The notes beneath the pieces were generated by a model. The model made no database searches. It was not told the origin of the DNA and worked only from the letters and a program-made list of their open reading frames with translations. 64,000 nucleotides of DNA, taken from assembly GCF_017349355.1 (NCBI RefSeq), contig NZ_JAFMPM010000004.1, positions 62,001-126,000 of the forward strand, in the 5' to 3' direction. This stretch comes from Thiothrix fructosivorans. Its GTDB lineage: Bacteria > Pseudomonadota > Gammaproteobacteria > Thiotrichales > Thiotrichaceae. The translations under genes were made by a program, and so were the position numbers. This document shows, piece by piece, positions 1 to 64,000 of this stretch (position 1 is its first letter; every line of letters starts with the position of its first letter).

Positions 1-1
1 G

Positions 2-277
2 GGCCATGACATCAACACCGCACGGCGGCGACGGCAGTTGACCGTTACCATGATGACTGAACGAGCGGGCATTTCCAAACCCACCTACCTGCGGGTAGAG
101 AAGGGTGACCCGAATGTGTCTTTCGGCATCTACTGCATGGTGCTGTTCGCCCTAGGAGAAGCCGACAGGATCAATGACCTGCTGGACATTTCACGGGATG
201 AAACAGGTCTGCTGCTGGATGAAGCTAGGTTGCCTAAGCGGGTACGCACCCAAAAACAAACACCAGCGGCATTCTGA
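2..277 (+). CDS. XRE-family helix-turn-helix protein, 5' end cut by window edge
   Basis: The reading frame is open from the first bases of the window, so the N-terminus lies outside. The visible part reads as a Cro/CI-type helix-turn-helix: a basic stretch, then TMMTERAGISKPTYLRVEKG, which matches the usual recognition-helix pattern (AERAGIS..T..R.EKGD), then a helical tail rich in Leu and Asp. A TTG at 38 could be taken as a start, but that would remove the first helices of the fold, so the gene almost certainly begins upstream. Such proteins are DNA-binding repressors and are often antitoxins of HipA- or HigB-type toxins. No partner toxin follows directly. Its own target cannot be told. Confidence 0.75.
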   Translation, partial: GHDINTARRRRQLTVTMMTERAGISKPTYLRVEKGDPNVSFGIYCMVLFALGEADRINDLLDISRDETGLLLDEARLPKRVRTQKQTPAAF

Positions 278-311
278 ATGCACCATTAGCACTTTCACCA
301 ACGGAACTAAA

Positions 312-330
312 TGTTGCCAAAATGGCAACA
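312..330. promoter_or_regulatory. Inverted repeat operator before the toxin-antitoxin pair
   Basis: TGTTGCCA and TGGCAACA form a perfect 8-bp inverted repeat around a 3-bp AAA centre, about 40 bases before the antitoxin start. Type II antitoxins with a ribbon-helix-helix fold bind such palindromes to repress their own operon, so this is the likely operator. The position argues that translation starts at 368 and not at the in-frame ATG at 311, which lies one base before the repeat. Confidence 0.6.
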
Positions 331-367
331 TTTTGCTAATCTGCCGGTATCCAGTTCAAGGAGCATT

Positions 368-664
368 ATGATGTCAGCTACCCATTTAGACCCCAAAACA
401 GAACGGGTTGTCAGCCGCGTTTCACCTGAGGTAAAAGCCCTTTTGGCACAAGCAGCATCATGGGCGGGTTTTTCCTCCATCAACCAGTTCATCGTCCAAT
501 CAGCACTCCGTGAAGCGGAAAGGATTGTCCAGCATGAGCAGGTTATCCGCTTGAGCCTGCGTGATACCCGCGCATTCCTGCACGCCCTGGAACAACCACC
601 CAAGGCCAATGCCGCCTTACTCCGGGCTGCCAAGCATTACAAGGTAAGTGTCACCACCGAATGA
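368..664 (+). CDS. DUF1778 antitoxin (TacA/AtaR type)
   Basis: This is a small ribbon-helix-helix protein of about 98 residues. The N-terminal segment TERVVSRVSPEVKALLAQAA followed by a helix ending in INQFIVQSALREAERI is the DUF1778 pattern: a beta strand and two helices that pair into a DNA-binding dimer. The remaining C-terminal tail would wrap and block the acetyltransferase toxin. The start at 368 is chosen because AAGGAG at 358-363 lies just upstream; the ATG at 371 is equally possible. The stop codon overlaps the toxin start (ATGA), the usual translational coupling of these pairs. The protein probably represses its operon through the repeat at 312-330. Confidence 0.85.
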   Translation: MMSATHLDPKTERVVSRVSPEVKALLAQAASWAGFSSINQFIVQSALREAERIVQHEQVIRLSLRDTRAFLHALEQPPKANAALLRAAKHYKVSVTTE

Positions 665-1203
665 TGCTTCCATACGATGACAAACTGCTCATCCAACCGT
701 TGGACAGTAACCACCTGCGCGGCAAGTTCGACTGCGGGCAAGCTGACTTGAACAGCTATTTGCAGCAGACCGCCCAACAACACCAAAAGAAACAGGTTTC
801 CAGAAGCTGGGTGGCAGTGCGCCCGGAAGCCCCTGAAACCATACTGGGTTTCTATACCATCACGCTGGCGGAGATTCCTCCAGAACACCTTAACAGCAAA
901 GACGCCAAGAAACTGCCCAAGGCCAATTTGCCCGTTGTCCGGCTATCAAGGCTGGCGGTTGACCAAAACCATCAAGGGTTACAGATCGGGCAACGCTTGC
1001 TGGTTGATGCCATCGTCAGAACGGTCCGGTTATTGGGTGACTTTGCGGTCGTTGCCATGATCGTGGATGCCAAGGATGCTCGCGCATCCTCTTACTACCA
1101 ACATTTTGGGTTCATCCCATTGCTGGATGACCCGCTTAAGCTCTACCTGCCTGCCCAAACATTGATTGACGTTTATGCCAGCATGACCGACAGCCAAGTG
1201 TAA
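661..1203 (+). CDS. GNAT acetyltransferase toxin (TacT/AtaT type)
   Basis: This is a 180-residue GNAT-fold protein. Toxins of this family acetylate the amino group of charged aminoacyl-tRNAs and so stop translation. The N-terminus (IQPLDSNHLRGKFDCG..DLNSYL) and the segment LPVVRLSRLAVDQNHQGLQIGQRLL are diagnostic; the latter carries the acetyl-CoA pyrophosphate loop (Q-G-L-Q-I-G). The late YYQHFGFIPL holds the tyrosine commonly needed for catalysis. Length and gene order (antitoxin first, 4-bp overlap) match the family. The pair appears intact, so it may stabilise this stretch of DNA. Which tRNA is the target cannot be read from sequence. Confidence 0.88.
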   Translation: MMLPYDDKLLIQPLDSNHLRGKFDCGQADLNSYLQQTAQQHQKKQVSRSWVAVRPEAPETILGFYTITLAEIPPEHLNSKDAKKLPKANLPVVRLSRLAVDQNHQGLQIGQRLLVDAIVRTVRLLGDFAVVAMIVDAKDARASSYYQHFGFIPLLDDPLKLYLPAQTLIDVYASMTDSQV

Positions 1204-1605
1204 GTGCTTACACATAGCTGCTGGGTATAGAAAATCCTGTGCAATTGGCAGGTCATCCAGTAGTCGGCATGAGCTGGGAAGGCTTTGTACTGGAAAATCT
1301 GCTGGCCGTATTACCTTGGCGGTCATCGGCTTTCTTTTACCGGACAGCTAAAGGGGTTGAAATGGACTTGCTGATTGAACGTGCGGATGGCTCCCTATGG
1401 GCCATCGAGATCAAGCGTTCACTGTCGGCGAAGGTGGAACGCGGATTTTATGCGGCCTGTGAAGATGTCAAACCGCAACGCGCCTTTGTGGTCTATGCCG
1501 GTGATGACCGCTACTATTCCGCGACAATTATCTTGTCCGGTCGGCGACAATTACGGTGGCCGGTTGAGTTGGTAGACTCAGGCGCATTTCTCCAAGGAGA
1601 AACTG

Positions 1606-3123
1606 ATGCCTGGATTCCCCATCAATACTCAACAATACAGGCTCTATATGAAACTCCGAGAAGCAGGGCTCACGCAAGTGAGCGCCGCCGTTAAGGCGGG
1701 CATTTCCGAACGGACAGGCCGCCGCCTAGAACAGCCAAACCGCGTTCCCCCCGATGGACATCAAGTCCCCCGAAGCTGGCGCACCCGTACTGACCCACTG
1801 GCTGGGGTTTGGGACAGTGAGTTGCTCCCGCTGCTACAAGACAACCCCGGACTGTTACCCAAAACCTTGTGGGAATACTTGTGCCAGCGTTATCCCGACC
1901 ATTATGACAGCAAGGTGGAGCGCACCCTGCAACGCCGCATCAAGGCGTGGAAGCTGCAACACGGCAACCCGCTGGAGGTGATGTTTTTGCAACGCCATGA
2001 ACCGGGGCAGCAGGGCATTTCTGACTTTACCCAACTGAAGCCCAACGGTATTACCCTCAAGGGGGAGGCATTTGCCCACCGCTTTTACCATTACCGGCTG
2101 GTTTACAGCGGCTGGTGCCATGTGAAGGTCATTTGTGGCGGCGAGAGCTATGAAGCCTTGGCAACTGGCTTGCAGGATGCGTGGTGGCGCAGTGGCGGCA
2201 CACCCCGCGAGCACCGCACCGACAGCCTCAGCGCGGCCTACAACAACTTGGCGGAAGAACAAACACTGACCCAGCGTTACGCGGCGTTGTGCCGCCATTA
2301 CCACGTCAAGGCCAGCCGCAACAACAAGGGTGTTGCCCATGAGAACGGCGCAGTGGAAGCCGCCCACGGGCATTTCAAGCGCCGCCTCACTCAAGCCTTG
2401 CTGCTGCGGGGTTCCAGTAATTTTGACGCACTGGCGGATTACCAGGCGTTTGTGGATCAGGTGGTGCTGGTCATCAACAAAGCGTGCCGGACACGCTTTG
2501 AAGAGGAAAAACCGCAGTTGCGTCCGTTACCCAAACAGCGCACCCATGACTATGCAGAACACCCGGTGATGGTATCCAGCAGCAGCACCATCCGCTTCAA
2601 ACGCATCACTTACACCGTCCCTTCGCAGTGGGTGGGTACGCCATTGTTGTTGCTGGCCTATGACGAACGGCTGGAGTTGTACCACAGCACCGTCCATTTG
2701 CTGACCCTGCCGCGCTTGTATGTGCCCAAGGGCATTAACGGGCGTTGCGTCAATTACCGCCATGTGATTGATTCGTTGGTGCGTAAGCCCCAAGCCTTCC
2801 GCTGTTCACAAATCCGCGATGACCTATTGCCGAATGCCGATTACAAGGCCATCTGGGCGCAGGTGGACGCCACCTTGCCACCCGCCGAAGCCAGCCGCTA
2901 CATGGTCAAGCTGCTGTATCTGGCGGCCCAATCAGGCCAGGAGCTAGCCATCGGGCAGTTTGTCATGCAACACCTGTCCAGCCCCGCGTTGCCCAGCATT
3001 GCGCAGTGCCGCGAGCGGTTTGCCCCGGAAACCCCCAGCCATATCCCGGTCATCCAGTCACAGACCGTGCCACTGGCGGCTTATGATGCCCTGTTGGGCA
3101 TGACGGGAGCTGCCTATGGCTAG
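1606..3123 (+). CDS. istA: IS21-family transposase IstA
   Basis: This 505-residue protein is of normal family length. The N-terminus carries a helix-turn-helix (LTQVSAAVKAGISERTGRRL) for terminal-repeat binding. The middle holds the retroviral-integrase-type catalytic core with acidic residues in the contexts GISDFTQ, HRTDSLS and NGAVEAAHGHFKRR, the last being the conserved glutamate motif. The C-terminal part (TITYTVPSQWVGTPL and after) is the beta-barrel-like region of IstA. Its stop codon overlaps the start of istB by eight bases, so the two are translationally coupled. Confidence 0.92.
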   Translation: MPGFPINTQQYRLYMKLREAGLTQVSAAVKAGISERTGRRLEQPNRVPPDGHQVPRSWRTRTDPLAGVWDSELLPLLQDNPGLLPKTLWEYLCQRYPDHYDSKVERTLQRRIKAWKLQHGNPLEVMFLQRHEPGQQGISDFTQLKPNGITLKGEAFAHRFYHYRLVYSGWCHVKVICGGESYEALATGLQDAWWRSGGTPREHRTDSLSAAYNNLAEEQTLTQRYAALCRHYHVKASRNNKGVAHENGAVEAAHGHFKRRLTQALLLRGSSNFDALADYQAFVDQVVLVINKACRTRFEEEKPQLRPLPKQRTHDYAEHPVMVSSSSTIRFKRITYTVPSQWVGTPLLLLAYDERLELYHSTVHLLTLPRLYVPKGINGRCVNYRHVIDSLVRKPQAFRCSQIRDDLLPNADYKAIWAQVDATLPPAEASRYMVKLLYLAAQSGQELAIGQFVMQHLSSPALPSIAQCRERFAPETPSHIPVIQSQTVPLAAYDALLGMTGAAYG

Positions 3124-3868
3124 TCTGGAAGCCCTCCCCATCCTGTTAAAGGAACTCCGTCTGGGTACGATGGGCAAACGTTGGGAAGCCTTGGCTCAAC
3201 AGGCATTGGACGGGCAATGGTTGCCGCAGCAATACCTCGCCTCACTGTGTGAGGAGGAGGTCAATGAACGCTACCAACAACGCCTGAAACGCCACCTGCA
3301 TGAAGCCCAGCTACCCGCAGGCAAACGCCTATCACACTTTGACTTCAGCGCCGTCCACGGCATCAAGGCCAACCAGGTCAAGGCATTGGTCGAACAACCC
3401 CAGTGGGTCAAACAGGCGCATAACCTGCTGCTGTTTGGCCCCAGTGGCATCGGCAAGACCCATCTGGCGTGCGGCATCGCCGCAGGCTTGCTGGAAAAGG
3501 GCTTCCGCGCCAAATTCTTCAGCGCCACCGTCCTCGTCCAGCAATTGCAGCAGGCCAAACAAAAGCTGCTGTTGGCGGAGATGTTGCAGCGTCTTGACCG
3601 TTACGAGGTACTACTGCTGGATGACATCGGCTATGTCAAAAAGAGCAACCAGGAAACCCAAGTGCTGTTTGAGCTGATTGCCCACCGCTACGAAACTGGC
3701 TCACTCATCATCACCTCCAACCATCCCTTCAGCGAGTGGGGGCAAATCTTCGAGGACAACATGATGACCATCGCCGCCATCGACCGCCTCGTCCACCATG
3801 CCACCATTCTGGAATGCCAAGGCGAGAGTTACCGCCGCCAATCCGCCATGAACAGGAGGCAAAACTAA
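3116..3868 (+). CDS. istB: IS21-family helper ATPase IstB
   Basis: This 250-residue AAA+ ATPase is related to DnaC. The Walker A motif is GPSGIGKTH and the Walker B motif is LLLDDIGYV, followed by the sensor-like ITSNHPFSEWGQIF. IstB oligomerises on target DNA and activates the IstA-bound ends for integration. The start at 3116 overlaps the end of istA. A typical IstB N-terminal helical domain (LLKELRLGTMGKRWEALAQQ) precedes the ATPase. Confidence 0.93.
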   Translation: MASLEALPILLKELRLGTMGKRWEALAQQALDGQWLPQQYLASLCEEEVNERYQQRLKRHLHEAQLPAGKRLSHFDFSAVHGIKANQVKALVEQPQWVKQAHNLLLFGPSGIGKTHLACGIAAGLLEKGFRAKFFSATVLVQQLQQAKQKLLLAEMLQRLDRYEVLLLDDIGYVKKSNQETQVLFELIAHRYETGSLIITSNHPFSEWGQIFEDNMMTIAAIDRLVHHATILECQGESYRRQSAMNRRQN

Positions 3869-4078
3869 CCCCCTTTCACACGACAACTAACCGGACAAGA
3901 TAGTTGTCGCCGACCGGACAAAGTAATTGACGCGGCATACCGCTACCCCATCGCGGAGGGGGTTGAGGCCATCAGCATCCGGGGGATGATAGGGGAGTTG
4001 CTCGCGGACAGCCCGCTGACACCGTCTCTGGCATGACGGGTGTGAACTTTTGCTGGGGTGTTTTTGCGCCCTACATTA

Positions 4079-4104
4079 CATATGATAAAAGGCATTATCA
4101 TATG
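4079..4104. repeat. Perfect inverted repeat, 10-bp arms
   Basis: CATATGATAA (4079-4088) and TTATCATATG (4095-4104) flank a 6-bp spacer. The arms contain the palindrome CATATG and could bind a dimeric repressor or mark a transposon end. The repeat lies in AT-rich sequence between the DUF4143 remnant and a truncated transposase gene. No T-run follows, so a terminator is unlikely. Confidence 0.5.
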
Positions 4105-4200
4105 CAATGTGACCATGATCGACTGATCAGCATGACACTTTGATAATTATTTGGCCTATAATTTTGGGTACTATTTGGCGTATCCCGGAGGCCGCACAAC

Positions 4201-4570
4201 ATGGATGGATTGGCCACACTGTCAGAACAAGATCGGCAAATTGCCTTGGAACGGTTCCATCTCCTCCAGCCGTACTTGGAGAATCAGGTACGGTTGCGCC
4301 AGATTGCACAGGATATCTCCATCCCTTACCGGACACTCCAACACTGGATTGCCAATTACCACCAATTGGGTTTGGCAGGATTGACCCGCAAAACCCGTTC
4401 CGACCAAGGCAAACGGCGCGGCTTGTCGGTTGGGCTACAACAGTTCATTGAGGGGTTGGCGTTACAAAAGCCACCGCTCCCCATCACAGCCATTCACCGT
4501 CAGGTTAGCCAACTGGCCAATGACCGGCAGGAAAAAATACCCCATTACCACCAAGTGTACAGCATCATGG
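4201..4570 (+). pseudogene. N-terminal fragment of a Mu/IS481-like transposase
   Basis: About 123 residues read as the DNA-binding front of a DDE transposase with a Mu-type C-terminal domain: repeated helix-turn-helix segments (RLRQIAQDISIPYRTLQHWI, then LAGLTRKTRSDQGKRRG) and the linker KIPHYHQVYSIM. The family normally continues with several hundred more residues containing the catalytic core. Here similarity stops near 4570 and the frame ends at 4647 in unrelated sequence that abuts the tail of an opposite-strand transposase remnant. A deletion or insertion has removed the rest, so the fragment cannot be active. Confidence 0.65.
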
Positions 4571-4649
4571 GTATTTTTGCCCAAACCGACAAATCGGACT
4601 ATTCCACCATTTTCCCACGTTTGAATAGTACAACGTTGGCGCACTAGCA

Positions 4650-5797
4650 AGGTTTCCATCGCCTGCCAGCAGGCCACCACCGTGGGGAGGTGCTGCGGTT
4701 GGGGGGCTTTGAGATGCCGGTTGGCGGTGGATCGCCGCGAATGGCGTGGCAGGTAACGGCTACAGAAGTGGAAGCGGAATGCCCCCAAGGTATTTTTCAA
4801 GGTGTCAAACAGGGTTTCAATCCGGGTGCGGTGGCAATACAGGGTGAGGATCGTTTCCGTGTCCAGCGCCAAATCCGAACACATCAGCAGGATCGGGCCT
4901 CAGGGAGTGACTGCCCACACAAATTGCAGCGGCTGCCCCAAGGGTTTCCACCACAGGATAGGGGACATCAGGCGCACCTGCTCCTCCTTGCCATAAATGC
5001 ACAGGGTCACATCGCGGAAGAAATCGTCATGGTCAAAGGCTTCCCATAACACCAGCTTCATCCCGTACTGGCGTTGCCGTCCGCGTTTTCCCGGTGGTTT
5101 GGGGGGAGCCGGGAAGTACGCCACGTAGTTCTTTTTGGCGCGGGTGATGACCTGCACCAGTGGCTGTTGCAACGCCACCGACCAAACCGAGCGTGCCAAC
5201 CGGAACACAGAAGCCGTTGCAAAGAACGCATCCAGCACCAGCCACACCGGGCGGTCATTACCCAGCGCAAACGACAACGCCATCTGCACCACCCGTGTCC
5301 CCAGCTTGAGCGCCGGGTCGTGGGTGTCTTCCTCCCCCAAATGCCGGAAACCCTGATGGAGCTGCAAACTCAGTGGCAGGCAAAAACAGGCGGACAGACT
5401 CCCCACCAGCAAACCCACGGCTCCCCAACACTGCCCCCGGAAATAGTCCGGTTTGCTTTGGGTCTCCGAGGTTTCCCGCAAGGAAACCACTCCCGGCATC
5501 CGCCCACCATCCTTGACCACGTGGGTAGGGTCGCCCAGCACCACCAAACGCCCCGCCACTTCCACCAGCGGCGCATGGGGCAACACCCACCGATGCCAGC
5601 TCGCCCGCAACCGCTCAGGATGGTAAGACCCGGCACGAAAAAAAATGGAGCAACCGATAGTAGCCCCGTTCATCCGATAACCAGTAACGGCACATCGACG
5701 TGACCCCGCCCATCTCGGTGGTCGCCAAGAAACTCAGGATGATGGCACAAAACAGCAGCCAAGCCTGCTGGCGCGAAAATTCACTTTTAAAGTGCTG
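4650..5797 (-). pseudogene. DDE transposase remnant with a frameshift and an in-frame stop
   Basis: Read leftward, the frame opens with SEFSRQQAWLLFCAIILSFL and continues ATTEMGGVTSMCRYWL and YYRLLHFF, a pattern of IS4/IS701-like transposases. At about 5635-5646 a run of A (T on the coding strand) shifts the frame; it resumes as FRAGSYHPERLRASWHRWVL. The core holds LVVLGDPTHVVKDG and LDAFFATASVF (catalytic aspartates), and the late CHRTRIETLFDTLKNTLG is the Y/RREK-type glutamate motif. Between them, the codon at 4900-4902 is TGA in the same frame, a simple nonsense change. The 3' end runs into foreign sequence near 4650. The element is dead. Confidence 0.75.
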
Positions 5798-5811
5798 AAG
5801 GCTCTAGTATA

Positions 5812-6803
5812 ACCTGAGTTCGGGATAAAGAAAGGAAGCAGCCTTTCATGGGACAATGTGAGTAACCACACTCTGCGTTGACCCCACCAAAGGCTGCCCC
5901 CAAATGCTAACACGCTTATTCTGTGAGATTGACGATTTTTGTCAGGACTTCCTTTCCGAGTGGAACAAGACGTTGTTGACACCGAAAGGTGGGCATCGCC
6001 GTCGCCATTGTGGCCTCAGCGAGAGTGAAATCATGACGATTCTGGTGCACTACCATCAAGCAGGGTATCGCACCTTCAAATGGTACTACCAACGCCATGT
6101 CGCCGTTTTCCTCAAGGGCTATTTCCCGCAACTTCCCAGTTATCAACGCTTTATTGAATTAATGCCGCGCGTTCTCTTGCCGTTAACCCTGTTTATGCAG
6201 CAACGCTGTCAGACGGGACGGGGTATCGCCTTCATCGACTCTACCCCCTTGAAAGTGTGTGAGAATCTGCGCATTCCCCGTCATCATACCTTTCGCGAAA
6301 ACGCGGGACGGGGCAAATCGTCAACGGGCTGGTTTTACGGGTTCAAACTCCACTTGGTCGTGGATGACTGCGGCAACATTTTGTCGTTTGCCCTCACTTC
6401 CGGTAATACGGATGACCGTACACCGGTTCCTACCTTGCTGAAGGCTATCGTGGGCAAAGTCTTTGGTGATCGGGGCTATATTTCCAAAGCCTTGACGGCA
6501 TCATTGGCAGAACAGGGGATCGAGTGGATTACCTCGTTGAAGAAAAATATGAAAACAGTGGCGCGGGATACCTTCGATGTACTGATGCTGCGCAAACGGA
6601 GCATCATCGAGACCATCAATGACCCGTTGAAAAACATTTCGCAGCTTGAGCATACACGCCACCGTTCCCTCGCTAACTATATGATTAACATCATCGCTGG
6701 CTTGGTGGCATATTCCTATCAAGACAAAAAACCAGCGCTGAATTTGAAAACATCAGCACTGGTGGTGATTTGAATTAGCAGTGAGCTTATCCCGAACTCA
6801 GGT
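5812..6803 (+). mobile_element. IS982-family insertion sequence, complete, 992 bp
   Basis: The left end ACCTGAGTTCGGGATAA is matched by its exact inverse at the right end. TAGTATA occurs on both sides (5805-5811 and 6804-6810) and is a 7-bp target duplication, in the range known for IS982. The single transposase gene fills the element and its frame is intact. It sits just 5' of the leftward transposase remnant, so it landed in already mobile DNA. Confidence 0.9.
5904..6773 (+). CDS. IS982-family DDE transposase
   Basis: This 289-residue protein is of normal family length. The catalytic acidic residues lie in FIDSTPLKVC, then FGDRGYISK, then RSIIETINDPLK. The stretch RGKSSTGWFYGFKLHL between them is diagnostic of IS982. 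The ATG at 5904 lies about 90 bases inside the left end. The frame has no defect and the terminal repeats are perfect, so the element is a candidate for current activity. Confidence 0.93.
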   Translation: MLTRLFCEIDDFCQDFLSEWNKTLLTPKGGHRRRHCGLSESEIMTILVHYHQAGYRTFKWYYQRHVAVFLKGYFPQLPSYQRFIELMPRVLLPLTLFMQQRCQTGRGIAFIDSTPLKVCENLRIPRHHTFRENAGRGKSSTGWFYGFKLHLVVDDCGNILSFALTSGNTDDRTPVPTLLKAIVGKVFGDRGYISKALTASLAEQGIEWITSLKKNMKTVARDTFDVLMLRKRSIIETINDPLKNISQLEHTRHRSLANYMINIIAGLVAYSYQDKKPALNLKTSALVVI

Positions 6804-6880
6804 TAGTATAAATCGGATAGCATGATGTCCCTTGGATAATAGGTCGCTGGTAACGCCTACTCTAAGGGATTTCATACTGC

Positions 6881-8605
6881 TTGGGGGAATCGGGAGAACT
6901 TACGACTGTTGAGACTGACAAAGCACCCACCGATTTTCTGGAAGCAGAGGAAAGTGCCGCGCTAGTCCGGGAATATGGGACATTCCGCCCTTCGCTTTAC
7001 AAAGTTTTCCTGTTCCAGCACGTTGCTGAAGCGGTCAAATCCGGTCACTTGAATCTCCCGCAATCCTACAAATACCGCCCGATGGACAGCTACCTGATTG
7101 ACCGGGAACGTTGGCAACGTGACAAACAGATGCTGTTGGAACGGGCAGGGCTTACTGGCTTCATTGATCCCGAACCCGTACTCAAAACCTTGGATGCCGC
7201 CTTGTTACGGCAATATCAGGACACCAACGCCGCCATTGGCAACAACCCGCACCTGAACTTTCGGGCTGATGGCAGTTTCTACGTACACACACCGGCACTG
7301 GATGACAACGAAACCGGCACGCTACAGGAACTATTCCCCCAGCGGCACGATGTGCCGCTGGCCCAAGTACTGGACACCATCGACCAGCATTGCGGGATGC
7401 TCAGTGCTTTCGGGCACTGGCAGCAAACCCATACCCCGCAAGCAGCGTCACGGCCTGTGCTGCTGGCTGGCATCATGGGGCTGGGCTGTGGGATCGGTGT
7501 CCGCAAAATGGCACGGATTTCTTCGCGCCTGACGGAAAACAAGCTGGAGCATGTGGTCAACTGGCGCTTTTCGCTGGAAAACATCCGCTCCGCCAATGAC
7601 CGGGTACTCAAGGCGATGGACGCGATGGAACTGCCCAACCGCTACCGGCGTGAGGCGGGTAGGCTCCATACTGCCAGCGATGGCCAGAAATTCGAGGTGC
7701 GCGGTGAGTCCCTTCATGCCAGCCGCTCGTTCAAGTATTTTGGGCAGGGGCAAGGTGTCAGTGCCTACACGTTTGTGGATGAGCGCCACTTCCTGTGGCA
7801 TTCCCTGATGATCAGCGCGGCTGACCGGGAAAGCGCCTATGTCATTGACGGGCTGATGCGCAACGATGTGGTCAAAAGCGACATCCATTCCACCGATACC
7901 CACGGCTATACCGAAGCCATTTTTGGTATTATCCACCTGCTCGGCTTTTCCTTTGCCCCGCGCATCAAGGGCATCGGCAAACAGACCCTGTATATCTTCC
8001 GCCCCAAAAACCGGGCAGACCCGGACTGGAAAATTGCCCCGGACAAAACGGTCAACGCTGACCTGATCCGCGAAAACTGGGATGACCTGTTACGCCTTGT
8101 GACCACCATCCAGCTCAAGGAAAATACCGCCTCCGACATTTTCCGCCGTCTCAATTCTTACTCCCGGCAACACGCGCTTTACCAAACGCTGAAGGCGTTC
8201 GGTCAGATTATCAAATCGTTGTTCATCCTCCGCTATGTCAACGAAATCGAACTCCGACAAGCCATTGAAAAGCAGCTCAACAAGGTTGAACTGTCCAACA
8301 AGTTCGCCCGTGCGGTGGCGGTTGGCAACCCCCATGAATACACCCAAACCGAAAAGGAAGAGCAGGAAATCGCCGAAGGCTGCAACCGGCTGATCAAAAA
8401 CAGCATCATCTGCTGGAATTACCTCTATCTGGAACGGCAACTGGAACGGACGGTTGACCCGGAAGCCAAGGAAAAACTGCTGCGCACGATTGCCACCCAT
8501 TCACCCATGAGCTGGGCGCACGTCAACATGCTGGGGGAATACGATTTCTCTGACGAAAAGCTCAGGGATTCGGTCGGGGTTCTTCCCCCGAAATCGGTGG
8601 CTTGA
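6881..8605 (+). pseudogene. Tn3-family transposase TnpA, N-terminal part missing
   Basis: The frame encodes 574 residues, whereas TnpA proteins are usually close to 1000. The part present is the C-terminal catalytic half. YVIDGLMRN and HSTDTHGYTE carry the two aspartates, and the glutamate lies in the late helix VNEIELRQAIEKQ. The conserved LENIRSANDRVLKAMDAMEL region is also intact. The front (DNA-binding part for the 38-bp ends) is lost at or before 6881, near the IS982 insertion. The 3' end is normal and is followed after about 30 bases by the 55-bp repeat described at 9954 and 12894. The protein should be inactive. Confidence 0.88.
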
Positions 8606-8640
8606 AACGGGGGGAATTCCGGGGAAGGCTAAAATGCTTA

Positions 8641-9953
8641 GGAACTGTCCCGAAATAACTTCCCTCTTTTCTGCCAACAGCGAATGGGGGAAGATAGCTC
8701 CCCGCAATGCCAATCAGCACCAAGGATGAGCCAGTGGATGTTTACCCATCAGCCGTAGAAAAACAAATGCAGCGTTTCTACCAGTCCCTCAATGAACGTG
8801 ACCGCCGCCGTTACGCTGCGGTGGAAGCCGTCCGGCTTGGGCACGGGGGGCAGGACTACATTTCCCGGTTATTAGGCTGTGACCCCAAGACCATCCGCCA
8901 CGGATTAACGGAGTTGGAGTCAGAGGACGGCTTGTCCACCGTAGGGCATCGAAAAAAAGGGGCGGACGCAAACGGTTGAACGACATGCTCCCGCAATTGG
9001 GGGAACATTTCTGCCAAGTTTTACAGGCGACCCGATGCGTGAGGCGGTGAAATGGACGAACCTGTCACGTCGACAGATTGCCCAGCGCGTGCAGGCATTG
9101 GGTACATCGGCAGGGAAAAACGTGGTGTCGCGCCTGTTGCGGGAACACGGTTATCGTCGCCGCAAGCCCCAAAAGAAACGCACCCTGGGGCAACACGCCG
9201 ACCGAAATGCCCAGTTTGAAAAGATTGCCCAACTCAAACAAACCTACCTGCAAGCAGGCAAACCCGTGATCAGCATTGACACCAAAAAGAAGGAACTGCT
9301 GGGCAACTTTTACCGTGAAGGGGTGACGGATGCCGTCGAACCCACGGAGGTCAATGACCATGACTTCCCCAGCTATGGCAATGGGCAAGTGATCCCCCAC
9401 GGCATCTACGACCTTGCCCGCAACGAAGCGGCACTGCACCTGAACACCAGCCACGACACCACGGAGTTTGCCTGCGAAAGCCTTGGCTTATGGTGGCGCG
9501 AGCAAGGAAAACCTAACTACCCCGAAGCTGACGGGCTATTGATCCTATGTGACGGTGGTGGCAGCAACAGTTCCTCTGCGTACCTGTTCAAGCAAGACTT
9601 GCAGGCATTGGCGGACAACCTGAACCTGAAAATACGCATCGCCCACTACCCGCCCTATTGCTCCAAATACAACCCGATTGAACACCGCCTGTTCCCCCAT
9701 GTGACCCGTGCCTGCCGGGGTGTGCCGTTGGAAACTGTCGAAACAGCCAAACACTACATGGCAAAAACTGAAACCACCACTGGCATGAAGGTCGTTGTCC
9801 GCATCATCAGCAAAGCCTTTGAAACCGGGCGTAAGTATGCCCAAGCGTTCAAGGAGAACATGACCATCCAGTTCGATGATTTCCTGCCAAAATGGAACTA
9901 CTCTGCTGTCCCTCAGTTTCCCTGATTTCGGGAAGTTATTTCGGGACAGTTCC
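8641..9953 (+). mobile_element. ISAzo13-family insertion sequence, 1313 bp
   Basis: The left end GGAACTGTCCCGAAATAACT (continuing TTCCC, 24 bp in all) is exactly inverted at the right end. TTA flanks both sides (8638-8640, 9954-9956), compatible with a TA-containing target duplication as in IS630-related elements. The element splits one copy of a repeat whose intact version is at 12879-12931, so its insertion site can be reconstructed precisely. The transposase frame inside is broken. Confidence 0.85.
8707..9925 (+). pseudogene. ISAzo13-family transposase in three frames
   Basis: The N-terminal 90 residues (8707-8979) carry a helix-turn-helix segment (QDYISRLLGCDPKTIRHGLT). At about 8950-8957 a run of seven A followed by GGGG allows a -1 shift into the frame reading GGRKRLNDMLPQLGEHFCQVL. 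A second break near 9030 leads to the main frame DPMREAVKWTNLSRRQIAQR, which runs to 9925. The DDE core contains VISIDTKKKELLGNF, LLILCDGGGSNSS and YNPIEHRLFPH. The second break lacks a slippery site and removes a few residues, so the gene is best read as a pseudogene even if the first shift could be programmed. Confidence 0.8.
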
Positions 9954-9991
9954 TTACAGACCTTGTGAATTCAGGCTAATGCAGAGTTTCC
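9954..9991 (+). repeat. 38-bp direct repeat, copy 1 (continued at 8625-8640)
   Basis: The repeat starts TTACAGACCTTGTGAATTCA and ends GCAGAGTTTCC. The full unit also includes AAGGCTAAAATGC before it, separated here by the ISAzo13 insertion. Read on the other strand it begins GGAAACTCTGC and ends CTGTAAG; a 38-39-bp unit closing in TAAG fits the terminal repeats of Tn3-family transposons, and it lies directly behind a Tn3 transposase gene. Confidence 0.7.
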
Positions 9992-10134
9992 TTGGTACCT
10001 TTATGCAGATAGACCCATTTCTTAACAATTTTCTGGGTGAAGCCGTCGCGTGATGGTTGCAATGGCTAATCACGAACAGCCCCCCTCACCCGTTGTGCTA
10101 TTCTGAAGGCATCAACATTCTAGGATTTGTTAGC

Positions 10135-11919
10135 ATGATTCGCTTTCCTTACGGCATCAGTAATTTTCACGCCATCCGCACTGAAGGCTATTTATACCTT
10201 GACCGTACTCAGCATATTCCCCTGCTGGAAGAAGCAGGCAAGCAACTGGTGTTCCTGCGCCCGCGCCGTTTTGGCAAATCCCTGCTGCTATCCACACTTG
10301 CGAATTATTACGACATCAAGACCGCTGACCAATTCGATACCTTGTTTAGCGGGCTGGAAGTCGGGCGTAACCCAACCCCAGAGCATAACCGTTACCTGAT
10401 CCTGCGCTGGGATTTTTCCAAAGTATCGGCGCAAGGCAGCATTGATGACATTAGAAGCAGTTTATTCGAAGTGTTGAATCAGGAGTTTGAAGGATTCATT
10501 GAAACCTACCGAGATCATCTAACTTCTCCGGTGAACATCCGTGAAGATGCATTGGCTACCTTCATGGCGGTGCTGAATAGCGTACATCTGAGCGGGCAGC
10601 AGCTTTACCTGCTGATTGACGAATACGATAACTTCGCCAACGAAGTATTGGTGCGTGACCCGCACAACAGCCGCCGCTATCAGGATTTGCTGGAAGGTGA
10701 AGGTATCCTCAAATCGTTATTCAAGATCATCAAGGGCAGTGCCGCTGAAGGCAAAATCGGGCGCGTGTTTATTACGGGTGTATCGCCACTGGTACTGGCG
10801 GATATGACCAGCGGCTATAATGTAGCCACCGATATTTCCCTCATGCCACGTTTCAACGCCCTGTGTGGTATTACCCAATTGGAACTGGGCGGGCTGGTAA
10901 CAGGTGTTTTGCAGCACTGCAAACAGGATGAAAATCAACGCGACGGCTTGCTGCAAACCTTGAAACAGTTTTACAACGGCTACCGTTTCTGTGACCAACT
11001 GGACAAGCCGCTGTTATACAATCCCATCCTGTGTTTTTATTTCCTGCGTCACTATCAGGATGAATGCAAAGCCCCGCGCCAAATGCTCGACGGCAACCTG
11101 ATGATGGACGCCGCCCGTATCCGTTACCTCGCCACCCAACCCAGTGGCACGGGTGTGGTGGAACGTATTCTCGATGAAGAAAACACCATCACCCTCGACA
11201 TCCTCGAAACCCGTTTCGGCGTGGAAAAACTCGCTGACCTGCAACAGGATGAACGTTACCTGCTGTCGCTGTTGTATTACTTCGGCGTACTGACCATTGT
11301 TGACACCGATATTTTAGGCAAACTGACGCTGGGCATCCCCAATCTTGTCACCCGTGCCTTGTACGTGGACGAATTGCGCCAGCGCATTCTACCAGCCCCC
11401 AAAGACCGCATTGCGGTTGCGAATATGGCAGAAAAGTTCTACCAATCCGCCGACCTGCAACCTTTGGCGGATTATCTGGAGCAAAAATATTTCGCCGCAT
11501 TCAACAACCGTGATTATGCGTGGAGTAACGAACTCACCATCAAAACCGCATTCCTGACCCTGCTATTCAACGACATTTACTACGTGGTTGATTCGGAAAC
11601 CGCCCTGCAACGCCGTTATGCCGATCTGGTGCTGGTCATCCGCCCCAGTATGCGCCAGTACCCTACCCTGAAAGACATTGTGCTGGAATTCAAATACCTG
11701 TCGTTGAGCGATCTGAAACTAACAGGCGAACAAGTGCGCGAACAATCCCGTGAGAGTCTGGCACAACTGCCTGCTGTGCAAGCTGCCCTGAACGCAGCCT
11801 TGCAACAATTGCAGCACTACCGCTCAGTATTGGCGGAAAAATACCAAGAACCGCAGCGGTTGCATTGCATTGCCGTGATCGCCTTGGGCTTTGACCGTGT
11901 GGTGTGGCAGGCACTATAA
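10135..11919 (+). CDS. AAA-ATPase-like / PD-(D/E)XK nuclease family protein
   Basis: This 594-residue protein has the AAA-ATPase-like domain at the front and a nuclease-like domain at the end (the PF09820/PF08011 architecture). Near residues 45-60, VFLRPRRFGKSLLLSTL is the variant Walker A; LLIDEYDNFANEVL is Walker B. The C-terminal RRYADLVLVI and IVLEFKYLSL supply the D...ExK nuclease signature. The start at 10135 (MIRFPYGISNFHAIR) is the conserved family start; an upstream in-frame codon at 10057 would add non-homologous residues. Such genes are common, multicopy and of unknown role; defence or mobile-element functions have been proposed. It stands alone between two direct repeats. Confidence 0.85.
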   Translation: MIRFPYGISNFHAIRTEGYLYLDRTQHIPLLEEAGKQLVFLRPRRFGKSLLLSTLANYYDIKTADQFDTLFSGLEVGRNPTPEHNRYLILRWDFSKVSAQGSIDDIRSSLFEVLNQEFEGFIETYRDHLTSPVNIREDALATFMAVLNSVHLSGQQLYLLIDEYDNFANEVLVRDPHNSRRYQDLLEGEGILKSLFKIIKGSAAEGKIGRVFITGVSPLVLADMTSGYNVATDISLMPRFNALCGITQLELGGLVTGVLQHCKQDENQRDGLLQTLKQFYNGYRFCDQLDKPLLYNPILCFYFLRHYQDECKAPRQMLDGNLMMDAARIRYLATQPSGTGVVERILDEENTITLDILETRFGVEKLADLQQDERYLLSLLYYFGVLTIVDTDILGKLTLGIPNLVTRALYVDELRQRILPAPKDRIAVANMAEKFYQSADLQPLADYLEQKYFAAFNNRDYAWSNELTIKTAFLTLLFNDIYYVVDSETALQRRYADLVLVIRPSMRQYPTLKDIVLEFKYLSLSDLKLTGEQVREQSRESLAQLPAVQAALNAALQQLQHYRSVLAEKYQEPQRLHCIAVIALGFDRVVWQAL

Positions 11920-12101
11920 GCTGTCAGTGGGTAGCTGGCGCAGGCAACTCTGCCAGCGTCTGCTTGTGCTTGACCAACGGGCGCAACGATACCCCCCACC
12001 CCCGCCACTGCCCCTAGGTAATACAACGCGGTCGTGCTTTAGATGAGTTGGAACCTGGTTTGAAGTAGTATGGGCTTTTTGTCTTGATGAGGTCGTAACC
12101 G

Positions 12102-12415
12102 ATGGCAAGCATTCTGGTGAAATGTCCATCCTGTCAAAGTGAGTTGGTCTACGACATGGCAAAGCACGCAGTGGTCTTCAACGCTATCGCTGCCGTGACT
12201 GCCAGCACTGCTTCCAACTGGACTACCTGTACGAAGCCAATAAGCTTGGTGTTGCTGACAAGATTGTGGATATGGCTCTCAACGGTTCTGGGGTACGTGA
12301 TACCGGACGTGTGCTGGGGATCAGCGTCACCACGGTCATTGCCCACTTAAAAAACTCGCCCCACCGACCGTCTCACCGATCCCGTTCAATGCCGTCAGCG
12401 ACACAATCGGGCTAG
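12102..12415 (+). pseudogene. insA: IS1 InsA with an early frameshift
   Basis: The start MASILVKCPSCQSE gives the first half of the InsA zinc finger. The frame then shifts near 12140; the true continuation reads GLRHGKARSGLQRYRCRDCQ and VADKIVDMALNGSGV, ending in the helix-turn-helix TGRVLGISVTTVIAHLKN. InsA is the DNA-binding repressor and front part of the InsAB' transposase. The early indel disrupts the link between the two zinc-finger halves, so no functional protein is expected. Confidence 0.78.
12349..12355 (+). other. IS1 programmed -1 frameshift site (A AAA AAC)
   Basis: The heptamer AAAAAAC lies at the end of insA in the phase A AAA AAC. This is the known slippery site that fuses InsA to InsB in IS1. 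A -1 slip here leads directly into LAPPTVSPIPFNAV and on to the InsB catalytic part with no stop, which confirms the phase. Confidence 0.8.
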
Positions 12416-12813
12416 AATGGGTCTGCGAAATGGATGAGCAGTGGTCTTATGTCGGTAAGAAATCGCAACAACGCTGGTTATGGTATGCGTGGTCGCCGCA
12501 TTTCAAACGGATATTTGCTTATGCTTTTGGCTCGCGGGCTGATGAAACGTTCAAGACCTTACTGGAGAGGCTCAAAGGTTTCACCTTCCGTCTGTTTTGC
12601 ACGGATAATTGGGGAGCCTATGATCGGCTGTTGCCAGAGGACAAACACCTAGTCACCAAGCAGTTCACCCAAAGCATTGAACGCCAGAACCTCAACTTCC
12701 GTACCCGGATCAAACGCCTTCAGCGCAAAACCATCTGCTTCTCAAAGTCAGCAGAAATGCACGATAAAGTCATCGGGGAGTTCATCAATCGGGAGTTCTT
12801 TCAACTCATCTAA
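12356..12813 (+). CDS. insB: IS1 InsB catalytic part
   Basis: The frame reads PTVSPIPFNAVSDTIGLEWV and then CEMDEQWSYVGKKSQQRWLW; the first catalytic aspartate is in EMDEQWS. FCTDNWGAYDRLLP carries the second aspartate, and the end holds the glutamate-containing SIERQNLNFRTRIKRLQRKT. An internal ATG at 12430 exists, but IS1 makes this part mainly by frameshift from insA. Because insA is broken upstream, the element can move only with help in trans. Confidence 0.82.
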
Positions 12814-12893
12814 AGCATGACCCCCGCTTATACTCAGGAAATCGCCATGCTTGCCGGAAAAACTTTAACAGTATGCTGAAGGCTAAAAAATGC

Positions 12894-12931
12894 TTACAGA
12901 CCTTGTGAATTCAGGCTAATGCAGAGTTTCC
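12894..12931 (+). repeat. 38-bp direct repeat, copy 2
   Basis: This copy is identical over 38 bp to the one at 9954-9991 and is uninterrupted. The preceding bases (AAGGCTAAAAAATGC from 12879) match the bases left of the ISAzo13 insertion apart from two extra A. The same orientation in both copies means they are direct, not inverted, so they do not simply bound one transposon. Confidence 0.75.
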
Positions 12932-13006
12932 TGTGGGACTTTTGGTATCTTTGTTGGGATGAACCCGATGTTACGCCGTCCGGGCGGAGATCCAGTACAA
13001 TAGAGT

Positions 13007-14194
13007 TTATTTATGAGTAAATCTGACAAACTGGTCTGCGGACAGCAAATATTTGAGGACAGCCTGCCTGCATCGCCCTCTTTGTAGGTTGTCGGGTACT
13101 TCAAGGGGCTGAACCTCACCATACTGGATAGCAAGCTGCTTGGCGGCAAAAGTACGCACCGGGGTTTCCGGGAAATTAGACAGGCTGACGTGATCCAGCG
13201 CATGGCTGTTGATGGCCTTGCTCAGAGCTTTGCGCAGGATGGGAAGGACATGGGTGCGGCGCTCATCTTGGGCGGGGATGCTGGGAAGAGTGTCAGCCAC
13301 GATGCGTTTGCTGCTACTGTATTCTGCTACCCGCTGTTCCAACCATACCTTTAGCTGGGCAAAATCCCTACCGCCGTTTTGCCGTCGGTATTCACCAAAG
13401 GTCAGATTGCTGAACCTGTCCATGAAGGCGTAGTACCTAAAACGTTTTAGCCCAACGCTGACTAACTGGTGTTGTGCCGGGATACCGAAACGGTCATCCA
13501 CAATATCCGCCGTCTGCTTGCCAGGTATGCCCAGCAAACGGTTATTGCCAAGCGCCAGCTTGCCGTATTGCAAGCGTGGTTTTCCAGCCCCCTCAGCGGC
13601 AAAATCAAGGATATAGACCATGCCTTCTTCCGCCAGATTGCCGCCGATGCGGGCGGGATAGAGGTGGATGACCGGAACTTTGCCATCCACAGCCTGCAAG
13701 GTATTGCCCGATATTTCACCGCTCAGCAAGCCATTAATGACAATGAAATGTTCCCCAGCCGTCTGGATGCGGTTACCGACCAACCTGAGATTAGCAAACA
13801 GCCCATCCGCCCCGAAAATACCTTGCAAAGGGCTGGCACGGGAACGGATGGCGCAACCGTGAACCGTGACATTCTCCAGAATTGCCCCGCTCATCTGGTC
13901 GCAAACCACCCAGTCCTCCCCCTGAACACCCGCCATTGAGCGGCGGCTCTTGTCAATCGTCCGGGGCGGGATCAACTGAATGGCATCCCGATGGGCTACC
14001 GTGTAAACCCGCTTATCCAGAATATTCAGGTTGGTGACGAGGGCATTGCCTTTCCAGATATGGACGGCATCGGTTTGGCTGCCAATAAGTTCAATGGAGC
14101 GTCCGCCCGCTAGTGTGCCGCCCGCATTGCCGTCAGCCATGAGGGTGGCACTTAGCAGCAGACCAGCCAGCCAGTGGGCTTTAGGATAAGCCAC
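13007..14194 (-). CDS. Secreted parallel beta-helix protein of unknown function
   Basis: This 395-residue protein has a likely N-terminal signal segment (HWLAGLLLSATLMADGNA). The middle shows repeated short strands ending in polar turns, such as LENVTVHGCAIRS, ANLRLVGNRIQT and SGEISGNTLQAVDG, the rung pattern of right-handed parallel beta-helices. The C-terminal third is helical and basic. No catalytic motif was recognised. The start at 14194 overlaps the end of pdxB by 14 bases, so it is the last gene of the serC operon. Its link to serine or vitamin B6 metabolism is not explained by sequence. Confidence 0.6.
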   Translation of the reverse strand: MAYPKAHWLAGLLLSATLMADGNAGGTLAGGRSIELIGSQTDAVHIWKGNALVTNLNILDKRVYTVAHRDAIQLIPPRTIDKSRRSMAGVQGEDWVVCDQMSGAILENVTVHGCAIRSRASPLQGIFGADGLFANLRLVGNRIQTAGEHFIVINGLLSGEISGNTLQAVDGKVPVIHLYPARIGGNLAEEGMVYILDFAAEGAGKPRLQYGKLALGNNRLLGIPGKQTADIVDDRFGIPAQHQLVSVGLKRFRYYAFMDRFSNLTFGEYRRQNGGRDFAQLKVWLEQRVAEYSSSKRIVADTLPSIPAQDERRTHVLPILRKALSKAINSHALDHVSLSNFPETPVRTFAAKQLAIQYGEVQPLEVPDNLQRGRCRQAVLKYLLSADQFVRFTHK

Positions 14195-15203
14195 TGTATT
14201 CCCGCCTTACCGGATAGGTCTTGCGCAACTGGTCGAAATAGCGGGCAGTATCCAGCGTCTTGTCATGCAGCAGTGCTTTCAGCCGCCCGTCATCAGAGCG
14301 GATGTCGTAGGTGTGGAGGCTGTCACGCCGTTCCACCGGGGCAAGCGGGGATTCCCAACGCGGTGCTACTTGCAAGAATTCGCAGCAAGCTCGGTAGACC
14401 ATTTCCGTGCCACGGATTTTGCCATCCAGACTGTAACCGGCAATATGCGGCGTGCCGAGTAGGGTATGTTGGAGCATTTCCAAGTTGATGGCGGGTTCAT
14501 TTTCCCACGTATCCAACACCACATCCAAATCAGCACGGGTTTGTAAGCGTGCCAGCAAGGTGCTTTCATCCACCACCCCGCCGCGTGCCGTGTTCAGCAG
14601 TAACGTGCCGGGGCGCAAGCGGGCAATCCGTGCCGCATCTAGCAGCCGGAAGGTCGGGTGTTCACCAGCGTGGGTAAAAGGGACGTGGAAGGTGACAATA
14701 TCGCAGGCAAGAGCCGCTTCCAGTGAATACAAATCGCTGTACCCTGGCGTTTGTAGGGGCGGGTCATTGACCACGCAACACATACCTTGTGCTTCACACA
14801 ATTGCCTGACCCGTGAGCCAACATTGCCATGCCCGATAATGCCAATGCTGCGCCCCTGCAACGGTTTGTCCCGCAGCAATGCCCAGTGGCTAAGGGCAGT
14901 AAGCACATATTCCGCCGCCGATACCGCATTGCAACCAGGCGCACGCGCAAAGCCGATGCCCTGTCCGCGCAGGTAGTCGAGGTCAATGTGGTCAAAGCCC
15001 GCCGTGGCGGTGGCAACAAAACGCACCGGCGTACCTGCTAGCAGTTGCGCATTCACCTTGGTGACGGAACGGACTACCAGTATATCAGTCTCCTGCAAAT
15101 CGGCATTGTGCATGACCCGTCCCGCTACCAGTCGGGTTTGTCCCAGCGTATCGAAGGCTTCCGCAGCGTGGGGGATGTTTTCATCAAGGGTAATTGTCAG
15201 CAC
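14181..15203 (-). CDS. pdxB: Erythronate-4-phosphate dehydrogenase
   Basis: PdxB oxidises 4-phosphoerythronate, the second step of the DXP-dependent pyridoxal phosphate pathway. The NAD-binding turn is GIIGHGNVGSRVRQ. The catalytic regions are LLLNTARGGVVDE (arginine), DTWENEPAIN (glutamate) and GTPHIAGYSLDGK (histidine). The 340 residues are somewhat shorter than the roughly 380 of E. coli, the difference lying in the C-terminal dimerisation domain. It sits in a tight operon behind serC, whose product performs the next step of the same pathway as well as serine synthesis. Confidence 0.93.
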   Translation of the reverse strand: MLTITLDENIPHAAEAFDTLGQTRLVAGRVMHNADLQETDILVVRSVTKVNAQLLAGTPVRFVATATAGFDHIDLDYLRGQGIGFARAPGCNAVSAAEYVLTALSHWALLRDKPLQGRSIGIIGHGNVGSRVRQLCEAQGMCCVVNDPPLQTPGYSDLYSLEAALACDIVTFHVPFTHAGEHPTFRLLDAARIARLRPGTLLLNTARGGVVDESTLLARLQTRADLDVVLDTWENEPAINLEMLQHTLLGTPHIAGYSLDGKIRGTEMVYRACCEFLQVAPRWESPLAPVERRDSLHTYDIRSDDGRLKALLHDKTLDTARYFDQLRKTYPVRREYSGLS

Positions 15204-15206
15204 GGT

Positions 15207-16094
15207 TTAAGCTCCCAATTGTTCGGCAATTTTGTTCAGTACCAACCACTTTTTGCTGCACCATTGTGGCGCAAGCAGGATGTCAGATGAAGCGGTGGCG
15301 GTTACACGGTGAAAGGTAACGTCCGGTGGCGTTTTGCGGATCAGGGTGACGGCAAGTTCCACGTATTCATCCAATGTCAGAGGTTGGTATTCATTGCACC
15401 GCCATTCATTTGCTAATTGCGTGCCTTTGACGACGTGTAACGGGTGTAATTTCAAGCCTTCCACGCCCAAATCCAGTATCCGTTGCAGAGTTACGTGACT
15501 GTGGGAAGCACCTTCACCGGGTAATCCGGCAATCAGGTGGGTACACACCGGCAACTGGCGGGCATGGGCGCGGCGCACCGCATCCACGTAGGCGGCGAAG
15601 CCATGCCCCCGGTTAACGCGGCGCAAGGTGCGGTCGAAGCTGGATTGCAATCCCAGTTCCAGCCATACCTCATAGCCTTGGTCGCGGTAGCTGGCGAGTA
15701 AATCCAGTACCGCATTGGGGACGCAATCCGGGCGTGTGCCGATGCTCAAGCCAATCACGTCGGGTTCTGCCAAGGCTTGATCGTACAGCGGCTTTAGCAC
15801 CGCCAGCGTGGCATAGGTGTTGGTGTATGCTTGAAAATAGGCAATAAATTTTTTCGCGCCAGTACGTTTTGCCAATACCGCCCGCCCTGCGGCAATTTGT
15901 TGGCTAATGCTGGGCGGTTGCCTACCTTGTGGGTTAAAGGAAGCGTTATTGCAAAAAGTGCAACCGCCACGCCCAATGCTGCCATCGCGGTTGGGGCAGG
16001 TGAAGCTGGCATTGAGGGCGAGTTTATGCACCCGCTCGCCGTGGCGGTGCAGCAGGTATTGCCCGAAAGTGTTGAGGTGTTTGGCAAGGTTCAT
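15207..16094 (-). CDS. YhcC-type radical SAM protein (TIGR01212 family)
   Basis: This 295-residue radical SAM enzyme has the cysteines for the [4Fe-4S] cluster in FTCPNRDG and GRGGCTFCNNASF, the typical arrangement of this family. Later segments (VIGLSIGTRPDCVPNAVLD and YEVWLELGLQSSFDRTLRRVNRGH) are the SAM- and product-channel strands of the Elp3-like barrel. The substrate is not established. It lies with only 3-base gaps between serC and pdxB, so it is co-transcribed with pyridoxal phosphate synthesis genes. Confidence 0.88.
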   Translation of the reverse strand: MNLAKHLNTFGQYLLHRHGERVHKLALNASFTCPNRDGSIGRGGCTFCNNASFNPQGRQPPSISQQIAAGRAVLAKRTGAKKFIAYFQAYTNTYATLAVLKPLYDQALAEPDVIGLSIGTRPDCVPNAVLDLLASYRDQGYEVWLELGLQSSFDRTLRRVNRGHGFAAYVDAVRRAHARQLPVCTHLIAGLPGEGASHSHVTLQRILDLGVEGLKLHPLHVVKGTQLANEWRCNEYQPLTLDEYVELAVTLIRKTPPDVTFHRVTATASSDILLAPQWCSKKWLVLNKIAEQLGA

Positions 16095-16097
16095 TGA

Positions 16098-17183
16098 TTA
16101 GCCATACCGTGGCATGAAATCTTGCATAAAATCCACCAACGCATCTACGCCTGCTTCAGGCATGGCGTTGTAGATGCTGGCACGCATTCCACCCAGAAAA
16201 CGGTGCCCTTGCAGGTTAGCAAGTCCTGATTCCAAAGCTTCCGCTAAAAACAGGTTTTCATGATGCTTATCAGCCAGCATGAATGGCACACTCATCCGGG
16301 AACGGTACGGCGGTTCAACTGGGTTTTGATAGAAACCGTGAGATGCATCAATGGTTGCGTATAATTTCTGGGCTTTACGCGCATTAGTAGCCGCGAGGCT
16401 TGCCACCCCACCTTGCTGCTTAATCCATTGGAAAACCAGACCGGATAAATACCACGCATAGGTGGGTGGGGTGTTATACATGGATTGGTTATCAGCAAGT
16501 ATTTGGTAATCGTACAAGCTTGGCGTGCCACTGACGCTGTTATCGAGAAGATCATCACGGACGATAACCACGACCAAGCCTGCTGGGCCGATGTTTTTCT
16601 GTGCGCCAGCATAAATCAGCCCGAACTGACTAATATTGACTGGGCGCGACAGGATGCTGGAAGACATATCCGCCACCAGTGGTACATCGCCAGTTTCTGG
16701 CACAAAGGGGAACTCAACGCCCCGGATCGTTTCGTTCGGGGTGTAGTGAAGGTAGGCAGCATGGGGGTTACGATTCCAGCTAGTGAATGCCGGAATACGG
16801 GTGTAGCTACTGGCTTTCGTGGAAGTAACTACATTGGCGTTGCAGTATTTGTTCGCTTCGTGGATGGCTTTGGATGACCAATCCCCCGTTTCAACATAAT
16901 CAGCAGTACGTTTGCCACGCAATAAATTCATCGGAATCATGGCAAATTGGCTGCTGGCACCACCTTGCAAAAACAGCACCTTATAATTCGGTGGGATACC
17001 CATAATGTCACGCAAGTCCGCTTCTGCTTGGGCGGCGATGGACATAAATTCCGCTCCCCGATGGCTCATTTCCATGACAGACATTCCCGTGCCTTGCCAG
17101 TTGAGCATTTCACGTTGCGCTTGTTCGAGGACGGGTTGCGGCAACATAGCGGGGCCAGCACTAAAATTAAATACGTGGTTCAC
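16098..17183 (-). CDS. serC: Phosphoserine aminotransferase
   Basis: SerC is a PLP enzyme that converts 3-phosphohydroxypyruvate to phosphoserine, and the analogous 4-phosphohydroxythreonine step in B6 synthesis. The length of 361 residues is standard. The N-terminus FNFSAGPAMLP, the segment GMSVMEMSHRG, and LIYAGAQKNIGPAGLVVVIV with the PLP lysine in AQKN are diagnostic. It is the first gene of a leftward operon serC - radical SAM - pdxB - beta-helix protein. The intergenic region to the divergent oxygenase gene holds an FNR/DNR palindrome about 110 bases upstream. Confidence 0.95.
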   Translation of the reverse strand: MNHVFNFSAGPAMLPQPVLEQAQREMLNWQGTGMSVMEMSHRGAEFMSIAAQAEADLRDIMGIPPNYKVLFLQGGASSQFAMIPMNLLRGKRTADYVETGDWSSKAIHEANKYCNANVVTSTKASSYTRIPAFTSWNRNPHAAYLHYTPNETIRGVEFPFVPETGDVPLVADMSSSILSRPVNISQFGLIYAGAQKNIGPAGLVVVIVRDDLLDNSVSGTPSLYDYQILADNQSMYNTPPTYAWYLSGLVFQWIKQQGGVASLAATNARKAQKLYATIDASHGFYQNPVEPPYRSRMSVPFMLADKHHENLFLAEALESGLANLQGHRFLGGMRASIYNAMPEAGVDALVDFMQDFMPRYG

Positions 17184-17289
17184 ATTGACTCAACTCTGGG
17201 GGTTAAAGGTGTAACGTTGTCCGGCAACAGGAGTGGCTTGCCTCCTTGCTTGGTGTATGCCTAGTGTAATTTTCTTAGTCTTCACCGCA

Positions 17290-17303
17290 TTGACTTAAGT
17301 CAA
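17290..17303. promoter_or_regulatory. FNR/DNR-type box before oxygenase-nrdD operon
   Basis: TTGACTTAAGTCAA is a perfect 14-bp palindrome, the best of the set in this window. It lies 84 bases before the oxygenase start and about 107 before serC. An anaerobic or NO-responsive activator bound here fits induction of a class III ribonucleotide reductase. Confidence 0.75.
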
Positions 17304-17386
17304 GGTTACTCGCTTGAAACCTACATATAGTGTTTTTCTTAAACTAAAATACTACATGTAGTACTCAAAACGAGGTATCACTAACG

Positions 17387-18292
17387 ATGTATAGCCCTTT
17401 CCTGCCCGACAATGATGCTCTGTACCAACGCTGGCGTGAGCAAAAGCTGCAACACTACCCTGTGTATCTGGAAGACCTGATCGTGGAAGTCCGTGACCCG
17501 CGCAACCTAAGTGATGCCGAGCATCAAGCGATGCTGACACGTTGCCGCAAAGCCAATATGGTGATTTATGCGGGCAAGACCGGGGATGATCCCGACCGCT
17601 CCATTCCGCACAGGATGGCACAACAATTTGGTTTACAGCACCTCGACCATAACTGGTTGGCGGATGATGACGGGCTGACTTCCCTGACCGTTGCTGCGGC
17701 GGATAGCGGGGAGCGTGAACATTACATCCCCTACAGCAACCGTCTGATCCAGTGGCACACCGATGGCTATTACAACCTGCCAGAGCAACAAATCCACGGC
17801 CTGCTGCTGCATTGTGTGCGTAGTGCGCCGGAGGGTGGGGAAAACCGCTTGCTGGATCACGAAATTGCCTACCTGCGCCTGCGTGACCAGAACCCGGATT
17901 ACATCCGCGCCCTGATGCAGTCGGACGTGATGACCATCCCTGCCCGTACTGACGGCGATACGGTTGCCCGTGCGGAAAATGTCGGGCCTGTGTTTGCCGT
18001 TGACCCGCTGACAGGGGATTTGCACATGCGCTACACCATCCGTGGGCGCAATGTGGTGTGGAAGGATGACTCACTGACCCGCCAAGCACTTGCCGCCCTG
18101 AGTGACTGGCTGGAATGCGGCTCCAGCTACATTTTCCGGGGCAAGCTCGAACCGGGCATGGGGCTGGTCAGCAATAACGTGCTGCACGACCGCAGCGGCT
18201 TTACGGACACTGAAAACCACCGCCGCCTGCTGTACCGCGCCCGCTATATGGACAGGATTGCAGGCACAAGTATCCGGGAGTGGCTGGCATGA
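17387..18292 (+). CDS. TauD/TfdA-like Fe(II)/2-oxoglutarate oxygenase
   Basis: This 301-residue protein has a jelly-roll oxygenase fold. The metal triad is visible as QWHTDGYYN (His and Asp of HxD) and SNNVLHDRSGFTD (distal His), with the 2-oxoglutarate arginine in NHRRLLYRARYMD. It resembles the gamma-butyrobetaine hydroxylase/clavaminate synthase branch. The stop overlaps the nrdD start (ATGA), so it belongs to the anaerobic ribonucleotide reductase operon. An oxygen-dependent enzyme there is unexpected; it could scavenge oxygen, modify a reductase component, or act in microaerobic transition. These are inferences. The substrate is unknown. Confidence 0.8.
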   Translation: MYSPFLPDNDALYQRWREQKLQHYPVYLEDLIVEVRDPRNLSDAEHQAMLTRCRKANMVIYAGKTGDDPDRSIPHRMAQQFGLQHLDHNWLADDDGLTSLTVAAADSGEREHYIPYSNRLIQWHTDGYYNLPEQQIHGLLLHCVRSAPEGGENRLLDHEIAYLRLRDQNPDYIRALMQSDVMTIPARTDGDTVARAENVGPVFAVDPLTGDLHMRYTIRGRNVVWKDDSLTRQALAALSDWLECGSSYIFRGKLEPGMGLVSNNVLHDRSGFTDTENHRRLLYRARYMDRIAGTSIREWLA

Positions 18293-20000
18293 GCTGCGTG
18301 GAGGTTGCCGACACCATCGACAGTTACCTGCAACAGCGTGACTGGCGGGTGAATGCCAACGCCAATCAGGGTTATTCCGTGGGCGGGCTGATCCTGAACA
18401 CGGCCGGGAAAATGATTGCCAATTACTGGCTTGATCATGTGTACCCACCGGAGATTGGGCAGGCGCACCGTGAGGGCGATGTGCATATCCACGACCTCGA
18501 CATGCTGGGGGGGTATTGCGCGGGCTGGTCATTGCGTACCCTGTTGCACGAAGGCTTCAATGGTGTGCCGGGGCGTACCGATGCCAAAGCACCCAAACAT
18601 CTGGACAGCGCCTTGTGGCAGGCGGTGAATTTCCTCGGCACATTGCAGAACGAATGGGCGGGCGCACAGGCGTTCAGTTCCTTCGATACCTATCTTGCTC
18701 CCTACATCCGCAAGGATGCGCTGGACTACGGGTATGTGCGGCAACTGATGCAGTCGTTCATTTTCAACCTGAATTTCCCCTCGCGCTGGGGGTCGCAGAC
18801 ACCTTTCACGAATTTGACCTTCGACTGGACTTGCCCGGATGACCTGAAAACCCAAATCCCGGCGATTGCTGGGGAAGAAATGCCGTTCACCTACGGCGAC
18901 TGCCAAGCGGAAATGGGCATGATCAACCGCGCTTTCCTCGAAATCATGGAAGAAGGTGATGCGTGTGGGCGGGTGTTTACCTTTCCCATCCCCACCTACA
19001 ACATTACCCGCGATTTCCCGTGGGATGATCCTGACACCGACCTGCTGTTCCGGGTGACGGCAAAATACGGTTTGCCGTCACCCGGAACTTCCTCAAATCA
19101 GGGTTGGAACCGGGCATGGTGCGCTCGATGTGTTGCCGCTTGCAACTTGACCTGCGCCAACTGGAACGGCGTGGCAATGGCCTGTTCGGTTCGGCGGAAC
19201 AGACTGGCTCGCTGGGGGTATTTACCATTAACTGCGCCCGTCTTGGCTATGTGTATCGGGGTGACAAGGCGGGGCTGTTTGCGCGGCTGGATACCTTGCT
19301 GGAACTGGGGCGCGACAGCCTTGAGATTAAGCGCAAGGTGATCCAACAGCACATGGATCAGGGGCTTTACCCCTATACCAAACGTTATCTGGGGACATTG
19401 CGTAACCATTTCTCCACCATCGGCGTGAACGGAGTGAATGAGATGATCCGCAACTTCAGCGGGGATACTGCCCACATCGCCGAAGCAGATGGGCAAGCCT
19501 TGGCGGTGCGTTTGTTACGTCGCATTCGCCGCCGCTTGCGTGAGTTTCAGGCGGAAACTGGACATCTGTACAATCTGGAGGCTACCCCGGCGGAAGGCAC
19601 GACTTACCGTTTTGCCAAGGAAGACCGCAAACGCTTCCCCGACATTTTGCAGGCGGGTACGCCGGAACGCCCATACTACACCAATTCCACCCAGTTGCCA
19701 GTGGGTTACACTGATGACCCATTCGTGGCACTGAGCCTGCAAGACGGTTTGCAAACGCTGTACAACGGCGGCACGGTGCTGCATCTGTACATGCAGGAAC
19801 GTATTTCCAGTGTGGCAGCGTGCAAGCAATTGGTGCGCCGTAGTCTGGGACGTTTTCGCCTACCATACATAACTATTACCCCCACCTTTTCCATCTGCCC
19901 CAAGCACGGTTATCTCGCCGGGGAACACGAGTTTTGCCCGCGCTGTGATGACGAATTATTACGCCAAAAACAACAGGAATCCTTATGCACCATCGAGTAA
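18289..20000 (+). CDS. nrdD: Class III (anaerobic) ribonucleotide reductase large subunit, one frameshift
   Basis: The protein reduces ribonucleotides with a radical chemistry that works without oxygen. The front reads DWRVNANANQGYSVGGLILN, REGDVHIHDLDMLGGYCAGW and NEWAGAQAFSSFDTY, all classic NrdD. There is no N-terminal ATP-cone, so allosteric activity control is absent or different. Near 19080 the frame breaks: KYGLP must be followed by NFLKSGLEPGMV in another frame, which a single lost base (CCGTCACCC from CCGTACACCC) would explain. The continuation holds RSMCCRLQLD (active-site cysteine region) and ends with the zinc site ICPKHGY...FCPRC. The glycyl-radical motif is not in this protein; it follows as a separate gene. 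Confidence 0.88.
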
Positions 20001-20176
20001 ACCCGCAACCAGTCAGGTTGGAAAACAGTGAACGCCAGCGTTGCGAAGTGTGGACACGGGTCATGGGCTACCACCGCCCGGTCAGCTCTTTCAACCCCGG
20101 CAAGCAAAGCGAACATGCCGAACGCCTTCCTTTTGTAGAACCCGCCCCACGGTTGGAAGGAAAACGCCCGTGTTGA
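19985..20176 (+). CDS. Separate glycyl-radical domain of class III ribonucleotide reductase
   Basis: This 63-residue protein contains RQRCEVWTRVMGYHRPVSSF, the C-terminal glycyl-radical loop of NrdD; Gly28 would carry the radical. Normally this loop is the end of the large subunit. Here it has its own ATG at 19985, preceded by AGGA with normal spacing, and overlaps the nrdD stop by 16 bases. It is followed by nrdG with a 7-base overlap. The likely role is to be activated by NrdG and to dock into the NrdD barrel, as YfiD does for pyruvate formate-lyase. I believe short annotated proteins of this kind occur in some other proteobacteria, but could not check. Confidence 0.8.
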   Translation: MHHRVNPQPVRLENSERQRCEVWTRVMGYHRPVSSFNPGKQSEHAERLPFVEPAPRLEGKRPC

Positions 20177-20766
20177 AATTAGGCGGGATGGTTCCGCTGA
20201 CCAGCATCGACTTTCCTGGGCATTTGGCAGCCGTGTTGTTTTGTCAGGGCTGCCCGTGGCATTGCCGCTACTGCCATAACCCGCACCTGCTGCGCACTGA
20301 TGTATCCAGCAAGCTGGAATGGGCAGAAGTAATGCGTTTTTTGCGGGAACGGGTTGGGTTTTTGGATGGGGTGGTGTTCAGCGGCGGCGAGCCATTGTTA
20401 CAACCCCGTTTGCTGGAAGCGATACGTGAAGTGAAGGCGTTGGGATTTAAGGTTGCTCTGCACACAGCGGGGATCATGCCTGCACGCTTGGCGAAAGTGT
20501 TGCCCTATGTGGATTGGGTGGGGCTGGACATCAAAGCACCTTTCGATGCCTACAAAAAAGTAACGGGCTTGGCAGGCAGCGGTTTCAAAGCTGAAGAGAG
20601 CTTAGATTTGTTGCTGGCTGCTAGGCATGTAGATTATGAAATAAGAACGACAGTTGACCCTGCGCTGCTGGGGAGAGATGACATTGAGCGTTTGGCAGAA
20701 TCACTGGCAAAGCTCGGGGTAAAGCATTTCTCATTGCAGGCTTGCCAACCAACGGCAAATCCCTGA
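20170..20766 (+). CDS. nrdG: Anaerobic ribonucleotide reductase activating enzyme
   Basis: This radical SAM activase generates the glycyl radical on the reductase. The cluster cysteines are in FCQGCPWHCRYCHNPHLL. DGVVFSGGEPLLQP is the SAM-binding GGE motif, and YVDWVGLDIKAPFDAY follows the NrdG2-type pattern. The start is placed at GTG 20170, which has GGAAGG upstream and overlaps the end of the small glycyl-radical gene; a longer in-frame extension to 20041 would overlap that gene with non-homologous sequence. At about 198 residues it has the usual length. Confidence 0.9.
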   Translation: MLKLGGMVPLTSIDFPGHLAAVLFCQGCPWHCRYCHNPHLLRTDVSSKLEWAEVMRFLRERVGFLDGVVFSGGEPLLQPRLLEAIREVKALGFKVALHTAGIMPARLAKVLPYVDWVGLDIKAPFDAYKKVTGLAGSGFKAEESLDLLLAARHVDYEIRTTVDPALLGRDDIERLAESLAKLGVKHFSLQACQPTANP

Positions 20767-20827
20767 ATGGTAGCTGCGCGTGTTTTGTTGGCACGGATGG
20801 CATAGCACCACCCGCGCCCTGTTCAAT

Positions 20828-21196
20828 TTACCGACATAGCACGTCGGTACGGGTACTTTCCACGATTGCACCGGCTTCCGCGATAATGTTTTCAGGAACA
20901 TTTAAATCGCGCAAGGCTTTTACTAAGTTTTCCAGTGTGGCATCGAAATGCACATCGGCAAGCCCCATATGATCCACCATGTGTTGGTGGGCAGAACGCA
21001 TGTCCTTACCCGCATAACCATCTTCTGCACCCAAAGCGAAGCCGATGAAATCCTTCTGGTGCTGGCGTTGTTTTTCCATGTTGATATTAGCGAAAAAGTG
21101 TTTTACACGCTCATCCGTCAGCATGTATTCGTAAAAACGGTCTACAGCAGCGTCAACAGCGGCTTTGCCACCAATGCGTTTGAATACGTCTCTCAT
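20828..21196 (-). CDS. Group 1 truncated hemoglobin
   Basis: This 122-residue two-over-two globin binds oxygen or nitric oxide. It reads FKRIGGKAAVDAAVDRFYEY (B helix with the distal tyrosine), then FFANINMEKQRQHQKDFIGF and SAHQHMVDHMGLADVHFD, in which a histidine of the F-helix region is the heme ligand. The start at 21196 (MRDVFKRIGG) has GGAAAG upstream; an in-frame upstream ATG at 21238 would add a basic extension. It is close to anaerobic and NO-metabolism genes, so a role in NO detoxification is plausible. Confidence 0.9.
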   Translation of the reverse strand: MRDVFKRIGGKAAVDAAVDRFYEYMLTDERVKHFFANINMEKQRQHQKDFIGFALGAEDGYAGKDMRSAHQHMVDHMGLADVHFDATLENLVKALRDLNVPENIIAEAGAIVESTRTDVLCR

Positions 21197-21285
21197 CAAG
21201 TCTTTCCTTTTTACAAAAAATGGAATGTGTATCTTCAACTAACTGATAGCATACAGCATTGAAGTTGATCAAATTGATAGGGTAT

Positions 21286-22008
21286 TTATCCCACGCTTTC
21301 CTCATACGTTTTGCCGTCGCGGATGTGGTAAATCCGCTTGAACAGGGGGATGATCTTTTCATCGTGCGTCACCACGATAATGGCGGTCTGGTGCTGTTGC
21401 GCCATTGCATTGAGGATACCCATTACCCCCAAGGCACGTTCGCTATCCAGCGGGGCTGTGGGTTCATCGGCAAGAATAATCGGCGGGTTATTCGCCAAGG
21501 CGCGGGCTATTGACACGCGCTGCTGTTCACCGCCAGAAAGCTGTGACGGGTTGGCTTTGGCACGATGCCCCATATCCAGGGCTTCCAGCAATTCCAGCGC
21601 CCGGCGACGGGCTTCGCGGTTGGACTTGCCCGCCAGCATCGGCAACAGCGCCACATTGTCGGTCACATCCAGAAATGGAATCAGGTACGGAGCCTGAAAC
21701 ACAAAGCCAATCCGGTCACGGCGCAAGGTGCGTAAATCTTTTACCTTCCATACCCCATCGAAAATGGCTTCACCCCCCAGAAACATCTGCCCCGCCGTCG
21801 GGTCAATCACCGCACCCAAACTTTTCAGCAGGGTGCTTTTGCCCGAACCGCTGGGGCCGACCAAACCGACCACTTCACCGGGGGCAATACGCATGTCCAC
21901 GCCTTTGAGCGCGTCCACTGCCGTATCGCCGCTACCATAACGCTTGCACAGGCCGCGCAATTCAATCGCAGGGGTGTTGTTAGCGCGGGTGTCGATCATC
22001 GTTGCCAA
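21286..22008 (-). CDS. ABC transporter ATPase of the LolD/MacB type
   Basis: This 240-residue ATPase carries Walker A GPSGSGKSTL, the signature LSGGEQQRVSIARAL and Walker B IILADEPTAPLDS. It resembles the DevA/LolD class that pairs with FtsX-type permeases. The cognate permease is three genes upstream in the same leftward operon, with a cytochrome and a His-rich protein between. It overlaps the upstream gene by 13 bases. The protein would energise export or lipoprotein release through the inner membrane. Confidence 0.92.
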   Translation of the reverse strand: MATMIDTRANNTPAIELRGLCKRYGSGDTAVDALKGVDMRIAPGEVVGLVGPSGSGKSTLLKSLGAVIDPTAGQMFLGGEAIFDGVWKVKDLRTLRRDRIGFVFQAPYLIPFLDVTDNVALLPMLAGKSNREARRRALELLEALDMGHRAKANPSQLSGGEQQRVSIARALANNPPIILADEPTAPLDSERALGVMGILNAMAQQHQTAIIVVTHDEKIIPLFKRIYHIRDGKTYEESVG

Positions 22009-22451
22009 CCGGGATGGTTAAAATAATCGGGGTACTGATGCAAGGCGTGCCTTATTTTCTCCATACCTTCAGAGGATTCGGGGTTTTTGCTGAGCATGTC
22101 CGCTCCCGTCAATAACTGGCCAATGATGCCATGCAAGGCCGCGTCCGCTTTGGAGTCGAGTTTGCAGTTGGCTATCAGGTAACTCACCTGCTCCTTGGTG
22201 GTGCTCGCCAAGGCTACCCCTTGTTGTTGAGCAGCGGCATCTCGGATACGCTGCATTCCCAGCCGTAACGGTTCGTCTGTTTCCCAGCGTTTACCTGCGT
22301 TTAACTCCATGCTGACAGCGCCGTGGGCTTCATGAGCATCGGCTTCGTGCATGTGGGCCTCGCCTTCGTGTAAATGTGTCCATTCAGCTATGCCGCCCAC
22401 AATACCGAGCGCCAACACGCCGACAATAATGATAATTTGATGTTTATTCAT
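21996..22451 (-). CDS. Membrane-anchored histidine-rich helical protein
   Basis: This 151-residue protein has an N-terminal hydrophobic anchor (IIIIVGVLALGIVGGIAEW) followed by a metal-ligand-rich stretch HLHEGEAHMHEADAHEAHG. The rest is helical (RWETDEPLRLGMQRIRDAAA, then ALHGIIGQLLTGADMLS). No known enzyme motif was seen. The histidines suggest periplasmic metal binding, perhaps copper or zinc. It lies between the cytochrome gene and the ATPase of an export operon, so it may deliver a metal or sense it. The function is unknown. Confidence 0.6.
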   Translation of the reverse strand: MNKHQIIIIVGVLALGIVGGIAEWTHLHEGEAHMHEADAHEAHGAVSMELNAGKRWETDEPLRLGMQRIRDAAAQQQGVALASTTKEQVSYLIANCKLDSKADAALHGIIGQLLTGADMLSKNPESSEGMEKIRHALHQYPDYFNHPGWQR

Positions 22452-22463
22452 TTCAGATTTCCA

Positions 22464-22931
22464 CTACTCTACGTTTTCAGCAAAGCGATAAATAGCATGA
22501 CAAGCAATGCAATTATTCATCGCGGTGCTTAGTTGTGTCATGGTGTGCTGAGCGTCCTTCAGCGTCTCGGCATCAGCCGCTATTTCATCGAATTTTTGGC
22601 GTGTATCAAACCCCAGCTTTTTCATCTCAAGGGGAATTTTTCTAAAGAGTGAACCGGGCGTATCAGCTTCAGCCGCCATGCCAGAAGCTTTTGCCGCATT
22701 AGCTACCAGCACAAAGTCTTGTTTTGATGTGGCTGCCAGTATCGCCTGTGAGCTTTGTAACCACTTACGCATTTCGAGCAATAAGGCATTACGTTCATCC
22801 TTGGTTAGCTTGACCTCTTGTCGCCCATCAGTAGAGGGTTGCACCTCACCTGCCGTAAATTTGTAAGCAAACACTGCCACCACCAAACATAGAATCGCGA
22901 CCAGACTCCAACTTAATTTACAAGATTTCAT
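22464..22931 (-). CDS. Membrane-anchored c-type cytochrome, cytochrome c'-like
   Basis: This 155-residue protein has an N-terminal signal or anchor (WSLVAILCLVVAVFAYKFTA). A single heme-binding motif CIACH lies near the C-terminus after long amphipathic helices, the layout of four-helix cytochrome c' proteins, which bind NO, CO or act as redox carriers. The order within the transporter operon (permease - cytochrome - His-rich protein - ATPase) is unusual. I infer a periplasmic redox role linked to what is transported. Confidence 0.72.
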   Translation of the reverse strand: MKSCKLSWSLVAILCLVVAVFAYKFTAGEVQPSTDGRQEVKLTKDERNALLLEMRKWLQSSQAILAATSKQDFVLVANAAKASGMAAEADTPGSLFRKIPLEMKKLGFDTRQKFDEIAADAETLKDAQHTMTQLSTAMNNCIACHAIYRFAENVE

Positions 22932-22985
22932 AAGCTATCCTTTGAAAATACATTAAAAAATTAACGGGATATCTTCCACTTTTCA

Positions 22986-24179
22986 TTAGCCTCCAATCGC
23001 TTCGGCGGGGTCTACTTTCAACGCCGCACGGATTGCCATCACACTCGCCACGGTACACACCAGCACAATCACCAACAACCCCAGCACCGCATCCAGCGGC
23101 AGCAGCAACACATACTTGGGGAAGACAGGTACCCACAGGGTCGCCACGGTTTTGCCGATAATGAAACCGACCAGTCCCAGACCGATGGATTCCTGCAAAA
23201 TCATCCACGCAATCGTGCTGTTGCGTGTGCCGATCAGCTTGAGGACGGCAATTTCACGGATTTTCCCCAGTGTCATGGTGTAGATGATGAAGGACACAAT
23301 CGCGGTACTGACAATAGTGAGAATGACGAGGAACAGACCAATCTGCTTGGCGGAGGTGGCGATCAGCTTTTGGACAGCAATCTCTTCCATGTCGGCGTAG
23401 GTGTAGGCTTGCAAGTGTTTCCAGCGCTGGATGTCGGCGGCCACTTGCGTCGCATCCCAGCCGGGGCGTACCCGCACCAGCACGGCATTGACATTGTGGC
23501 TGGTGGTCTGGCTAGCTTGCACCGCTTCCAGCAAGCCCGGTACGTTGGGACGGTTGAAAGCGGGATTCGCGGCGGTACGTTCGCGCCCGCTGACAATCGC
23601 ATCGTTGTCTTTCTGGAATTGTGCTGCTTGTGCATCGGCCAGCGGGATGAACACCATTGGATCGCCACCCGTCGATACCGTGCGCTGGCTTAAGCCCACA
23701 ATGGTGTAATCGTTGCGGCGGATGCGGATTTTTTCACCCAGCTTGAAACCCGCTTTTACGTCCGCCACCGCTTCGTAATGCGAACGGGTGACATGGCGAC
23801 CTGCAATCAGCGACGGTGGTGCGCCCGGTTGCCCCGGTTCAAAGCCGACCACCATCACGCGGGTATCCTTGCCCCGATGCTGCACCTGCATGGTGAAATA
23901 GGTGACGTTGGCAGCCTGTTCCACGCCGGGCATTCCCAGCACACCCCGGTATATATCATCGGGCAGGCTGGACGATTCGGCATAAGGGCCTTGGGTGTCT
24001 TTTTGCACCACCCACACATCGGCATGGCTGTTGCGCAATAACACTTGTGCATCATCCACCATGCCGCGATAAATGCCCGCCATCGAGAACGTGACCCCGA
24101 TCAGCAGACCCAATCCAACGCCGGTGAACACGTATTTCGACCACGAATGCGCAATGTCGCGGGCGGCGAGGCTGATCAT
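22986..24179 (-). CDS. FtsX/MacB-type ABC permease
   Basis: This 397-residue protein starts with one membrane segment (FTGVGLGLLIGVTFSMAGI), has a long periplasmic domain (about residues 45-270) and ends with three membrane helices, for example IGLFLVILTIVSTAIVSFII and LLVIVLVCTVASVMAIRAAL. This is the FtsX topology of mechanotransmission transporters. The sequence KIREIAVLKLIGTRNSTIAW is the conserved coupling region. It overlaps the adaptor gene upstream by four bases. Together with the adaptor and ATPase it forms a DevBCA-like export system. Confidence 0.9.
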   Translation of the reverse strand: MISLAARDIAHSWSKYVFTGVGLGLLIGVTFSMAGIYRGMVDDAQVLLRNSHADVWVVQKDTQGPYAESSSLPDDIYRGVLGMPGVEQAANVTYFTMQVQHRGKDTRVMVVGFEPGQPGAPPSLIAGRHVTRSHYEAVADVKAGFKLGEKIRIRRNDYTIVGLSQRTVSTGGDPMVFIPLADAQAAQFQKDNDAIVSGRERTAANPAFNRPNVPGLLEAVQASQTTSHNVNAVLVRVRPGWDATQVAADIQRWKHLQAYTYADMEEIAVQKLIATSAKQIGLFLVILTIVSTAIVSFIIYTMTLGKIREIAVLKLIGTRNSTIAWMILQESIGLGLVGFIIGKTVATLWVPVFPKYVLLLPLDAVLGLLVIVLVCTVASVMAIRAALKVDPAEAIGG

Positions 24180-25339
24180 GGCTTGACTCCAGCCAATTGC
24201 TGCACCACTTTGATTTTGCTGGCAGCGCTGAGGGCTTTGCTGGTATACACCACAATGTTGTCATCAGCCTGCAAGCCGCTGAGAATTTCCACCTGACCGT
24301 CGAGTGACTGGATGCCGGTTTGGATGGGAGTAAATTGCAAGGTGCTGTCACCATTGAGTTTCCACACCCCGGTTTGCCCGTCATGCTGCTGGATGGCGGC
24401 ATTGGGGATTACCAGTGCATCAGACTTTTGCCCGGTTTGCAGGGTGACTTCTGCCAGTTCGCCGGAAGATAACGACGCAGGAACCGGGGTAAAAGCAATG
24501 CCCACAAGGCGTTCTTCGGTAATGCTGTCGCTGACTGGTTCGATCCGTGTCAGCTTGCCTGTGAGTACTTGTTGCGGGGCAGAACGCAAGGTAATGCTGG
24601 CGACCTGCCCTACCTGCAAACCGAGCGCCTGACTTTGGTCAATACGGGCTTTTACCCAGTAACTTTGCGGGTCGGCAAGGGTGAGGACAGGCTGGCCCGC
24701 CACCAGCGTTGTGCCAGACTCAGCATCGCGGGTGGTGATCATGCCTGCCACAGGCGCAGTCAGGGTGAGGTTGGCTTGTTGCTGGCGCAAGGCTTTTTGT
24801 TCGGCTTGCAGGCGTTGCTGTTCTTTTTTGGCTACATCCAGCGCGGCTAGGGCAATGGCGGCTTGCTGCTGGCTGGTATCCGCACTGCTTTGGCTAACCA
24901 ATGCACGGGCAGCCAAGCTCGTGGTTCGCCGATTTTCAGTTTGCGTCAACTTGAGGGTGGCAACCGCCGTCGCAATGCTGGCAGTGGCACGTTCAGCAGC
25001 CAAGCCTGCGGCCTGAATGCGGGCATCGAGATCAACGCCCTCCATAACAGCCAAGGTTTGCCCTGCCTGCACGCTGTCGCCGACATCGACCAACACTTGC
25101 TTAATACGCCCGGCGGCAGTGGGGCCAATGCGGTAGCTGTAACGCGCTTCCACCGTGCCAATGCCAAACACGCTGGCGGCTATCGCTTGGCGGACGACAG
25201 GGGCAACAGTGACTTGCACCGGAGCCAGCGGCCCTTGTTGGGTGACAACCCAGCCGAACCCACCCAATATCAGCAGCACAATCAGCGGAAGCAATAGCTT
25301 TTTTAAAGACGGTATTTTCATTCGCTCATGTCCTTGCAA
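24176..25339 (-). CDS. HlyD/RND-type periplasmic adaptor
   Basis: This 387-residue membrane-fusion protein has an N-terminal anchor (LLLPLIVLLILGGFGWVV). A biotinyl-lipoyl-like half domain (GRIKQVLVDVGDSVQAGQTL) is followed by a coiled-coil hairpin of Ala/Gln-rich helices (about residues 105-190) and then the second lipoyl half with the beta-barrel (LTLTAPVAGMITTRDAESGT). It would connect the FtsX permease to an outer-membrane channel not encoded here. It is translated with a four-base overlap into the permease. Confidence 0.9.
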   Translation of the reverse strand: MQGHERMKIPSLKKLLLPLIVLLILGGFGWVVTQQGPLAPVQVTVAPVVRQAIAASVFGIGTVEARYSYRIGPTAAGRIKQVLVDVGDSVQAGQTLAVMEGVDLDARIQAAGLAAERATASIATAVATLKLTQTENRRTTSLAARALVSQSSADTSQQQAAIALAALDVAKKEQQRLQAEQKALRQQQANLTLTAPVAGMITTRDAESGTTLVAGQPVLTLADPQSYWVKARIDQSQALGLQVGQVASITLRSAPQQVLTGKLTRIEPVSDSITEERLVGIAFTPVPASLSSGELAEVTLQTGQKSDALVIPNAAIQQHDGQTGVWKLNGDSTLQFTPIQTGIQSLDGQVEILSGLQADDNIVVYTSKALSAASKIKVVQQLAGVKP

Positions 25340-25950
25340 ATAGCCCGCAGATACAGCGCCAATACCCCGGCAATCAGCGGCTGTAGGGCAGGAAAACCCG
25401 CCAACATGGATTGCATCACCAACCCTTGGATTGAGCCAATGAACAGGGTGGCAGCACTGCGTTCATCCAGTTCCGGTAAGACCTGTCCCTGCGCTTTCGC
25501 CTGTTGCAGCACCCGGATCAGGATGCCGCTGTAACCTTGCAACATCCCCGCCACTTGCTGCTTAACCGGAGAATCGGCGGGTTGCTGCAATTCGTGGAAG
25601 ATGAAACGCGGTACACCGGGGTTTTCCTGCACAAATTGCAGGTGGGCGCGGAAGATATTGCCGAGGCTTTCCAGCGGGTCGGGTGAAGAAGTGGCAGCAG
25701 TTTGGATTAGGGGTAGCAGGGTTGCCTCCAGCCATTGCGCCACATTCAGCCAAATCGCCTGTTTGCTGGGGAAATGGCGAAATACTGCACCTTGGCTGAG
25801 GCCGATGGCTTTTGCTATGTCGGTGGTAGTGATGCTGGCGGGTTCTTGTTGTGCAGCGAGTGCCAGCACTGCTTGCACCATTTCGGCTTGGCGAGCTTCG
25901 GCTGGTTGGCGTAGGGATGCGGTAGCAGCATTCATAGCATGGTATTCCAT
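25318..25950 (-). CDS. TetR-family repressor of the export operon
   Basis: This 210-residue regulator has an N-terminal helix-turn-helix ITTTDIAKAIGLSQGAVFRH (FPSKQAIW follows). The C-terminal ligand domain is helical. Its end overlaps the adaptor start by 22 bases, so it heads the operon and probably controls it. The region before it (25951-26017) contains TTAGTGAGTACTTGCTAACA, an imperfect palindrome suited to TetR binding. A start at 25935 (MNAATASLRQ) is an alternative. Confidence 0.85.
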   Translation of the reverse strand: MEYHAMNAATASLRQPAEARQAEMVQAVLALAAQQEPASITTTDIAKAIGLSQGAVFRHFPSKQAIWLNVAQWLEATLLPLIQTAATSSPDPLESLGNIFRAHLQFVQENPGVPRFIFHELQQPADSPVKQQVAGMLQGYSGILIRVLQQAKAQGQVLPELDERSAATLFIGSIQGLVMQSMLAGFPALQPLIAGVLALYLRAICKDMSE

Positions 25951-26017
25951 TGGGGTTATGTTAGTGAGTACTTGCTAACATAATATGGCGAACAAATGCG
26001 TAACACAAGCCCCATTC

Positions 26018-27712
26018 CTATCGCCCTGTCAGTAAGGCATACAACTGCGGCAGTTTCTGTGGCAGTTTCTTTGCCTTTTTTAGCAGCACCCAGCCATTTT
26101 TCCCAAACAATCGCGGCAAGTAATCTTCTGCTTTATCGTCGATGGTGACACAAAACGGCTTCAAGCCCTTGCGTCGCGCTTCCTGCAACGCCATACGGGT
26201 ATCTTCCAACCCGTAACGGCCTTCGTAAATATCGAGGTCATTCGGTTTACCATCGGTTAGTAGCAATAGCAGTTTTTGTTGCGACGGCTCGGCTTCCAGT
26301 AATTGTGTAGCGTGGCGGATAGCTGCACCCATGCGGGTGTAATAGCCCGGTTGAGTCGCCATGATGCGCCCGCGTACCTGCGCGTCGTAACGTTCCGTAA
26401 ACTTTTTCAACTGGTAAAAGCGCACGTTTTGGCGATTGAGCGAGGAAAATCCGTACAGGGCGAAACGGTCACGGGTGGCACTCAGGCTCTCAGCAAACAG
26501 GATCAGTGCATCACGCACCACATCCACCACCCGTGAAGTATTGCTCACCCAGCTATCGGTAGACATGGAAAAATCTGCCAGCAACAGGCAGGATAAATCG
26601 CGACCGTGTTCACGGCAATCGCGGTAGACCATCGGCATATCGACTTTTCCGCGCTGGCGTTCGGTCAGGTGCAGAATGTAACTGTCAGTATCGAGTTCTG
26701 CACCGTCTTGCTGGTGGTTACGCCATTCGCGGCGGGGTTGCAGAGCTTCAAAGCGGCGACGCAGTTTGTGGGCAGAGGCTTGCAAATGGGTGGGCAGGGC
26801 GAGTGCTTCTGCACCTCTGGGCAGCATCACTTGCAGGCGGCAATGGTTGGAGAGCAGGCGTTGCTTGCGGTAATCCCATTCGGGCAACGGGATGCCTTCG
26901 CCTTGCGGGATGTCGTCGTATTCGGCGTTGGGCAAATCCAGATCGAGTTTGATTTTCTGGGAACTGGCTTTGCGGTCACGCGCTACGGTGATCACATCCA
27001 TGTCTTCGGCGGCGCGGGCGGCATCATCGTTGTCGTCATTGTCAGTGGTGCGGTCAACAGGGGTGTATTCTGTCCACGAAAACAGGCTTTCGAGGCGGAA
27101 CATCAGCAAGCCGCTTTTACCATCGGGCATGTCAGTGCGTTCGGCGCGTTGGCGTTTGCTGCTGGTCGCCGTGGGTTTGCTGTCAGGGAATGCTTCAGGA
27201 GGGGGAGATGCCAAAGAAACGGGGATAGTGGATGGTGGGTTGTTGGGTGGCGGAATCAGGTTCAGGGGTAATTCGGTGGCTTCGGGATGCAGGCTTCGCC
27301 ATGCAGAAAGCAGACGTTGGTGGTGGGATTGTGAAGAAGCACGTATGCCATACGCCGCTACGGAAGATCCCTCTTCGCTCCCCAATACTGTCAGCCATAA
27401 GTACATTTCGCGGTTGAGTTCGCGTTGCGGGAAAATGGCGATGCTGTCGGGCAGGTTCAAGCTATCAGCATCACGCCATGCTGCGCTGGTTTTCAGCCCT
27501 GTTCCGGCAATGCGTTGCATCAGGCTGCGTGGTGCATCGCTGGCAACATCCACGCTTTGGCGGATTTGCAAACTGGCATCGCCGCTCAAGGCGCGTAACA
27601 CAATGCCGAGGGTTTTGCGCATTTCATCTAAATTGACCCGCGCTTGCGGGTAGTCATAGTTGACACTATGTGTCACCCATTTGTGCCAAACTTTGCCGAC
27701 CCATTCTTCCAT
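26018..27712 (-). CDS. norD: Nitric oxide reductase activation protein NorD
   Basis: This 564-residue protein has a C-terminal von Willebrand factor A domain. The metal-ion site begins SCLLLADFSMSTDSWVS and continues with LLLLTDGKPNDLDIYEG. NorD works with the AAA+ ATPase NorQ to insert the non-heme iron in the NorB subunit. It is the last gene of the leftward norEF-hemerythrin-norQ-norD operon and starts 17 bases after norQ. The front half is acidic and of low complexity, as in other NorD proteins. Confidence 0.92.
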   Translation of the reverse strand: MEEWVGKVWHKWVTHSVNYDYPQARVNLDEMRKTLGIVLRALSGDASLQIRQSVDVASDAPRSLMQRIAGTGLKTSAAWRDADSLNLPDSIAIFPQRELNREMYLWLTVLGSEEGSSVAAYGIRASSQSHHQRLLSAWRSLHPEATELPLNLIPPPNNPPSTIPVSLASPPPEAFPDSKPTATSSKRQRAERTDMPDGKSGLLMFRLESLFSWTEYTPVDRTTDNDDNDDAARAAEDMDVITVARDRKASSQKIKLDLDLPNAEYDDIPQGEGIPLPEWDYRKQRLLSNHCRLQVMLPRGAEALALPTHLQASAHKLRRRFEALQPRREWRNHQQDGAELDTDSYILHLTERQRGKVDMPMVYRDCREHGRDLSCLLLADFSMSTDSWVSNTSRVVDVVRDALILFAESLSATRDRFALYGFSSLNRQNVRFYQLKKFTERYDAQVRGRIMATQPGYYTRMGAAIRHATQLLEAEPSQQKLLLLLTDGKPNDLDIYEGRYGLEDTRMALQEARRKGLKPFCVTIDDKAEDYLPRLFGKNGWVLLKKAKKLPQKLPQLYALLTGR

Positions 27713-27729
27713 CGTTACCCTTTTACACT

Positions 27730-28512
27730 TTAAGCGAAAAACGTTTTGACCACTTCCATCAAGGCTTCTACCGTTTCGGAGTCATCGGTCAGTGGTTCGA
27801 CCAGTGCGGCACGGCAGGCGGCTAGTGGCTCGAAACCATCCTGTATCAAGGTGGCGGTGTAGACCAGCAAACGGGTGGAGGCAGATTCTTCCAGATCGTG
27901 TTCTTTCAATACCCGTAAGGCATTCGCTAGTGCCACCAGTTGTGTTGCCAGCTTGTCATCTACGCAGGTTTCTTGTGCCACAATGCGGGCTTCCAGCTCC
28001 GGCTTGGGGTAATCGAAACGCAGTGCTACAAAACGCTGGCGGGTGGATGGCTTCATACCCTTGAGCAAATTCTGGTAGCCGGGGTTGTAAGACACCACCA
28101 GCATGAATTCGGGCAGCGCGTGCAAGGTTTCCCCGGTACGTTCGATGGGCAGGATGCGGCGGTTGTCGGAAAGTGGGTGCAAGATTACAGTGGTATCTTT
28201 GCGGGCTTCCACCACTTCATCCAGATAGCAGATTGCACCTTCGCGCACGGCACGGGTTAAGGGGCCGTCGTTCCAGTAGGTTTCACCATCGCCGATCAAA
28301 TGCCGCCCAACCAAATCCGCCGCGCTCAAATCGTCGTGGCAGGCAACGGTGTACAACGGTCTGCCGAGCTTGGCTGCCATGTGTTCGACGAAGCGGGTTT
28401 TGCCGCAGCCCGTGGGGCCTTTGAGCAAGACAGGCAACTGGCGGCGGAAAGCGTGTTCAAACAGCGTCACTTCCTGCCCTTGCTCTTGGTAGTGGGGCAT
28501 GATGAGCGCCAT
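27730..28512 (-). CDS. norQ: NorQ/CbbQ-family AAA+ ATPase
   Basis: This 260-residue MoxR-type ATPase has Walker A KGPTGCGKTRFVE and Walker B GAICYLDEVVEARKD. The segment LVVSYNPGYQNLLKGMKPST and the arginine finger region QRFVALRFDYP are typical of NirQ/NorQ. It is the partner of NorD in maturation of nitric oxide reductase. The start codon touches the stop of the hemerythrin gene, showing a single operon. Confidence 0.93.
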   Translation of the reverse strand: MALIMPHYQEQGQEVTLFEHAFRRQLPVLLKGPTGCGKTRFVEHMAAKLGRPLYTVACHDDLSAADLVGRHLIGDGETYWNDGPLTRAVREGAICYLDEVVEARKDTTVILHPLSDNRRILPIERTGETLHALPEFMLVVSYNPGYQNLLKGMKPSTRQRFVALRFDYPKPELEARIVAQETCVDDKLATQLVALANALRVLKEHDLEESASTRLLVYTATLIQDGFEPLAACRAALVEPLTDDSETVEALMEVVKTFFA

Positions 28513-28946
28513 TACAATTCCACCTGAATATTGAACGAGCTGAGGAATTGCGCGGTGACAAAATCCATCGTGCTAATGTGCTGTTGCAGCCATTCGCGCC
28601 AATGCTGGATGTAATCCAGCAACGCGGCAGTATCACGCTCGCGTAACCATTGCTGTTGTACGCCCAACAATTGCAGCAACGCCTGTTCGTGTTCACCCTG
28701 ATGGCAGGGAGCGGCAAAGAAGTTATATTCCTGCATCAAATGCTCTTCGCGGGCAAAATGCACTTGGGTGTGTTCGACCCATGCGGATATTTGTGCGTCG
28801 ATGCTGGCGGGTGCAGCAGCATTGTTGAGGCTTGCCAGCAAGCGCGTAACCAATGCCAGCTCATCGCTATGCACGGTGTTCATAAACGGCATTGCCACGT
28901 TCGGCAACGCATCCCAATCGACAGAATAAGGTTCAGTGTAAGCCAT
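28512..28946 (-). CDS. Bacteriohemerythrin
   Basis: This 144-residue protein has the four-helix di-iron fold. Ligands are visible as FMNTVHSDEL, HTQVHFAREEHLM, APCHQGEHEQAL and LQQHISTMDFV, the H...HxxxE...HxxxH...HxxxxD pattern. Hemerythrins bind oxygen or NO or store iron. Between norF and norQ it could supply iron or protect the reductase during assembly. The start at 28946 (MAYTEPYSVDW) is preferred because AAGGG is properly spaced; an ATG six bases earlier also exists. Confidence 0.85.
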   Translation of the reverse strand: MAYTEPYSVDWDALPNVAMPFMNTVHSDELALVTRLLASLNNAAAPASIDAQISAWVEHTQVHFAREEHLMQEYNFFAAPCHQGEHEQALLQLLGVQQQWLRERDTAALLDYIQHWREWLQQHISTMDFVTAQFLSSFNIQVEL

Positions 28947-28963
28947 TGTCATACCCTTTGAAT

Positions 28964-29206
28964 TCACAGCCAATACGCCAAAAAAATCAAACCCAACACT
29001 AACACCAACCAGCCATGCACCAACATCCGCCAGCGCAATGCCACCCCGCGCAAACCCATAAAATCCGCAATCACGAAATGCCCTTTGATGAACACCGAAA
29101 TCAGCAGCGCCACCACCAGCCATTGTCCGCTGTAACCCGCTTGCCCTGCCCACCACGTCAGCAAGGTCAATACCACCAATAAAAGCCACACCAGATACGC
29201 TTTCAT
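28964..29206 (-). CDS. norF: NorF-like small membrane protein (cytochrome oxidase subunit IV family)
   Basis: This 80-residue protein has three predicted membrane helices: YLVWLLLVVLTLLTWWAGQ, WLVVALLISVFIKGHFVIAD and MLVHGWLVLVLGLIFLAYWL. Length, the motif FIKGHFVIADFMGLR and the position between norE and the nor accessory genes match NorF. It assists full nitric oxide reductase activity by an unknown means. Confidence 0.82.
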   Translation of the reverse strand: MKAYLVWLLLVVLTLLTWWAGQAGYSGQWLVVALLISVFIKGHFVIADFMGLRGVALRWRMLVHGWLVLVLGLIFLAYWL

Positions 29207-29210
29207 GCTG

Positions 29211-29813
29211 TTACCTCATTACGTAAACCAGCGGGAACAGCACAATCCACACCAGATCGACCATGTGCCAATACGATGCGCCGGTTTCTACGCCCGTGTG
29301 TTGGGTGGCGGAATACTCGCCCGTATGCGCTTTCCACGCGACTGCACCGAGGATAATCATGCCCATGATGACGTGCATGAAATGGAAAAATGTCAATGAC
29401 AAGTAAAACATATAGAACGTATTGGTGCTAAGGCTGATGCCGTGTGCAAACTTGTCGGCAAATTCCACTCCTTTGAGGATCAAAAACAACGTCCCAGTCA
29501 CCACACTCGCCAACAACCAATTGCGGCATAACAGGCTATTGCCCGTTTTGATCGCTTGCACCGCCAACACCACAAACAGGCTACCCGTCAGTAAAATCAC
29601 CGTATTCGCCGCCCCAATATCGCAGTTAAGGGTTTGCTGGTAGTGGTTGAACAGTTCCACATTGCCACTACGTGCAAAGGCGTAAGAGGTAAAAAACACC
29701 GCAAACACCAACAGTTCAGCGAGGATAAAAATCCACATCGCCAAGTCCCCCGGCAGGGGAACAGGACGATGGGTTTCGGAGGAGTCAACGAGGGTAAAAA
29801 CGCTTGAATTCAT
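29211..29813 (-). CDS. norE: NorE-like cytochrome c oxidase subunit III family protein
   Basis: This 200-residue integral membrane protein has five hydrophobic segments. The beginning LPGDLAMWIFILAELLVFAV and the later YLSLTFFHFMHVIMGMIIL are the subunit III signatures. In denitrifiers the lone short form is NorE. It is first in the operon norE-norF-hemerythrin-norQ-norD and has an FNR/DNR box 38-51 bases before its start. Confidence 0.87.
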   Translation of the reverse strand: MNSSVFTLVDSSETHRPVPLPGDLAMWIFILAELLVFAVFFTSYAFARSGNVELFNHYQQTLNCDIGAANTVILLTGSLFVVLAVQAIKTGNSLLCRNWLLASVVTGTLFLILKGVEFADKFAHGISLSTNTFYMFYLSLTFFHFMHVIMGMIILGAVAWKAHTGEYSATQHTGVETGASYWHMVDLVWIVLFPLVYVMR

Positions 29814-29850
29814 GAGTGCCTAGGCTACAGCAAGGTAGCAGCGTTGTACC

Positions 29851-29864
29851 TTGATTCAGGTCAA
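29851..29864. promoter_or_regulatory. FNR/DNR-type box before norE
   Basis: TTGATTCAGGTCAA lies about 44 bases (centre) before the norE start. The same 14 bases recur at 38723-38736 upstream of nirS. It fits activation of the nor accessory operon by the DNR-type regulator encoded at 34965. Confidence 0.72.
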
Positions 29865-29880
29865 GAAGGGAAAAGCCCTT

Positions 29881-30336
29881 TCAATCGTGAATCTGCAAGT
29901 CAAAACCGCATGTCTCATGCCCAAAACCACCAATACAGGAAACTTCGTGCGCCTGTACGTGCTTACCCAGAATGCTTTCCACCGCTCCTGCCATCAACCC
30001 CCCTTCAAAATGGCACAACATGCGCCCGACAGGGGATAAGCCTGCACAGGTCACGCATTCATGCACATCCACATGGATAAGTTCAGCGGTCATGGTGGGA
30101 ATCTTGATCTGACCGATCTTGAGTTGTTCACACAAGGCGAGAAAATCGTCGAGTTTTTTAAGTTGCAGCTCCTTACCCATCTTTTTGCCTGCGTAATAAC
30201 TGACAGCGGATGCACCACTACCCAAAATATCTTCCAGCGCCACCAAACGGAGTAATCGGTACAAACCTACTCCCACCATTTCACCTGTTTCAGGGCGGTT
30301 GATTTGTAAAGCGTTAGCAATATCAATGGGTTTCAT
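29881..30336 (-). CDS. V4R-domain protein
   Basis: This 151-residue protein consists of one V4R (4-vinyl reductase) domain, a small-molecule-binding fold. The C-terminal half has the conserved pattern CHFEGGLMAGAVESILGK, VQAHEVSCIGGFGHETCGFD. The cysteines and histidines could hold a metal or react with NO; that is inference. The start at 30336 has GGAG upstream. Box TTGATCTGTATCAA at 30429 lies 93 bases before the start, placing it in the denitrification regulon. The exact role is not known. Confidence 0.78.
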   Translation of the reverse strand: MKPIDIANALQINRPETGEMVGVGLYRLLRLVALEDILGSGASAVSYYAGKKMGKELQLKKLDDFLALCEQLKIGQIKIPTMTAELIHVDVHECVTCAGLSPVGRMLCHFEGGLMAGAVESILGKHVQAHEVSCIGGFGHETCGFDLQIHD

Positions 30337-30428
30337 TGAGGTCTCCAGCTATTTGGTAAATTATTAAGTACGGATTATGATTTATGTAGCTAAGCACCCT
30401 ATTTAACGCCACCCTATCGCGGTATTCG

Positions 30429-30442
30429 TTGATCTGTATCAA
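30429..30442. promoter_or_regulatory. FNR/DNR-type box before the V4R gene
   Basis: TTGATCTGTATCAA is a near-perfect TTGAT-N4-ATCAA site. It faces the leftward V4R gene and shares a 213-bp divergent region with the TonB receptor gene. Confidence 0.72.
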
Positions 30443-30467
30443 CTCCACTACAGACACTAGATACCAC

Positions 30468-30481
30468 TTAACCTAAGTCAA
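30468..30481. promoter_or_regulatory. FNR/DNR-type box before the TonB receptor gene
   Basis: TTAACCTAAGTCAA matches the TTGAC-N4-GTCAA form with one change in the left half. It lies about 70 bases before the receptor start. Confidence 0.55.
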
Positions 30482-30549
30482 GGCATTCCATCGTCCTCCT
30501 TGCTTTATTGGCAACATGCCCAATGCCGTCCACTAAGGAGATGCTGACT

Positions 30550-32463
30550 ATGCCCAAAAAACTACTGGTCATCCTGATCGCCGCTATCTGTTCCAGCGCA
30601 TGGGCAGAAGAACCTGACACTCTTGCTGAAATCACCGTGACCGCCACCCGCGCGGAAGCCAACGTTAAACAAGCCCCCAGCAGTGTCAGCATCATCACCC
30701 GCAAAGAAATAGGGCAAAAAGGTGCTGAAAACGTACTGGATGCCATCCGTGCTACACCCGGCATCACCTTGCAAGGTATCGGCTCAGGCGGACGTAAAAC
30801 CATCAGCCTGCGCGGGATGGAAAGCAAACACACCCTGCTGCTGCTCGACGGCAAACGCCTGCCCGCCAGCAACGATGTCATTGGCCCCAACACCGATTAC
30901 CAATACGACTGGATTCCAGTGGAACAAATCGAACGCATTGAAGTCGTGCGTGGCCCCATGTCAGTGCTGTACGGTTCTGATGCCTTGGGTGGCGTAATCA
31001 ATATCATCACCCGCAAACCCAGCCAAGCCCTATCAGGTAGTACCAAACTGACCAGCCACCTCGCTTCTGGTGATGCAGGCGGTGACGGTAACGATTTGGA
31101 ACTCAACCTCAGCGGCGGCGTGCGCGACAACCTGCAACTCAGCATCGGTGGACAACAATCTCGCCGTTCCGCTGTCGCCAGCCAGCTCGACTCACACCAA
31201 TCCGCCATCGAAGGCAAGGAAAAACAGCAGATTTCCCTCCGTGTCGACTGGCAACCCGCTGCCGGTCACAACGTCACGTTGGAACACAGCGCCGGGCAAG
31301 AAAACCGCTGGTACAATACCATCACCCGTACCAACACTACTTACCAAAGCAGCTACGACATTGACCGGCAAGAAACGTCACTGGGTTGGAAAGGCTCGTT
31401 GGGCAAAACCACCTCTTCCTTGCGGGCTTACCAAAGCAGCGTAGACATTACCAACCATGCCACTGCACCCGGTACTGCCACCGACCCGCAAACCCTGCAA
31501 GACACCGTAGTGGAAGGCAATACACGTTTTGCCATCGGCGACAAACACTTCATTACTACTGGCTTGGAACACCGCACCGAACGCCTAGAAAATCCCAAGT
31601 TGGCAGGTGGCAAGGATGACATCAGCCTCAAATCAGCCTACGTACAAGATGAAATCGAAGTTTCCAAACGTACCCATGTCACTCTGGGGGTAAGGCAGGA
31701 CGAACACCAAACCTTCGGCGGCGAAACCAGCCCGCGTATCTCCGTTGTGCGTGATGTCAACGCCAACCTGACCCTCAAAGCCAGCTACGGGCACGGCTTC
31801 CGCGCCCCGACCATCAAACAGGTATCCCCCGGTTACGCTTTCCAGACCGGCAAGATCATCATCAAAAGTAGCCCCGACCTGCAACCGGAAACCAATGACG
31901 CGATGGAACTGGGTGCGAATTACACCCACGGCAAACTCAACCTCAACGCTGCCGTATTCGACAACAAGGTTAAGAACTTGATTGATACACGCCTGAATAA
32001 AACCTTGGTTGGTGGGGTGCAAGAATGGGTATACGCCAATACTCATGAAGCCCGCTTGCAGGGGACAGAAGTTTCAGCCGATCTAAACATACGGGACGGG
32101 TTGACATTGAACACCAGCTACCAATACCTCGATGCCAAAGACGGGGACGGTCAACGGCTGGATCGCCGCCCACGCCACACGCTTGCCACGGGCGTTGCAT
32201 GGGAAAAGCATGGCTGGAAAACCCATTTGCAGATGGAACACCTTGCTGACCAAACCATTGCTTCCCCCACGACGGGTGTCCTGAGCGATGTGCCGGATTA
32301 CACCTTGTGGAATGCCGGAGTACGCAAAACCGTTGCCAAGCATCTGGAGGTGGGTGTTGGCATCGAAAACTTGACGGATGTGCGGCTGGAAGAAAAATCC
32401 ACGGCTTTCCGGCATGAGGAATATCCACGTACCGTGCGGCTGGAATTGAAGGGGGATTTCTGA
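30550..32463 (+). CDS. TonB-dependent outer-membrane receptor
   Basis: This 637-residue receptor begins with a signal peptide (KLLVILIAAICSSAWA), a TonB-box-like segment DTLAEITVTATRAEA and a plug domain with GMESKHTLLLLDGKRLPAS, ending VRGPMSVLYGSDALGGVINI. The remainder is the 22-strand barrel, ending in Phe. It resembles the CirA/vitamin B12 and siderophore class; ligand cannot be read. The start at 30550 is chosen for AAGGAG nine bases upstream. The anaerobic box suggests import of a metal needed for denitrification, such as copper or iron, but this is inference. A partial copy of its 3' end lies at 36459. Confidence 0.9.
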   Translation: MPKKLLVILIAAICSSAWAEEPDTLAEITVTATRAEANVKQAPSSVSIITRKEIGQKGAENVLDAIRATPGITLQGIGSGGRKTISLRGMESKHTLLLLDGKRLPASNDVIGPNTDYQYDWIPVEQIERIEVVRGPMSVLYGSDALGGVINIITRKPSQALSGSTKLTSHLASGDAGGDGNDLELNLSGGVRDNLQLSIGGQQSRRSAVASQLDSHQSAIEGKEKQQISLRVDWQPAAGHNVTLEHSAGQENRWYNTITRTNTTYQSSYDIDRQETSLGWKGSLGKTTSSLRAYQSSVDITNHATAPGTATDPQTLQDTVVEGNTRFAIGDKHFITTGLEHRTERLENPKLAGGKDDISLKSAYVQDEIEVSKRTHVTLGVRQDEHQTFGGETSPRISVVRDVNANLTLKASYGHGFRAPTIKQVSPGYAFQTGKIIIKSSPDLQPETNDAMELGANYTHGKLNLNAAVFDNKVKNLIDTRLNKTLVGGVQEWVYANTHEARLQGTEVSADLNIRDGLTLNTSYQYLDAKDGDGQRLDRRPRHTLATGVAWEKHGWKTHLQMEHLADQTIASPTTGVLSDVPDYTLWNAGVRKTVAKHLEVGVGIENLTDVRLEEKSTAFRHEEYPRTVRLELKGDF

Positions 32464-32477
32464 AAACGTGGCCTTAG

Positions 32478-32491
32478 TTGATCTGGGTCAA
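32478..32491. promoter_or_regulatory. FNR/DNR-type box before ubiU
   Basis: TTGATCTGGGTCAA is centred 63 bases before the ubiU start and would control the whole ubiUVT-dnr operon. That gives the regulator a possible autoregulatory loop. Confidence 0.7.
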
Positions 32492-32547
32492 GGTGCTCAG
32501 ACAGGTGGCAGGTTATGAAGTACATTCTCGGCAATCAGGAATCCGTT

Positions 32548-33558
32548 ATGCCCAAACCATTGCTCGAACTCATCTGCCCCGCAGGTAGTCTGCCCGCGCT
32601 CAAGGCAGCGGTAGACCACGGCGCGGACGGCGTTTATCTGGGGCTAAAAGACAATACCAACGCCCGCAATTTCAGCGGCTTGAATTTCGACGCCAAAGCA
32701 CTCGCCGAAGGTGTCCGCTATGCCCATGCCAAAAACTGCAAGGTGCTTATGGCGCTCAACACTTACCCACAACCCACCACACTCAAACGCTGGCAGCAAG
32801 CGGTGGACACCGCCGCCACTGCCGGGCTGGACGCGATCATCCTCGCTGACCCCGGTCTGATGGCGTATGCGATGAAAACCCACCCGCAGTTGCGCCTGCA
32901 CCTCTCCGTGCAAGGTTCGGCGACCAATTACGAGGCGATCAACTTCTACCACGAACATTTTGGCATCCAGCGGGCAGTCGTGCCGCGTGTGCTGTCGCTA
33001 CCGCAAGTGGAAAATGTGGTGCAACACACCCATGTGGAAATCGAACTGTTCGGTTTCGGCGGCTTGTGCGTGATGGTGGAAGGGCGCTGTTTGCTCTCCT
33101 CGTATGCGTGCGGCGACTCTCCCAACACGTTCGGCGCATGTTCCCCCGGTCATGCTGTGCGCTGGCAACAGACCCCCAAAGGTATGGAAACGCGCCTCAA
33201 CGGGGTGCTGATCGACCGTTACGCCGACCACGAAAAGGCAGGCTACCCCACGCTGTGCAAAGGCCGCTTTGAAGTGCAAGGCGAAACTTATTACGCGCTG
33301 GAAGAGCCAACCAGCCTCAACACCCTAGAGATGCTGCCGGAAATGCACCGCATTGGCATTGCCGCCATCAAAATCGAAGGCCGCCAACGCAGCCCCGCCT
33401 ACGTCGCGCAAGTCACGCAAGTGTGGCGTGCCGCGATTGATGCAGTGAAACGCAATCCTGCCGCTTTCAAGCCGCAAGCCGCGTGGCTGGCACAACTCGA
33501 CAAAGTATCCGAGGGCAGTATGCACACCCTCGGCGCTTATTACCGCCCGTGGAAATGA
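32548..33558 (+). CDS. ubiU: Oxygen-independent ubiquinone hydroxylation protein UbiU (peptidase U32 family)
   Basis: This 336-residue protein works with UbiV to hydroxylate the ubiquinone ring without oxygen. The start reads LLELICPAGSLPALKAAVDH, then GADGVYLGLKDNTNARNFSG. The [4Fe-4S] cysteines are in GLCVMVEGRCLLSSYACGDS and GACSPGHAVRW, with a later one in PTLCKGRFE. No peptidase activity is expected. The start at 32548 is preferred over 32515, which would add a non-conserved leader. Ubiquinone made this way feeds the anaerobic respiratory chain encoded around it. Confidence 0.93.
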   Translation: MPKPLLELICPAGSLPALKAAVDHGADGVYLGLKDNTNARNFSGLNFDAKALAEGVRYAHAKNCKVLMALNTYPQPTTLKRWQQAVDTAATAGLDAIILADPGLMAYAMKTHPQLRLHLSVQGSATNYEAINFYHEHFGIQRAVVPRVLSLPQVENVVQHTHVEIELFGFGGLCVMVEGRCLLSSYACGDSPNTFGACSPGHAVRWQQTPKGMETRLNGVLIDRYADHEKAGYPTLCKGRFEVQGETYYALEEPTSLNTLEMLPEMHRIGIAAIKIEGRQRSPAYVAQVTQVWRAAIDAVKRNPAAFKPQAAWLAQLDKVSEGSMHTLGAYYRPWK

Positions 33559-33565
33559 GGCACTG

Positions 33566-34468
33566 ATGACATCACCCATCAAACTGGCTCTTGGGCCATT
33601 GCTGTATTACTGGCCCCGTGACAAGGTGCTGTCCTTCTATGAACAAGCGGCGGCGTGGGCGGTGGATACCGTTTACCTCGGCGAAACCGTGTGTTCGCGC
33701 CGCCACGAATTGCGCCTTGACGACTGGCTGTACTTGGCAGAAATGCTCACCGCAGCAGGCAAGGAAGTGGTACTTTCCACCCAGACCCTGATCGAGTCCG
33801 AGTCTGACCTCAAAGCATTGCGCAAGGTCGTGGATAACGGGCCATTCCGGGTGGAAGCCAACGAGTTTGGCGCTGTCAGGCTGCTGTTTGAAGCGGGCAT
33901 GGCGTTTGTGGCAGGCCCGGCGTTGAATGTGTACAACCCCGACACGCTGGCTTTGCTGGCAAGTTGGGGAGCAGTGCGCTGGGTTCCGCCAGTGGAAATG
34001 CCGCGTACCATGCTCGCTGCCATGCCTATCCCAGCGGGGATGGAAACGGAGGTGTTTGCCTACGGGCGCTTGCCACTGGCGTTTTCGTCGCGCTGTTTCA
34101 CCGCACGGCATTACAATTTGCAGAAGGATTCCTGCCAGTTTCGCTGTATCGACCACCCAGAGGGCTTGTTGATGAATACCCGTGAAGGCGAAGGTTTCCT
34201 CACTATCAACGGCACACAAACCCAGTCCGGCAAGGTGCATACGCTGGCGCTGCGGCTGGACGAACTGGTGGGGATGCCAGTGACGGGGTTGCGTTTGTCG
34301 CCGCAAGCGCAGCATATGGCTGAGGTGGTGGCAACGTTCCGGGATGCGCTGGATGGCGTATTGCCTACGGCACAAGTGGCGGCACGCTTGCAGCCGTTCC
34401 TGCCCGCACTTGCCTGTGATGGGTATTGGTTGGGGAAGGCGGGATTGGCGTATACCCACAACATGTAG
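33566..34468 (+). CDS. ubiV: Oxygen-independent ubiquinone hydroxylation protein UbiV
   Basis: This 300-residue U32-family protein is the partner of UbiU. It reads LALGPLLYYWPRDKVLSFYE and DTVYLGETVCSRRHELRLDD, with the first cluster cysteine. The other ligands lie in SSRCFTARHYNLQKDSCQFR and the adjoining C of RCIDH. The gene begins seven bases after ubiU. The order U-V-T is that of other denitrifying proteobacteria. Confidence 0.93.
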   Translation: MTSPIKLALGPLLYYWPRDKVLSFYEQAAAWAVDTVYLGETVCSRRHELRLDDWLYLAEMLTAAGKEVVLSTQTLIESESDLKALRKVVDNGPFRVEANEFGAVRLLFEAGMAFVAGPALNVYNPDTLALLASWGAVRWVPPVEMPRTMLAAMPIPAGMETEVFAYGRLPLAFSSRCFTARHYNLQKDSCQFRCIDHPEGLLMNTREGEGFLTINGTQTQSGKVHTLALRLDELVGMPVTGLRLSPQAQHMAEVVATFRDALDGVLPTAQVAARLQPFLPALACDGYWLGKAGLAYTHNM

Positions 34469-34494
34469 GGGCAGCCCCTACCCCGTTTAACCCA

Positions 34495-34968
34495 ATGGAT
34501 ACGATAACGATGATTGCATTCCCTTCTTCGCTGGCAGCCCTGATTTCCCGCCTGCCTGCTTACCCACCATCACTGACGTTTGCCACCGCGTTCAACCTCA
34601 CGGTGTGGAAAAGCCTGCAAGATTTGGAGTGGGAAGCCCTGCAAGACCGCCGCTTTTGTGTGGCTGTGCGCGATACCGGCATCAAGCTGTGGTTCTCGAT
34701 GGCAACATCGGGCTTGAAGGCAGAAACAGCGGGGCAAGCCGATGTCACTTTCACCGCTACGCTGCTGGATTTCACCCGTTTGGCGTTGCGGCTGGAAGAC
34801 CCCGACACGCTGTTTTTCAACCGCCGCTTGCTGATCGAAGGCGATACCGATCTTGGCTTACGGGTGAAAAACATGCTGGATGGGGTGGAGTTTGAAACCT
34901 TACTGGAGAGTTTCCCCAGTGTGTTAGGGCGTTTGGTGAACCAGGTACGTAAACAAGGCATGGCATGA
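34495..34968 (+). CDS. ubiT: UbiT, SCP2-domain ubiquinone accessory factor
   Basis: This 157-residue sterol-carrier-protein-2-like protein is thought to bind lipid intermediates of the anaerobic ubiquinone pathway. The SCP2 core shows LWFSMATSGLKAETAGQADV, FTATLLDFTRLALRLEDPD and LFFNRRLLIEGDTDLGLRVK, with the late helix NMLDGVEFETLL. The start at 34495 (MDTITMIAFPSS) is likely; 34510 is an alternative. The stop overlaps the next gene by four bases (ATGA). Confidence 0.88.
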   Translation: MDTITMIAFPSSLAALISRLPAYPPSLTFATAFNLTVWKSLQDLEWEALQDRRFCVAVRDTGIKLWFSMATSGLKAETAGQADVTFTATLLDFTRLALRLEDPDTLFFNRRLLIEGDTDLGLRVKNMLDGVEFETLLESFPSVLGRLVNQVRKQGMA

Positions 34969-35657
34969 AATTTGATAATCATACCCTGATTTTGTTACGC
35001 CGCTCACCGCTGTTCCGAGCACTTGAACCTAGTCAGTTCAATGCCTTAGTGGATACTGCCCGCCTGTATACCCTGAATGAAGGCGAACTGCTGTTCCGGC
35101 AGGGCGACCCGCTGAATGAGGTGTTCGTCAACATCAAAGGCTTCGTAAAACTGTTCCGCCTTACCCCCAATGGTGATGAGAAAGTAGTGGACATCATCGT
35201 CCCCGGTAGCAGTTTTGCCGAAGCCGTGCTATTCATGGGCGGGCGGCAATATCCGGTACATGCCGTGGCGCTCAAACCTGCCACCGTGGTTGGCATCAAT
35301 GCCGTGCAATACGAGCAAATGCTGCGTTCCTCCGTCGACGTGTGCTTCGGCATGATGGGGCTGATGAGTCGCCGGATGCACTGGCTACTCAACGAAGTCG
35401 ACCGATTGACCCTGCATAATGCCACCTTCCGTTTGGTTATCTGGCTGCTGGAGGCGCGTTGTAGTGACCCTACCTGCAATCGCATCGCGCTGGATGTGCC
35501 CAAGCATGTGGTGGCTTCGCGCCTGTCGATCAAGCCGGAAACCTTTTCACGCATCCTCAAACGCCTCGCCAACCACCAACTCATTTCTGTCAATGACCAG
35601 CACATTGACTTGCTGGATGTGGCGATGTTGGAGGAAATGATTCGGGTGGAACTCTAA
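34965..35657 (+). CDS. dnr: DNR/NnrR-type Crp/Fnr regulator
   Basis: This 230-residue activator has a cyclic-nucleotide-binding-like beta roll (ELLFRQGDPLNEVFVNIKGF) and the dimer helix with a C-terminal winged helix-turn-helix, VPKHVVASRLSIKPETFSRI. The recognition helix, with SIKPETFSR, is that of DNR-type proteins that bind TTGAY-N4-RTCAA. The N-terminal cysteine cluster of FNR is absent, so it should sense NO through heme rather than oxygen through iron-sulfur. The gene is translationally coupled to ubiT. It is the best candidate to bind the boxes found across 17-45 kb. Confidence 0.9.
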   Translation: MKFDNHTLILLRRSPLFRALEPSQFNALVDTARLYTLNEGELLFRQGDPLNEVFVNIKGFVKLFRLTPNGDEKVVDIIVPGSSFAEAVLFMGGRQYPVHAVALKPATVVGINAVQYEQMLRSSVDVCFGMMGLMSRRMHWLLNEVDRLTLHNATFRLVIWLLEARCSDPTCNRIALDVPKHVVASRLSIKPETFSRILKRLANHQLISVNDQHIDLLDVAMLEEMIRVEL

Positions 35658-35678
35658 GCGAAAAATGCCCATTTCCCC

Positions 35679-35692
35679 TTGATGCAGATCAA
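35679..35692. promoter_or_regulatory. FNR/DNR-type box before second Crp/Fnr gene
   Basis: TTGATGCAGATCAA is identical to the box before norC (44852-44865). It is centred about 70 bases before the second regulator gene, suggesting a cascade from DNR to that regulator. Confidence 0.72.
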
Positions 35693-35755
35693 GTCGCCTT
35701 TACCATCAAACCCGTTATAACTATACACATTGGGTATTTCACAGGAATAACGCTT

Positions 35756-36430
35756 GTGTATGATGGATTATCAGCTTTTGGGTGTTTTAAACGCTTACCT
35801 CAAGAACAACGCCGGTACTTGTTACAAGATGCCCGTCCCGTCACCGTACCCCGTCTAGAACGGTTGTTTGAGGCCGGAAACCTGCCTGCTGGGGTGTTTT
35901 GTTTAAAAGCGGGCAGTATCAGGATTGGTATCGTTGCCGATAGCGGTCATGAGCGCACCATTGATGTGGTGTTGCCCGGTGGAACCTTCGGGGAAGCCAG
36001 TATTTTCAAATCCTCTGAAGCACCTGTGTACGCTCAGGCGCTTATACAGTCAGATTTACTGTGTATCAGCAATGAAACCATACTAACAGGTATTCAACAA
36101 TGGCCAGAAATGGCAACGGTCTTTCTGGAGTTGGCCTGTACACGCATCAACCAATTACTGGCGGGCATGTATGTTTGCTGTTTGCGTAACGCCCATCAAC
36201 GGGTGAATGATTTTTTACTGAAAAATGCCCAACCTGTGGGGGGGAGTCGGATTCAGGGAATAGTCTCCTTGTTGGTCAGCAAGTCCGTGGTGGCATCCAG
36301 CTTGAACCTGACTCCCGAAACCTTTTCACGCGAACTCCACTCATTGTCCGACCAAGGTTTAATCAAGGTGGAGCGTGCCTTGATTCACGTTTACGATCTT
36401 GAAAAACTGCGTCGCCAGGGCATTGCTTAG
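35756..36430 (+). CDS. Second Crp/Fnr-family regulator
   Basis: This 224-residue protein has the same architecture as the neighbouring DNR protein but is divergent. Beta roll: RLFEAGNLPAGVFCLKAGSI and VLPGGTFGEASIFKSSEAPV. Recognition region: SKSVVASSLNLTPETFSREL, again with the TPETFSR helix seen in DNR-like proteins. The start is a GTG at 35756 with AGGAAT upstream. No N-terminal cysteine cluster is present; single cysteines at FGCF and VCCL are not of the FNR type. It may read a different signal and share DNA sites with the first. Confidence 0.85.
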   Translation: MYDGLSAFGCFKRLPQEQRRYLLQDARPVTVPRLERLFEAGNLPAGVFCLKAGSIRIGIVADSGHERTIDVVLPGGTFGEASIFKSSEAPVYAQALIQSDLLCISNETILTGIQQWPEMATVFLELACTRINQLLAGMYVCCLRNAHQRVNDFLLKNAQPVGGSRIQGIVSLLVSKSVVASSLNLTPETFSRELHSLSDQGLIKVERALIHVYDLEKLRRQGIA

Positions 36431-36458
36431 GGGCAACGTCTACATGCTGCTAGACAGA

Positions 36459-36681
36459 CCTTGCCGACCACCCCATCGCCTTCCCCACCACAGGTGTCAT
36501 GGCAGATGCGCCGAATTACACCCTGTGGAATACAGGGGTACGCAAAGCGGTCAGCAAACATCTGGAAATAGGTGTCTGGATTGAAAACCTGACTGATGTA
36601 CGGCTGGAAGAAAAATCCACCGCTTTCCGCCATGAGGAATACCTACGTACCTTGCGGCTGGAATTGAAGGAGATTTCTTAA
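36459..36681 (+). pseudogene. Remnant of a second TonB receptor (C-terminal end only)
   Basis: The last 60 residues (MADAPNYTLWNTGVRKAVSK onward, then IENLTDVRLEEKSTAFRHEE) are nearly identical to the C-terminus of the receptor ending at 32463, and homology runs further upstream to about 36459 (LADHPIAFPTTG against LADQTIASPTTG). No receptor body precedes it. The fragment seems to be what is left after deletion of a duplicated receptor gene between regulator and nirS. It lacks any sign of translation. Confidence 0.8.
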
Positions 36682-36687
36682 ATAAAC

Positions 36688-36715
36688 GGAGAGCAGGTTA
36701 TTATAGCCTGCCCTC
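36688..36715. terminator. Bidirectional terminator hairpin
   Basis: GGAGAGCAGG and CCTGCCCTCC pair with one mismatch around a 9-base AT loop, followed by TTTCCTTT. It lies between the receptor remnant and the convergent nirS gene and can serve both strands. Confidence 0.65.
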
Positions 36716-36739
36716 CTTTCCTTTCTAGCGTGTTTAGTA

Positions 36740-38569
<1,830 letters not shown>

Positions 38570-38591
38570 CTACGCTGAATAGGGTTATTCC

Positions 38592-38605
38592 TTGACTTGA
38601 ATCAA
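38592..38605. promoter_or_regulatory. FNR/DNR-type box before nirS
   Basis: TTGACTTGAATCAA lies 74 bases before the nirS start codon. It is the closer of two boxes on this promoter. Confidence 0.75.
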
Positions 38606-38722
38606 GCGGCTTTTTTTGAAAAATCAAGCTCATCTAGCTCTGTCCCCTATTACCACTTCCCCGCTTGTGCCAAGGCTGAACCATAAATCCCAACTGGTGT
38701 TTGCTGGACAAACTTAGCAAGA

Positions 38723-38736
38723 TTGATTCAGGTCAA
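38723..38736. promoter_or_regulatory. Second FNR/DNR-type box upstream of nirS
   Basis: TTGATTCAGGTCAA, identical to the norE box, overlaps the region just after the stop of the nosZ-like remnant. It may be a distal nirS site or a relic of a lost gene's promoter. Confidence 0.6.
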
Positions 38737-38740
38737 GCTA

Positions 38741-39031
38741 TCAGTAGCCTTGCCATGTTCCTATATCAGGCGTTGAAATTGGATTCAGCATTTTGAGGCT
38801 AGTGATTGTGGCAAAATTATTACCGCGATGGCTGTTAGTATTGGTGGTCATAGCTAGGTATTCATCGCGCCCACCAGTGGGAATATAGGTTTGGGCGGCT
38901 ACCAAGATGTCTTTTTCAGGCAGTCCACGAGCCTTCATTACATCCTGAAGGGTGGCTTCTGACCAAACTAACCCCGGTAGAACCGCAGTCGTAGCTACGG
39001 CTACTGCCAGCAATCTTTTTTGAAGTTTCAT
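38741..39031 (-). pseudogene. Short secreted protein resembling the N-terminus of a Sec-type nitrous oxide reductase
   Basis: The 96 residues begin with a signal peptide (RLLAVAVATTAVLPGLVWSE), then ATLQDVMKARGLPEKDILVA and YIPTGGRDEYLA. As remembered, clade II NosZ proteins start with a similar DVMKARGL...YTPTGxRDE region followed by a ...WQGYG motif; this frame stops exactly after TWQGY. The segment between is divergent, and the remaining roughly 550 residues with the copper sites are missing. I call it a nosZ remnant with low-to-moderate confidence. A small functional protein of unknown role is the alternative. An FNR/DNR box lies about 100 bases upstream. Confidence 0.45.
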
Positions 39032-39131
39032 ATCACTGTGTCTTGAAGTCTGGAATAGGTCGGGTAACGCACTGGAAATACTGCTTCATTTCAAACAGTT
39101 GGCATTGTGAAATCACGCCGCCCGTTACACC

Positions 39132-39145
39132 TTGACCTGAGTTAA
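39132..39145. promoter_or_regulatory. FNR/DNR-type box before the nosZ-like remnant
   Basis: TTGACCTGAGTTAA has one change in the right half. It is 101 bases before the remnant's start codon and just beyond the end of nnrS. Confidence 0.55.
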
Positions 39146-39165
39146 GCCGAGGACGGCGGCAAAAT

Positions 39166-40377
39166 TCAGCCGTACTTCCCATCAATCCGTGGCTTGACCA
39201 GCATCGGCAAATACTGCCAGACAAACAGGCTGAAGGCGGCTATCCACAGCAATTGTGCCGCCAGTATCCACACCGCATGGAATGGCGGGAACAGCCACAC
39301 CGCCACCACCCGGACAAATGCGCCGCAGAACAGCAACAGGAATACTGGGATGACGCTACGCGGCGGGGCAAACACATTGCGCCCGGTATGCCCCAGACTT
39401 ACCCGCGCCATCATCCCGACCGTCATCATCGCAATGCCGCCATAGGCAAAAGCATGTACCGCCAGCCAAGGAGAAACACCAGCCACCACCGTGAGGAATT
39501 TCAGCAAGAAACCCAACAACAACCAGCCATAAGCCAAATACAGCACCCACAACAGCGGCTTTTGCCAGATATTGGGGTGATGCCAGCCTGCCAGACGGAT
39601 GCCGTGTAACCCAACTTGCACCAAGGCAAGCGCAGCAACGCAATAAGCAGCACTGGCACTGCCAGTCCCCAACACCAGCAAATCCGCCAAAGCAAAAGCC
39701 ACAAACAACCCCATGCTGAGGCGGTCTACCCACACGTTGTTACGCGCCTCAAACGGGCAACCCACCCCACGTTCGATAAAAAACGGGATGACCCGCCGCC
39801 CCATCGTAAAGATCAGCGCCAGAATGATGTAGAAACCGGCATACAGACCCAGTTGCATCCCTACCGGCCAGTACCCCAGCAAGCCCAAATAGAAAACCGC
39901 ATTAGCCACCAGCAGCAAGGCAACCTCGCCTACAATAGCCAGATGCTGCCACTGTTTTACCCAGACAATCGGTTGCGCTGTTGCCACCAGCAGCCACAAT
40001 AGGAACAGCGTATCCGCCAGTACTGTAAACGCCAGCGGCAAGCCCGTGAAAGGCAGCATACGAGCCAGCAACCAGACACCCACCAACCCCAGCAAAGGCA
40101 AACCGTGCAAGGTCTGTTGCCCCGTCCAGTTCTTGATGGCAGTCAGCAGAAAACCAGCCGCCACTGCCACTGCATAGCCGAATACCATTTCATGGGCGTG
40201 CCAGATGATGGCAGGATAATCAGCAGGTAAACCAGCCCAGCCAAAGCTATAAATTCCTGTCCACAGCACCATGCCGATCACTGCAAACAATCCCGCAGCG
40301 AGGAAAAAAGGCCGGAAGCCGAGGTGGGAAAGCGCATACTTGCCCGTCACGGGCGGTTCAATATTCAATTTGATCAT
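39166..40377 (-). CDS. nnrS: NnrS family heme-copper membrane protein
   Basis: NnrS proteins protect denitrifiers from NO-related stress. This protein of about 403 residues is polytopic with roughly twelve helices. The start region HLGFRPFFLAAGLFAVIGMV, IIWHAHEMVFGYAVAVAAGF and FTMGRRVIPFFIERGVGCPF are family hallmarks; the histidines in WHAHEM and later AVHAFAYGGIAMM are likely metal ligands. The start at 40377 (MIKLNIEPP) is chosen; an upstream extension in frame overlaps the previous gene with non-conserved residues. The start overlaps the stop of the upstream polyferredoxin gene. Confidence 0.9.
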   Translation of the reverse strand: MIKLNIEPPVTGKYALSHLGFRPFFLAAGLFAVIGMVLWTGIYSFGWAGLPADYPAIIWHAHEMVFGYAVAVAAGFLLTAIKNWTGQQTLHGLPLLGLVGVWLLARMLPFTGLPLAFTVLADTLFLLWLLVATAQPIVWVKQWQHLAIVGEVALLLVANAVFYLGLLGYWPVGMQLGLYAGFYIILALIFTMGRRVIPFFIERGVGCPFEARNNVWVDRLSMGLFVAFALADLLVLGTGSASAAYCVAALALVQVGLHGIRLAGWHHPNIWQKPLLWVLYLAYGWLLLGFLLKFLTVVAGVSPWLAVHAFAYGGIAMMTVGMMARVSLGHTGRNVFAPPRSVIPVFLLLFCGAFVRVVAVWLFPPFHAVWILAAQLLWIAAFSLFVWQYLPMLVKPRIDGKYG

Positions 40378-41330
40378 GGGGACTTCTTCTTGCCATGTTG
40401 AAAACAATTTGCTGGAGGGTTCGTCGCCACCCCAGCATCCTTTGCCACTGCCTTGGCACACTCGCCATCCACCCATTGCAGCAGGGAAACTCCACTGGCG
40501 TGTTCCTGTACCTTCCCGCAGGCATCAATGCAGCTATGGCACTGGGTGCAGGTGAACATATTGCGCTTGATAGTGCGCGGTTTCAGACGCATCGGGCAGG
40601 CATGTTCACAAGACGCATCGCAATCGCTGCACAGCTTGGCGCGTTTACTATCGAAACCCACCACCAACGCCTTGCGGTTACCCATCCAGATAAAGCTTTG
40701 TGCCAGACCAATGGCACAGCCAAAGCGGCAGAACAAATGGCGTGCCAAAGTAAACTCAAGGATGAGTAACAACGTACCCATGCCAATAAAAATGGCTTGG
40801 TTGCGGGTCAGCGAAAACGTCAGCAGGTTGGTGTAAATTTCTTTTGGTGGCAACAAGTAGGTCAATAACACCACCGCCCAGAGAAAAGAAACCAGCCCGA
40901 CTACCAGCACGGTCACAGGCCAATACCAAGAATTACGGGGAATATGCTTACCATCCGATTGGTGTTCTGGCAGAGGTTGTTTCTCCCACAGGCTAGGTTT
41001 GCCAGATGCCCGCCTCATCAGGGCGTTGATAATCTCCACCACCGCGAAATGCGGGCAAAGCCAGCCGCAGTATAAACGCCCATATTTCCATGAAATCCAG
41101 CCCCCTACACCGACTACCAGAAAAATAGGCATGAATATACGTAAAAAGATGCTGCCAACCATTTGCAGGCTGTCCGATTGTGCCGTGAAACCAAGCTGCC
41201 ACGGTTCCCCCAGAAAAAACAGGTGGTTGGCGTTCAGGTCAAAGCGGAACGAATCTAGCGGTGGAGCGAGGATAAATAGGAGGAAAAAAGCCAGCCGGGA
41301 TAGCGTGCGGTAATGCTGCATACTCAACAC
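40374..41330 (-). CDS. NapH/NosR-like polyferredoxin membrane protein
   Basis: This 318-residue protein has about five membrane helices and two kinds of cysteine motif. CGWLCPHF and CRFGCAIG are the paired membrane-edge CxxxCP-type motifs. LCSDCDASCEHACPM and CTQCHSCIDACGK bind 4Fe-4S clusters. It resembles NapH and the C-terminal part of NosR, which pass electrons from quinol. As it precedes nnrS in one operon, it may feed NnrS or nitrous oxide reduction; the exact partner is not shown. FNR/DNR box at 41401 is 71 bases upstream. Confidence 0.85.
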   Translation of the reverse strand: MLSMQHYRTLSRLAFFLLFILAPPLDSFRFDLNANHLFFLGEPWQLGFTAQSDSLQMVGSIFLRIFMPIFLVVGVGGWISWKYGRLYCGWLCPHFAVVEIINALMRRASGKPSLWEKQPLPEHQSDGKHIPRNSWYWPVTVLVVGLVSFLWAVVLLTYLLPPKEIYTNLLTFSLTRNQAIFIGMGTLLLILEFTLARHLFCRFGCAIGLAQSFIWMGNRKALVVGFDSKRAKLCSDCDASCEHACPMRLKPRTIKRNMFTCTQCHSCIDACGKVQEHASGVSLLQWVDGECAKAVAKDAGVATNPPANCFQHGKKKSP

Positions 41331-41400
41331 CTAAAGTTCATTCGGAAAATGTCATCACAATTGTTGAGTAATAAACTAAGAAAAGAGGCTGCTATGCGCC

Positions 41401-41414
41401 TTGACCCAAGTCAA
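41401..41414. promoter_or_regulatory. FNR/DNR-type box before the polyferredoxin-nnrS operon
   Basis: TTGACCCAAGTCAA is a TTGAC-N4-GTCAA site located 71 bases before the start at 41330. Confidence 0.72.
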
Positions 41415-41429
41415 GCTTGCTGGACATGC

Positions 41430-41460
41430 AAAAACCGGCGGGCATATATCACCAGCCGGT
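41430..41460 (-). terminator. Rho-independent terminator after the secreted helical protein gene
   Basis: On the leftward strand ACCGGC and GCCGGT pair over a 15-base loop and are followed by TTTTG. It closes the single-gene unit at 41487-41954 and insulates it from the next promoter. Confidence 0.6.
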
Positions 41461-41486
41461 AACTTTTCAGGCTCTACCTATGAAGG

Positions 41487-41954
41487 TTATTTTGCACCTG
41501 CCTCTAGTTTTGCTGCTGGATCAGGTTTTGCACCCAATTCGGAGAGTGTCCCTTTCATCGCTTTCATTCGTTCTGCCTGAACGGTTATGGCCAATTTCTT
41601 GGCATCTTCCACTTTTCCGGCTTTGATGGCGGGAATAATTTCATCGTCACGGGTCTTTTTGAACTCGCCCCAGACTTTGTTAAACGCTTCCAGTTTTGTC
41701 ACCTGTTCCGGCAATGTCCCCTTATCAGCCAAGGCAGCAGCAACACCGTCATCCACACCCTTGGTCGCCTTGGTGATCTCCTCCTGATACTTGTCTTGGG
41801 CGGCAGCATCGGGAGTACCAATCATAGCCACCAGATTCTCACGGGCGGTCATTAAGGATGTCTTAATGGCATCGGCATCTACCGCAGCCTGAGCCATCTG
41901 GGTAAACAGCAAAGAAACCAACAGTGTCGTAAACACCTGTATTATCTTCTTCAT
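41487..41954 (-). CDS. Secreted helical protein of unknown function
   Basis: This 155-residue protein has a clear signal peptide (QVFTTLLVSLLFTQMAQA). The mature part is Lys/Ala/Glu-rich and almost wholly helical (ENLVAMIGTPDAAAQDKYQE, then EAFNKVWGEFKKTRDDEIIP), resembling the four-helix sensor domains of chemoreceptors or cytochrome c' without a heme motif. It stands alone between an FNR/DNR box and a terminator, so it is a separately controlled member of the denitrification regulon. I do not recognise a function. Confidence 0.75.
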   Translation of the reverse strand: MKKIIQVFTTLLVSLLFTQMAQAAVDADAIKTSLMTARENLVAMIGTPDAAAQDKYQEEITKATKGVDDGVAAALADKGTLPEQVTKLEAFNKVWGEFKKTRDDEIIPAIKAGKVEDAKKLAITVQAERMKAMKGTLSELGAKPDPAAKLEAGAK

Positions 41955-42071
41955 AATCCTATCCTTTTAGCAAAAGAGAAGTTAAGAACGTTACACAACA
42001 AAATATAAATCCAAGCAAGGCATGGTTTAATTTTACACAGAAATGCTATGCTTTCAGGAGGCTGAACCACA

Positions 42072-42085
42072 TTGACTTGAGTCAA
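42072..42085. promoter_or_regulatory. FNR/DNR-type box before the secreted helical protein gene
   Basis: TTGACTTGAGTCAA matches the best box of the set in 13 of 14 positions. It is 118 bases before the start codon at 41954. Confidence 0.72.
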
Positions 42086-42113
42086 GCCAAATTCTGGTAA
42101 AGCAAAGCGGCTG

Positions 42114-42833
42114 CTATGCACCTTGCCCCAATTCAAGCTCATCCAGCCATGCGCCGATCACTGCTTCACCAGCCTGACACAAGGCTGCACCATACTCTAC
42201 GGCTTGCTGGCGTAATGACGACAGGTCAACCCCGGCATTCAATAACTCGGCGCAATGCCCAATCAACCATTGTTCAATACGGCGAGCATCCGCTTCTAGA
42301 TGAAATTGCAAGGCCAGCGCATGATTGCCCACGCTAAATGCCTGATGCGGACACAGCGGTGTTTGTGCCAATGCCGCCAACCCCGCCGGAATCTCAAACT
42401 GATCACCATGCCAATGCAGGACAGGCAAATCCGCTGGCAGATATTGCAACGTCGACTCGCTACCCGCTGCCGTCAAGGTCAACGGCGCAAAGCCAATTTC
42501 CTTAGCAGGCATCGGCGCAACCCGAGCACCCAAAGCACGGGCCATCAATTGCGCACCCAGACAGATGCCCAGTGTGGGTAAACCTTGCCGTAAACGTTCG
42601 GTAATTAACGCCATTTCATCCGCAAGGAAGGGGTATAAAGCGTCGTCATATGCCCCAATCGGTGCGCCTAATACCACTAGCAAACCAATCTGGACATTGT
42701 GCAGGGCGGTCAGTGAATCGACCCCAACATCACAATAACGCAGGGAGTAACCACGCTGTTCCAGCACGGGTTGCAGCGTTCCCATATCTTCAAACGCCAC
42801 ATGACGGATGGCAACTACGGTTTTGTGTGGCAT
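42114..42833 (-). CDS. Class I glutamine amidotransferase-like protein
   Basis: This 239-residue protein has the GATase fold. The nucleophile is the cysteine in LPTLGICLGAQLMARALGAR, and the His/Glu pair lies in ALALQFHLEADARRIEQW. GMP-synthase-like relatives act as stand-alone glutaminases or peptidases with mostly unknown substrates. It starts near the norCB terminator and has no visible FNR box of its own. Nothing ties it to denitrification except position. Confidence 0.85.
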   Translation of the reverse strand: MPHKTVVAIRHVAFEDMGTLQPVLEQRGYSLRYCDVGVDSLTALHNVQIGLLVVLGAPIGAYDDALYPFLADEMALITERLRQGLPTLGICLGAQLMARALGARVAPMPAKEIGFAPLTLTAAGSESTLQYLPADLPVLHWHGDQFEIPAGLAALAQTPLCPHQAFSVGNHALALQFHLEADARRIEQWLIGHCAELLNAGVDLSSLRQQAVEYGAALCQAGEAVIGAWLDELELGQGA

Positions 42834-42855
42834 AACAACACTCCTTGGCTAACAT

Positions 42856-42888
42856 AAAAAAACCGGCTGGAGAGAAGTCTTCAGCCGG
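42856..42888 (-). terminator. Rho-independent terminator of norCB
   Basis: CCGGCTG (42863-42869) and CAGCCGG (42882-42888) form a 7-bp stem; on the leftward strand it is followed by seven T (42856-42862). It lies 71 bases after the norB stop. Confidence 0.82.
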
Positions 42889-42958
42889 AGTGAATACCGT
42901 CTTTAGTACACATTTACCACCAAAGGAGTCGACGGCTCGATACTACAGAAGGGGTTGC

Positions 42959-44344
<1,386 letters not shown>

Positions 44345-44779
44345 TTAACCCTGAATATTCGGTGGCCAATTATTGGTGTTGATTTCACTGGCATATTTCA
44401 GGAATTCAACAATTTCATCCAGTTCTGCATCGGTAAAATTGAATTGCGGCATACTGCGACGACCGGGAATACCATCCACTGGTCGGCTACGAATGAAGCC
44501 TTTGATCGCTTCTTTGTTTTCGCCGAAACGCTTGTAGACGTTGCCGAGTTCCGGGGCGAAATACGCACCTTCACCCAGCAGGGTATGGCAACCGATGCAG
44601 TTATTGCGTTCCCACAAGCGTTTGCCTGCGGAAACTTGCGGGGTGATGTTTTGATGGTTGTCACGCGCAGGCCAAGCGTTGTGCGTGTCAAAGGTTAGGG
44701 CAAGAAATAACAGCAGGAAAAAGGCCGAGCCGCCGTAGTAAATATTTCTCGCCATGCTTTTGGTGAAAACTTCCTGCAT
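44345..44779 (-). CDS. norC: Nitric oxide reductase cytochrome c subunit
   Basis: This 144-residue membrane-anchored cytochrome has FTKSMARNIYYGGSAFFLLL at the N-terminus, then the anchor, then the heme site NNCIGCHTLLGEGAYFAPEL, where YFAPEL is a NorC signature, and the axial methionine near RRSMPQFNF. It donates electrons to NorB. The start at 44779 has GGAGGG upstream. FNR/DNR box 73 bases before the start. Confidence 0.95.
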   Translation of the reverse strand: MQEVFTKSMARNIYYGGSAFFLLLFLALTFDTHNAWPARDNHQNITPQVSAGKRLWERNNCIGCHTLLGEGAYFAPELGNVYKRFGENKEAIKGFIRSRPVDGIPGRRSMPQFNFTDAELDEIVEFLKYASEINTNNWPPNIQG

Positions 44780-44851
44780 GGTGTGAGTCCCTCCGTATTT
44801 GCAAAGTGTCGAACACAGGCTAAGGCTAAGGGATCGGCGCGGAGGGTCGCC

Positions 44852-44865
44852 TTGATGCAGATCAA
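44852..44865. promoter_or_regulatory. FNR/DNR-type box before norCB
   Basis: TTGATGCAGATCAA is identical to the site before the second Crp/Fnr gene. It lies 73 bases upstream of norC, the expected distance for an activator. Confidence 0.75.
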
Positions 44866-44887
44866 GCGCTACAATTGGGATTGCTTG

Positions 44888-45262
44888 GCTCGATCAACCC
44901 GCAGCGGCACGGAACTGCGCCACGTCATTTTTCTGGATGAGGCGCACAAGTTTTTCAGTAAGGATAACGATGACATTATCAATGTGATGGCGCGGGAAGC
45001 CCGCAAGTTTGGCATTGAGTTATGGTGCGCCAGCCAAAACCCGACAGATTTCCCGGATAGTTTTCTCACCAATGTGGGGCTACGCTGATTTGGTGGCTGC
45101 ACGGTAGCCATTGGCAACGGGCAACCAGCAAGCTGCGCATCAGTCTGGAGACGCTGAAACACATCAGGCCGAAGCAGGTGGTGGTGCGGCAGTTTTGCCA
45201 ACCCTCTGGAGTTGAAAGCCGTGTTTCCCAGTCTGGATAATTTTCGTTACAAGGACAAATGA
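44888..45262 (+). pseudogene. Remnant of a HerA/TraC-like ATPase
   Basis: The frame ELRHVIFLDEAHKFFSKDND, then INVMAREARKFGIELWCASQ and NPTDFPDSFLTNVG, is the Walker B and sensor region of a hexameric DNA-pump ATPase. A frame break near 45083 leads to LIWWLHGSHWQRATSKLRIS, and another near 45205 leads to LELKAVFPSLDNFRYKDK and a stop. The front with Walker A is missing. It marks the edge between the denitrification island and the plasmid-like region. Confidence 0.6.
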
Positions 45263-45265
45263 TGG

Positions 45266-45403
45266 GTTATCGACATTGGCGGCAGTAACCTGCGCTTACT
45301 GGCCTTCATTGAGTTCCGCGATAACCGTATGTATGTGAAACATATTGTTACCCACGCCGACTATGACAAGCTCTGCAAGAAATATGCACGGGAGGCAGAT
45401 TGA
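45266..45403 (+). pseudogene. HigB toxin, N-terminal part missing
   Basis: The frame reads VIDIGGSNLRLLAFIEFRDN, RMYVKHIVTHADYDKLCKKY and ends one base into the antitoxin start (TGATG). This is the C-terminal half of a HigB-type mRNA interferase. The first half, with helices and part of the active site, is replaced by the ATPase remnant. The toxin is unlikely to work, while the antitoxin gene next to it is whole. Confidence 0.75.
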
Positions 45404-45861
45404 TGGACTTTGCGTCTGTAAAAATCAAGGCGAAAGAACTTTTCGCACAAGCCAGCTTCCTTACTGAGATTCGGGATGATGCTGACTATAAAAATGCACT
45501 GGCATTGATGGAAGAGTTGCTGGAGGATTATGACGAACACCGCACCTTGATCGGTATTCTCGCTCATGCGATTGAGGAATGGGAAAATACCGCACCGGAA
45601 TTTGCTGAATTTAACCAGCGGGTGGCGCAACTGGATGATGGGGTGGCAGTGCTGAGGACGCTAATCGACCAATACCAGCTTAAAGCCGAAGACCTGAAAG
45701 AAGAAATTGGTAGTAAGAGTTTGGTTTCGATGATCCTGAATGGCTCGCGCAACATGACCCGTGAACATATCCAAGCATTGTCTTTGCGGTTCAAGCTGAA
45801 TCCTGCGATTTTTTTCCATACAACGGGATTACGGTTGGTCTCAACGTCAAGGACAACGTAG
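45403..45861 (+). CDS. HigA-type antitoxin
   Basis: This 152-residue protein has the long N-terminal helical part of HigA antitoxins (IRDDADYKNALALMEELLED, then HRTLIGILAHAIEEWENTAP) and a C-terminal helix-turn-helix (GSKSLVSMILNGSRNMTREH). It follows the truncated higB with a one-base overlap of stop and start (TGATG), the higBA order. It would normally neutralise HigB and repress the operon. With its toxin truncated it is an orphan antitoxin, which could still protect against HigB toxins of other replicons. Confidence 0.83.
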   Translation: MDFASVKIKAKELFAQASFLTEIRDDADYKNALALMEELLEDYDEHRTLIGILAHAIEEWENTAPEFAEFNQRVAQLDDGVAVLRTLIDQYQLKAEDLKEEIGSKSLVSMILNGSRNMTREHIQALSLRFKLNPAIFFHTTGLRLVSTSRTT

Positions 45862-45909
45862 CTAGGCATACTTTTCGTTGTACAAACGGAATCACCCTGC
45901 CCGAAAAAC

Positions 45910-46098
45910 CTACCCGCATCTCAACAAACTCACCCTTTTTTCCGGGTCGTAGCTGAGCATGGGTCTGTCGCTGCCGTAAAATGCAGTTGGTCAAACAGGG
46001 TGTTCTCCGCCACCCATTCCGCCACTTCCAACATATCTTCATCTTCAACAATGAAATCGACGGCTGCGCCTAAGCGGCGGCAAATAGGGTTGCCTAGA
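45910..46098 (-). pseudogene. Unidentified gene remnant
   Basis: Read leftward, the frame LGNPICRRLGAAVDFIVEDE, MLEVAEWVAENTLFDQLHFT looks protein-like, with a frame break near 45965 leading to PMLSYDPEKRVSLLR and a stop. It does not overlap a better gene and lies between higA and trbB. I do not recognise the family. It may be a fragment from the deletion that removed the remaining conjugation genes. Confidence 0.35.
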
Positions 46099-46103
46099 TA
46101 ATA

Positions 46104-47015
46104 TCAAGACAGCCGAATTATTTGTCCTACACATCTCATAACAGGACGACGAGAATCTTCGGTTAAATACACCACAGCCCCCACCATTCGCCTGATCTCC
46201 GGCATAAAATCAAACTGCGGCTGTGCCTGCTGCGCCAGCCGGTTGAGCCGGTGCAGTGCATTTTCCGCACTGGATGCATGAATAGTGCAGATATTCCCCG
46301 GATGCCCGGTATTCCATATCGAAATCAGGTCGTAGGCACTCCGATCCCGCACCTCCCCCACAATAATCCGGCTCGGATACTCCCGCAACGAGTCAAATAT
46401 TGCCTTGGAAAGCGTCAGCTCCGGCGGATTGACCAGCTTTCTGACCAGATTCTCCACCGGGCACTGCAATTCCAAGTTATCTTCAATCAGAACCACCCGA
46501 TCATTGGAACCAGCAATCTCATGCAGCAAGGCATTCACCAGCGTGGTCTTACCTGATCCTGTACCACCCGCCACTAATATATTCTTCTTTTCCCGCACGG
46601 CCTGTTTCATGGTTTCTGCCTGCTCATAGGTCATGATCCCCTGTTCCACATACTCATCCAGCGTGTAGATGCGTCGAGCTGGCAAACGGAAGTTGAACGT
46701 CGGCCCGTCCACACTGTAAGGCGGGATGGATGCCTGCACTCTGGCTCCCCAGTGTGGCAGTTTCGCAGCAAGGCTTGGCTTGTCCGGGGTAATCTCCATC
46801 CCTGCCTCGGTCGCAATCAGGCGGATAATCCGGTTAGCCGCTTCGCTATTGAGGATAATCCCAGTCTTGTACATCCCCACACCCTGCTCATTCACCCACA
46901 CCTTGCCATCTGGGTTGAGCATGATCTCGGTAATGGTGTCTTTCTCCAGCCAAGGTGTAATCGGCTCCAGTGCTGACTTGAGCATATCCAGACGGCGTTT
47001 GGCAGATTCGCTCAT
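46104..47015 (-). CDS. trbB: Conjugative transfer ATPase TrbB (VirB11 family)
   Basis: This 303-residue hexameric secretion ATPase powers the type IV secretion system. Walker A is ILVAGGTGSGKTTLVNALLH; the Asp box VVLIEDNLELQCP, the His box WNTGHPGNICTIHASSAENA and SRIIVGEVRDRSAYDLI are present. In IncP plasmids trbB is followed by trbC-trbL; here only remnants follow. It overlaps the gene before by four bases. The other secretion genes must be outside the window or lost. Confidence 0.92.
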   Translation of the reverse strand: MSESAKRRLDMLKSALEPITPWLEKDTITEIMLNPDGKVWVNEQGVGMYKTGIILNSEAANRIIRLIATEAGMEITPDKPSLAAKLPHWGARVQASIPPYSVDGPTFNFRLPARRIYTLDEYVEQGIMTYEQAETMKQAVREKKNILVAGGTGSGKTTLVNALLHEIAGSNDRVVLIEDNLELQCPVENLVRKLVNPPELTLSKAIFDSLREYPSRIIVGEVRDRSAYDLISIWNTGHPGNICTIHASSAENALHRLNRLAQQAQPQFDFMPEIRRMVGAVVYLTEDSRRPVMRCVGQIIRLS

Positions 47016-47473
47016 GCCTTGCCCTCCCTTTCCATGTCCAGCAAGGCACGGATGTCCTCGTTCTTTAACAGGTCGTCTTCCGCAACTTGGGCAATGAAGG
47101 TTTTGTTTTGTTTGATTTGGTGCTGGATAAAGGTAATAAACTGGTCAAACCGCTCTGCTGCCATGGCTTGCGCCGCTTCTTTCTGTCCGGTTGGTAACGG
47201 CGGATTATAAGCCAGCCACATCTGTACAAAACCCGCTAAACCCGCATCCATGACATCCAGATTGCGCTCTATCCGCCCTACCCCACGCCGTAACCTGCCC
47301 AGCTCCCGCAAGATCAGGGTTGCCTGGCTGGAATCATCCAGGTATTCACGCAAGGCAGCCTCCACAATACTGCCCTGTGATTGACCTTTGGCAGCCGCAT
47401 AGGCTTCCAGCCGTTTCTTGGTAGCGTTCTGTATCCTGATATTCAAAGCCGCATAAGGGACTGGCTTACTCAT
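47012..47473 (-). CDS. Ribbon-helix-helix (CopG-like) transfer protein
   Basis: This 153-residue protein has an N-terminal ribbon-helix-helix (AALNIRIQNATKKRLEAYAA, SQGSIVEAALREYLDD) and a long helical C-terminus. Its place between traG and trbB, overlapping both, is that of small regulatory or accessory Tra proteins. It may regulate transfer genes or take part in the relaxosome. Confidence 0.75.
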   Translation of the reverse strand: MSKPVPYAALNIRIQNATKKRLEAYAAAKGQSQGSIVEAALREYLDDSSQATLILRELGRLRRGVGRIERNLDVMDAGLAGFVQMWLAYNPPLPTGQKEAAQAMAAERFDQFITFIQHQIKQNKTFIAQVAEDDLLKNEDIRALLDMEREGKA

Positions 47474-49539
47474 AACGGCATCCCCCCCCCACTCGGCTGG
47501 CGTGATTGCTCGATGGCCCGCTGCCTGCCCAGTTGCCGGTTACGTTCCGTGCGTTGCTGCTCCAGTTCACGCATTTTGCGTTTTTCTGCATCCTGATGAC
47601 AATCATCCGGCTCCAGCTTGGATTTTGATTTTTCAGGCTGTTGCCTGTCATCAACAGAAATTCCCCATTCCGGGTTATGCTGGATTTCACCCTCCAGCAG
47701 TACACCACCAGCGATCCCCGCTGATGCAGCATTGCTATTAGCACCTGACGGCTGCTCTGGCTCCACTGTCGGGGCTGGCAGTTGTAACCAAGCGCTGGGA
47801 AGCCCCAGCCCCTTGAGTTCTTTTCCCTGCCATTCGGCGGCATCAGGGCGTGGCAACTTTGCCCTGCCCATGAAGCGCCTGTCTTCGTAGTACCTGACCT
47901 TCAATCCCCGGTAAGGTGGGTTTCCGCCCACCATCACTAAGGCTTCAGTAGCCGGAAACTGTAGCACTTCACCCGGCGTCAACAAGGCACGCGGTGATTC
48001 CTGCTCACTGACCATGACGTGTCCTAACCACGGTGCAAGCCGGTGGCCTGCATAGTTCGTTTGCCGCCGGTTTTCGGTCGCTGTCCCCAGCATTTCCGAG
48101 ATACGTTTGGCGGTGCGGTCATCCAGCGTACCGTAAGTAACCCGGATATGGCTGTTGTCGAGAATGGAGTTGTTTGGCCCGTAGGCTTTTTCAATCTGGT
48201 TGAGGGACTGCGCAATCAACAAGGCGCGGATACCGTAACCTGCCATGTAGGCCAGTTCACTTTCAAAAAATGTCAAGCGTCCCAAGGTCGGAAACTCGTC
48301 CAACAACATCAGTAAGTCATGCCGGTGCGGCTTACCCTCCTGCCCCATGCTTTCCGTCAGGCGGCGGCCTATCTGGTTGAGCATCAGGCGTATCAGCGGA
48401 CGGGTACGGTCAGCATCACTGGGTGGGACAACGATATACAGGCTGACCGGGTTCTTGGCATTCATCAGGTCAACAATCGTAAAGTCACTAACGGCAGTGT
48501 TACGGGAAATGATCGGGTCACGGTATAGCCCCAGAAAACTCATCGCCGTGGACAGGACACCGGACAGCTCATTCTCACTCTTGTTCAGCAACTCACGGGC
48601 GGCAGAAGCCACCACGGGATGCACCCGATCACCCAAGTGCCTGCATCGGAGCATGTGGTTCAGGGTCTTGAAGAATGTCCGGTCAGGGTCACTCAGAAAC
48701 TTGGCGACCCCCGTCAGGGTTTTGTCAGGTTCAGCATAAAGGACGTGCAGGATAGCCCCCACCAGCAGGGAATGCCCGGTCTTTTCCCAATGATCCATGT
48801 GATCCTTACTACCATCGGGATCCACCAAAATGTCGGCAATGTTTTGCACATCGCGGACTTCATTTTCCCCTTTGCGCACTTCCAACAGCGGATTGAAACG
48901 CACTGAGAAAGAAGCAGTCGGTTCAAACCGCAGTACATGGGAAAACTGCTTACGCCAACCGGCGGTAATGTCCCAGTTCTCGCGCTTCATGTCATAGACC
49001 AGTACCGATGCCCGCCAGCTTAGCAAGGTCGGGATAACAATCCCCACCCCTTTACCGCTGCGGGTGGGTGCAAACACGAAACAGTGTTCCGGGCCACTGT
49101 GCCGTAACAAGGTGTGCTCACGGTCATGCGTTTGTGCCAGCACAATCCCCTCTTCTGCCAACACTCCGGCTTTCTTCAGATCTTTCACGGTTGCCCAACG
49201 GGCTGTACCGTAAGCATCTGGATGCTTGTTACGCTTAGCCCGGTTCACCGACATGAACACGATCACCATGAAAATCACCAGGACACCGCCGTAAATGATC
49301 AGGGAACCCTGAAAGAAAACGGTCTTGGCGTAATAGTCGTACTGGTACAGCCATGCCCAATATTTCCATGGCCAGTAACACGGTGTCCCGAACACGTGGT
49401 AGGCAGGCTCCCCCAGAGCCTCCTGATACCCCAGTTTATGTGCCACAAACTGGGTGGCGGTTTGCAGGGCAATCATGGCTCCAATGAAGGCCACGATGAA
49501 CTGTCCCCACAAGATGGTTGTGCCTCGCATTTGACTCAT
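47470..49539 (-). CDS. traG: Type IV coupling protein TraG/VirD4
   Basis: This 689-residue ATPase links the relaxosome to the secretion channel. N-terminal membrane helices (TTILWGQFIVAFIGAMIALQ, and GSLIIYGGVLVIFMVIVFMS) are followed by Walker A CFVFAPTRSGKGVGIVIPTL and Walker B DLLMLLDEFPTLGRLTFFES. The C-terminal extension is Pro/Glu/Gln-rich and may bind relaxase. It starts four bases inside the end of the relaxase gene. A run of nine C near its end (47481-47490) is an unusual homopolymer. Confidence 0.94.
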   Translation of the reverse strand: MSQMRGTTILWGQFIVAFIGAMIALQTATQFVAHKLGYQEALGEPAYHVFGTPCYWPWKYWAWLYQYDYYAKTVFFQGSLIIYGGVLVIFMVIVFMSVNRAKRNKHPDAYGTARWATVKDLKKAGVLAEEGIVLAQTHDREHTLLRHSGPEHCFVFAPTRSGKGVGIVIPTLLSWRASVLVYDMKRENWDITAGWRKQFSHVLRFEPTASFSVRFNPLLEVRKGENEVRDVQNIADILVDPDGSKDHMDHWEKTGHSLLVGAILHVLYAEPDKTLTGVAKFLSDPDRTFFKTLNHMLRCRHLGDRVHPVVASAARELLNKSENELSGVLSTAMSFLGLYRDPIISRNTAVSDFTIVDLMNAKNPVSLYIVVPPSDADRTRPLIRLMLNQIGRRLTESMGQEGKPHRHDLLMLLDEFPTLGRLTFFESELAYMAGYGIRALLIAQSLNQIEKAYGPNNSILDNSHIRVTYGTLDDRTAKRISEMLGTATENRRQTNYAGHRLAPWLGHVMVSEQESPRALLTPGEVLQFPATEALVMVGGNPPYRGLKVRYYEDRRFMGRAKLPRPDAAEWQGKELKGLGLPSAWLQLPAPTVEPEQPSGANSNAASAGIAGGVLLEGEIQHNPEWGISVDDRQQPEKSKSKLEPDDCHQDAEKRKMRELEQQRTERNRQLGRQRAIEQSRQPSGGGMPL

Positions 49540-51479
49540 CGTGCGATCCCCTTCTGAATCTGTTTACTCCACGCCCTACCCTGTGGGTTGATGCCAATGG
49601 CCATGTTCATGCCTTTGGGTGGCAGGGGTTCCTGTTTCCACGGAACCATAGAAAACTCCTTACTGTTGGCTACCACGGCATAGCGGCGGTTGGATGGGAC
49701 ATCGACCACCCCCAACACCTTGCCTTGCATGGATTCACCGGCTGCCAACGGGCGGAAAGGCAGCCCTGTCTTTTGCCTGACCTGAGCCGCTAGTGTCTGG
49801 CGTTCCATGTCGTCCAGTGCCGAACGGGAAGCCTGTGTCCCCGCTTCCAGCCCCTGCCCTGTCAGCCATTGCGCCCGTAACGCAGCCGCATTGCGCAACT
49901 TGATGGCGACACCTTGCGGCCTACCGTCTTCTATCAGCTCGTGATAATGCTCATCTAGCCAAGTACGGCCACGGTAAGTGACTTGGGTATCTATAGGGAG
50001 TTGGTGCTGGGCAACGAACACGGTGCGGGTAGTACGGCTGTCTTTTTGTGCCAATGCTTGCACTTGGTCAGGCAGGTTGTCCGGGATTTGCCAGCGATTA
50101 CCCTCAAGGGATTTCACCACACCCAGTCTGGACAGGGTATTCAAACGGAGTTGATGGGCATGGCGATAACTCTCTTGCTGTGTGGGGGTAATCTTGCCCT
50201 CCCCCATTGCCCACGACGCATGGGATTCCGCATGGTAAATCCCGTCATGCGCCGCCGCGTAACCGGCAATGTTCCAATCAGTCGCTTTAACAGATTTCTC
50301 CTCCAACACCTGCACCCGGATAATCTGGCCGACCCTGCTTTCTTCCTGTGCGAGGTTGCTGACAGCAACCTGATGCAAGATGCCATCACGGCTTCCCACA
50401 ATAAGGTAGCCCCGTTCAGATACCTCATCACTCAGACCACGCTCAAGCACCACCCCTTCCAACGGCTTGCCAATAGCAGGATCATGCAGGCGGTAGCCAC
50501 TGGCTGGATGCCCTAACTGCTGTTCTGCACGTTTTAGCCGGATCATCGCCTCATCATACTGTCCCAGTTGTTTCAGTTTGTCTGACAAGTTATCTGCCAA
50601 GCGCCATTGCTGCCCGGCAAGCTTTTCCGCATAACCAAAACATTCCAGTTCCTGCAAACGTCCCAATAACTTGGAACGTTGCAAGCGGGCAGCCGGAGAA
50701 TTCTTGGCTGCCTCAATAGTCAGCTTATTATCCTGTGCTTGCTGGATCAGTTCCCGGTCGGTACGGGTAAATAACTTCGCCTTGATTTCTTTCTGGATGG
50801 AATCACGGATCTCATGTTCCAATCGGTGGCCGAGTTCCTGTGTTGCTAGCGCAGATGCCCGATGGCGGATGCCGTTGGAGATGTACTCACGGTCAATGAA
50901 AACTTCTTCACCTTTCCGGTCAAGACCGTGGATGACAATGTGGGTGTGGGGATTATCGGTGTTGTAGTGGTTGATAGCCTTCCAGTCCAGCTTGCGCCCA
51001 AGGTCAGATTCCACCTGTTCCATCAGCTTGCGGGTGTAATCCGTCAGATTCAAACGTTCTGCATCTTCCGGGGACACAATCAGACGAAATTGGTGCGGCT
51101 CTCCCTCTCGAATCGCATCGACTGCCTCCCGCTGGATACCGTCCTGTTCACGATCAAAAAAACCTTCGCGTTCTTCTGTCTGCCCAGTCCCTTCACGGTC
51201 AAGGTAACGCAGGTGAAGTTTGGCAGCACCGACCCCATAAGCCGTCATTTTGATTACCCTAGCTTTGACCACTACCCTGCGAGATCCTAGGATGTCAGAC
51301 TTACGGGTTGCAGGTGCGGATACGCCACGGATAGGCCCGATGCGCTTGGGTTTTACGTTGGCAGGACGTTTAGACGTTGCACCGCCACGGCGCAAGGAAA
51401 CGGCAGGCTCTCCTTTCTTTTTTGCCCGAAGATCAACGCGAAGTGGAAGATCGTCGTAAGTATCCTTTTGCGCCATCAT
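49536..51479 (-). CDS. VirD2-like relaxase with DUF3363
   Basis: This 647-residue protein nicks one DNA strand at oriT and pilots it in conjugation. The N-terminal domain holds the histidine motif TDNPHTHIVIHGLDRKGEEV and an upstream region YLDREGTGQTEEREGFFDRE. The C-terminal DUF3363 region (about residue 300 on, including GKVLGVVDVPSNRRYAVVAN) is typical of this relaxase type. A possible nic sequence lies immediately upstream of its start codon. No primase or helicase domain is seen. Confidence 0.9.
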   Translation of the reverse strand: MMAQKDTYDDLPLRVDLRAKKKGEPAVSLRRGGATSKRPANVKPKRIGPIRGVSAPATRKSDILGSRRVVVKARVIKMTAYGVGAAKLHLRYLDREGTGQTEEREGFFDREQDGIQREAVDAIREGEPHQFRLIVSPEDAERLNLTDYTRKLMEQVESDLGRKLDWKAINHYNTDNPHTHIVIHGLDRKGEEVFIDREYISNGIRHRASALATQELGHRLEHEIRDSIQKEIKAKLFTRTDRELIQQAQDNKLTIEAAKNSPAARLQRSKLLGRLQELECFGYAEKLAGQQWRLADNLSDKLKQLGQYDEAMIRLKRAEQQLGHPASGYRLHDPAIGKPLEGVVLERGLSDEVSERGYLIVGSRDGILHQVAVSNLAQEESRVGQIIRVQVLEEKSVKATDWNIAGYAAAHDGIYHAESHASWAMGEGKITPTQQESYRHAHQLRLNTLSRLGVVKSLEGNRWQIPDNLPDQVQALAQKDSRTTRTVFVAQHQLPIDTQVTYRGRTWLDEHYHELIEDGRPQGVAIKLRNAAALRAQWLTGQGLEAGTQASRSALDDMERQTLAAQVRQKTGLPFRPLAAGESMQGKVLGVVDVPSNRRYAVVANSKEFSMVPWKQEPLPPKGMNMAIGINPQGRAWSKQIQKGIAR

Positions 51480-51481
51480 TA

Positions 51482-51519
51482 CATCCTGTAGAATACTTAT
51501 TGCTTTAAATACAATAAGT
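51482..51519. other. Candidate oriT: IncP-like nic motif and inverted repeat
   Basis: CATCCTGT at 51482-51489 matches the YATCCTG|Y nic consensus of IncP and VirD2-type relaxases and starts three bases from the relaxase start codon. ACTTATTG (51495-51502) and CAATAAGT (51512-51519) form a perfect inverted repeat just beside it, as oriT sequences have. An 8-bp motif can occur by chance, but its position next to the relaxase is right. The rest of the 51480-51978 intergenic region holds no gene I can support. Confidence 0.45.
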
Positions 51520-51969
51520 TGTTATCAGCAATCGACAAACCTACACACCGTTGTAGAATCATTTAGTGTTGGTTTTCAGGGACTTGAAAAGTACCAGCTA
51601 CAACACTTTTATCTTGCACTAATCCAATCTCAAGTTGACCAATGACAAGCGGTACTTTTTTTACTACCACCTGATTCAGTTGGGGCTTTGCCCCAAACCC
51701 CAAGGTATTTAAAACCAGGATGATGGGGCGGGAAATATCATTGATGATGGGTAGGGCAACCAACGGTTTCAGTCTGCTGAACAGATCTCACAAAAAAGCA
51801 TTCTAACGTTGGGTTAGCTGGCGGGGATAAAGCACAAGACAAGAGATAAGGCATCCAGCCCATGCACCAAGGAGAAACGATACGATGTTTTAGCAGATAG
51901 ATCGCAAAAGATTTTGCATCTGAAATGCAACTACCATGCAACATATGGCGCAGAAACACGGCATGATTA

Positions 51970-52479
51970 TCAGTTGTTGTCACCCCAGATGAGGCGGGCT
52001 TTGCCGTAAATCAGGGCTTCATCCACTTCCCCAAAATAGCGTGAATCCAGCGACAATGGATTGTCTTTTAACATCACCCAAACATGTCCAGCTCGCACAG
52101 TATGACAGCCATCCAATTGCGGCATTGGTCTACCTTTCGAGTCACTCAGGCTGGTTTTACCAAACCATTCACCGTTCAAGGTGATGTCTGTTTGGCGGAT
52201 GCAAACAGTATCCCCTGCCCTGCCCACCACCCGTTTCAGCAGGCGGTCATACAATGGGATCCAGCCACGTTCTTGCACTAACGGGCGAAATTTTTCCGGG
52301 ATGTCGAACGCCACAATATCACCATAGGTGTAACCAGGCTCGATCTTGTAAAACCCTTTTGGTAAACTGCTGGTTATATTCCAGATCAACACAGGCGTTT
52401 TCAGCCAAGCCACCGTGATAGCCAACGACAGGCAGCCAATCACCAACAACAGCGGCACAATGCGTCCACGTTCGACCAT
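51970..52479 (-). CDS. traF: TraF-type S26 signal peptidase of the conjugation system
   Basis: This protein of about 170 residues has an N-terminal anchor (PLLLVIGCLSLAITVAWL). The catalytic serine lies in ITSSLPKGFYKIEP and the lysine in LYDRLLKRVVGRAGDTVCI, followed by DITLNGEW and the late HVWVMLKDNPLSLDSRYFG box. TraF cyclises or trims the pilin TrbC in IncP transfer. The start at 52479 (MVERGRIV) has GGAG upstream. No trbC lies in this window. Confidence 0.9.
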   Translation of the reverse strand: MVERGRIVPLLLVIGCLSLAITVAWLKTPVLIWNITSSLPKGFYKIEPGYTYGDIVAFDIPEKFRPLVQERGWIPLYDRLLKRVVGRAGDTVCIRQTDITLNGEWFGKTSLSDSKGRPMPQLDGCHTVRAGHVWVMLKDNPLSLDSRYFGEVDEALIYGKARLIWGDNN

Positions 52480-52654
52480 AAAAATCTCCTTACAGTTGAA
52501 AATACGCACCATAAAATGCCCGACAGGGTTGAACCATAACCACCTGACTGCCCTACCCTTTTTACATCATCAATGGTCATAGCCCAGTAGGCTGAAGCAT
52601 CACCAAGGCTGCTATAGTAGGCCGCTATTAATGTATTGAGGATGTAAAACCTGC

Positions 52655-53143
52655 ATGACCTGTATTTACCTCGCGGGACCATTGTTCACGGAAGCAGAAC
52701 GTGCATGGCATACCCAAACCAAGGTTCTGTTGTTGCAAGCTGCTGCCCAGCAGAATGCCGCCATTGATGTTGTTTGGCCTTACGAACTGATCACGACCGA
52801 AGAAATTATTGCGCTGGGTAGTGCTGCTCGCACCGAGATATTCCGACGTTGCAAGGATGGCTTAGACAATGCCCGTATCGTGGTTGCCTTGCTGGACGGG
52901 ACACAGGTGGATGATGGCACGGCTTGGGAGATAGGTTACTTCTTCAGCCGCAAATCAGCAGGACAAGCCATCATCGGCATCCGTACCGATTTCCGTCAAG
53001 CGGGTGAATCTGCCAGTGCTATTGTGAATGCCATGATTGAGATGGCCTGTGACCATATTGTCCATAACCGTAATGATTTGATGGAAGCTGTCTTGCTAGC
53101 TTTGGGTAATTCAAGCTATATCCTAGACAGCCAGAATCTGTAA
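52655..53143 (+). CDS. Nucleoside 2-deoxyribosyltransferase-like protein
   Basis: This 162-residue protein starts with IYLAGPLFTEAERAWHTQ, the nucleotide-binding strand of the family, and later has IVVALLDGTQVDDGTAWEIG, where DDGT...E supplies the catalytic acid. Family members transfer deoxyribose between bases or cleave the glycosidic bond in salvage; some are tied to defence. It is the only rightward gene inside the leftward transfer and control genes, which suggests later gain. Confidence 0.82.
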   Translation: MTCIYLAGPLFTEAERAWHTQTKVLLLQAAAQQNAAIDVVWPYELITTEEIIALGSAARTEIFRRCKDGLDNARIVVALLDGTQVDDGTAWEIGYFFSRKSAGQAIIGIRTDFRQAGESASAIVNAMIEMACDHIVHNRNDLMEAVLLALGNSSYILDSQNL

Positions 53144-53171
53144 CAACAACTCCCAAGCCTTATGCGTTTTC

Positions 53172-53582
53172 CTAGAGCAGTTTCCCCAATATCCATTCAG
53201 GTTGGTAACGTTTTCCGGCCAGCAGGGCATCCCACTGAATGAAGGTTTCCAGCAGAATAGCATCAAGGTTGATAGTGTGCGCTTTGAGCAGCTTGAGTGT
53301 CTTCAGCAGACGTTGTACCCGCAGTTTTCCGGCAGCTTCCAGCAATAGTACAACCGGTTTTTCCAGTCCCGGCAAGGAATGCTGACCTGCCTGGTTACGT
53401 ACAACCCAACCGCTGACACGACCGCCACCCCCTACCACATAACAGAAAGTCTGCCCCTCGGTAAACAGCAGCCCCTTGTGCTGTTTGCCAAGCAGTATCT
53501 GGGTTGGACGGCCTGCAACCAAACGGATGGAATACAGACCAGTTTTGCCAGTCAACAGCAGATTGGGGTACGCATCCAACAC
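53172..53582 (-). CDS. Hypothetical protein next to KorA
   Basis: This 136-residue protein abuts the korA-like gene (stop-start overlap), so it is part of the control operon. It is rich in Leu and Gly, with LNLDAILLETFIQWDALLAG near the end, and no membrane span or known motif. Its place would suit a small plasmid-maintenance or regulatory protein. I do not recognise it. Confidence 0.6.
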   Translation of the reverse strand: MLDAYPNLLLTGKTGLYSIRLVAGRPTQILLGKQHKGLLFTEGQTFCYVVGGGGRVSGWVVRNQAGQHSLPGLEKPVVLLLEAAGKLRVQRLLKTLKLLKAHTINLDAILLETFIQWDALLAGKRYQPEWILGKLL

Positions 53583-54004
53583 TAGGAATTTGCCGTAGGC
53601 TGCTTGTTCAACTGCTGGTCACTGTGCATCCCTTTCTGCACGGTTGCCAGTTGCTGAGTCTCCAGCTCACGGATAGTTTTGGTCATGCTACGCGGCAGGT
53701 AAACCACCACAGGTTCCCAACCTTCGGGGATTGGCAGGAGACGCATCGCTTCACGCATCAAGCCAATCGCTCTTTCCCGAACGGCCTCCATTTCCGAGAG
53801 GTGCATGGTACGCCAAGCATTTGTTACCCGCCCAACGGACTTCCTGACTGCCTCCTTGGAAATAGAGAGGGCAACGGCTGCCATCTCCAAGGTTTCCCCC
53901 TTAACCAGTACCCGCCAAGCAGCTTGTTGTGGGCGTTCTCCAAAGCGTTTCAATGTTCCAACGGCTTGCCTGAAATTCTCTGCTGACAATCTAGAGCTGA
54001 CCAT
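53582..54004 (-). CDS. KorA/TrfB-like repressor
   Basis: This 140-residue protein has the TrfB/KorA helix-turn-helix domain: FRQAVGTLKRFGERPQQAAW, VLVKGETLEMAAVALSISKE and AVRKSVGRVTNAW. KorA of IncP plasmids represses replication and transfer promoters. It overlaps the korB-like gene by 14 bases; the order incC-korB-korA is different from RP4 (korA-incC-korB) but the same three functions are together. The C-terminus is variable and Gln-rich. Confidence 0.72.
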   Translation of the reverse strand: MVSSRLSAENFRQAVGTLKRFGERPQQAAWRVLVKGETLEMAAVALSISKEAVRKSVGRVTNAWRTMHLSEMEAVRERAIGLMREAMRLLPIPEGWEPVVVYLPRSMTKTIRELETQQLATVQKGMHSDQQLNKQPTANS

Positions 54005-54974
54005 AAATGACTCTTAACATGGCTTCATTGATGACGATGGTTCTACTGTTGGTTTGCAAATACACCTCATCCTTCTCTATCCTGAAATTCACCACATGTT
54101 CCGGTTTGGGTTCTGCCTTACGGGACGTTTTGTGGTGGGTTTCATCTACCTGTCCGGGTACTGCTACAGTTTCTGCTGGTACATTGACAGCACCAGTAGC
54201 AGCCATGATTTCAGGTACGGGAACTGCTTTATTGGTCACATCCAACCCGGAGTCTGTAGCCATTGGTGAGCTGGGTTCACTGCTGGTTGGAGAGAGTTTT
54301 GACCTATCCATCTGCAAGAACGACTCAGCCACCTTCTCACGCAAGCTGCCTCTGGATTCCGGGTGTTGAATCCAGTTATCAATGAATTGCCTACCCTCTT
54401 CCGGGTACTTCTCAGTGAAACGGGCAAGCTGGTAAGTACCCATCACGTCGGTGCTGTCACCCTCTTCAATGAAGGTTTCAATGATGCCACCAACAGTACC
54501 AATTTTGACCCGTTGGGAAATCCAAGCTTTTGACTTACCCAATGCTTCAGCGGCGACCTTCGCTGACCCACAGATGTCACACATCCGCATGACTGCCCGC
54601 ACTTCATCCAGCAGGGAAAAACCTTCCCGGTCAATGTTTTCGATGATCTGAGCAGCAATAATCTCTGTCAGTGAGATGTCACGTACCACAGCCGGGATAG
54701 TGGTTCGACCAGCTATTTGGGAGGCTCGCCAGCGCCGTTCCCCTGCAACAATGATATAGCTGTCAAACACCTCCCCGTTACGTACCACAATCGGCTGAAT
54801 AACCCCTTGGGCTTTAATCGAATCGGCTAGTTGCTGCAACTTGTCGGGATCAATCTTTTTACGGGGCTGTTCGGGATCTGGGGAAATCTGCTGCACCAGC
54901 AGCTCTGCAACGACCGTACCGCCTGCTTCCAGTTCTGCGGCAAGTGAATCCAATCCAAAGTCAGTATCCATCAT
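53991..54974 (-). CDS. KorB/ParB-family partition and repressor protein
   Basis: This 327-residue protein has the ParB N-terminal domain (ISPDPEQPRKKIDPDKLQQL, IIVAGERRWRASQIAGRTTI, IAAQIIENIDREGFSLLDEV), the CTP-binding region, and a helix-turn-helix (KVAAEALGKSKAWISQRVKI). The middle is an acidic/Pro-rich linker and the end a small dimerisation region. It partners the IncC-like ATPase, whose gene overlaps by four bases. Like KorB it may both partition the plasmid and repress transfer genes. Confidence 0.9.
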   Translation of the reverse strand: MMDTDFGLDSLAAELEAGGTVVAELLVQQISPDPEQPRKKIDPDKLQQLADSIKAQGVIQPIVVRNGEVFDSYIIVAGERRWRASQIAGRTTIPAVVRDISLTEIIAAQIIENIDREGFSLLDEVRAVMRMCDICGSAKVAAEALGKSKAWISQRVKIGTVGGIIETFIEEGDSTDVMGTYQLARFTEKYPEEGRQFIDNWIQHPESRGSLREKVAESFLQMDRSKLSPTSSEPSSPMATDSGLDVTNKAVPVPEIMAATGAVNVPAETVAVPGQVDETHHKTSRKAEPKPEHVVNFRIEKDEVYLQTNSRTIVINEAMLRVIYGQL

Positions 54975-55738
54975 GAGTTGATCCTCATACCCATTTTTCC
55001 CATGATTTCTTGCATGACTGCCAGCATTTCCTGAGCCGCAATGCGTGCAGCACCACCGTTGGGTTTATCCCATACTGCTTTGCTTTCGTAGGCAGCATTA
55101 GCGATAGCAGAACGGTCTGCCAAGGGGTTAGCAATGATTTGTCCCGGCAGTGCTTCCAAGAACTTTCTCACCATTTCAACTTGTTGCACGTTCCTGCTAT
55201 TCCAGCGGTTTATCACCAATCCCAGAAATTTCAACGAAGGATTTTGTTTGGCTCTGACCGCCTTGATTTTGGCAAACAAGGTTTTAACACCGCGCACACT
55301 GAAAGCATCAGGAATCACGGGGGATAACGCAAAATCAGAGGCAATCAAGGGGGCTAACATGGCAAATCCCATTGTTGGCGGTGTATCCAGAATCACTAGG
55401 TCGAAAGTATTGGCAAACGTGCGTAGCCGTTGCCTAAATATTTGCACTGTTTCAAAAGGCAACCGCTCGATACCTAACAAACCTTCGTCGGCAGGAATCA
55501 GTTTGAACGTCTCGCCGCCTATTGAGAGAGGAACAACTTCCCTGTCTTTCAGAAACAGACCGGAAGCTCCGGTTTTGGCAGACTCAACATGGAAAAATGC
55601 ACTGATATTGGCTTGGGCATCCATATCAATGATCAAGACAGACAGCTTTTTACTGTGTGCGTAGAGAGCTAGGTGTGACACGATAGTGGTTTTCCCGGTT
55701 CCCCCCTTGTGGATGGCTACCGTCAAGATTTTTCCCAT
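54971..55738 (-). CDS. ParA/IncC-family partition ATPase
   Basis: This 255-residue Walker-type ATPase has the deviant Walker A VAIHKGGTGKTTIVSHLALY, the A' motif LIIDMDAQANISAFFHV and Walker B VILDTPPTMGF. It forms one of two ParA/ParB systems in the window. It heads the operon with korB and korA. Upstream are the GTATCAATA repeats that may be its operator. Confidence 0.92.
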   Translation of the reverse strand: MGKILTVAIHKGGTGKTTIVSHLALYAHSKKLSVLIIDMDAQANISAFFHVESAKTGASGLFLKDREVVPLSIGGETFKLIPADEGLLGIERLPFETVQIFRQRLRTFANTFDLVILDTPPTMGFAMLAPLIASDFALSPVIPDAFSVRGVKTLFAKIKAVRAKQNPSLKFLGLVINRWNSRNVQQVEMVRKFLEALPGQIIANPLADRSAIANAAYESKAVWDKPNGGAARIAAQEMLAVMQEIMGKMGMRINS

Positions 55739-55765
55739 GAATGTTCTCGTAATGTTTTGATTATT

Positions 55766-55810
55766 GTATCAATACCCTAAAAGTCAACCAATTTTGGAAC
55801 CTATTGATAC
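55766..55810. promoter_or_regulatory. Inverted GTATCAATA motifs upstream of the incC-like gene
   Basis: GTATCAATA (55766-55774) and its inverse TATTGATAC (55802-55810) flank 27 bases, 28 bases before the leftward parA-type gene. The same motif recurs at 58758-58766 before the second parA gene. A shared operator for both partition operons is a reasonable reading. Confidence 0.45.
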
Positions 55811-56191
55811 TACTGTTATCTGGTTTAGGCAGTATCTTAGACATAATCATCGGGAAAACAACTTATAACCGGTTTGACGGAGCAGTTTCACATGAAAAAC
55901 TTCATCTTGCTGCCGGAATCTGTAGCATGAAATTGTCCACACACTGGGGAAATTAGTGATGCGGTGTTTAGTTTTCACCTAATATTGATTCAGCATCTGT
56001 TTTAGCTACGATGACTTGAGCATATTTTATATAGATCACGTTAATACCATGTCTCTTTTAAGGCTTACATCCTGTTTCTATAAAGATTTTCAATGAAAAA
56101 TAAAAAAACATCAGCTTATGAATGCATCTGATTTTTTGTTCAAAACATAAACAGTGACGATGAAGAACGTATTGTTGGGGGGCAAAAAAAC

Positions 56192-56205
56192 TTTCACATG
56201 TGAAA
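56192..56205. repeat. Perfect palindrome TTTCACATGTGAAA, copy 1
   Basis: This 14-bp palindrome resembles the chromosomal parS core (GTTTCACGTGAAAC) with AT inserted at the centre. It lies between the two partition/replication blocks. A second perfect copy is at 58793 and a related palindrome at 63382. Confidence 0.6.
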
Positions 56206-56853
56206 ATTTTGCAGACAGTAATATCTAGCTTAGAATCAAGCAACTGGTCACTCCAGCTATAGTGTGCACATCCATAGCTAGACAGCCGTGGCATTTCATG
56301 AACAAACCTTTCAACACTGTCAGCCCTGTCCACCTTGAAGACCATTACCACATAGACCCGATGCAGCGACTGGGCTGGTGATAATGGACGCACTCAACCA
56401 GTCCGCTAATACACCCCGCGCTGTACATCAATGTCAACGCTCCGATATTTGGCTTAGGGATGTGTAGGGCTTGTCCCGGCTTGCCGGGATGCAGCGCAGC
56501 GGAACCCGTAGCAGCCCGACCCGAAGGGTAAGCCCCAAAATAGCAGATTCACGGGAATAGAAAAAAGCGGTATTGATTCACCGACAAGAGTGGTTAATGG
56601 GATGTAAGGACTTCTCTCTGGAATAGTTGCAAAATAGGTAAGCCGTCAAAAACATCCCCCTCCTAGACGACGACCTTTTGGGTAGATTATCGCCTTGTAC
56701 GAAGAATTGTCATATCGATGAAATTCAGTGGCTGACAGAGGGGAAGACAGAAAAAGCAAACAATACCAATCAAGACTGCCCGCTTAGGGTAATGGAGAAC
56801 AGACCTAGGACAGCCCAGTAAGAAAACCCATTTTTTCCCACACCAGCATACAG

Positions 56854-56955
56854 CACACAAAAGGTGTCTTTTCCCCGATGGAACAAACCAACACCTCAGA
56901 CATAGCGGTCATGCCGACTTCCATGAAATAGTTTGCAGCACACAAAAGGTCTCTT
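56854..56955. repeat. Two iteron-like units downstream of rep
   Basis: CACACAAAAGGTGTCTT (56854-56870) and CACACAAAAGGTCTCTT (56939-56955) match the main iterons at 58386-58510 except for the centre. They lie 3' of the rep gene, 85 bases apart, so not in the 22-bp phasing of the main array. Confidence 0.6.
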
Positions 56956-56984
56956 TTCCAAAAATTCGCCGAATAAGGCGAGGG

Positions 56985-58259
56985 TCAATCCATCAGTCCC
57001 TGCTCTTTTAAAGCATTTTTAATGAACTTCTCACAACGGCGTTTGTAATCCGGGATGCGCTTGATAATTTCAAGACCAACAAAGGGGCTGTCCAACCCAA
57101 GACGCAGTAGCTCTTCCTTGATGAACAAGTCATCCTGCTTTTCAGCGATAATTTCCTGCAACAATTGCTGATGCGCCTGCGCTGAAAGCCCCAATAAGAA
57201 ATCTTTTTTCGCTTGCTGAGCAAATGCACGTATCAATTCTTCACGCAGCTTCCTGATTTTTTTTTCTTTCTCTTCAGCCTGCTGTTTTTTCCGGGCAGCA
57301 TCCTCACTGACTTTCTGGATCAACTTTTCACTCTTGAAGTCGTTACGGATGGCAGCAGCAAGAAAACCTGACACGCTGCTGGTAATGCTCCGATTCAGCA
57401 GCTTTTCTTCCAATAACGCCAGTTTTTCACGTACATAATCATAGCCATGCTCCTGAATCCAGAGTTTTGCCTGAACATCGGTAATTCCATGCTTAATCAA
57501 TTGGTGGAACTCTTCACTATCCGCAATAGCTCCCGGTGCTTCAGGGGTAAGCACAGGAGAAGCCTCCTTGCGAGTTACCAGAAACCCCAGTTGCGTTACC
57601 CTACGGTCAGTACGTTTTATTTTCAATTCCAATTCAATATTGGATACAGCATTAACTTCCTCGATGGCTGGCATCAACACCTTCTGCGAGAAACGCCGGT
57701 ATTCATCGTAGGTTTTGGCGGTAGCCCCCAACAATTTACGCCAGTTTTCGACCTCCAGCATACCGGTGGAGCCAGTATTGCAATAACGCATACAGTTTTC
57801 CCACAAAGCCAACCCGTAGGATGTCTTGAACAGACGCTGCTGGGCAATATTGATACGTTGGTAAATTTCTGGGTTATACAATAGCTCGGCGAGAATCGGG
57901 GAAAAGCCATAATACAGCACACCATCATCAACTTTCCCCCAGGCCAACAGGGATGAGATGGAAAAATTCTTGTTCCACTTGCCTGCTGCAACGGCAGATC
58001 CCCCCACATCCCAAGTAACGGCAGTCGTCGCCAGTTTCTCCAAGGACTCACGTAAACGGGCATAATTACGGCTGTTAGAGCCCATAGCCTCGAATAACAC
58101 ATTCAGGTTGATGACATGCTGCTGACGGGTAAGCAAAGCATCATAAGCATTCAACAACAGGATATTCCACATCTTTCTGGCCATCAGGCCAATGTCATTG
58201 GAAATGCGGATAGCTGCAACGTGCTTCTTAACATCTTTGGCAAGTTGGGTAGATGGCAT
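56985..58259 (-). CDS. Rep_3-family plasmid replication initiator
   Basis: The protein of about 424 residues begins LAKDVKKHVAAIRISNDIGL, then MARKMWNILLLNAYDALLTR, the first winged-helix domain of Rep_3 initiators. The second winged helix includes VENWRKLLGATAKTYDEYRR and the nearby FSQKVLMPAIEEVNAVSNIE. The C-terminal third is a long Lys/Glu coiled region, longer than in RepA or RepE. The start at 58259 (MPSTQLAKD) is preferred to a hydrophobic leader extending to 58352. It would bind the iterons at 58386-58510, which lie upstream, and open the origin. Confidence 0.87.
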   Translation of the reverse strand: MPSTQLAKDVKKHVAAIRISNDIGLMARKMWNILLLNAYDALLTRQQHVINLNVLFEAMGSNSRNYARLRESLEKLATTAVTWDVGGSAVAAGKWNKNFSISSLLAWGKVDDGVLYYGFSPILAELLYNPEIYQRINIAQQRLFKTSYGLALWENCMRYCNTGSTGMLEVENWRKLLGATAKTYDEYRRFSQKVLMPAIEEVNAVSNIELELKIKRTDRRVTQLGFLVTRKEASPVLTPEAPGAIADSEEFHQLIKHGITDVQAKLWIQEHGYDYVREKLALLEEKLLNRSITSSVSGFLAAAIRNDFKSEKLIQKVSEDAARKKQQAEEKEKKIRKLREELIRAFAQQAKKDFLLGLSAQAHQQLLQEIIAEKQDDLFIKEELLRLGLDSPFVGLEIIKRIPDYKRRCEKFIKNALKEQGLMD

Positions 58260-58385
58260 ACTCAAAGCTTCATTAGCAAGGGTAAAAAAACAGGAGTATA
58301 GAACAAAGATACGCAAAAGACACCGATTCAACGGACAACGGTGTCTTTTCAAACAGCACCTTTGGCCTCACCAAATCTTATCCAT

Positions 58386-58510
58386 CACACAGATGGTGTC
58401 TTTAGCACACAAACGGTGTCTTCTCATCACACAGATGGTGTCTTTACAGCACACAAACGGTGTCTTCCCATCACACAGATGGTGTCTTTACAGCACACAA
58501 ACGGTGTCTT
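58386..58510. repeat. Six iterons, origin of replication (oriV) candidate
   Basis: Six 17-bp units of CACACAGATGGTGTCTT or CACACAAACGGTGTCTT start at 58386, 58406, 58428, 58450, 58472 and 58494, mostly 22 bases apart, that is two helical turns. The two sequence types alternate strictly. A degenerate unit (GACAACGGTGTCTT) precedes at about 58334. AT-rich sequence follows (58511-58800), as in iteron origins. It lies just upstream of the rep gene. Confidence 0.88.
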
Positions 58511-58870
58511 TTGCCTCTATAATCTATTGATATTCCTAATGAAATCGACACCTAAACATCTTTAAACATGTATTAAACTATTACAACATTGTTTAATGTG
58601 CTGTGGTTGCTTGTCCTCTAATCATTGAATACACACCGTTTCATTGAAAACCAACGTTATCTAGGAAAATAGCGGGAAGGACATCCTAAAAATTAGATTA
58701 TCTCCATGAACCCACGTTATTTTTTGTAAAAAACCTTGTGTATCAGACAAAACTCTTGTATCAATACCCAAGTTGCACCGCTGACGGTACATTTTCACAT
58801 GTGAAAGTTAATCTAAACGGTGAATATCAATCCGGTAGACAGCACTGGCAACAAACAATGAAGGATCAGC
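58511..58870. other. AT-rich region between iterons and parA
   Basis: This stretch has no gene. It is AT-rich, compatible with a DNA unwinding element next to the iterons. It contains the motif GTATCAATA at 58758-58766 and the palindrome at 58793-58806, both shared with the other partition region. Confidence 0.5.
58793..58806. repeat. Perfect palindrome TTTCACATGTGAAA, copy 2
   Basis: This copy lies 65 bases before the second parA gene, in its promoter region. A ParB binding site or parA operator is likely. Confidence 0.6.
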
Positions 58871-59650
58871 ATGACCAAGATAATCAGTTTCGCCAACCAG
58901 AAAGGGGGTGTCGGTAAAAGCACACTCTGTATCCAGATGGCTTTTTACCTAGCAGAACGCAAACATCGTGTTCTGGTTGTTGATATGGATGGGCAAGGTA
59001 ATACCTCTTCCCGGCTAGCTCGACGGGAAGGAGAGGAAGAAGCCGAATACTACGGCACAAAAACCAGCGAACTGTTTTCCCCCAAACTGGAAAATATCAA
59101 AGTGATGCACTGCCCTTACGGAATGGACTTGATCCATACGCCGAAGAATGATCCTGATCTGTTTGAAATGGAAGCCATCCCGCTGAACCAAGCCGTCAAT
59201 CCCAGACGTAACTTGTTCCCACTGTTTCCCAACTACGACTATGTATTGCTGGATTGTCCCCCGTCCCTAGGACGTAAGTTAGTGGCGGCATTGGCAATGT
59301 CCACACATGTTGCCTGCCCGGTACAGCTATCCGGGTTTGCGGTCGATGGTGTAGAGGGTTTGTTGAATACGATCATTTCTGTGAAAAACACTCTGAATCC
59401 CTCTATTGAAATACTCGGTATCATTATCAACAATATGAACAGCCGTTCTATGACACACCTGAAAGCCTTGAAACAGCTACAGGCAGAAATTCCCGACCTG
59501 ATATTCAAGCATGGTATTGCCAGTCGTGCTCCGCTGGATAATGCGACCAATCTGGGCATCCCTGTTTGGAAAATACGCTCCGGTGCTGCCAATGAGGCAG
59601 CAAGGGAAGTCAAGGCAGTCCTTAATGAAATTCTAATGAGGGCAAACTAA
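58871..59650 (+). CDS. parA: ParA-family partition ATPase (second system)
   Basis: This 259-residue protein carries FANQKGGVGKSTLCIQMAFY (deviant Walker A), VLVVDMDGQGNTSSRLARRE and YVLLDCPPSLGRKL. It is only distantly like the IncC-type protein at 54971, so the two are not recent copies. AAGGA lies nine bases before the ATG. It is followed after one base by parB, and the pair should segregate the replicon of the nearby iteron origin. Confidence 0.93.
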   Translation: MTKIISFANQKGGVGKSTLCIQMAFYLAERKHRVLVVDMDGQGNTSSRLARREGEEEAEYYGTKTSELFSPKLENIKVMHCPYGMDLIHTPKNDPDLFEMEAIPLNQAVNPRRNLFPLFPNYDYVLLDCPPSLGRKLVAALAMSTHVACPVQLSGFAVDGVEGLLNTIISVKNTLNPSIEILGIIINNMNSRSMTHLKALKQLQAEIPDLIFKHGIASRAPLDNATNLGIPVWKIRSGAANEAAREVKAVLNEILMRAN

Positions 59651-59651
59651 C

Positions 59652-60638
59652 ATGGCATTGGGCAACCTGAAGAACTTAGCCAGTTTAGCGCAAGCGGCAA
59701 GAATCTCACTAAGCGGCAAGCAAGTGCTAAAACTCAATTTGGATGAGGTCAAATCCAAGTCCGACCAGGTACGGAAATCCTTTACCGGCATTCAGGAGTT
59801 GGCAGATTCCCTGCTACAGGAAGGACAGATACAACCCATTATCGTTTCTCCGAAAGGGGAGGACGGATTGTACGAAATCCAGAAAGGTGAGCGCCGCTGG
59901 CGTGCCTGCCGGGACGCAGGATTACCAACAGTAGAAGCCATTGTCAATGAGGATGATTTGTCCACCTTGGATGCAACCGCTGGGGAGTTAATTGAAAATA
60001 TCCAACGTGACGATCTCACCCCGTTGGAAATTGCCACCGCACTACAACGGTTTGTCGATGGTGGTTGGAAACAAAAAGATATTGCTAAACGCATTGGCAA
60101 AACAGTCTCGTTTGTTTCTTCCCATCTGAGCCTGCTCAAATTGCCGGATACCGTACTAGCACTTTATCAGCAAGATGTAACCCAAGACCCGGAAACGCTG
60201 AACAACCTACGCTTGTTGTTTGACCTTAATCCCCACCGTTGTGAACAGCTTTGTTCAGCCGCATTGACTGATGGCATCAGCCGCCTATACAGCCGTGAAG
60301 CCTTGAATGCAGTGAAAAAGCCTAAAGAAGAATCGATCAGTGAACTGCTACAACCAATGCAGGTCAATGTACAAGATGCAGTACCTGCGATTACCCCGGT
60401 AGAAACCGATACTCCGGTAAAACCCAGTATCCCGGAACCTACCGAATGGCGGTCTGCCAAACCTTCCCAACTGCACTTTGTGGTATCTGTTGCACTGGAT
60501 GGCGAAGTCATTAAGGGGCGTATCCTCACCGATCGGGTTGACCAAGATACGTCCTATGTTTGGATTGAGCTTTACAATCAACAAACCATCAGGATACCTG
60601 CTAACCAGTTAAAGCTTGAGAAAATCACCCTGCGCTAA
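59652..60638 (+). CDS. parB: ParB-family partition protein (second system)
   Basis: This 328-residue protein has the ParB motifs IQELADSLLQEGQIQPIIVS, YEIQKGERRWRACRDAGLPT and AGELIENIQRDDLTPLEIAT (CTP-binding), and a helix-turn-helix WKQKDIAKRIGKTVSFVSSH. The C-terminal part (about residues 235-328) has a Pro-rich linker and a small beta-rich end, RIPANQLKLEKITLR, as in RepB/KorB-like proteins. It is the probable binder of the palindromes around it. Confidence 0.92.
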   Translation: MALGNLKNLASLAQAARISLSGKQVLKLNLDEVKSKSDQVRKSFTGIQELADSLLQEGQIQPIIVSPKGEDGLYEIQKGERRWRACRDAGLPTVEAIVNEDDLSTLDATAGELIENIQRDDLTPLEIATALQRFVDGGWKQKDIAKRIGKTVSFVSSHLSLLKLPDTVLALYQQDVTQDPETLNNLRLLFDLNPHRCEQLCSAALTDGISRLYSREALNAVKKPKEESISELLQPMQVNVQDAVPAITPVETDTPVKPSIPEPTEWRSAKPSQLHFVVSVALDGEVIKGRILTDRVDQDTSYVWIELYNQQTIRIPANQLKLEKITLR

Positions 60639-60665
60639 CCATTTTCCCGGTTCCGGGAAAATGGT
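60638..60665. terminator. Long perfect inverted repeat after parB
   Basis: ACCATTTTCCCGG (60638-60650) and CCGGGAAAATGGT (60653-60665) form a 13-bp perfect stem with a 2-base centre. It lies immediately after the parB stop. No T-run follows, so it may be a terminator of weak kind or a protein site such as an operator for dinD. Confidence 0.5.
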
Positions 60666-60697
60666 GGTAGTTCTTCGACTAGCTTGAGAAAAAATAG

Positions 60698-61549
60698 ATG
60701 ACACAGGAATTGGAACCCAGCAAGCATCTGCAAGACTTTGAATCCATTAAACACATGGGCGAGGATGGCAATGAGTTTTGGTATGCCCGTGAATTACAGC
60801 CTGTATTGGAATACAGCAAATGGGAACGCTTCCAGAATGTGCTGAACAAAGCCATGAAGGCTTGTGAGAACTCCGGTCATCTGGTGGAGCACCATTTCTA
60901 CCCTGTTGATAAGGCGGTCGGGTTAGGTTCTGGTGCATCACGTAAAATTCAGGATTATTGCCTCTCGCGCTATGCCTGTTACCTGATCGTCCAAAATGCC
61001 GACCCGTCCAAGTCCGTGATTGCTAACGGGCAAACCTATTTTGCCGTACAGACACGTCGGCAAGAACTGGACGATGATGACAAGTTCCAAGAACTGGACG
61101 AGAACGAAAAACGCCTGTTTCTGCGGCGCGAACTGCGGGAGCATAACAAGCAACTGGTTGAGGCTGCCAAGCAGGCAGGAGTAGAAAGCAATCTGGATTT
61201 TGCCATTTTCCAGAACCATGGCTATCAGGGATTGTATGGTGGTCTTGGAGCCAAGGAACTGCACAAGCGCAAGGGGCTGAAACAAAGCCAGAAAATACTG
61301 GATCATATGGGGTCAACCGAGATGGCTGCTAACCTGTTCCGTGCTACCCAAACGGAAGACAAACTACGGCGTGATGGAACCCAAGGCAAACAGGAAGCCA
61401 ATTCTGTCCATTTTCAGGTTGGTCAAAAGGTACGTCAGACTATCAAGGATATTGGCGGAACCATGCCAGAAGACCTGCCGACCCCGGATGAGAGTATTGC
61501 CGGTTTGGAGCAGCGAAAGAAAAAGCAGTTAAAGGATGATGGGCAATAA
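60698..61549 (+). CDS. dinD: DNA-damage-inducible protein D
   Basis: This 283-residue DinD-like protein has the Bro-N-like start ESIKHMGEDGNEFWYARELQ, PVLEYSKWERFQNVLNKAMK and YCLSRYACYLIVQNADPSKS. The middle is charged coil (ELDENEKRLFLRRELREHNK), then GLGAKELHKRKGLKQSQKIL and HMGSTEMAANLFRATQTEDK. E. coli DinD inhibits RecA-mediated strand exchange. No clear LexA box was seen before it. Anti-SOS-like functions are common cargo of conjugative plasmids. Confidence 0.9.
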   Translation: MTQELEPSKHLQDFESIKHMGEDGNEFWYARELQPVLEYSKWERFQNVLNKAMKACENSGHLVEHHFYPVDKAVGLGSGASRKIQDYCLSRYACYLIVQNADPSKSVIANGQTYFAVQTRRQELDDDDKFQELDENEKRLFLRRELREHNKQLVEAAKQAGVESNLDFAIFQNHGYQGLYGGLGAKELHKRKGLKQSQKILDHMGSTEMAANLFRATQTEDKLRRDGTQGKQEANSVHFQVGQKVRQTIKDIGGTMPEDLPTPDESIAGLEQRKKKQLKDDGQ

Positions 61550-61568
61550 CCACAAATATACAAATATA

Positions 61569-61586
61569 GGGTGTCCGAAGACACCC
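61569..61586. terminator. Hairpin after dinD
   Basis: GGGTGTC and GACACCC pair around the tetraloop CGAA, 20 bases after the dinD stop. Only two T follow, so termination is likely but not certain. Confidence 0.55.
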
Positions 61587-61787
61587 TTGCACTGGGATGT
61601 TCTCACATCACCCTGGGCGGTCATCGGCTCCTCAGCCTGTACCGCGTTTACCAATATAGCATAGCAATTACTCATCCCTGAATGTTTGGAACGGGCGTTT
61701 CAGCGCTCTTTCTGTCACGTTTATCGCTTTGACCGAAGCATATCCCCAGCAGTACAGGCATGACGTTCATGCATTCTCCAGCGACCA

Positions 61788-62630
61788 TCAAGCAGGCTCT
61801 CTGGACAACGCAGGCTTGGCCAGTTCAATCAGGTAATCAGTCGCCCGTTGCGCCAGTGTTGATGCACGGAAAATGGCTCTGTGGTCATCTTCCAGCATTT
61901 TTACGTAATGGGCGATGTAGGGTGCGTGTTCATCGTCAATCATCGGTTGTAGGCCAATCTGTGGCAGCAGGAAGGCAGATCCCAGCTCCGCCACCAGTTC
62001 TTCAAACGCATAACCGGCACGTGAGCGCTCGGCGTTGCGTTGCAGGCGCGACTCATGTCCTGTCCAGTGAATGTATTCATGTCCCAGCGTGGCATAGTAG
62101 GCTTCCACACTGGTAAAGCGTTGCATGGCGGGCATCACGATCAGGTCTTGTGACGGAATATAGGCCGGTACTTGTTGGGTTTTTCCGACCGCGCCAGGCA
62201 GTGCCGCAAAAAAACGGCTGGTTTCAGTGATGAGAATGGGTTTTCCCCCTAATGTGTCCTGCCCTACCCCTTCCAGTTGCTCAAGGTTGAAGACGTGGTA
62301 AGCACGTGCTACCGGAATCTTGACCGTTTCATCTTCTCTGTCGGGGTCGTTCTTTTCATAGGTCTTGAAGAAGCAGACCACGGTACTTTTTTCGCCTTTG
62401 CGCACGTAACCGCCGCGTTCTGTGGCTTGTTGAAAGGTCATCCAGTGTGGGGATGCATAGCCTTTACGTTCGGCCTCCAGCATCAACCGCAGGCAATTGA
62501 TACCCTTGTAATGGTCGCCAGTGGTGCGTAATGGCAAGCTGGTGGTGTAGCACTGTTTCCAGGGGCGTACCCCTGCCTGTAATGCTTCCAGAATAGCTGT
62601 GGTGATTTCCTGATAGATGTCTCGTTTCAT
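61788..62630 (-). CDS. ardC: ArdC-type antirestriction protein
   Basis: This protein of about 280 residues has the N-terminal ssDNA-binding domain (IYQEITTAILEALQAGVRPW, GINCLRLMLEAERKGYASPH) and a C-terminal zinc metallopeptidase-like domain with HEYIHWTGHESRL (HExxH) and a downstream glutamate in AFEELVAELGSAFLLPQIGL. ArdC shields incoming plasmid DNA against restriction during conjugation. The start at 62630 (MKRDIYQE) has GGAG spaced correctly; a longer frame to 62705 is less likely. Confidence 0.92.
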   Translation of the reverse strand: MKRDIYQEITTAILEALQAGVRPWKQCYTTSLPLRTTGDHYKGINCLRLMLEAERKGYASPHWMTFQQATERGGYVRKGEKSTVVCFFKTYEKNDPDREDETVKIPVARAYHVFNLEQLEGVGQDTLGGKPILITETSRFFAALPGAVGKTQQVPAYIPSQDLIVMPAMQRFTSVEAYYATLGHEYIHWTGHESRLQRNAERSRAGYAFEELVAELGSAFLLPQIGLQPMIDDEHAPYIAHYVKMLEDDHRAIFRASTLAQRATDYLIELAKPALSREPA

Positions 62631-62729
62631 GATGGTCTCCTTGTGTATCGGTGTATGGCTAAACACGCGATAGCGGACTTCCCTGCCCTGCTCTTCCAGA
62701 CCCATCCTGTTGTTGAGCGTTTACGGATC

Positions 62730-62977
62730 AGCAGTGCTGTGTTGTCTTTGCATCGGGCAGGTCAGGGAAAGCGGGGTTGTGTCCCGTGCTTATCTGTCCC
62801 ATCCCGTCGTCTCGCGTCGGTAACCGACAGCTTCGGCAGGAGACGTGGGTGCAAGGAGGAACGCAGGAACGAGTAGTCCTTGCAGCCATGGCTGTTGTTG
62901 AAGCAGGATACCGGATGACGCGAACGGTCAACGGGTGGGAGCGATAAGCACGGGACGCAGCACTGCTGACCTGCCCG
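62730..62977. repeat. Set of three inverted repeats in the ardC upstream region
   Basis: Three motifs on the left recur inverted on the right: CAGCAGTGCTG (62730-62740) with 62958-62968, CGGGCAGGTCAG (62755-62766) with 62966-62977, and GTCCCGTGCTTATC (62782-62795) with 62943-62956. The innermost pair spans 147 bases. The order on the right is not a simple mirror, so a single long stem is not formed. It may be a structured single-stranded region, such as a leading-region promoter or a second oriT element. Confidence 0.5.
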
Positions 62978-63381
62978 GCTTGCCTGTTGCAAGGCATACC
63001 CGCGCTTGACCCGTAAACGGCAACAGGCTAACGGCAAGTGAAACGCGCAGTGACGGCGGAAGACGGCACGGAGGTGGTAGGGATTGGCGTGGAAATGGTG
63101 CAAGCCATTGCAGCAGAAAGCCCTATCAGCAAAGAGTTCCCTATTCGTACATATCCTGACATAACCCAGCATAATGGATAGCAACACCTACAAGCGGGAA
63201 GATAGCTGCAACAAGCAAACTCTCCGCTCCACTGGTTACGGCATACTCCGTGATTCTGATGGTAAGGCAATAGAACTGTCTGCGGCAGAATAAGGCTCAC
63301 CCCAGCAAGTGGTGGTAATGGCAAATAAGGAAGAAGGAAGAGAAGACAATACAGGGGGCAAAGGAGGCGAGAAGCATAAGA

Positions 63382-63397
63382 GTTTTACATGTAAAAC
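63382..63397. repeat. 16-bp palindrome GTTTTACATGTAAAAC
   Basis: This is a perfect palindrome with the same ACATGT core as the two TTTCACATGTGAAA sites. It may be a third, variant binding site for a partition protein. Confidence 0.5.
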
Positions 63398-63422
63398 CGG
63401 ATAGATCGCCTCAAAAAATAAA

Positions 63423-63452
63423 GGCGACTGGTTAGGGGGGGAACCAGTCGCC
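63423..63452. terminator. Strong hairpin
   Basis: GGCGACTGGTT (63423-63433) and AACCAGTCGCC (63442-63452) form an 11-bp perfect stem around an 8-base G-rich loop. ATGCTTTCCTTATT follows. It may end a transcript coming from either side, although no gene is recognised next to it. Confidence 0.5.
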
Positions 63453-64000
63453 ATGCTTTCCTTATTGTTATCGAGAGACTTCCATGTCTATCAACGGAAT
63501 ATTCCTAATAAAGCTAGCGCATTGTTGCACAAGTTGAATGAAAAGTGAATTGAAAGCTTAACGCAGGCTGAATGAAATTTCTTGCAGGAGAAGGAAAACG
63601 GTGGAATCACCACAGCAGAAATCGTCATAGTCACCCAAGCCAACCTAGTCAACAAGGATGTACTGACCCCATTCGTGGCATTATCGGTTTTTGCCGTCGT
63701 TGGCCTTGACAGCACCGACAACACAACAGCACAACAGGTTATTTGTACACTTAACCTGTTCTGCTACCTGTCACATCGAAGTGCGATGGAATGGCAGAAG
63801 AAAAAGCCCAGCGGGAATATTCAGGGTAAAACCGTAAAGGAGTATACCCGCAAAAGTTACCACCATATTGTTTCTATGTCAGGCCAGATTTGAACTATAC
63901 ATCTTGTGTTGCTGTGTGAGGAAACAGTAATAACCACCAGATGATTGGAAGCTAGGCAAGGAAGCTATCCACGAGAAACAGGATGTCCTGCCTCCCTTTA

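Follow-up and report, generated by a model that had tools for sequence, protein, structure and literature searches.

The usual description of a glycyl-radical enzyme is of a single chain that includes the radical loop covalently, the proven exception being a repair protein. In the Thermotoga maritima-type class III ribonucleotide reductase (RNR) (NrdDh; PDB 4U3E, 4COI), the loop belongs to the same chain as the catalytic barrel and lies a few residues past the zinc site. A described case of a separate loop, according to passages of PMC8683613, is YfiD/GrcA, a free-standing glycyl-radical-loop protein acting in trans to complete a radical enzyme; YfiD mends a pyruvate formate-lyase (PFL) that is complete but has been cleaved by oxygen, and its N-terminal half is disordered. 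The same passages count only two validated spare-part proteins, both for PFL, and their authors consider others possible. RNRs in pieces are also on record. The class II enzyme NrdJa/NrdJb is cut into a barrel chain and a C-terminal chain (excerpts of PMC9669993), and phage nrdD genes can likewise be fragmented; the cases in the relevant part of PMC3653736 are single phages, mostly linked to introns, inteins or homing endonucleases, with one case unexplained.

The locus described here lies in a window of 64,000 nucleotides from Thiothrix fructosivorans, its genes are on the + strand, and positions are those of the window. It shares the barrel and the zinc site with the T. maritima enzyme, but its radical loop is a separate protein. 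As opposed to YfiD, the small protein has no complete NrdD to mend in its genome, and its loop matches the NrdD family PF13597 rather than the PFL-type family; as opposed to NrdJa/NrdJb, which is a class II enzyme without a glycyl radical, the enzyme encoded in the window belongs to class III. On the comparisons below, the locus very probably represents a class III RNR lineage that is normally made of two polypeptides, with the radical subunit docking in trans. The two predicted genes, each with its own start, are conserved across Pseudomonadota, and the small gene lies beside that of the activase.

Starting from the 5′ side, a TauD/TfdA-family dioxygenase gene (17387..18292; PF02668, 63.1 bits) is a neighbour outside the enzyme, its stop overlapping the nrdD start (ATGA) in the window sequence. 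The large subunit, which the sequence-only reading had taken as one frame from 18289 to 20000, is in fact encoded in two: an N-terminal part at 18289..19341, whose true frame is lost at about 19071–19088 within a perfect inverted repeat (19047..19088; 18-nt arms, 6-nt loop), and a C-terminal part at 19104..20000. The second frame contains RSMCCRLQL and the zinc site (C..H..C..C) in CPKHGYLAGEHEFCPRC, and the cysteines of the RSMCCR motif and of the zinc site are invariant in a 28-row NrdD alignment. By eye, RSMCCR and GLFGSAEQ fit the description of RNRdb subgroup NrdDh4, for which a passage of PMC4493059 gives Met instead of Ser ahead of CCR and Phe in the finger loop. The window nrdD has no match to the ATP-cone, of which one congener (L006) retains a copy. 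The large-subunit frame ends as TPTFSICPKHGYLAGEHEFCPRCDDELLRQKQQESLCTIE-stop at 20000, directly after the zinc site, so that the C-terminal glycyl-radical loop of a class III NrdD is absent from this chain, as the sequence-only reading had claimed.

The loop is found in the next gene. A 63-residue frame at 19985..20176, annotated as nrdD in NZ_CP072750.1 (WP_207249099.1), starts with its own ATG at 19985, has AGGA six bases upstream and overlaps the end of the large frame by 16 nt; it encodes the NrdD glycyl-radical loop only, which bears out the earlier description of this putative free-standing glycyl-radical subunit. The predicted radical glycine is residue 28 (20066–20068), in RCEVWTRVMGYHRP. 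The GTG start (20170) of a dedicated radical-SAM activase, nrdG2 (20170..20766; WP_242632647.1), overlaps the small-subunit stop, and its TIGR02495 score of 197.6 bits exceeds the cut-off of 131.15. The Pfam NRDD model PF13597 (562 positions) is covered in three pieces, 2–239 and 255–531 by the two large-subunit parts (267.9 and 286.8 bits) and 531–560 by the small protein, which thus begins in the model at the position where the large subunit ends. In a Pfam search at E up to 0.1, the small protein matched PF13597 only, with no match to the PFL-type glycine-radical family, which we take to be PF01228.

The arrangement is general among relatives. Among 57 genomes, the one under study included, NrdD is present in 9, namely this genome, five of the same genus (G002 with two copies, G005, G007, G010 and G015) and three from other families (G042, G055 and G048), and it is split in all of them bar G048; in G005, a stop with an N directly after it separates the large and small parts. 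Within the genus, NrdD is patchy, occurring in 5 of 15 congeners plus the present genome. In a class-level scan, 37 of 369 genomes have a match, which is split in 28, full-length in 7 and fragmentary or weak in 2; at phylum level, 66 of 397 genomes have one, comprising 17 split (4 of which are already in the class count), 48 full-length (2 with an insert) and 1 weak. The best 80 of at least 573 relatives in named genomes include 78 split loci, a count reproduced by a different method, together with one fused (L152) and one cut by a contig end (L134); relatives are thus not generally fused, a check on which the earlier reading had staked its proposal. Listed among the split named genomes are Stutzerimonas stutzeri, Pseudomonas indica, Thauera linaloolentis, Acidovorax radicis, Rubrivivax benzoatilyticus, Acidithiobacillus ferruginosus, Afifella pfennigii and Pararhodospirillum oryzae, and reading of the frames shows L043 to be split as well. 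NrdD occurs in 32 of 100 genomes related to a Chitinibacteraceae genome, and of these 29 have a large subunit without the loop and 3 are full-length; 31 of these 32 loci were classified from DNA, G970 not being among them.

For a non-redundant count, we kept 201 loci scoring at least 700 bits to the core model, of which 171 are non-redundant and 137 score at least 1000 bits; the 30 rows excluded below 700 bits consist of 24 with no loop recognised by the model, 5 split and 1 fused. The 137 close relatives comprise 133 split, 3 fused (L022, L152 and L206) and 1 uncalled locus, and the 133 resolve into 130 with the genes side by side, 2 with unlinked genes (G642 and G1000) and one with the genes 2.4 kb apart (G1008). 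The 34 distant non-redundant rows at 700–1000 bits, outside the 137, are 26 fused and 8 split. In a tree of 129 rows, from which the window was left out to avoid artificially joining its two frames, a 97-row clade of the window's kind holds 93 split and 4 fused sequences (L022, L152, L164 and L206), so detachment is not obligatory, and the remaining 32 rows hold 25 fused and 7 split (L198, L199, L204, L205, L250, L251 and L252). At least 7 changes between the split and fused states are needed, 5 of them forced by well-supported branches. The tree was built quickly and contains several long branches, and it does not distinguish gain from loss. With 133 of 137 close relatives split, and with unlinked genes in two genomes, the earlier suggestion that a detached radical domain is the normal state here finds strong support.

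The two frames could still yield an ordinary one-chain NrdD if a programmed frameshift or stop readthrough joined them in translation. We compared 131 loci, the 130 side-by-side splits plus the window. In 32 of them the small frame keeps the phase of the large one after an intervening stop, and a lone TGA is all that lies between the two in G941 and G942, as this reading would have it. Against it, the frame relation is not conserved, the small frame being in phase 0, 1 and 2 relative to the large one in 32, 47 and 52 loci, and the small start can lie anywhere between −38 and +258 nt relative to the large-gene end (the median is +30, and 23 loci overlap). The small genes also have their own ribosome sites: ATG is the best start in 127 of 131, and 107 of 131 have a start with a Shine–Dalgarno match of at least 5 nt, versus 9.9 expected when the bases upstream of every candidate start are shuffled (in the window the match is 4 nt long). 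The encoded proteins are 47–100 residues long, with a median of 62. Finally, the small gene lies 9 kb from the large one in G642 and on another contig in G1000, which excludes joining by frameshift in those genomes. Given the varying phase and the unlinked cases, we rejected a programmed frameshift, and we regard a one-chain product as highly improbable.

The two-polypeptide reading also agrees with the position of the small gene, which is tied to the activase gene. An nrdG-type motif, defined here as the radical-SAM CxxxCxxC pattern and not as a family model, lies downstream of the small gene in 124 of 130 loci, at a distance of no more than 300 nt in 121 of them, and none was found in the other 6, in the available DNA or within 3 kb. 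G642, G1000 and G1008 also have the motif after the small gene, which sits directly before nrdG even where the large gene is elsewhere. Two other origins of the junction were considered and set aside: an assembly error, because the same junction recurs in many genomes, and a phage source, because a tblastn search of 50,697 phage records with the small protein gave no match.

A YfiD/GrcA-like role, in which the small protein serves only as a spare part and the normal NrdD is complete and fused, could draw on the extra unlinked copies in G293 (L174) and G1020 (L238), on a spare-part-like form elsewhere (L239–L242) and on three split genomes that have a full-length NrdD too (G787, G963 and G1009). 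Yet no complete NrdD accompanies the split one in the 28 split genomes of the class, nor is there a second NrdD in the genome under study (4.36 Mb in 8 contigs, listed as 100% complete), where the sequence-only reading had named a second complete nrdD as a point to check. Genomes with a split NrdD only speak against the spare part as a general account; for the present genome we rejected it, there being no second NrdD to repair, and overall it seems quite improbable.

The frameshift within the large subunit is a different matter. Over 10,189 nt, the window is identical, with zero mismatches, to plasmid pTfr153 of T. fructosivorans ATCC 49748 (NZ_CP072750.1), in which the palindrome and the frameshift are also present. 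The arms of the repeat (19047–19064 and 19071–19088) are perfect and the shift of frame falls inside it. At the same site, the frame is unshifted in the congener loci L008, L009, L011 and L012 (three genomes), and perfect arms in these loci and in L004 are no longer than 4–6 nt. Hairpin-templated (quasipalindrome) mutation leaves a perfect inverted repeat, and the frameshift in the window nrdD looks like a mutation of this type. Compared with L011, the two parts of the large gene give dN 0.009 with dS 0.37 and dN 0.024 with dS 0.64; purifying selection is still strong in both, which dates the break as recent.

One could read the split and the frameshift alike as decay of the whole locus. The large subunit is, after all, frameshifted, and the PLSDB table of pTfr153 genes, which omits pseudogenes, does not include it; another RNR, an NrdA-type protein with an intein-like sequence, is present in the genome. 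The split, however, is common to relatives with intact genes, and the constraint remaining in the large-gene parts indicates that the frameshift is a recent event, distinct from the division into large and small genes. General decay of the locus is improbable. The lineage would be one of two-chain enzymes, whose pTfr153 representative appears to have been broken recently at a hairpin; since its large subunit is frameshifted, the enzyme of this particular genome is probably inactive.

Elsewhere the split enzyme appears to be functional. On megaplasmid pHG1 of Cupriavidus necator H16, a large gene (H16_RS32680), a 66-residue nrdD (H16_RS32675) and nrdG stand in a row, and the large frame stops after the zinc site, which makes it a split NrdD. 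A passage of PMC2864759 calls NrdDG of this strain essential for complete denitrification, and the combination of the two suggests that a split class III RNR works. The same passage lists the nrdDG genes of C. metallidurans as Rmet_5137 and Rmet_5139, with one number skipped.

The small proteins are conserved around the predicted radical site. Across 32 of them, R17, E21, W23, R25, V26, M27, G28, Y29, R31, P32, N37, G39, K40, E43 and R47 are invariant, and the N-terminal 10–20 residues are variable. For the small gene, comparison of the window with five congener loci (four genomes) gives a dN/dS of 0.08–0.18 over 45 codons; pairs with L004, a metagenome-assembled genome (MAG) with N in the gene, give 0.17–0.54, the highest value counting against the two-polypeptide reading, and other pairs 0.01–0.38. 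These substitution rates indicate that the radical loop is under purifying selection. In an alignment of the fused L152 with T. maritima NrdD, the loop directly follows the zinc site. An AlphaFold model of L152 (28 rows) supports the barrel (pTM 0.74) but leaves the radical part below pLDDT 50 and the loop unplaced, and the best Foldseek match of L152 is 4u3e_A (TM 0.65). The small protein modelled alone reached a pTM of 0.27, and it had no match by sequence among solved structures at E up to 10.

A mechanism can be proposed on this basis. The large polypeptide would supply the barrel and zinc site, that is, NrdD minus its radical loop, and the small one the loop with the radical glycine. NrdG would place the radical on this glycine in either the free or the docked small subunit, which would then fit into the barrel of NrdD next to the catalytic cysteine in place of a covalent loop. 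A detachable subunit could also be exchanged after cleavage by oxygen, which we offer as a proposal only. A bolder version, which we hold as tentative and rather doubtful, makes the radical centre a diffusible, exchangeable small protein across Pseudomonadota, charged by NrdG while free or loosely docked, swapped after oxygen cleavage and carried in extra copies on mobile elements, with L198/L199 and L205/L250–L252 arriving at this independently. If true, the radical centre would be a mobile cofactor rather than a fixed domain.

The small gene is annotated already, as NCBI names its product nrdD, but as far as we have seen it is not discussed in the literature: a search of open-access papers, with most subscription papers outside its scope, found no description of a free-standing cellular NrdD radical subunit. 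A two-chain enzyme that is common in Pseudomonadota and has a tractable host in C. necator would allow direct tests of whether a free small protein can receive a glycyl radical, store it and be exchanged together with it, and of whether damage by oxygen costs the cell only about 60 residues. For practical work, the NrdD of such a species, expressed alone, would lack the radical site.

Several related loci came to light. Four orphan proteins of 103–123 residues (L239–L242, from G859, G892 and twice from G921) carry an NrdD-type loop (such as ITRITGYF) and share an N-terminal part; they are unlinked to full-length NrdD, occur in 3 of 148 genomes of their phylum and may serve NrdD as a YfiD-like spare part. 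The full-length NrdD (L261) of G921, the genome with two orphans, reads RVTSHG versus RITGYF in two relatives, so that its radical glycine seems lost in this assembly. Besides their operon copies, G293 has an extra small-protein copy (L174) beside what by eye are ssb- and RecT-like genes, and G1020 has one (L238) beside a relaxase-like gene, also by eye; both are possibly carried by mobile elements. The NrdA-type RNR of the genome under study (L271:1015-5019, G000:C6) is a 1334-residue frame whose PF02867 match falls into two pieces; the roughly 1.1 kb separating them contains sequence that by eye is intein-like. In a Geobacteraceae MAG, a second radical-loop frame (L104:7118-7465) lies about 1.3 kb downstream of the first.
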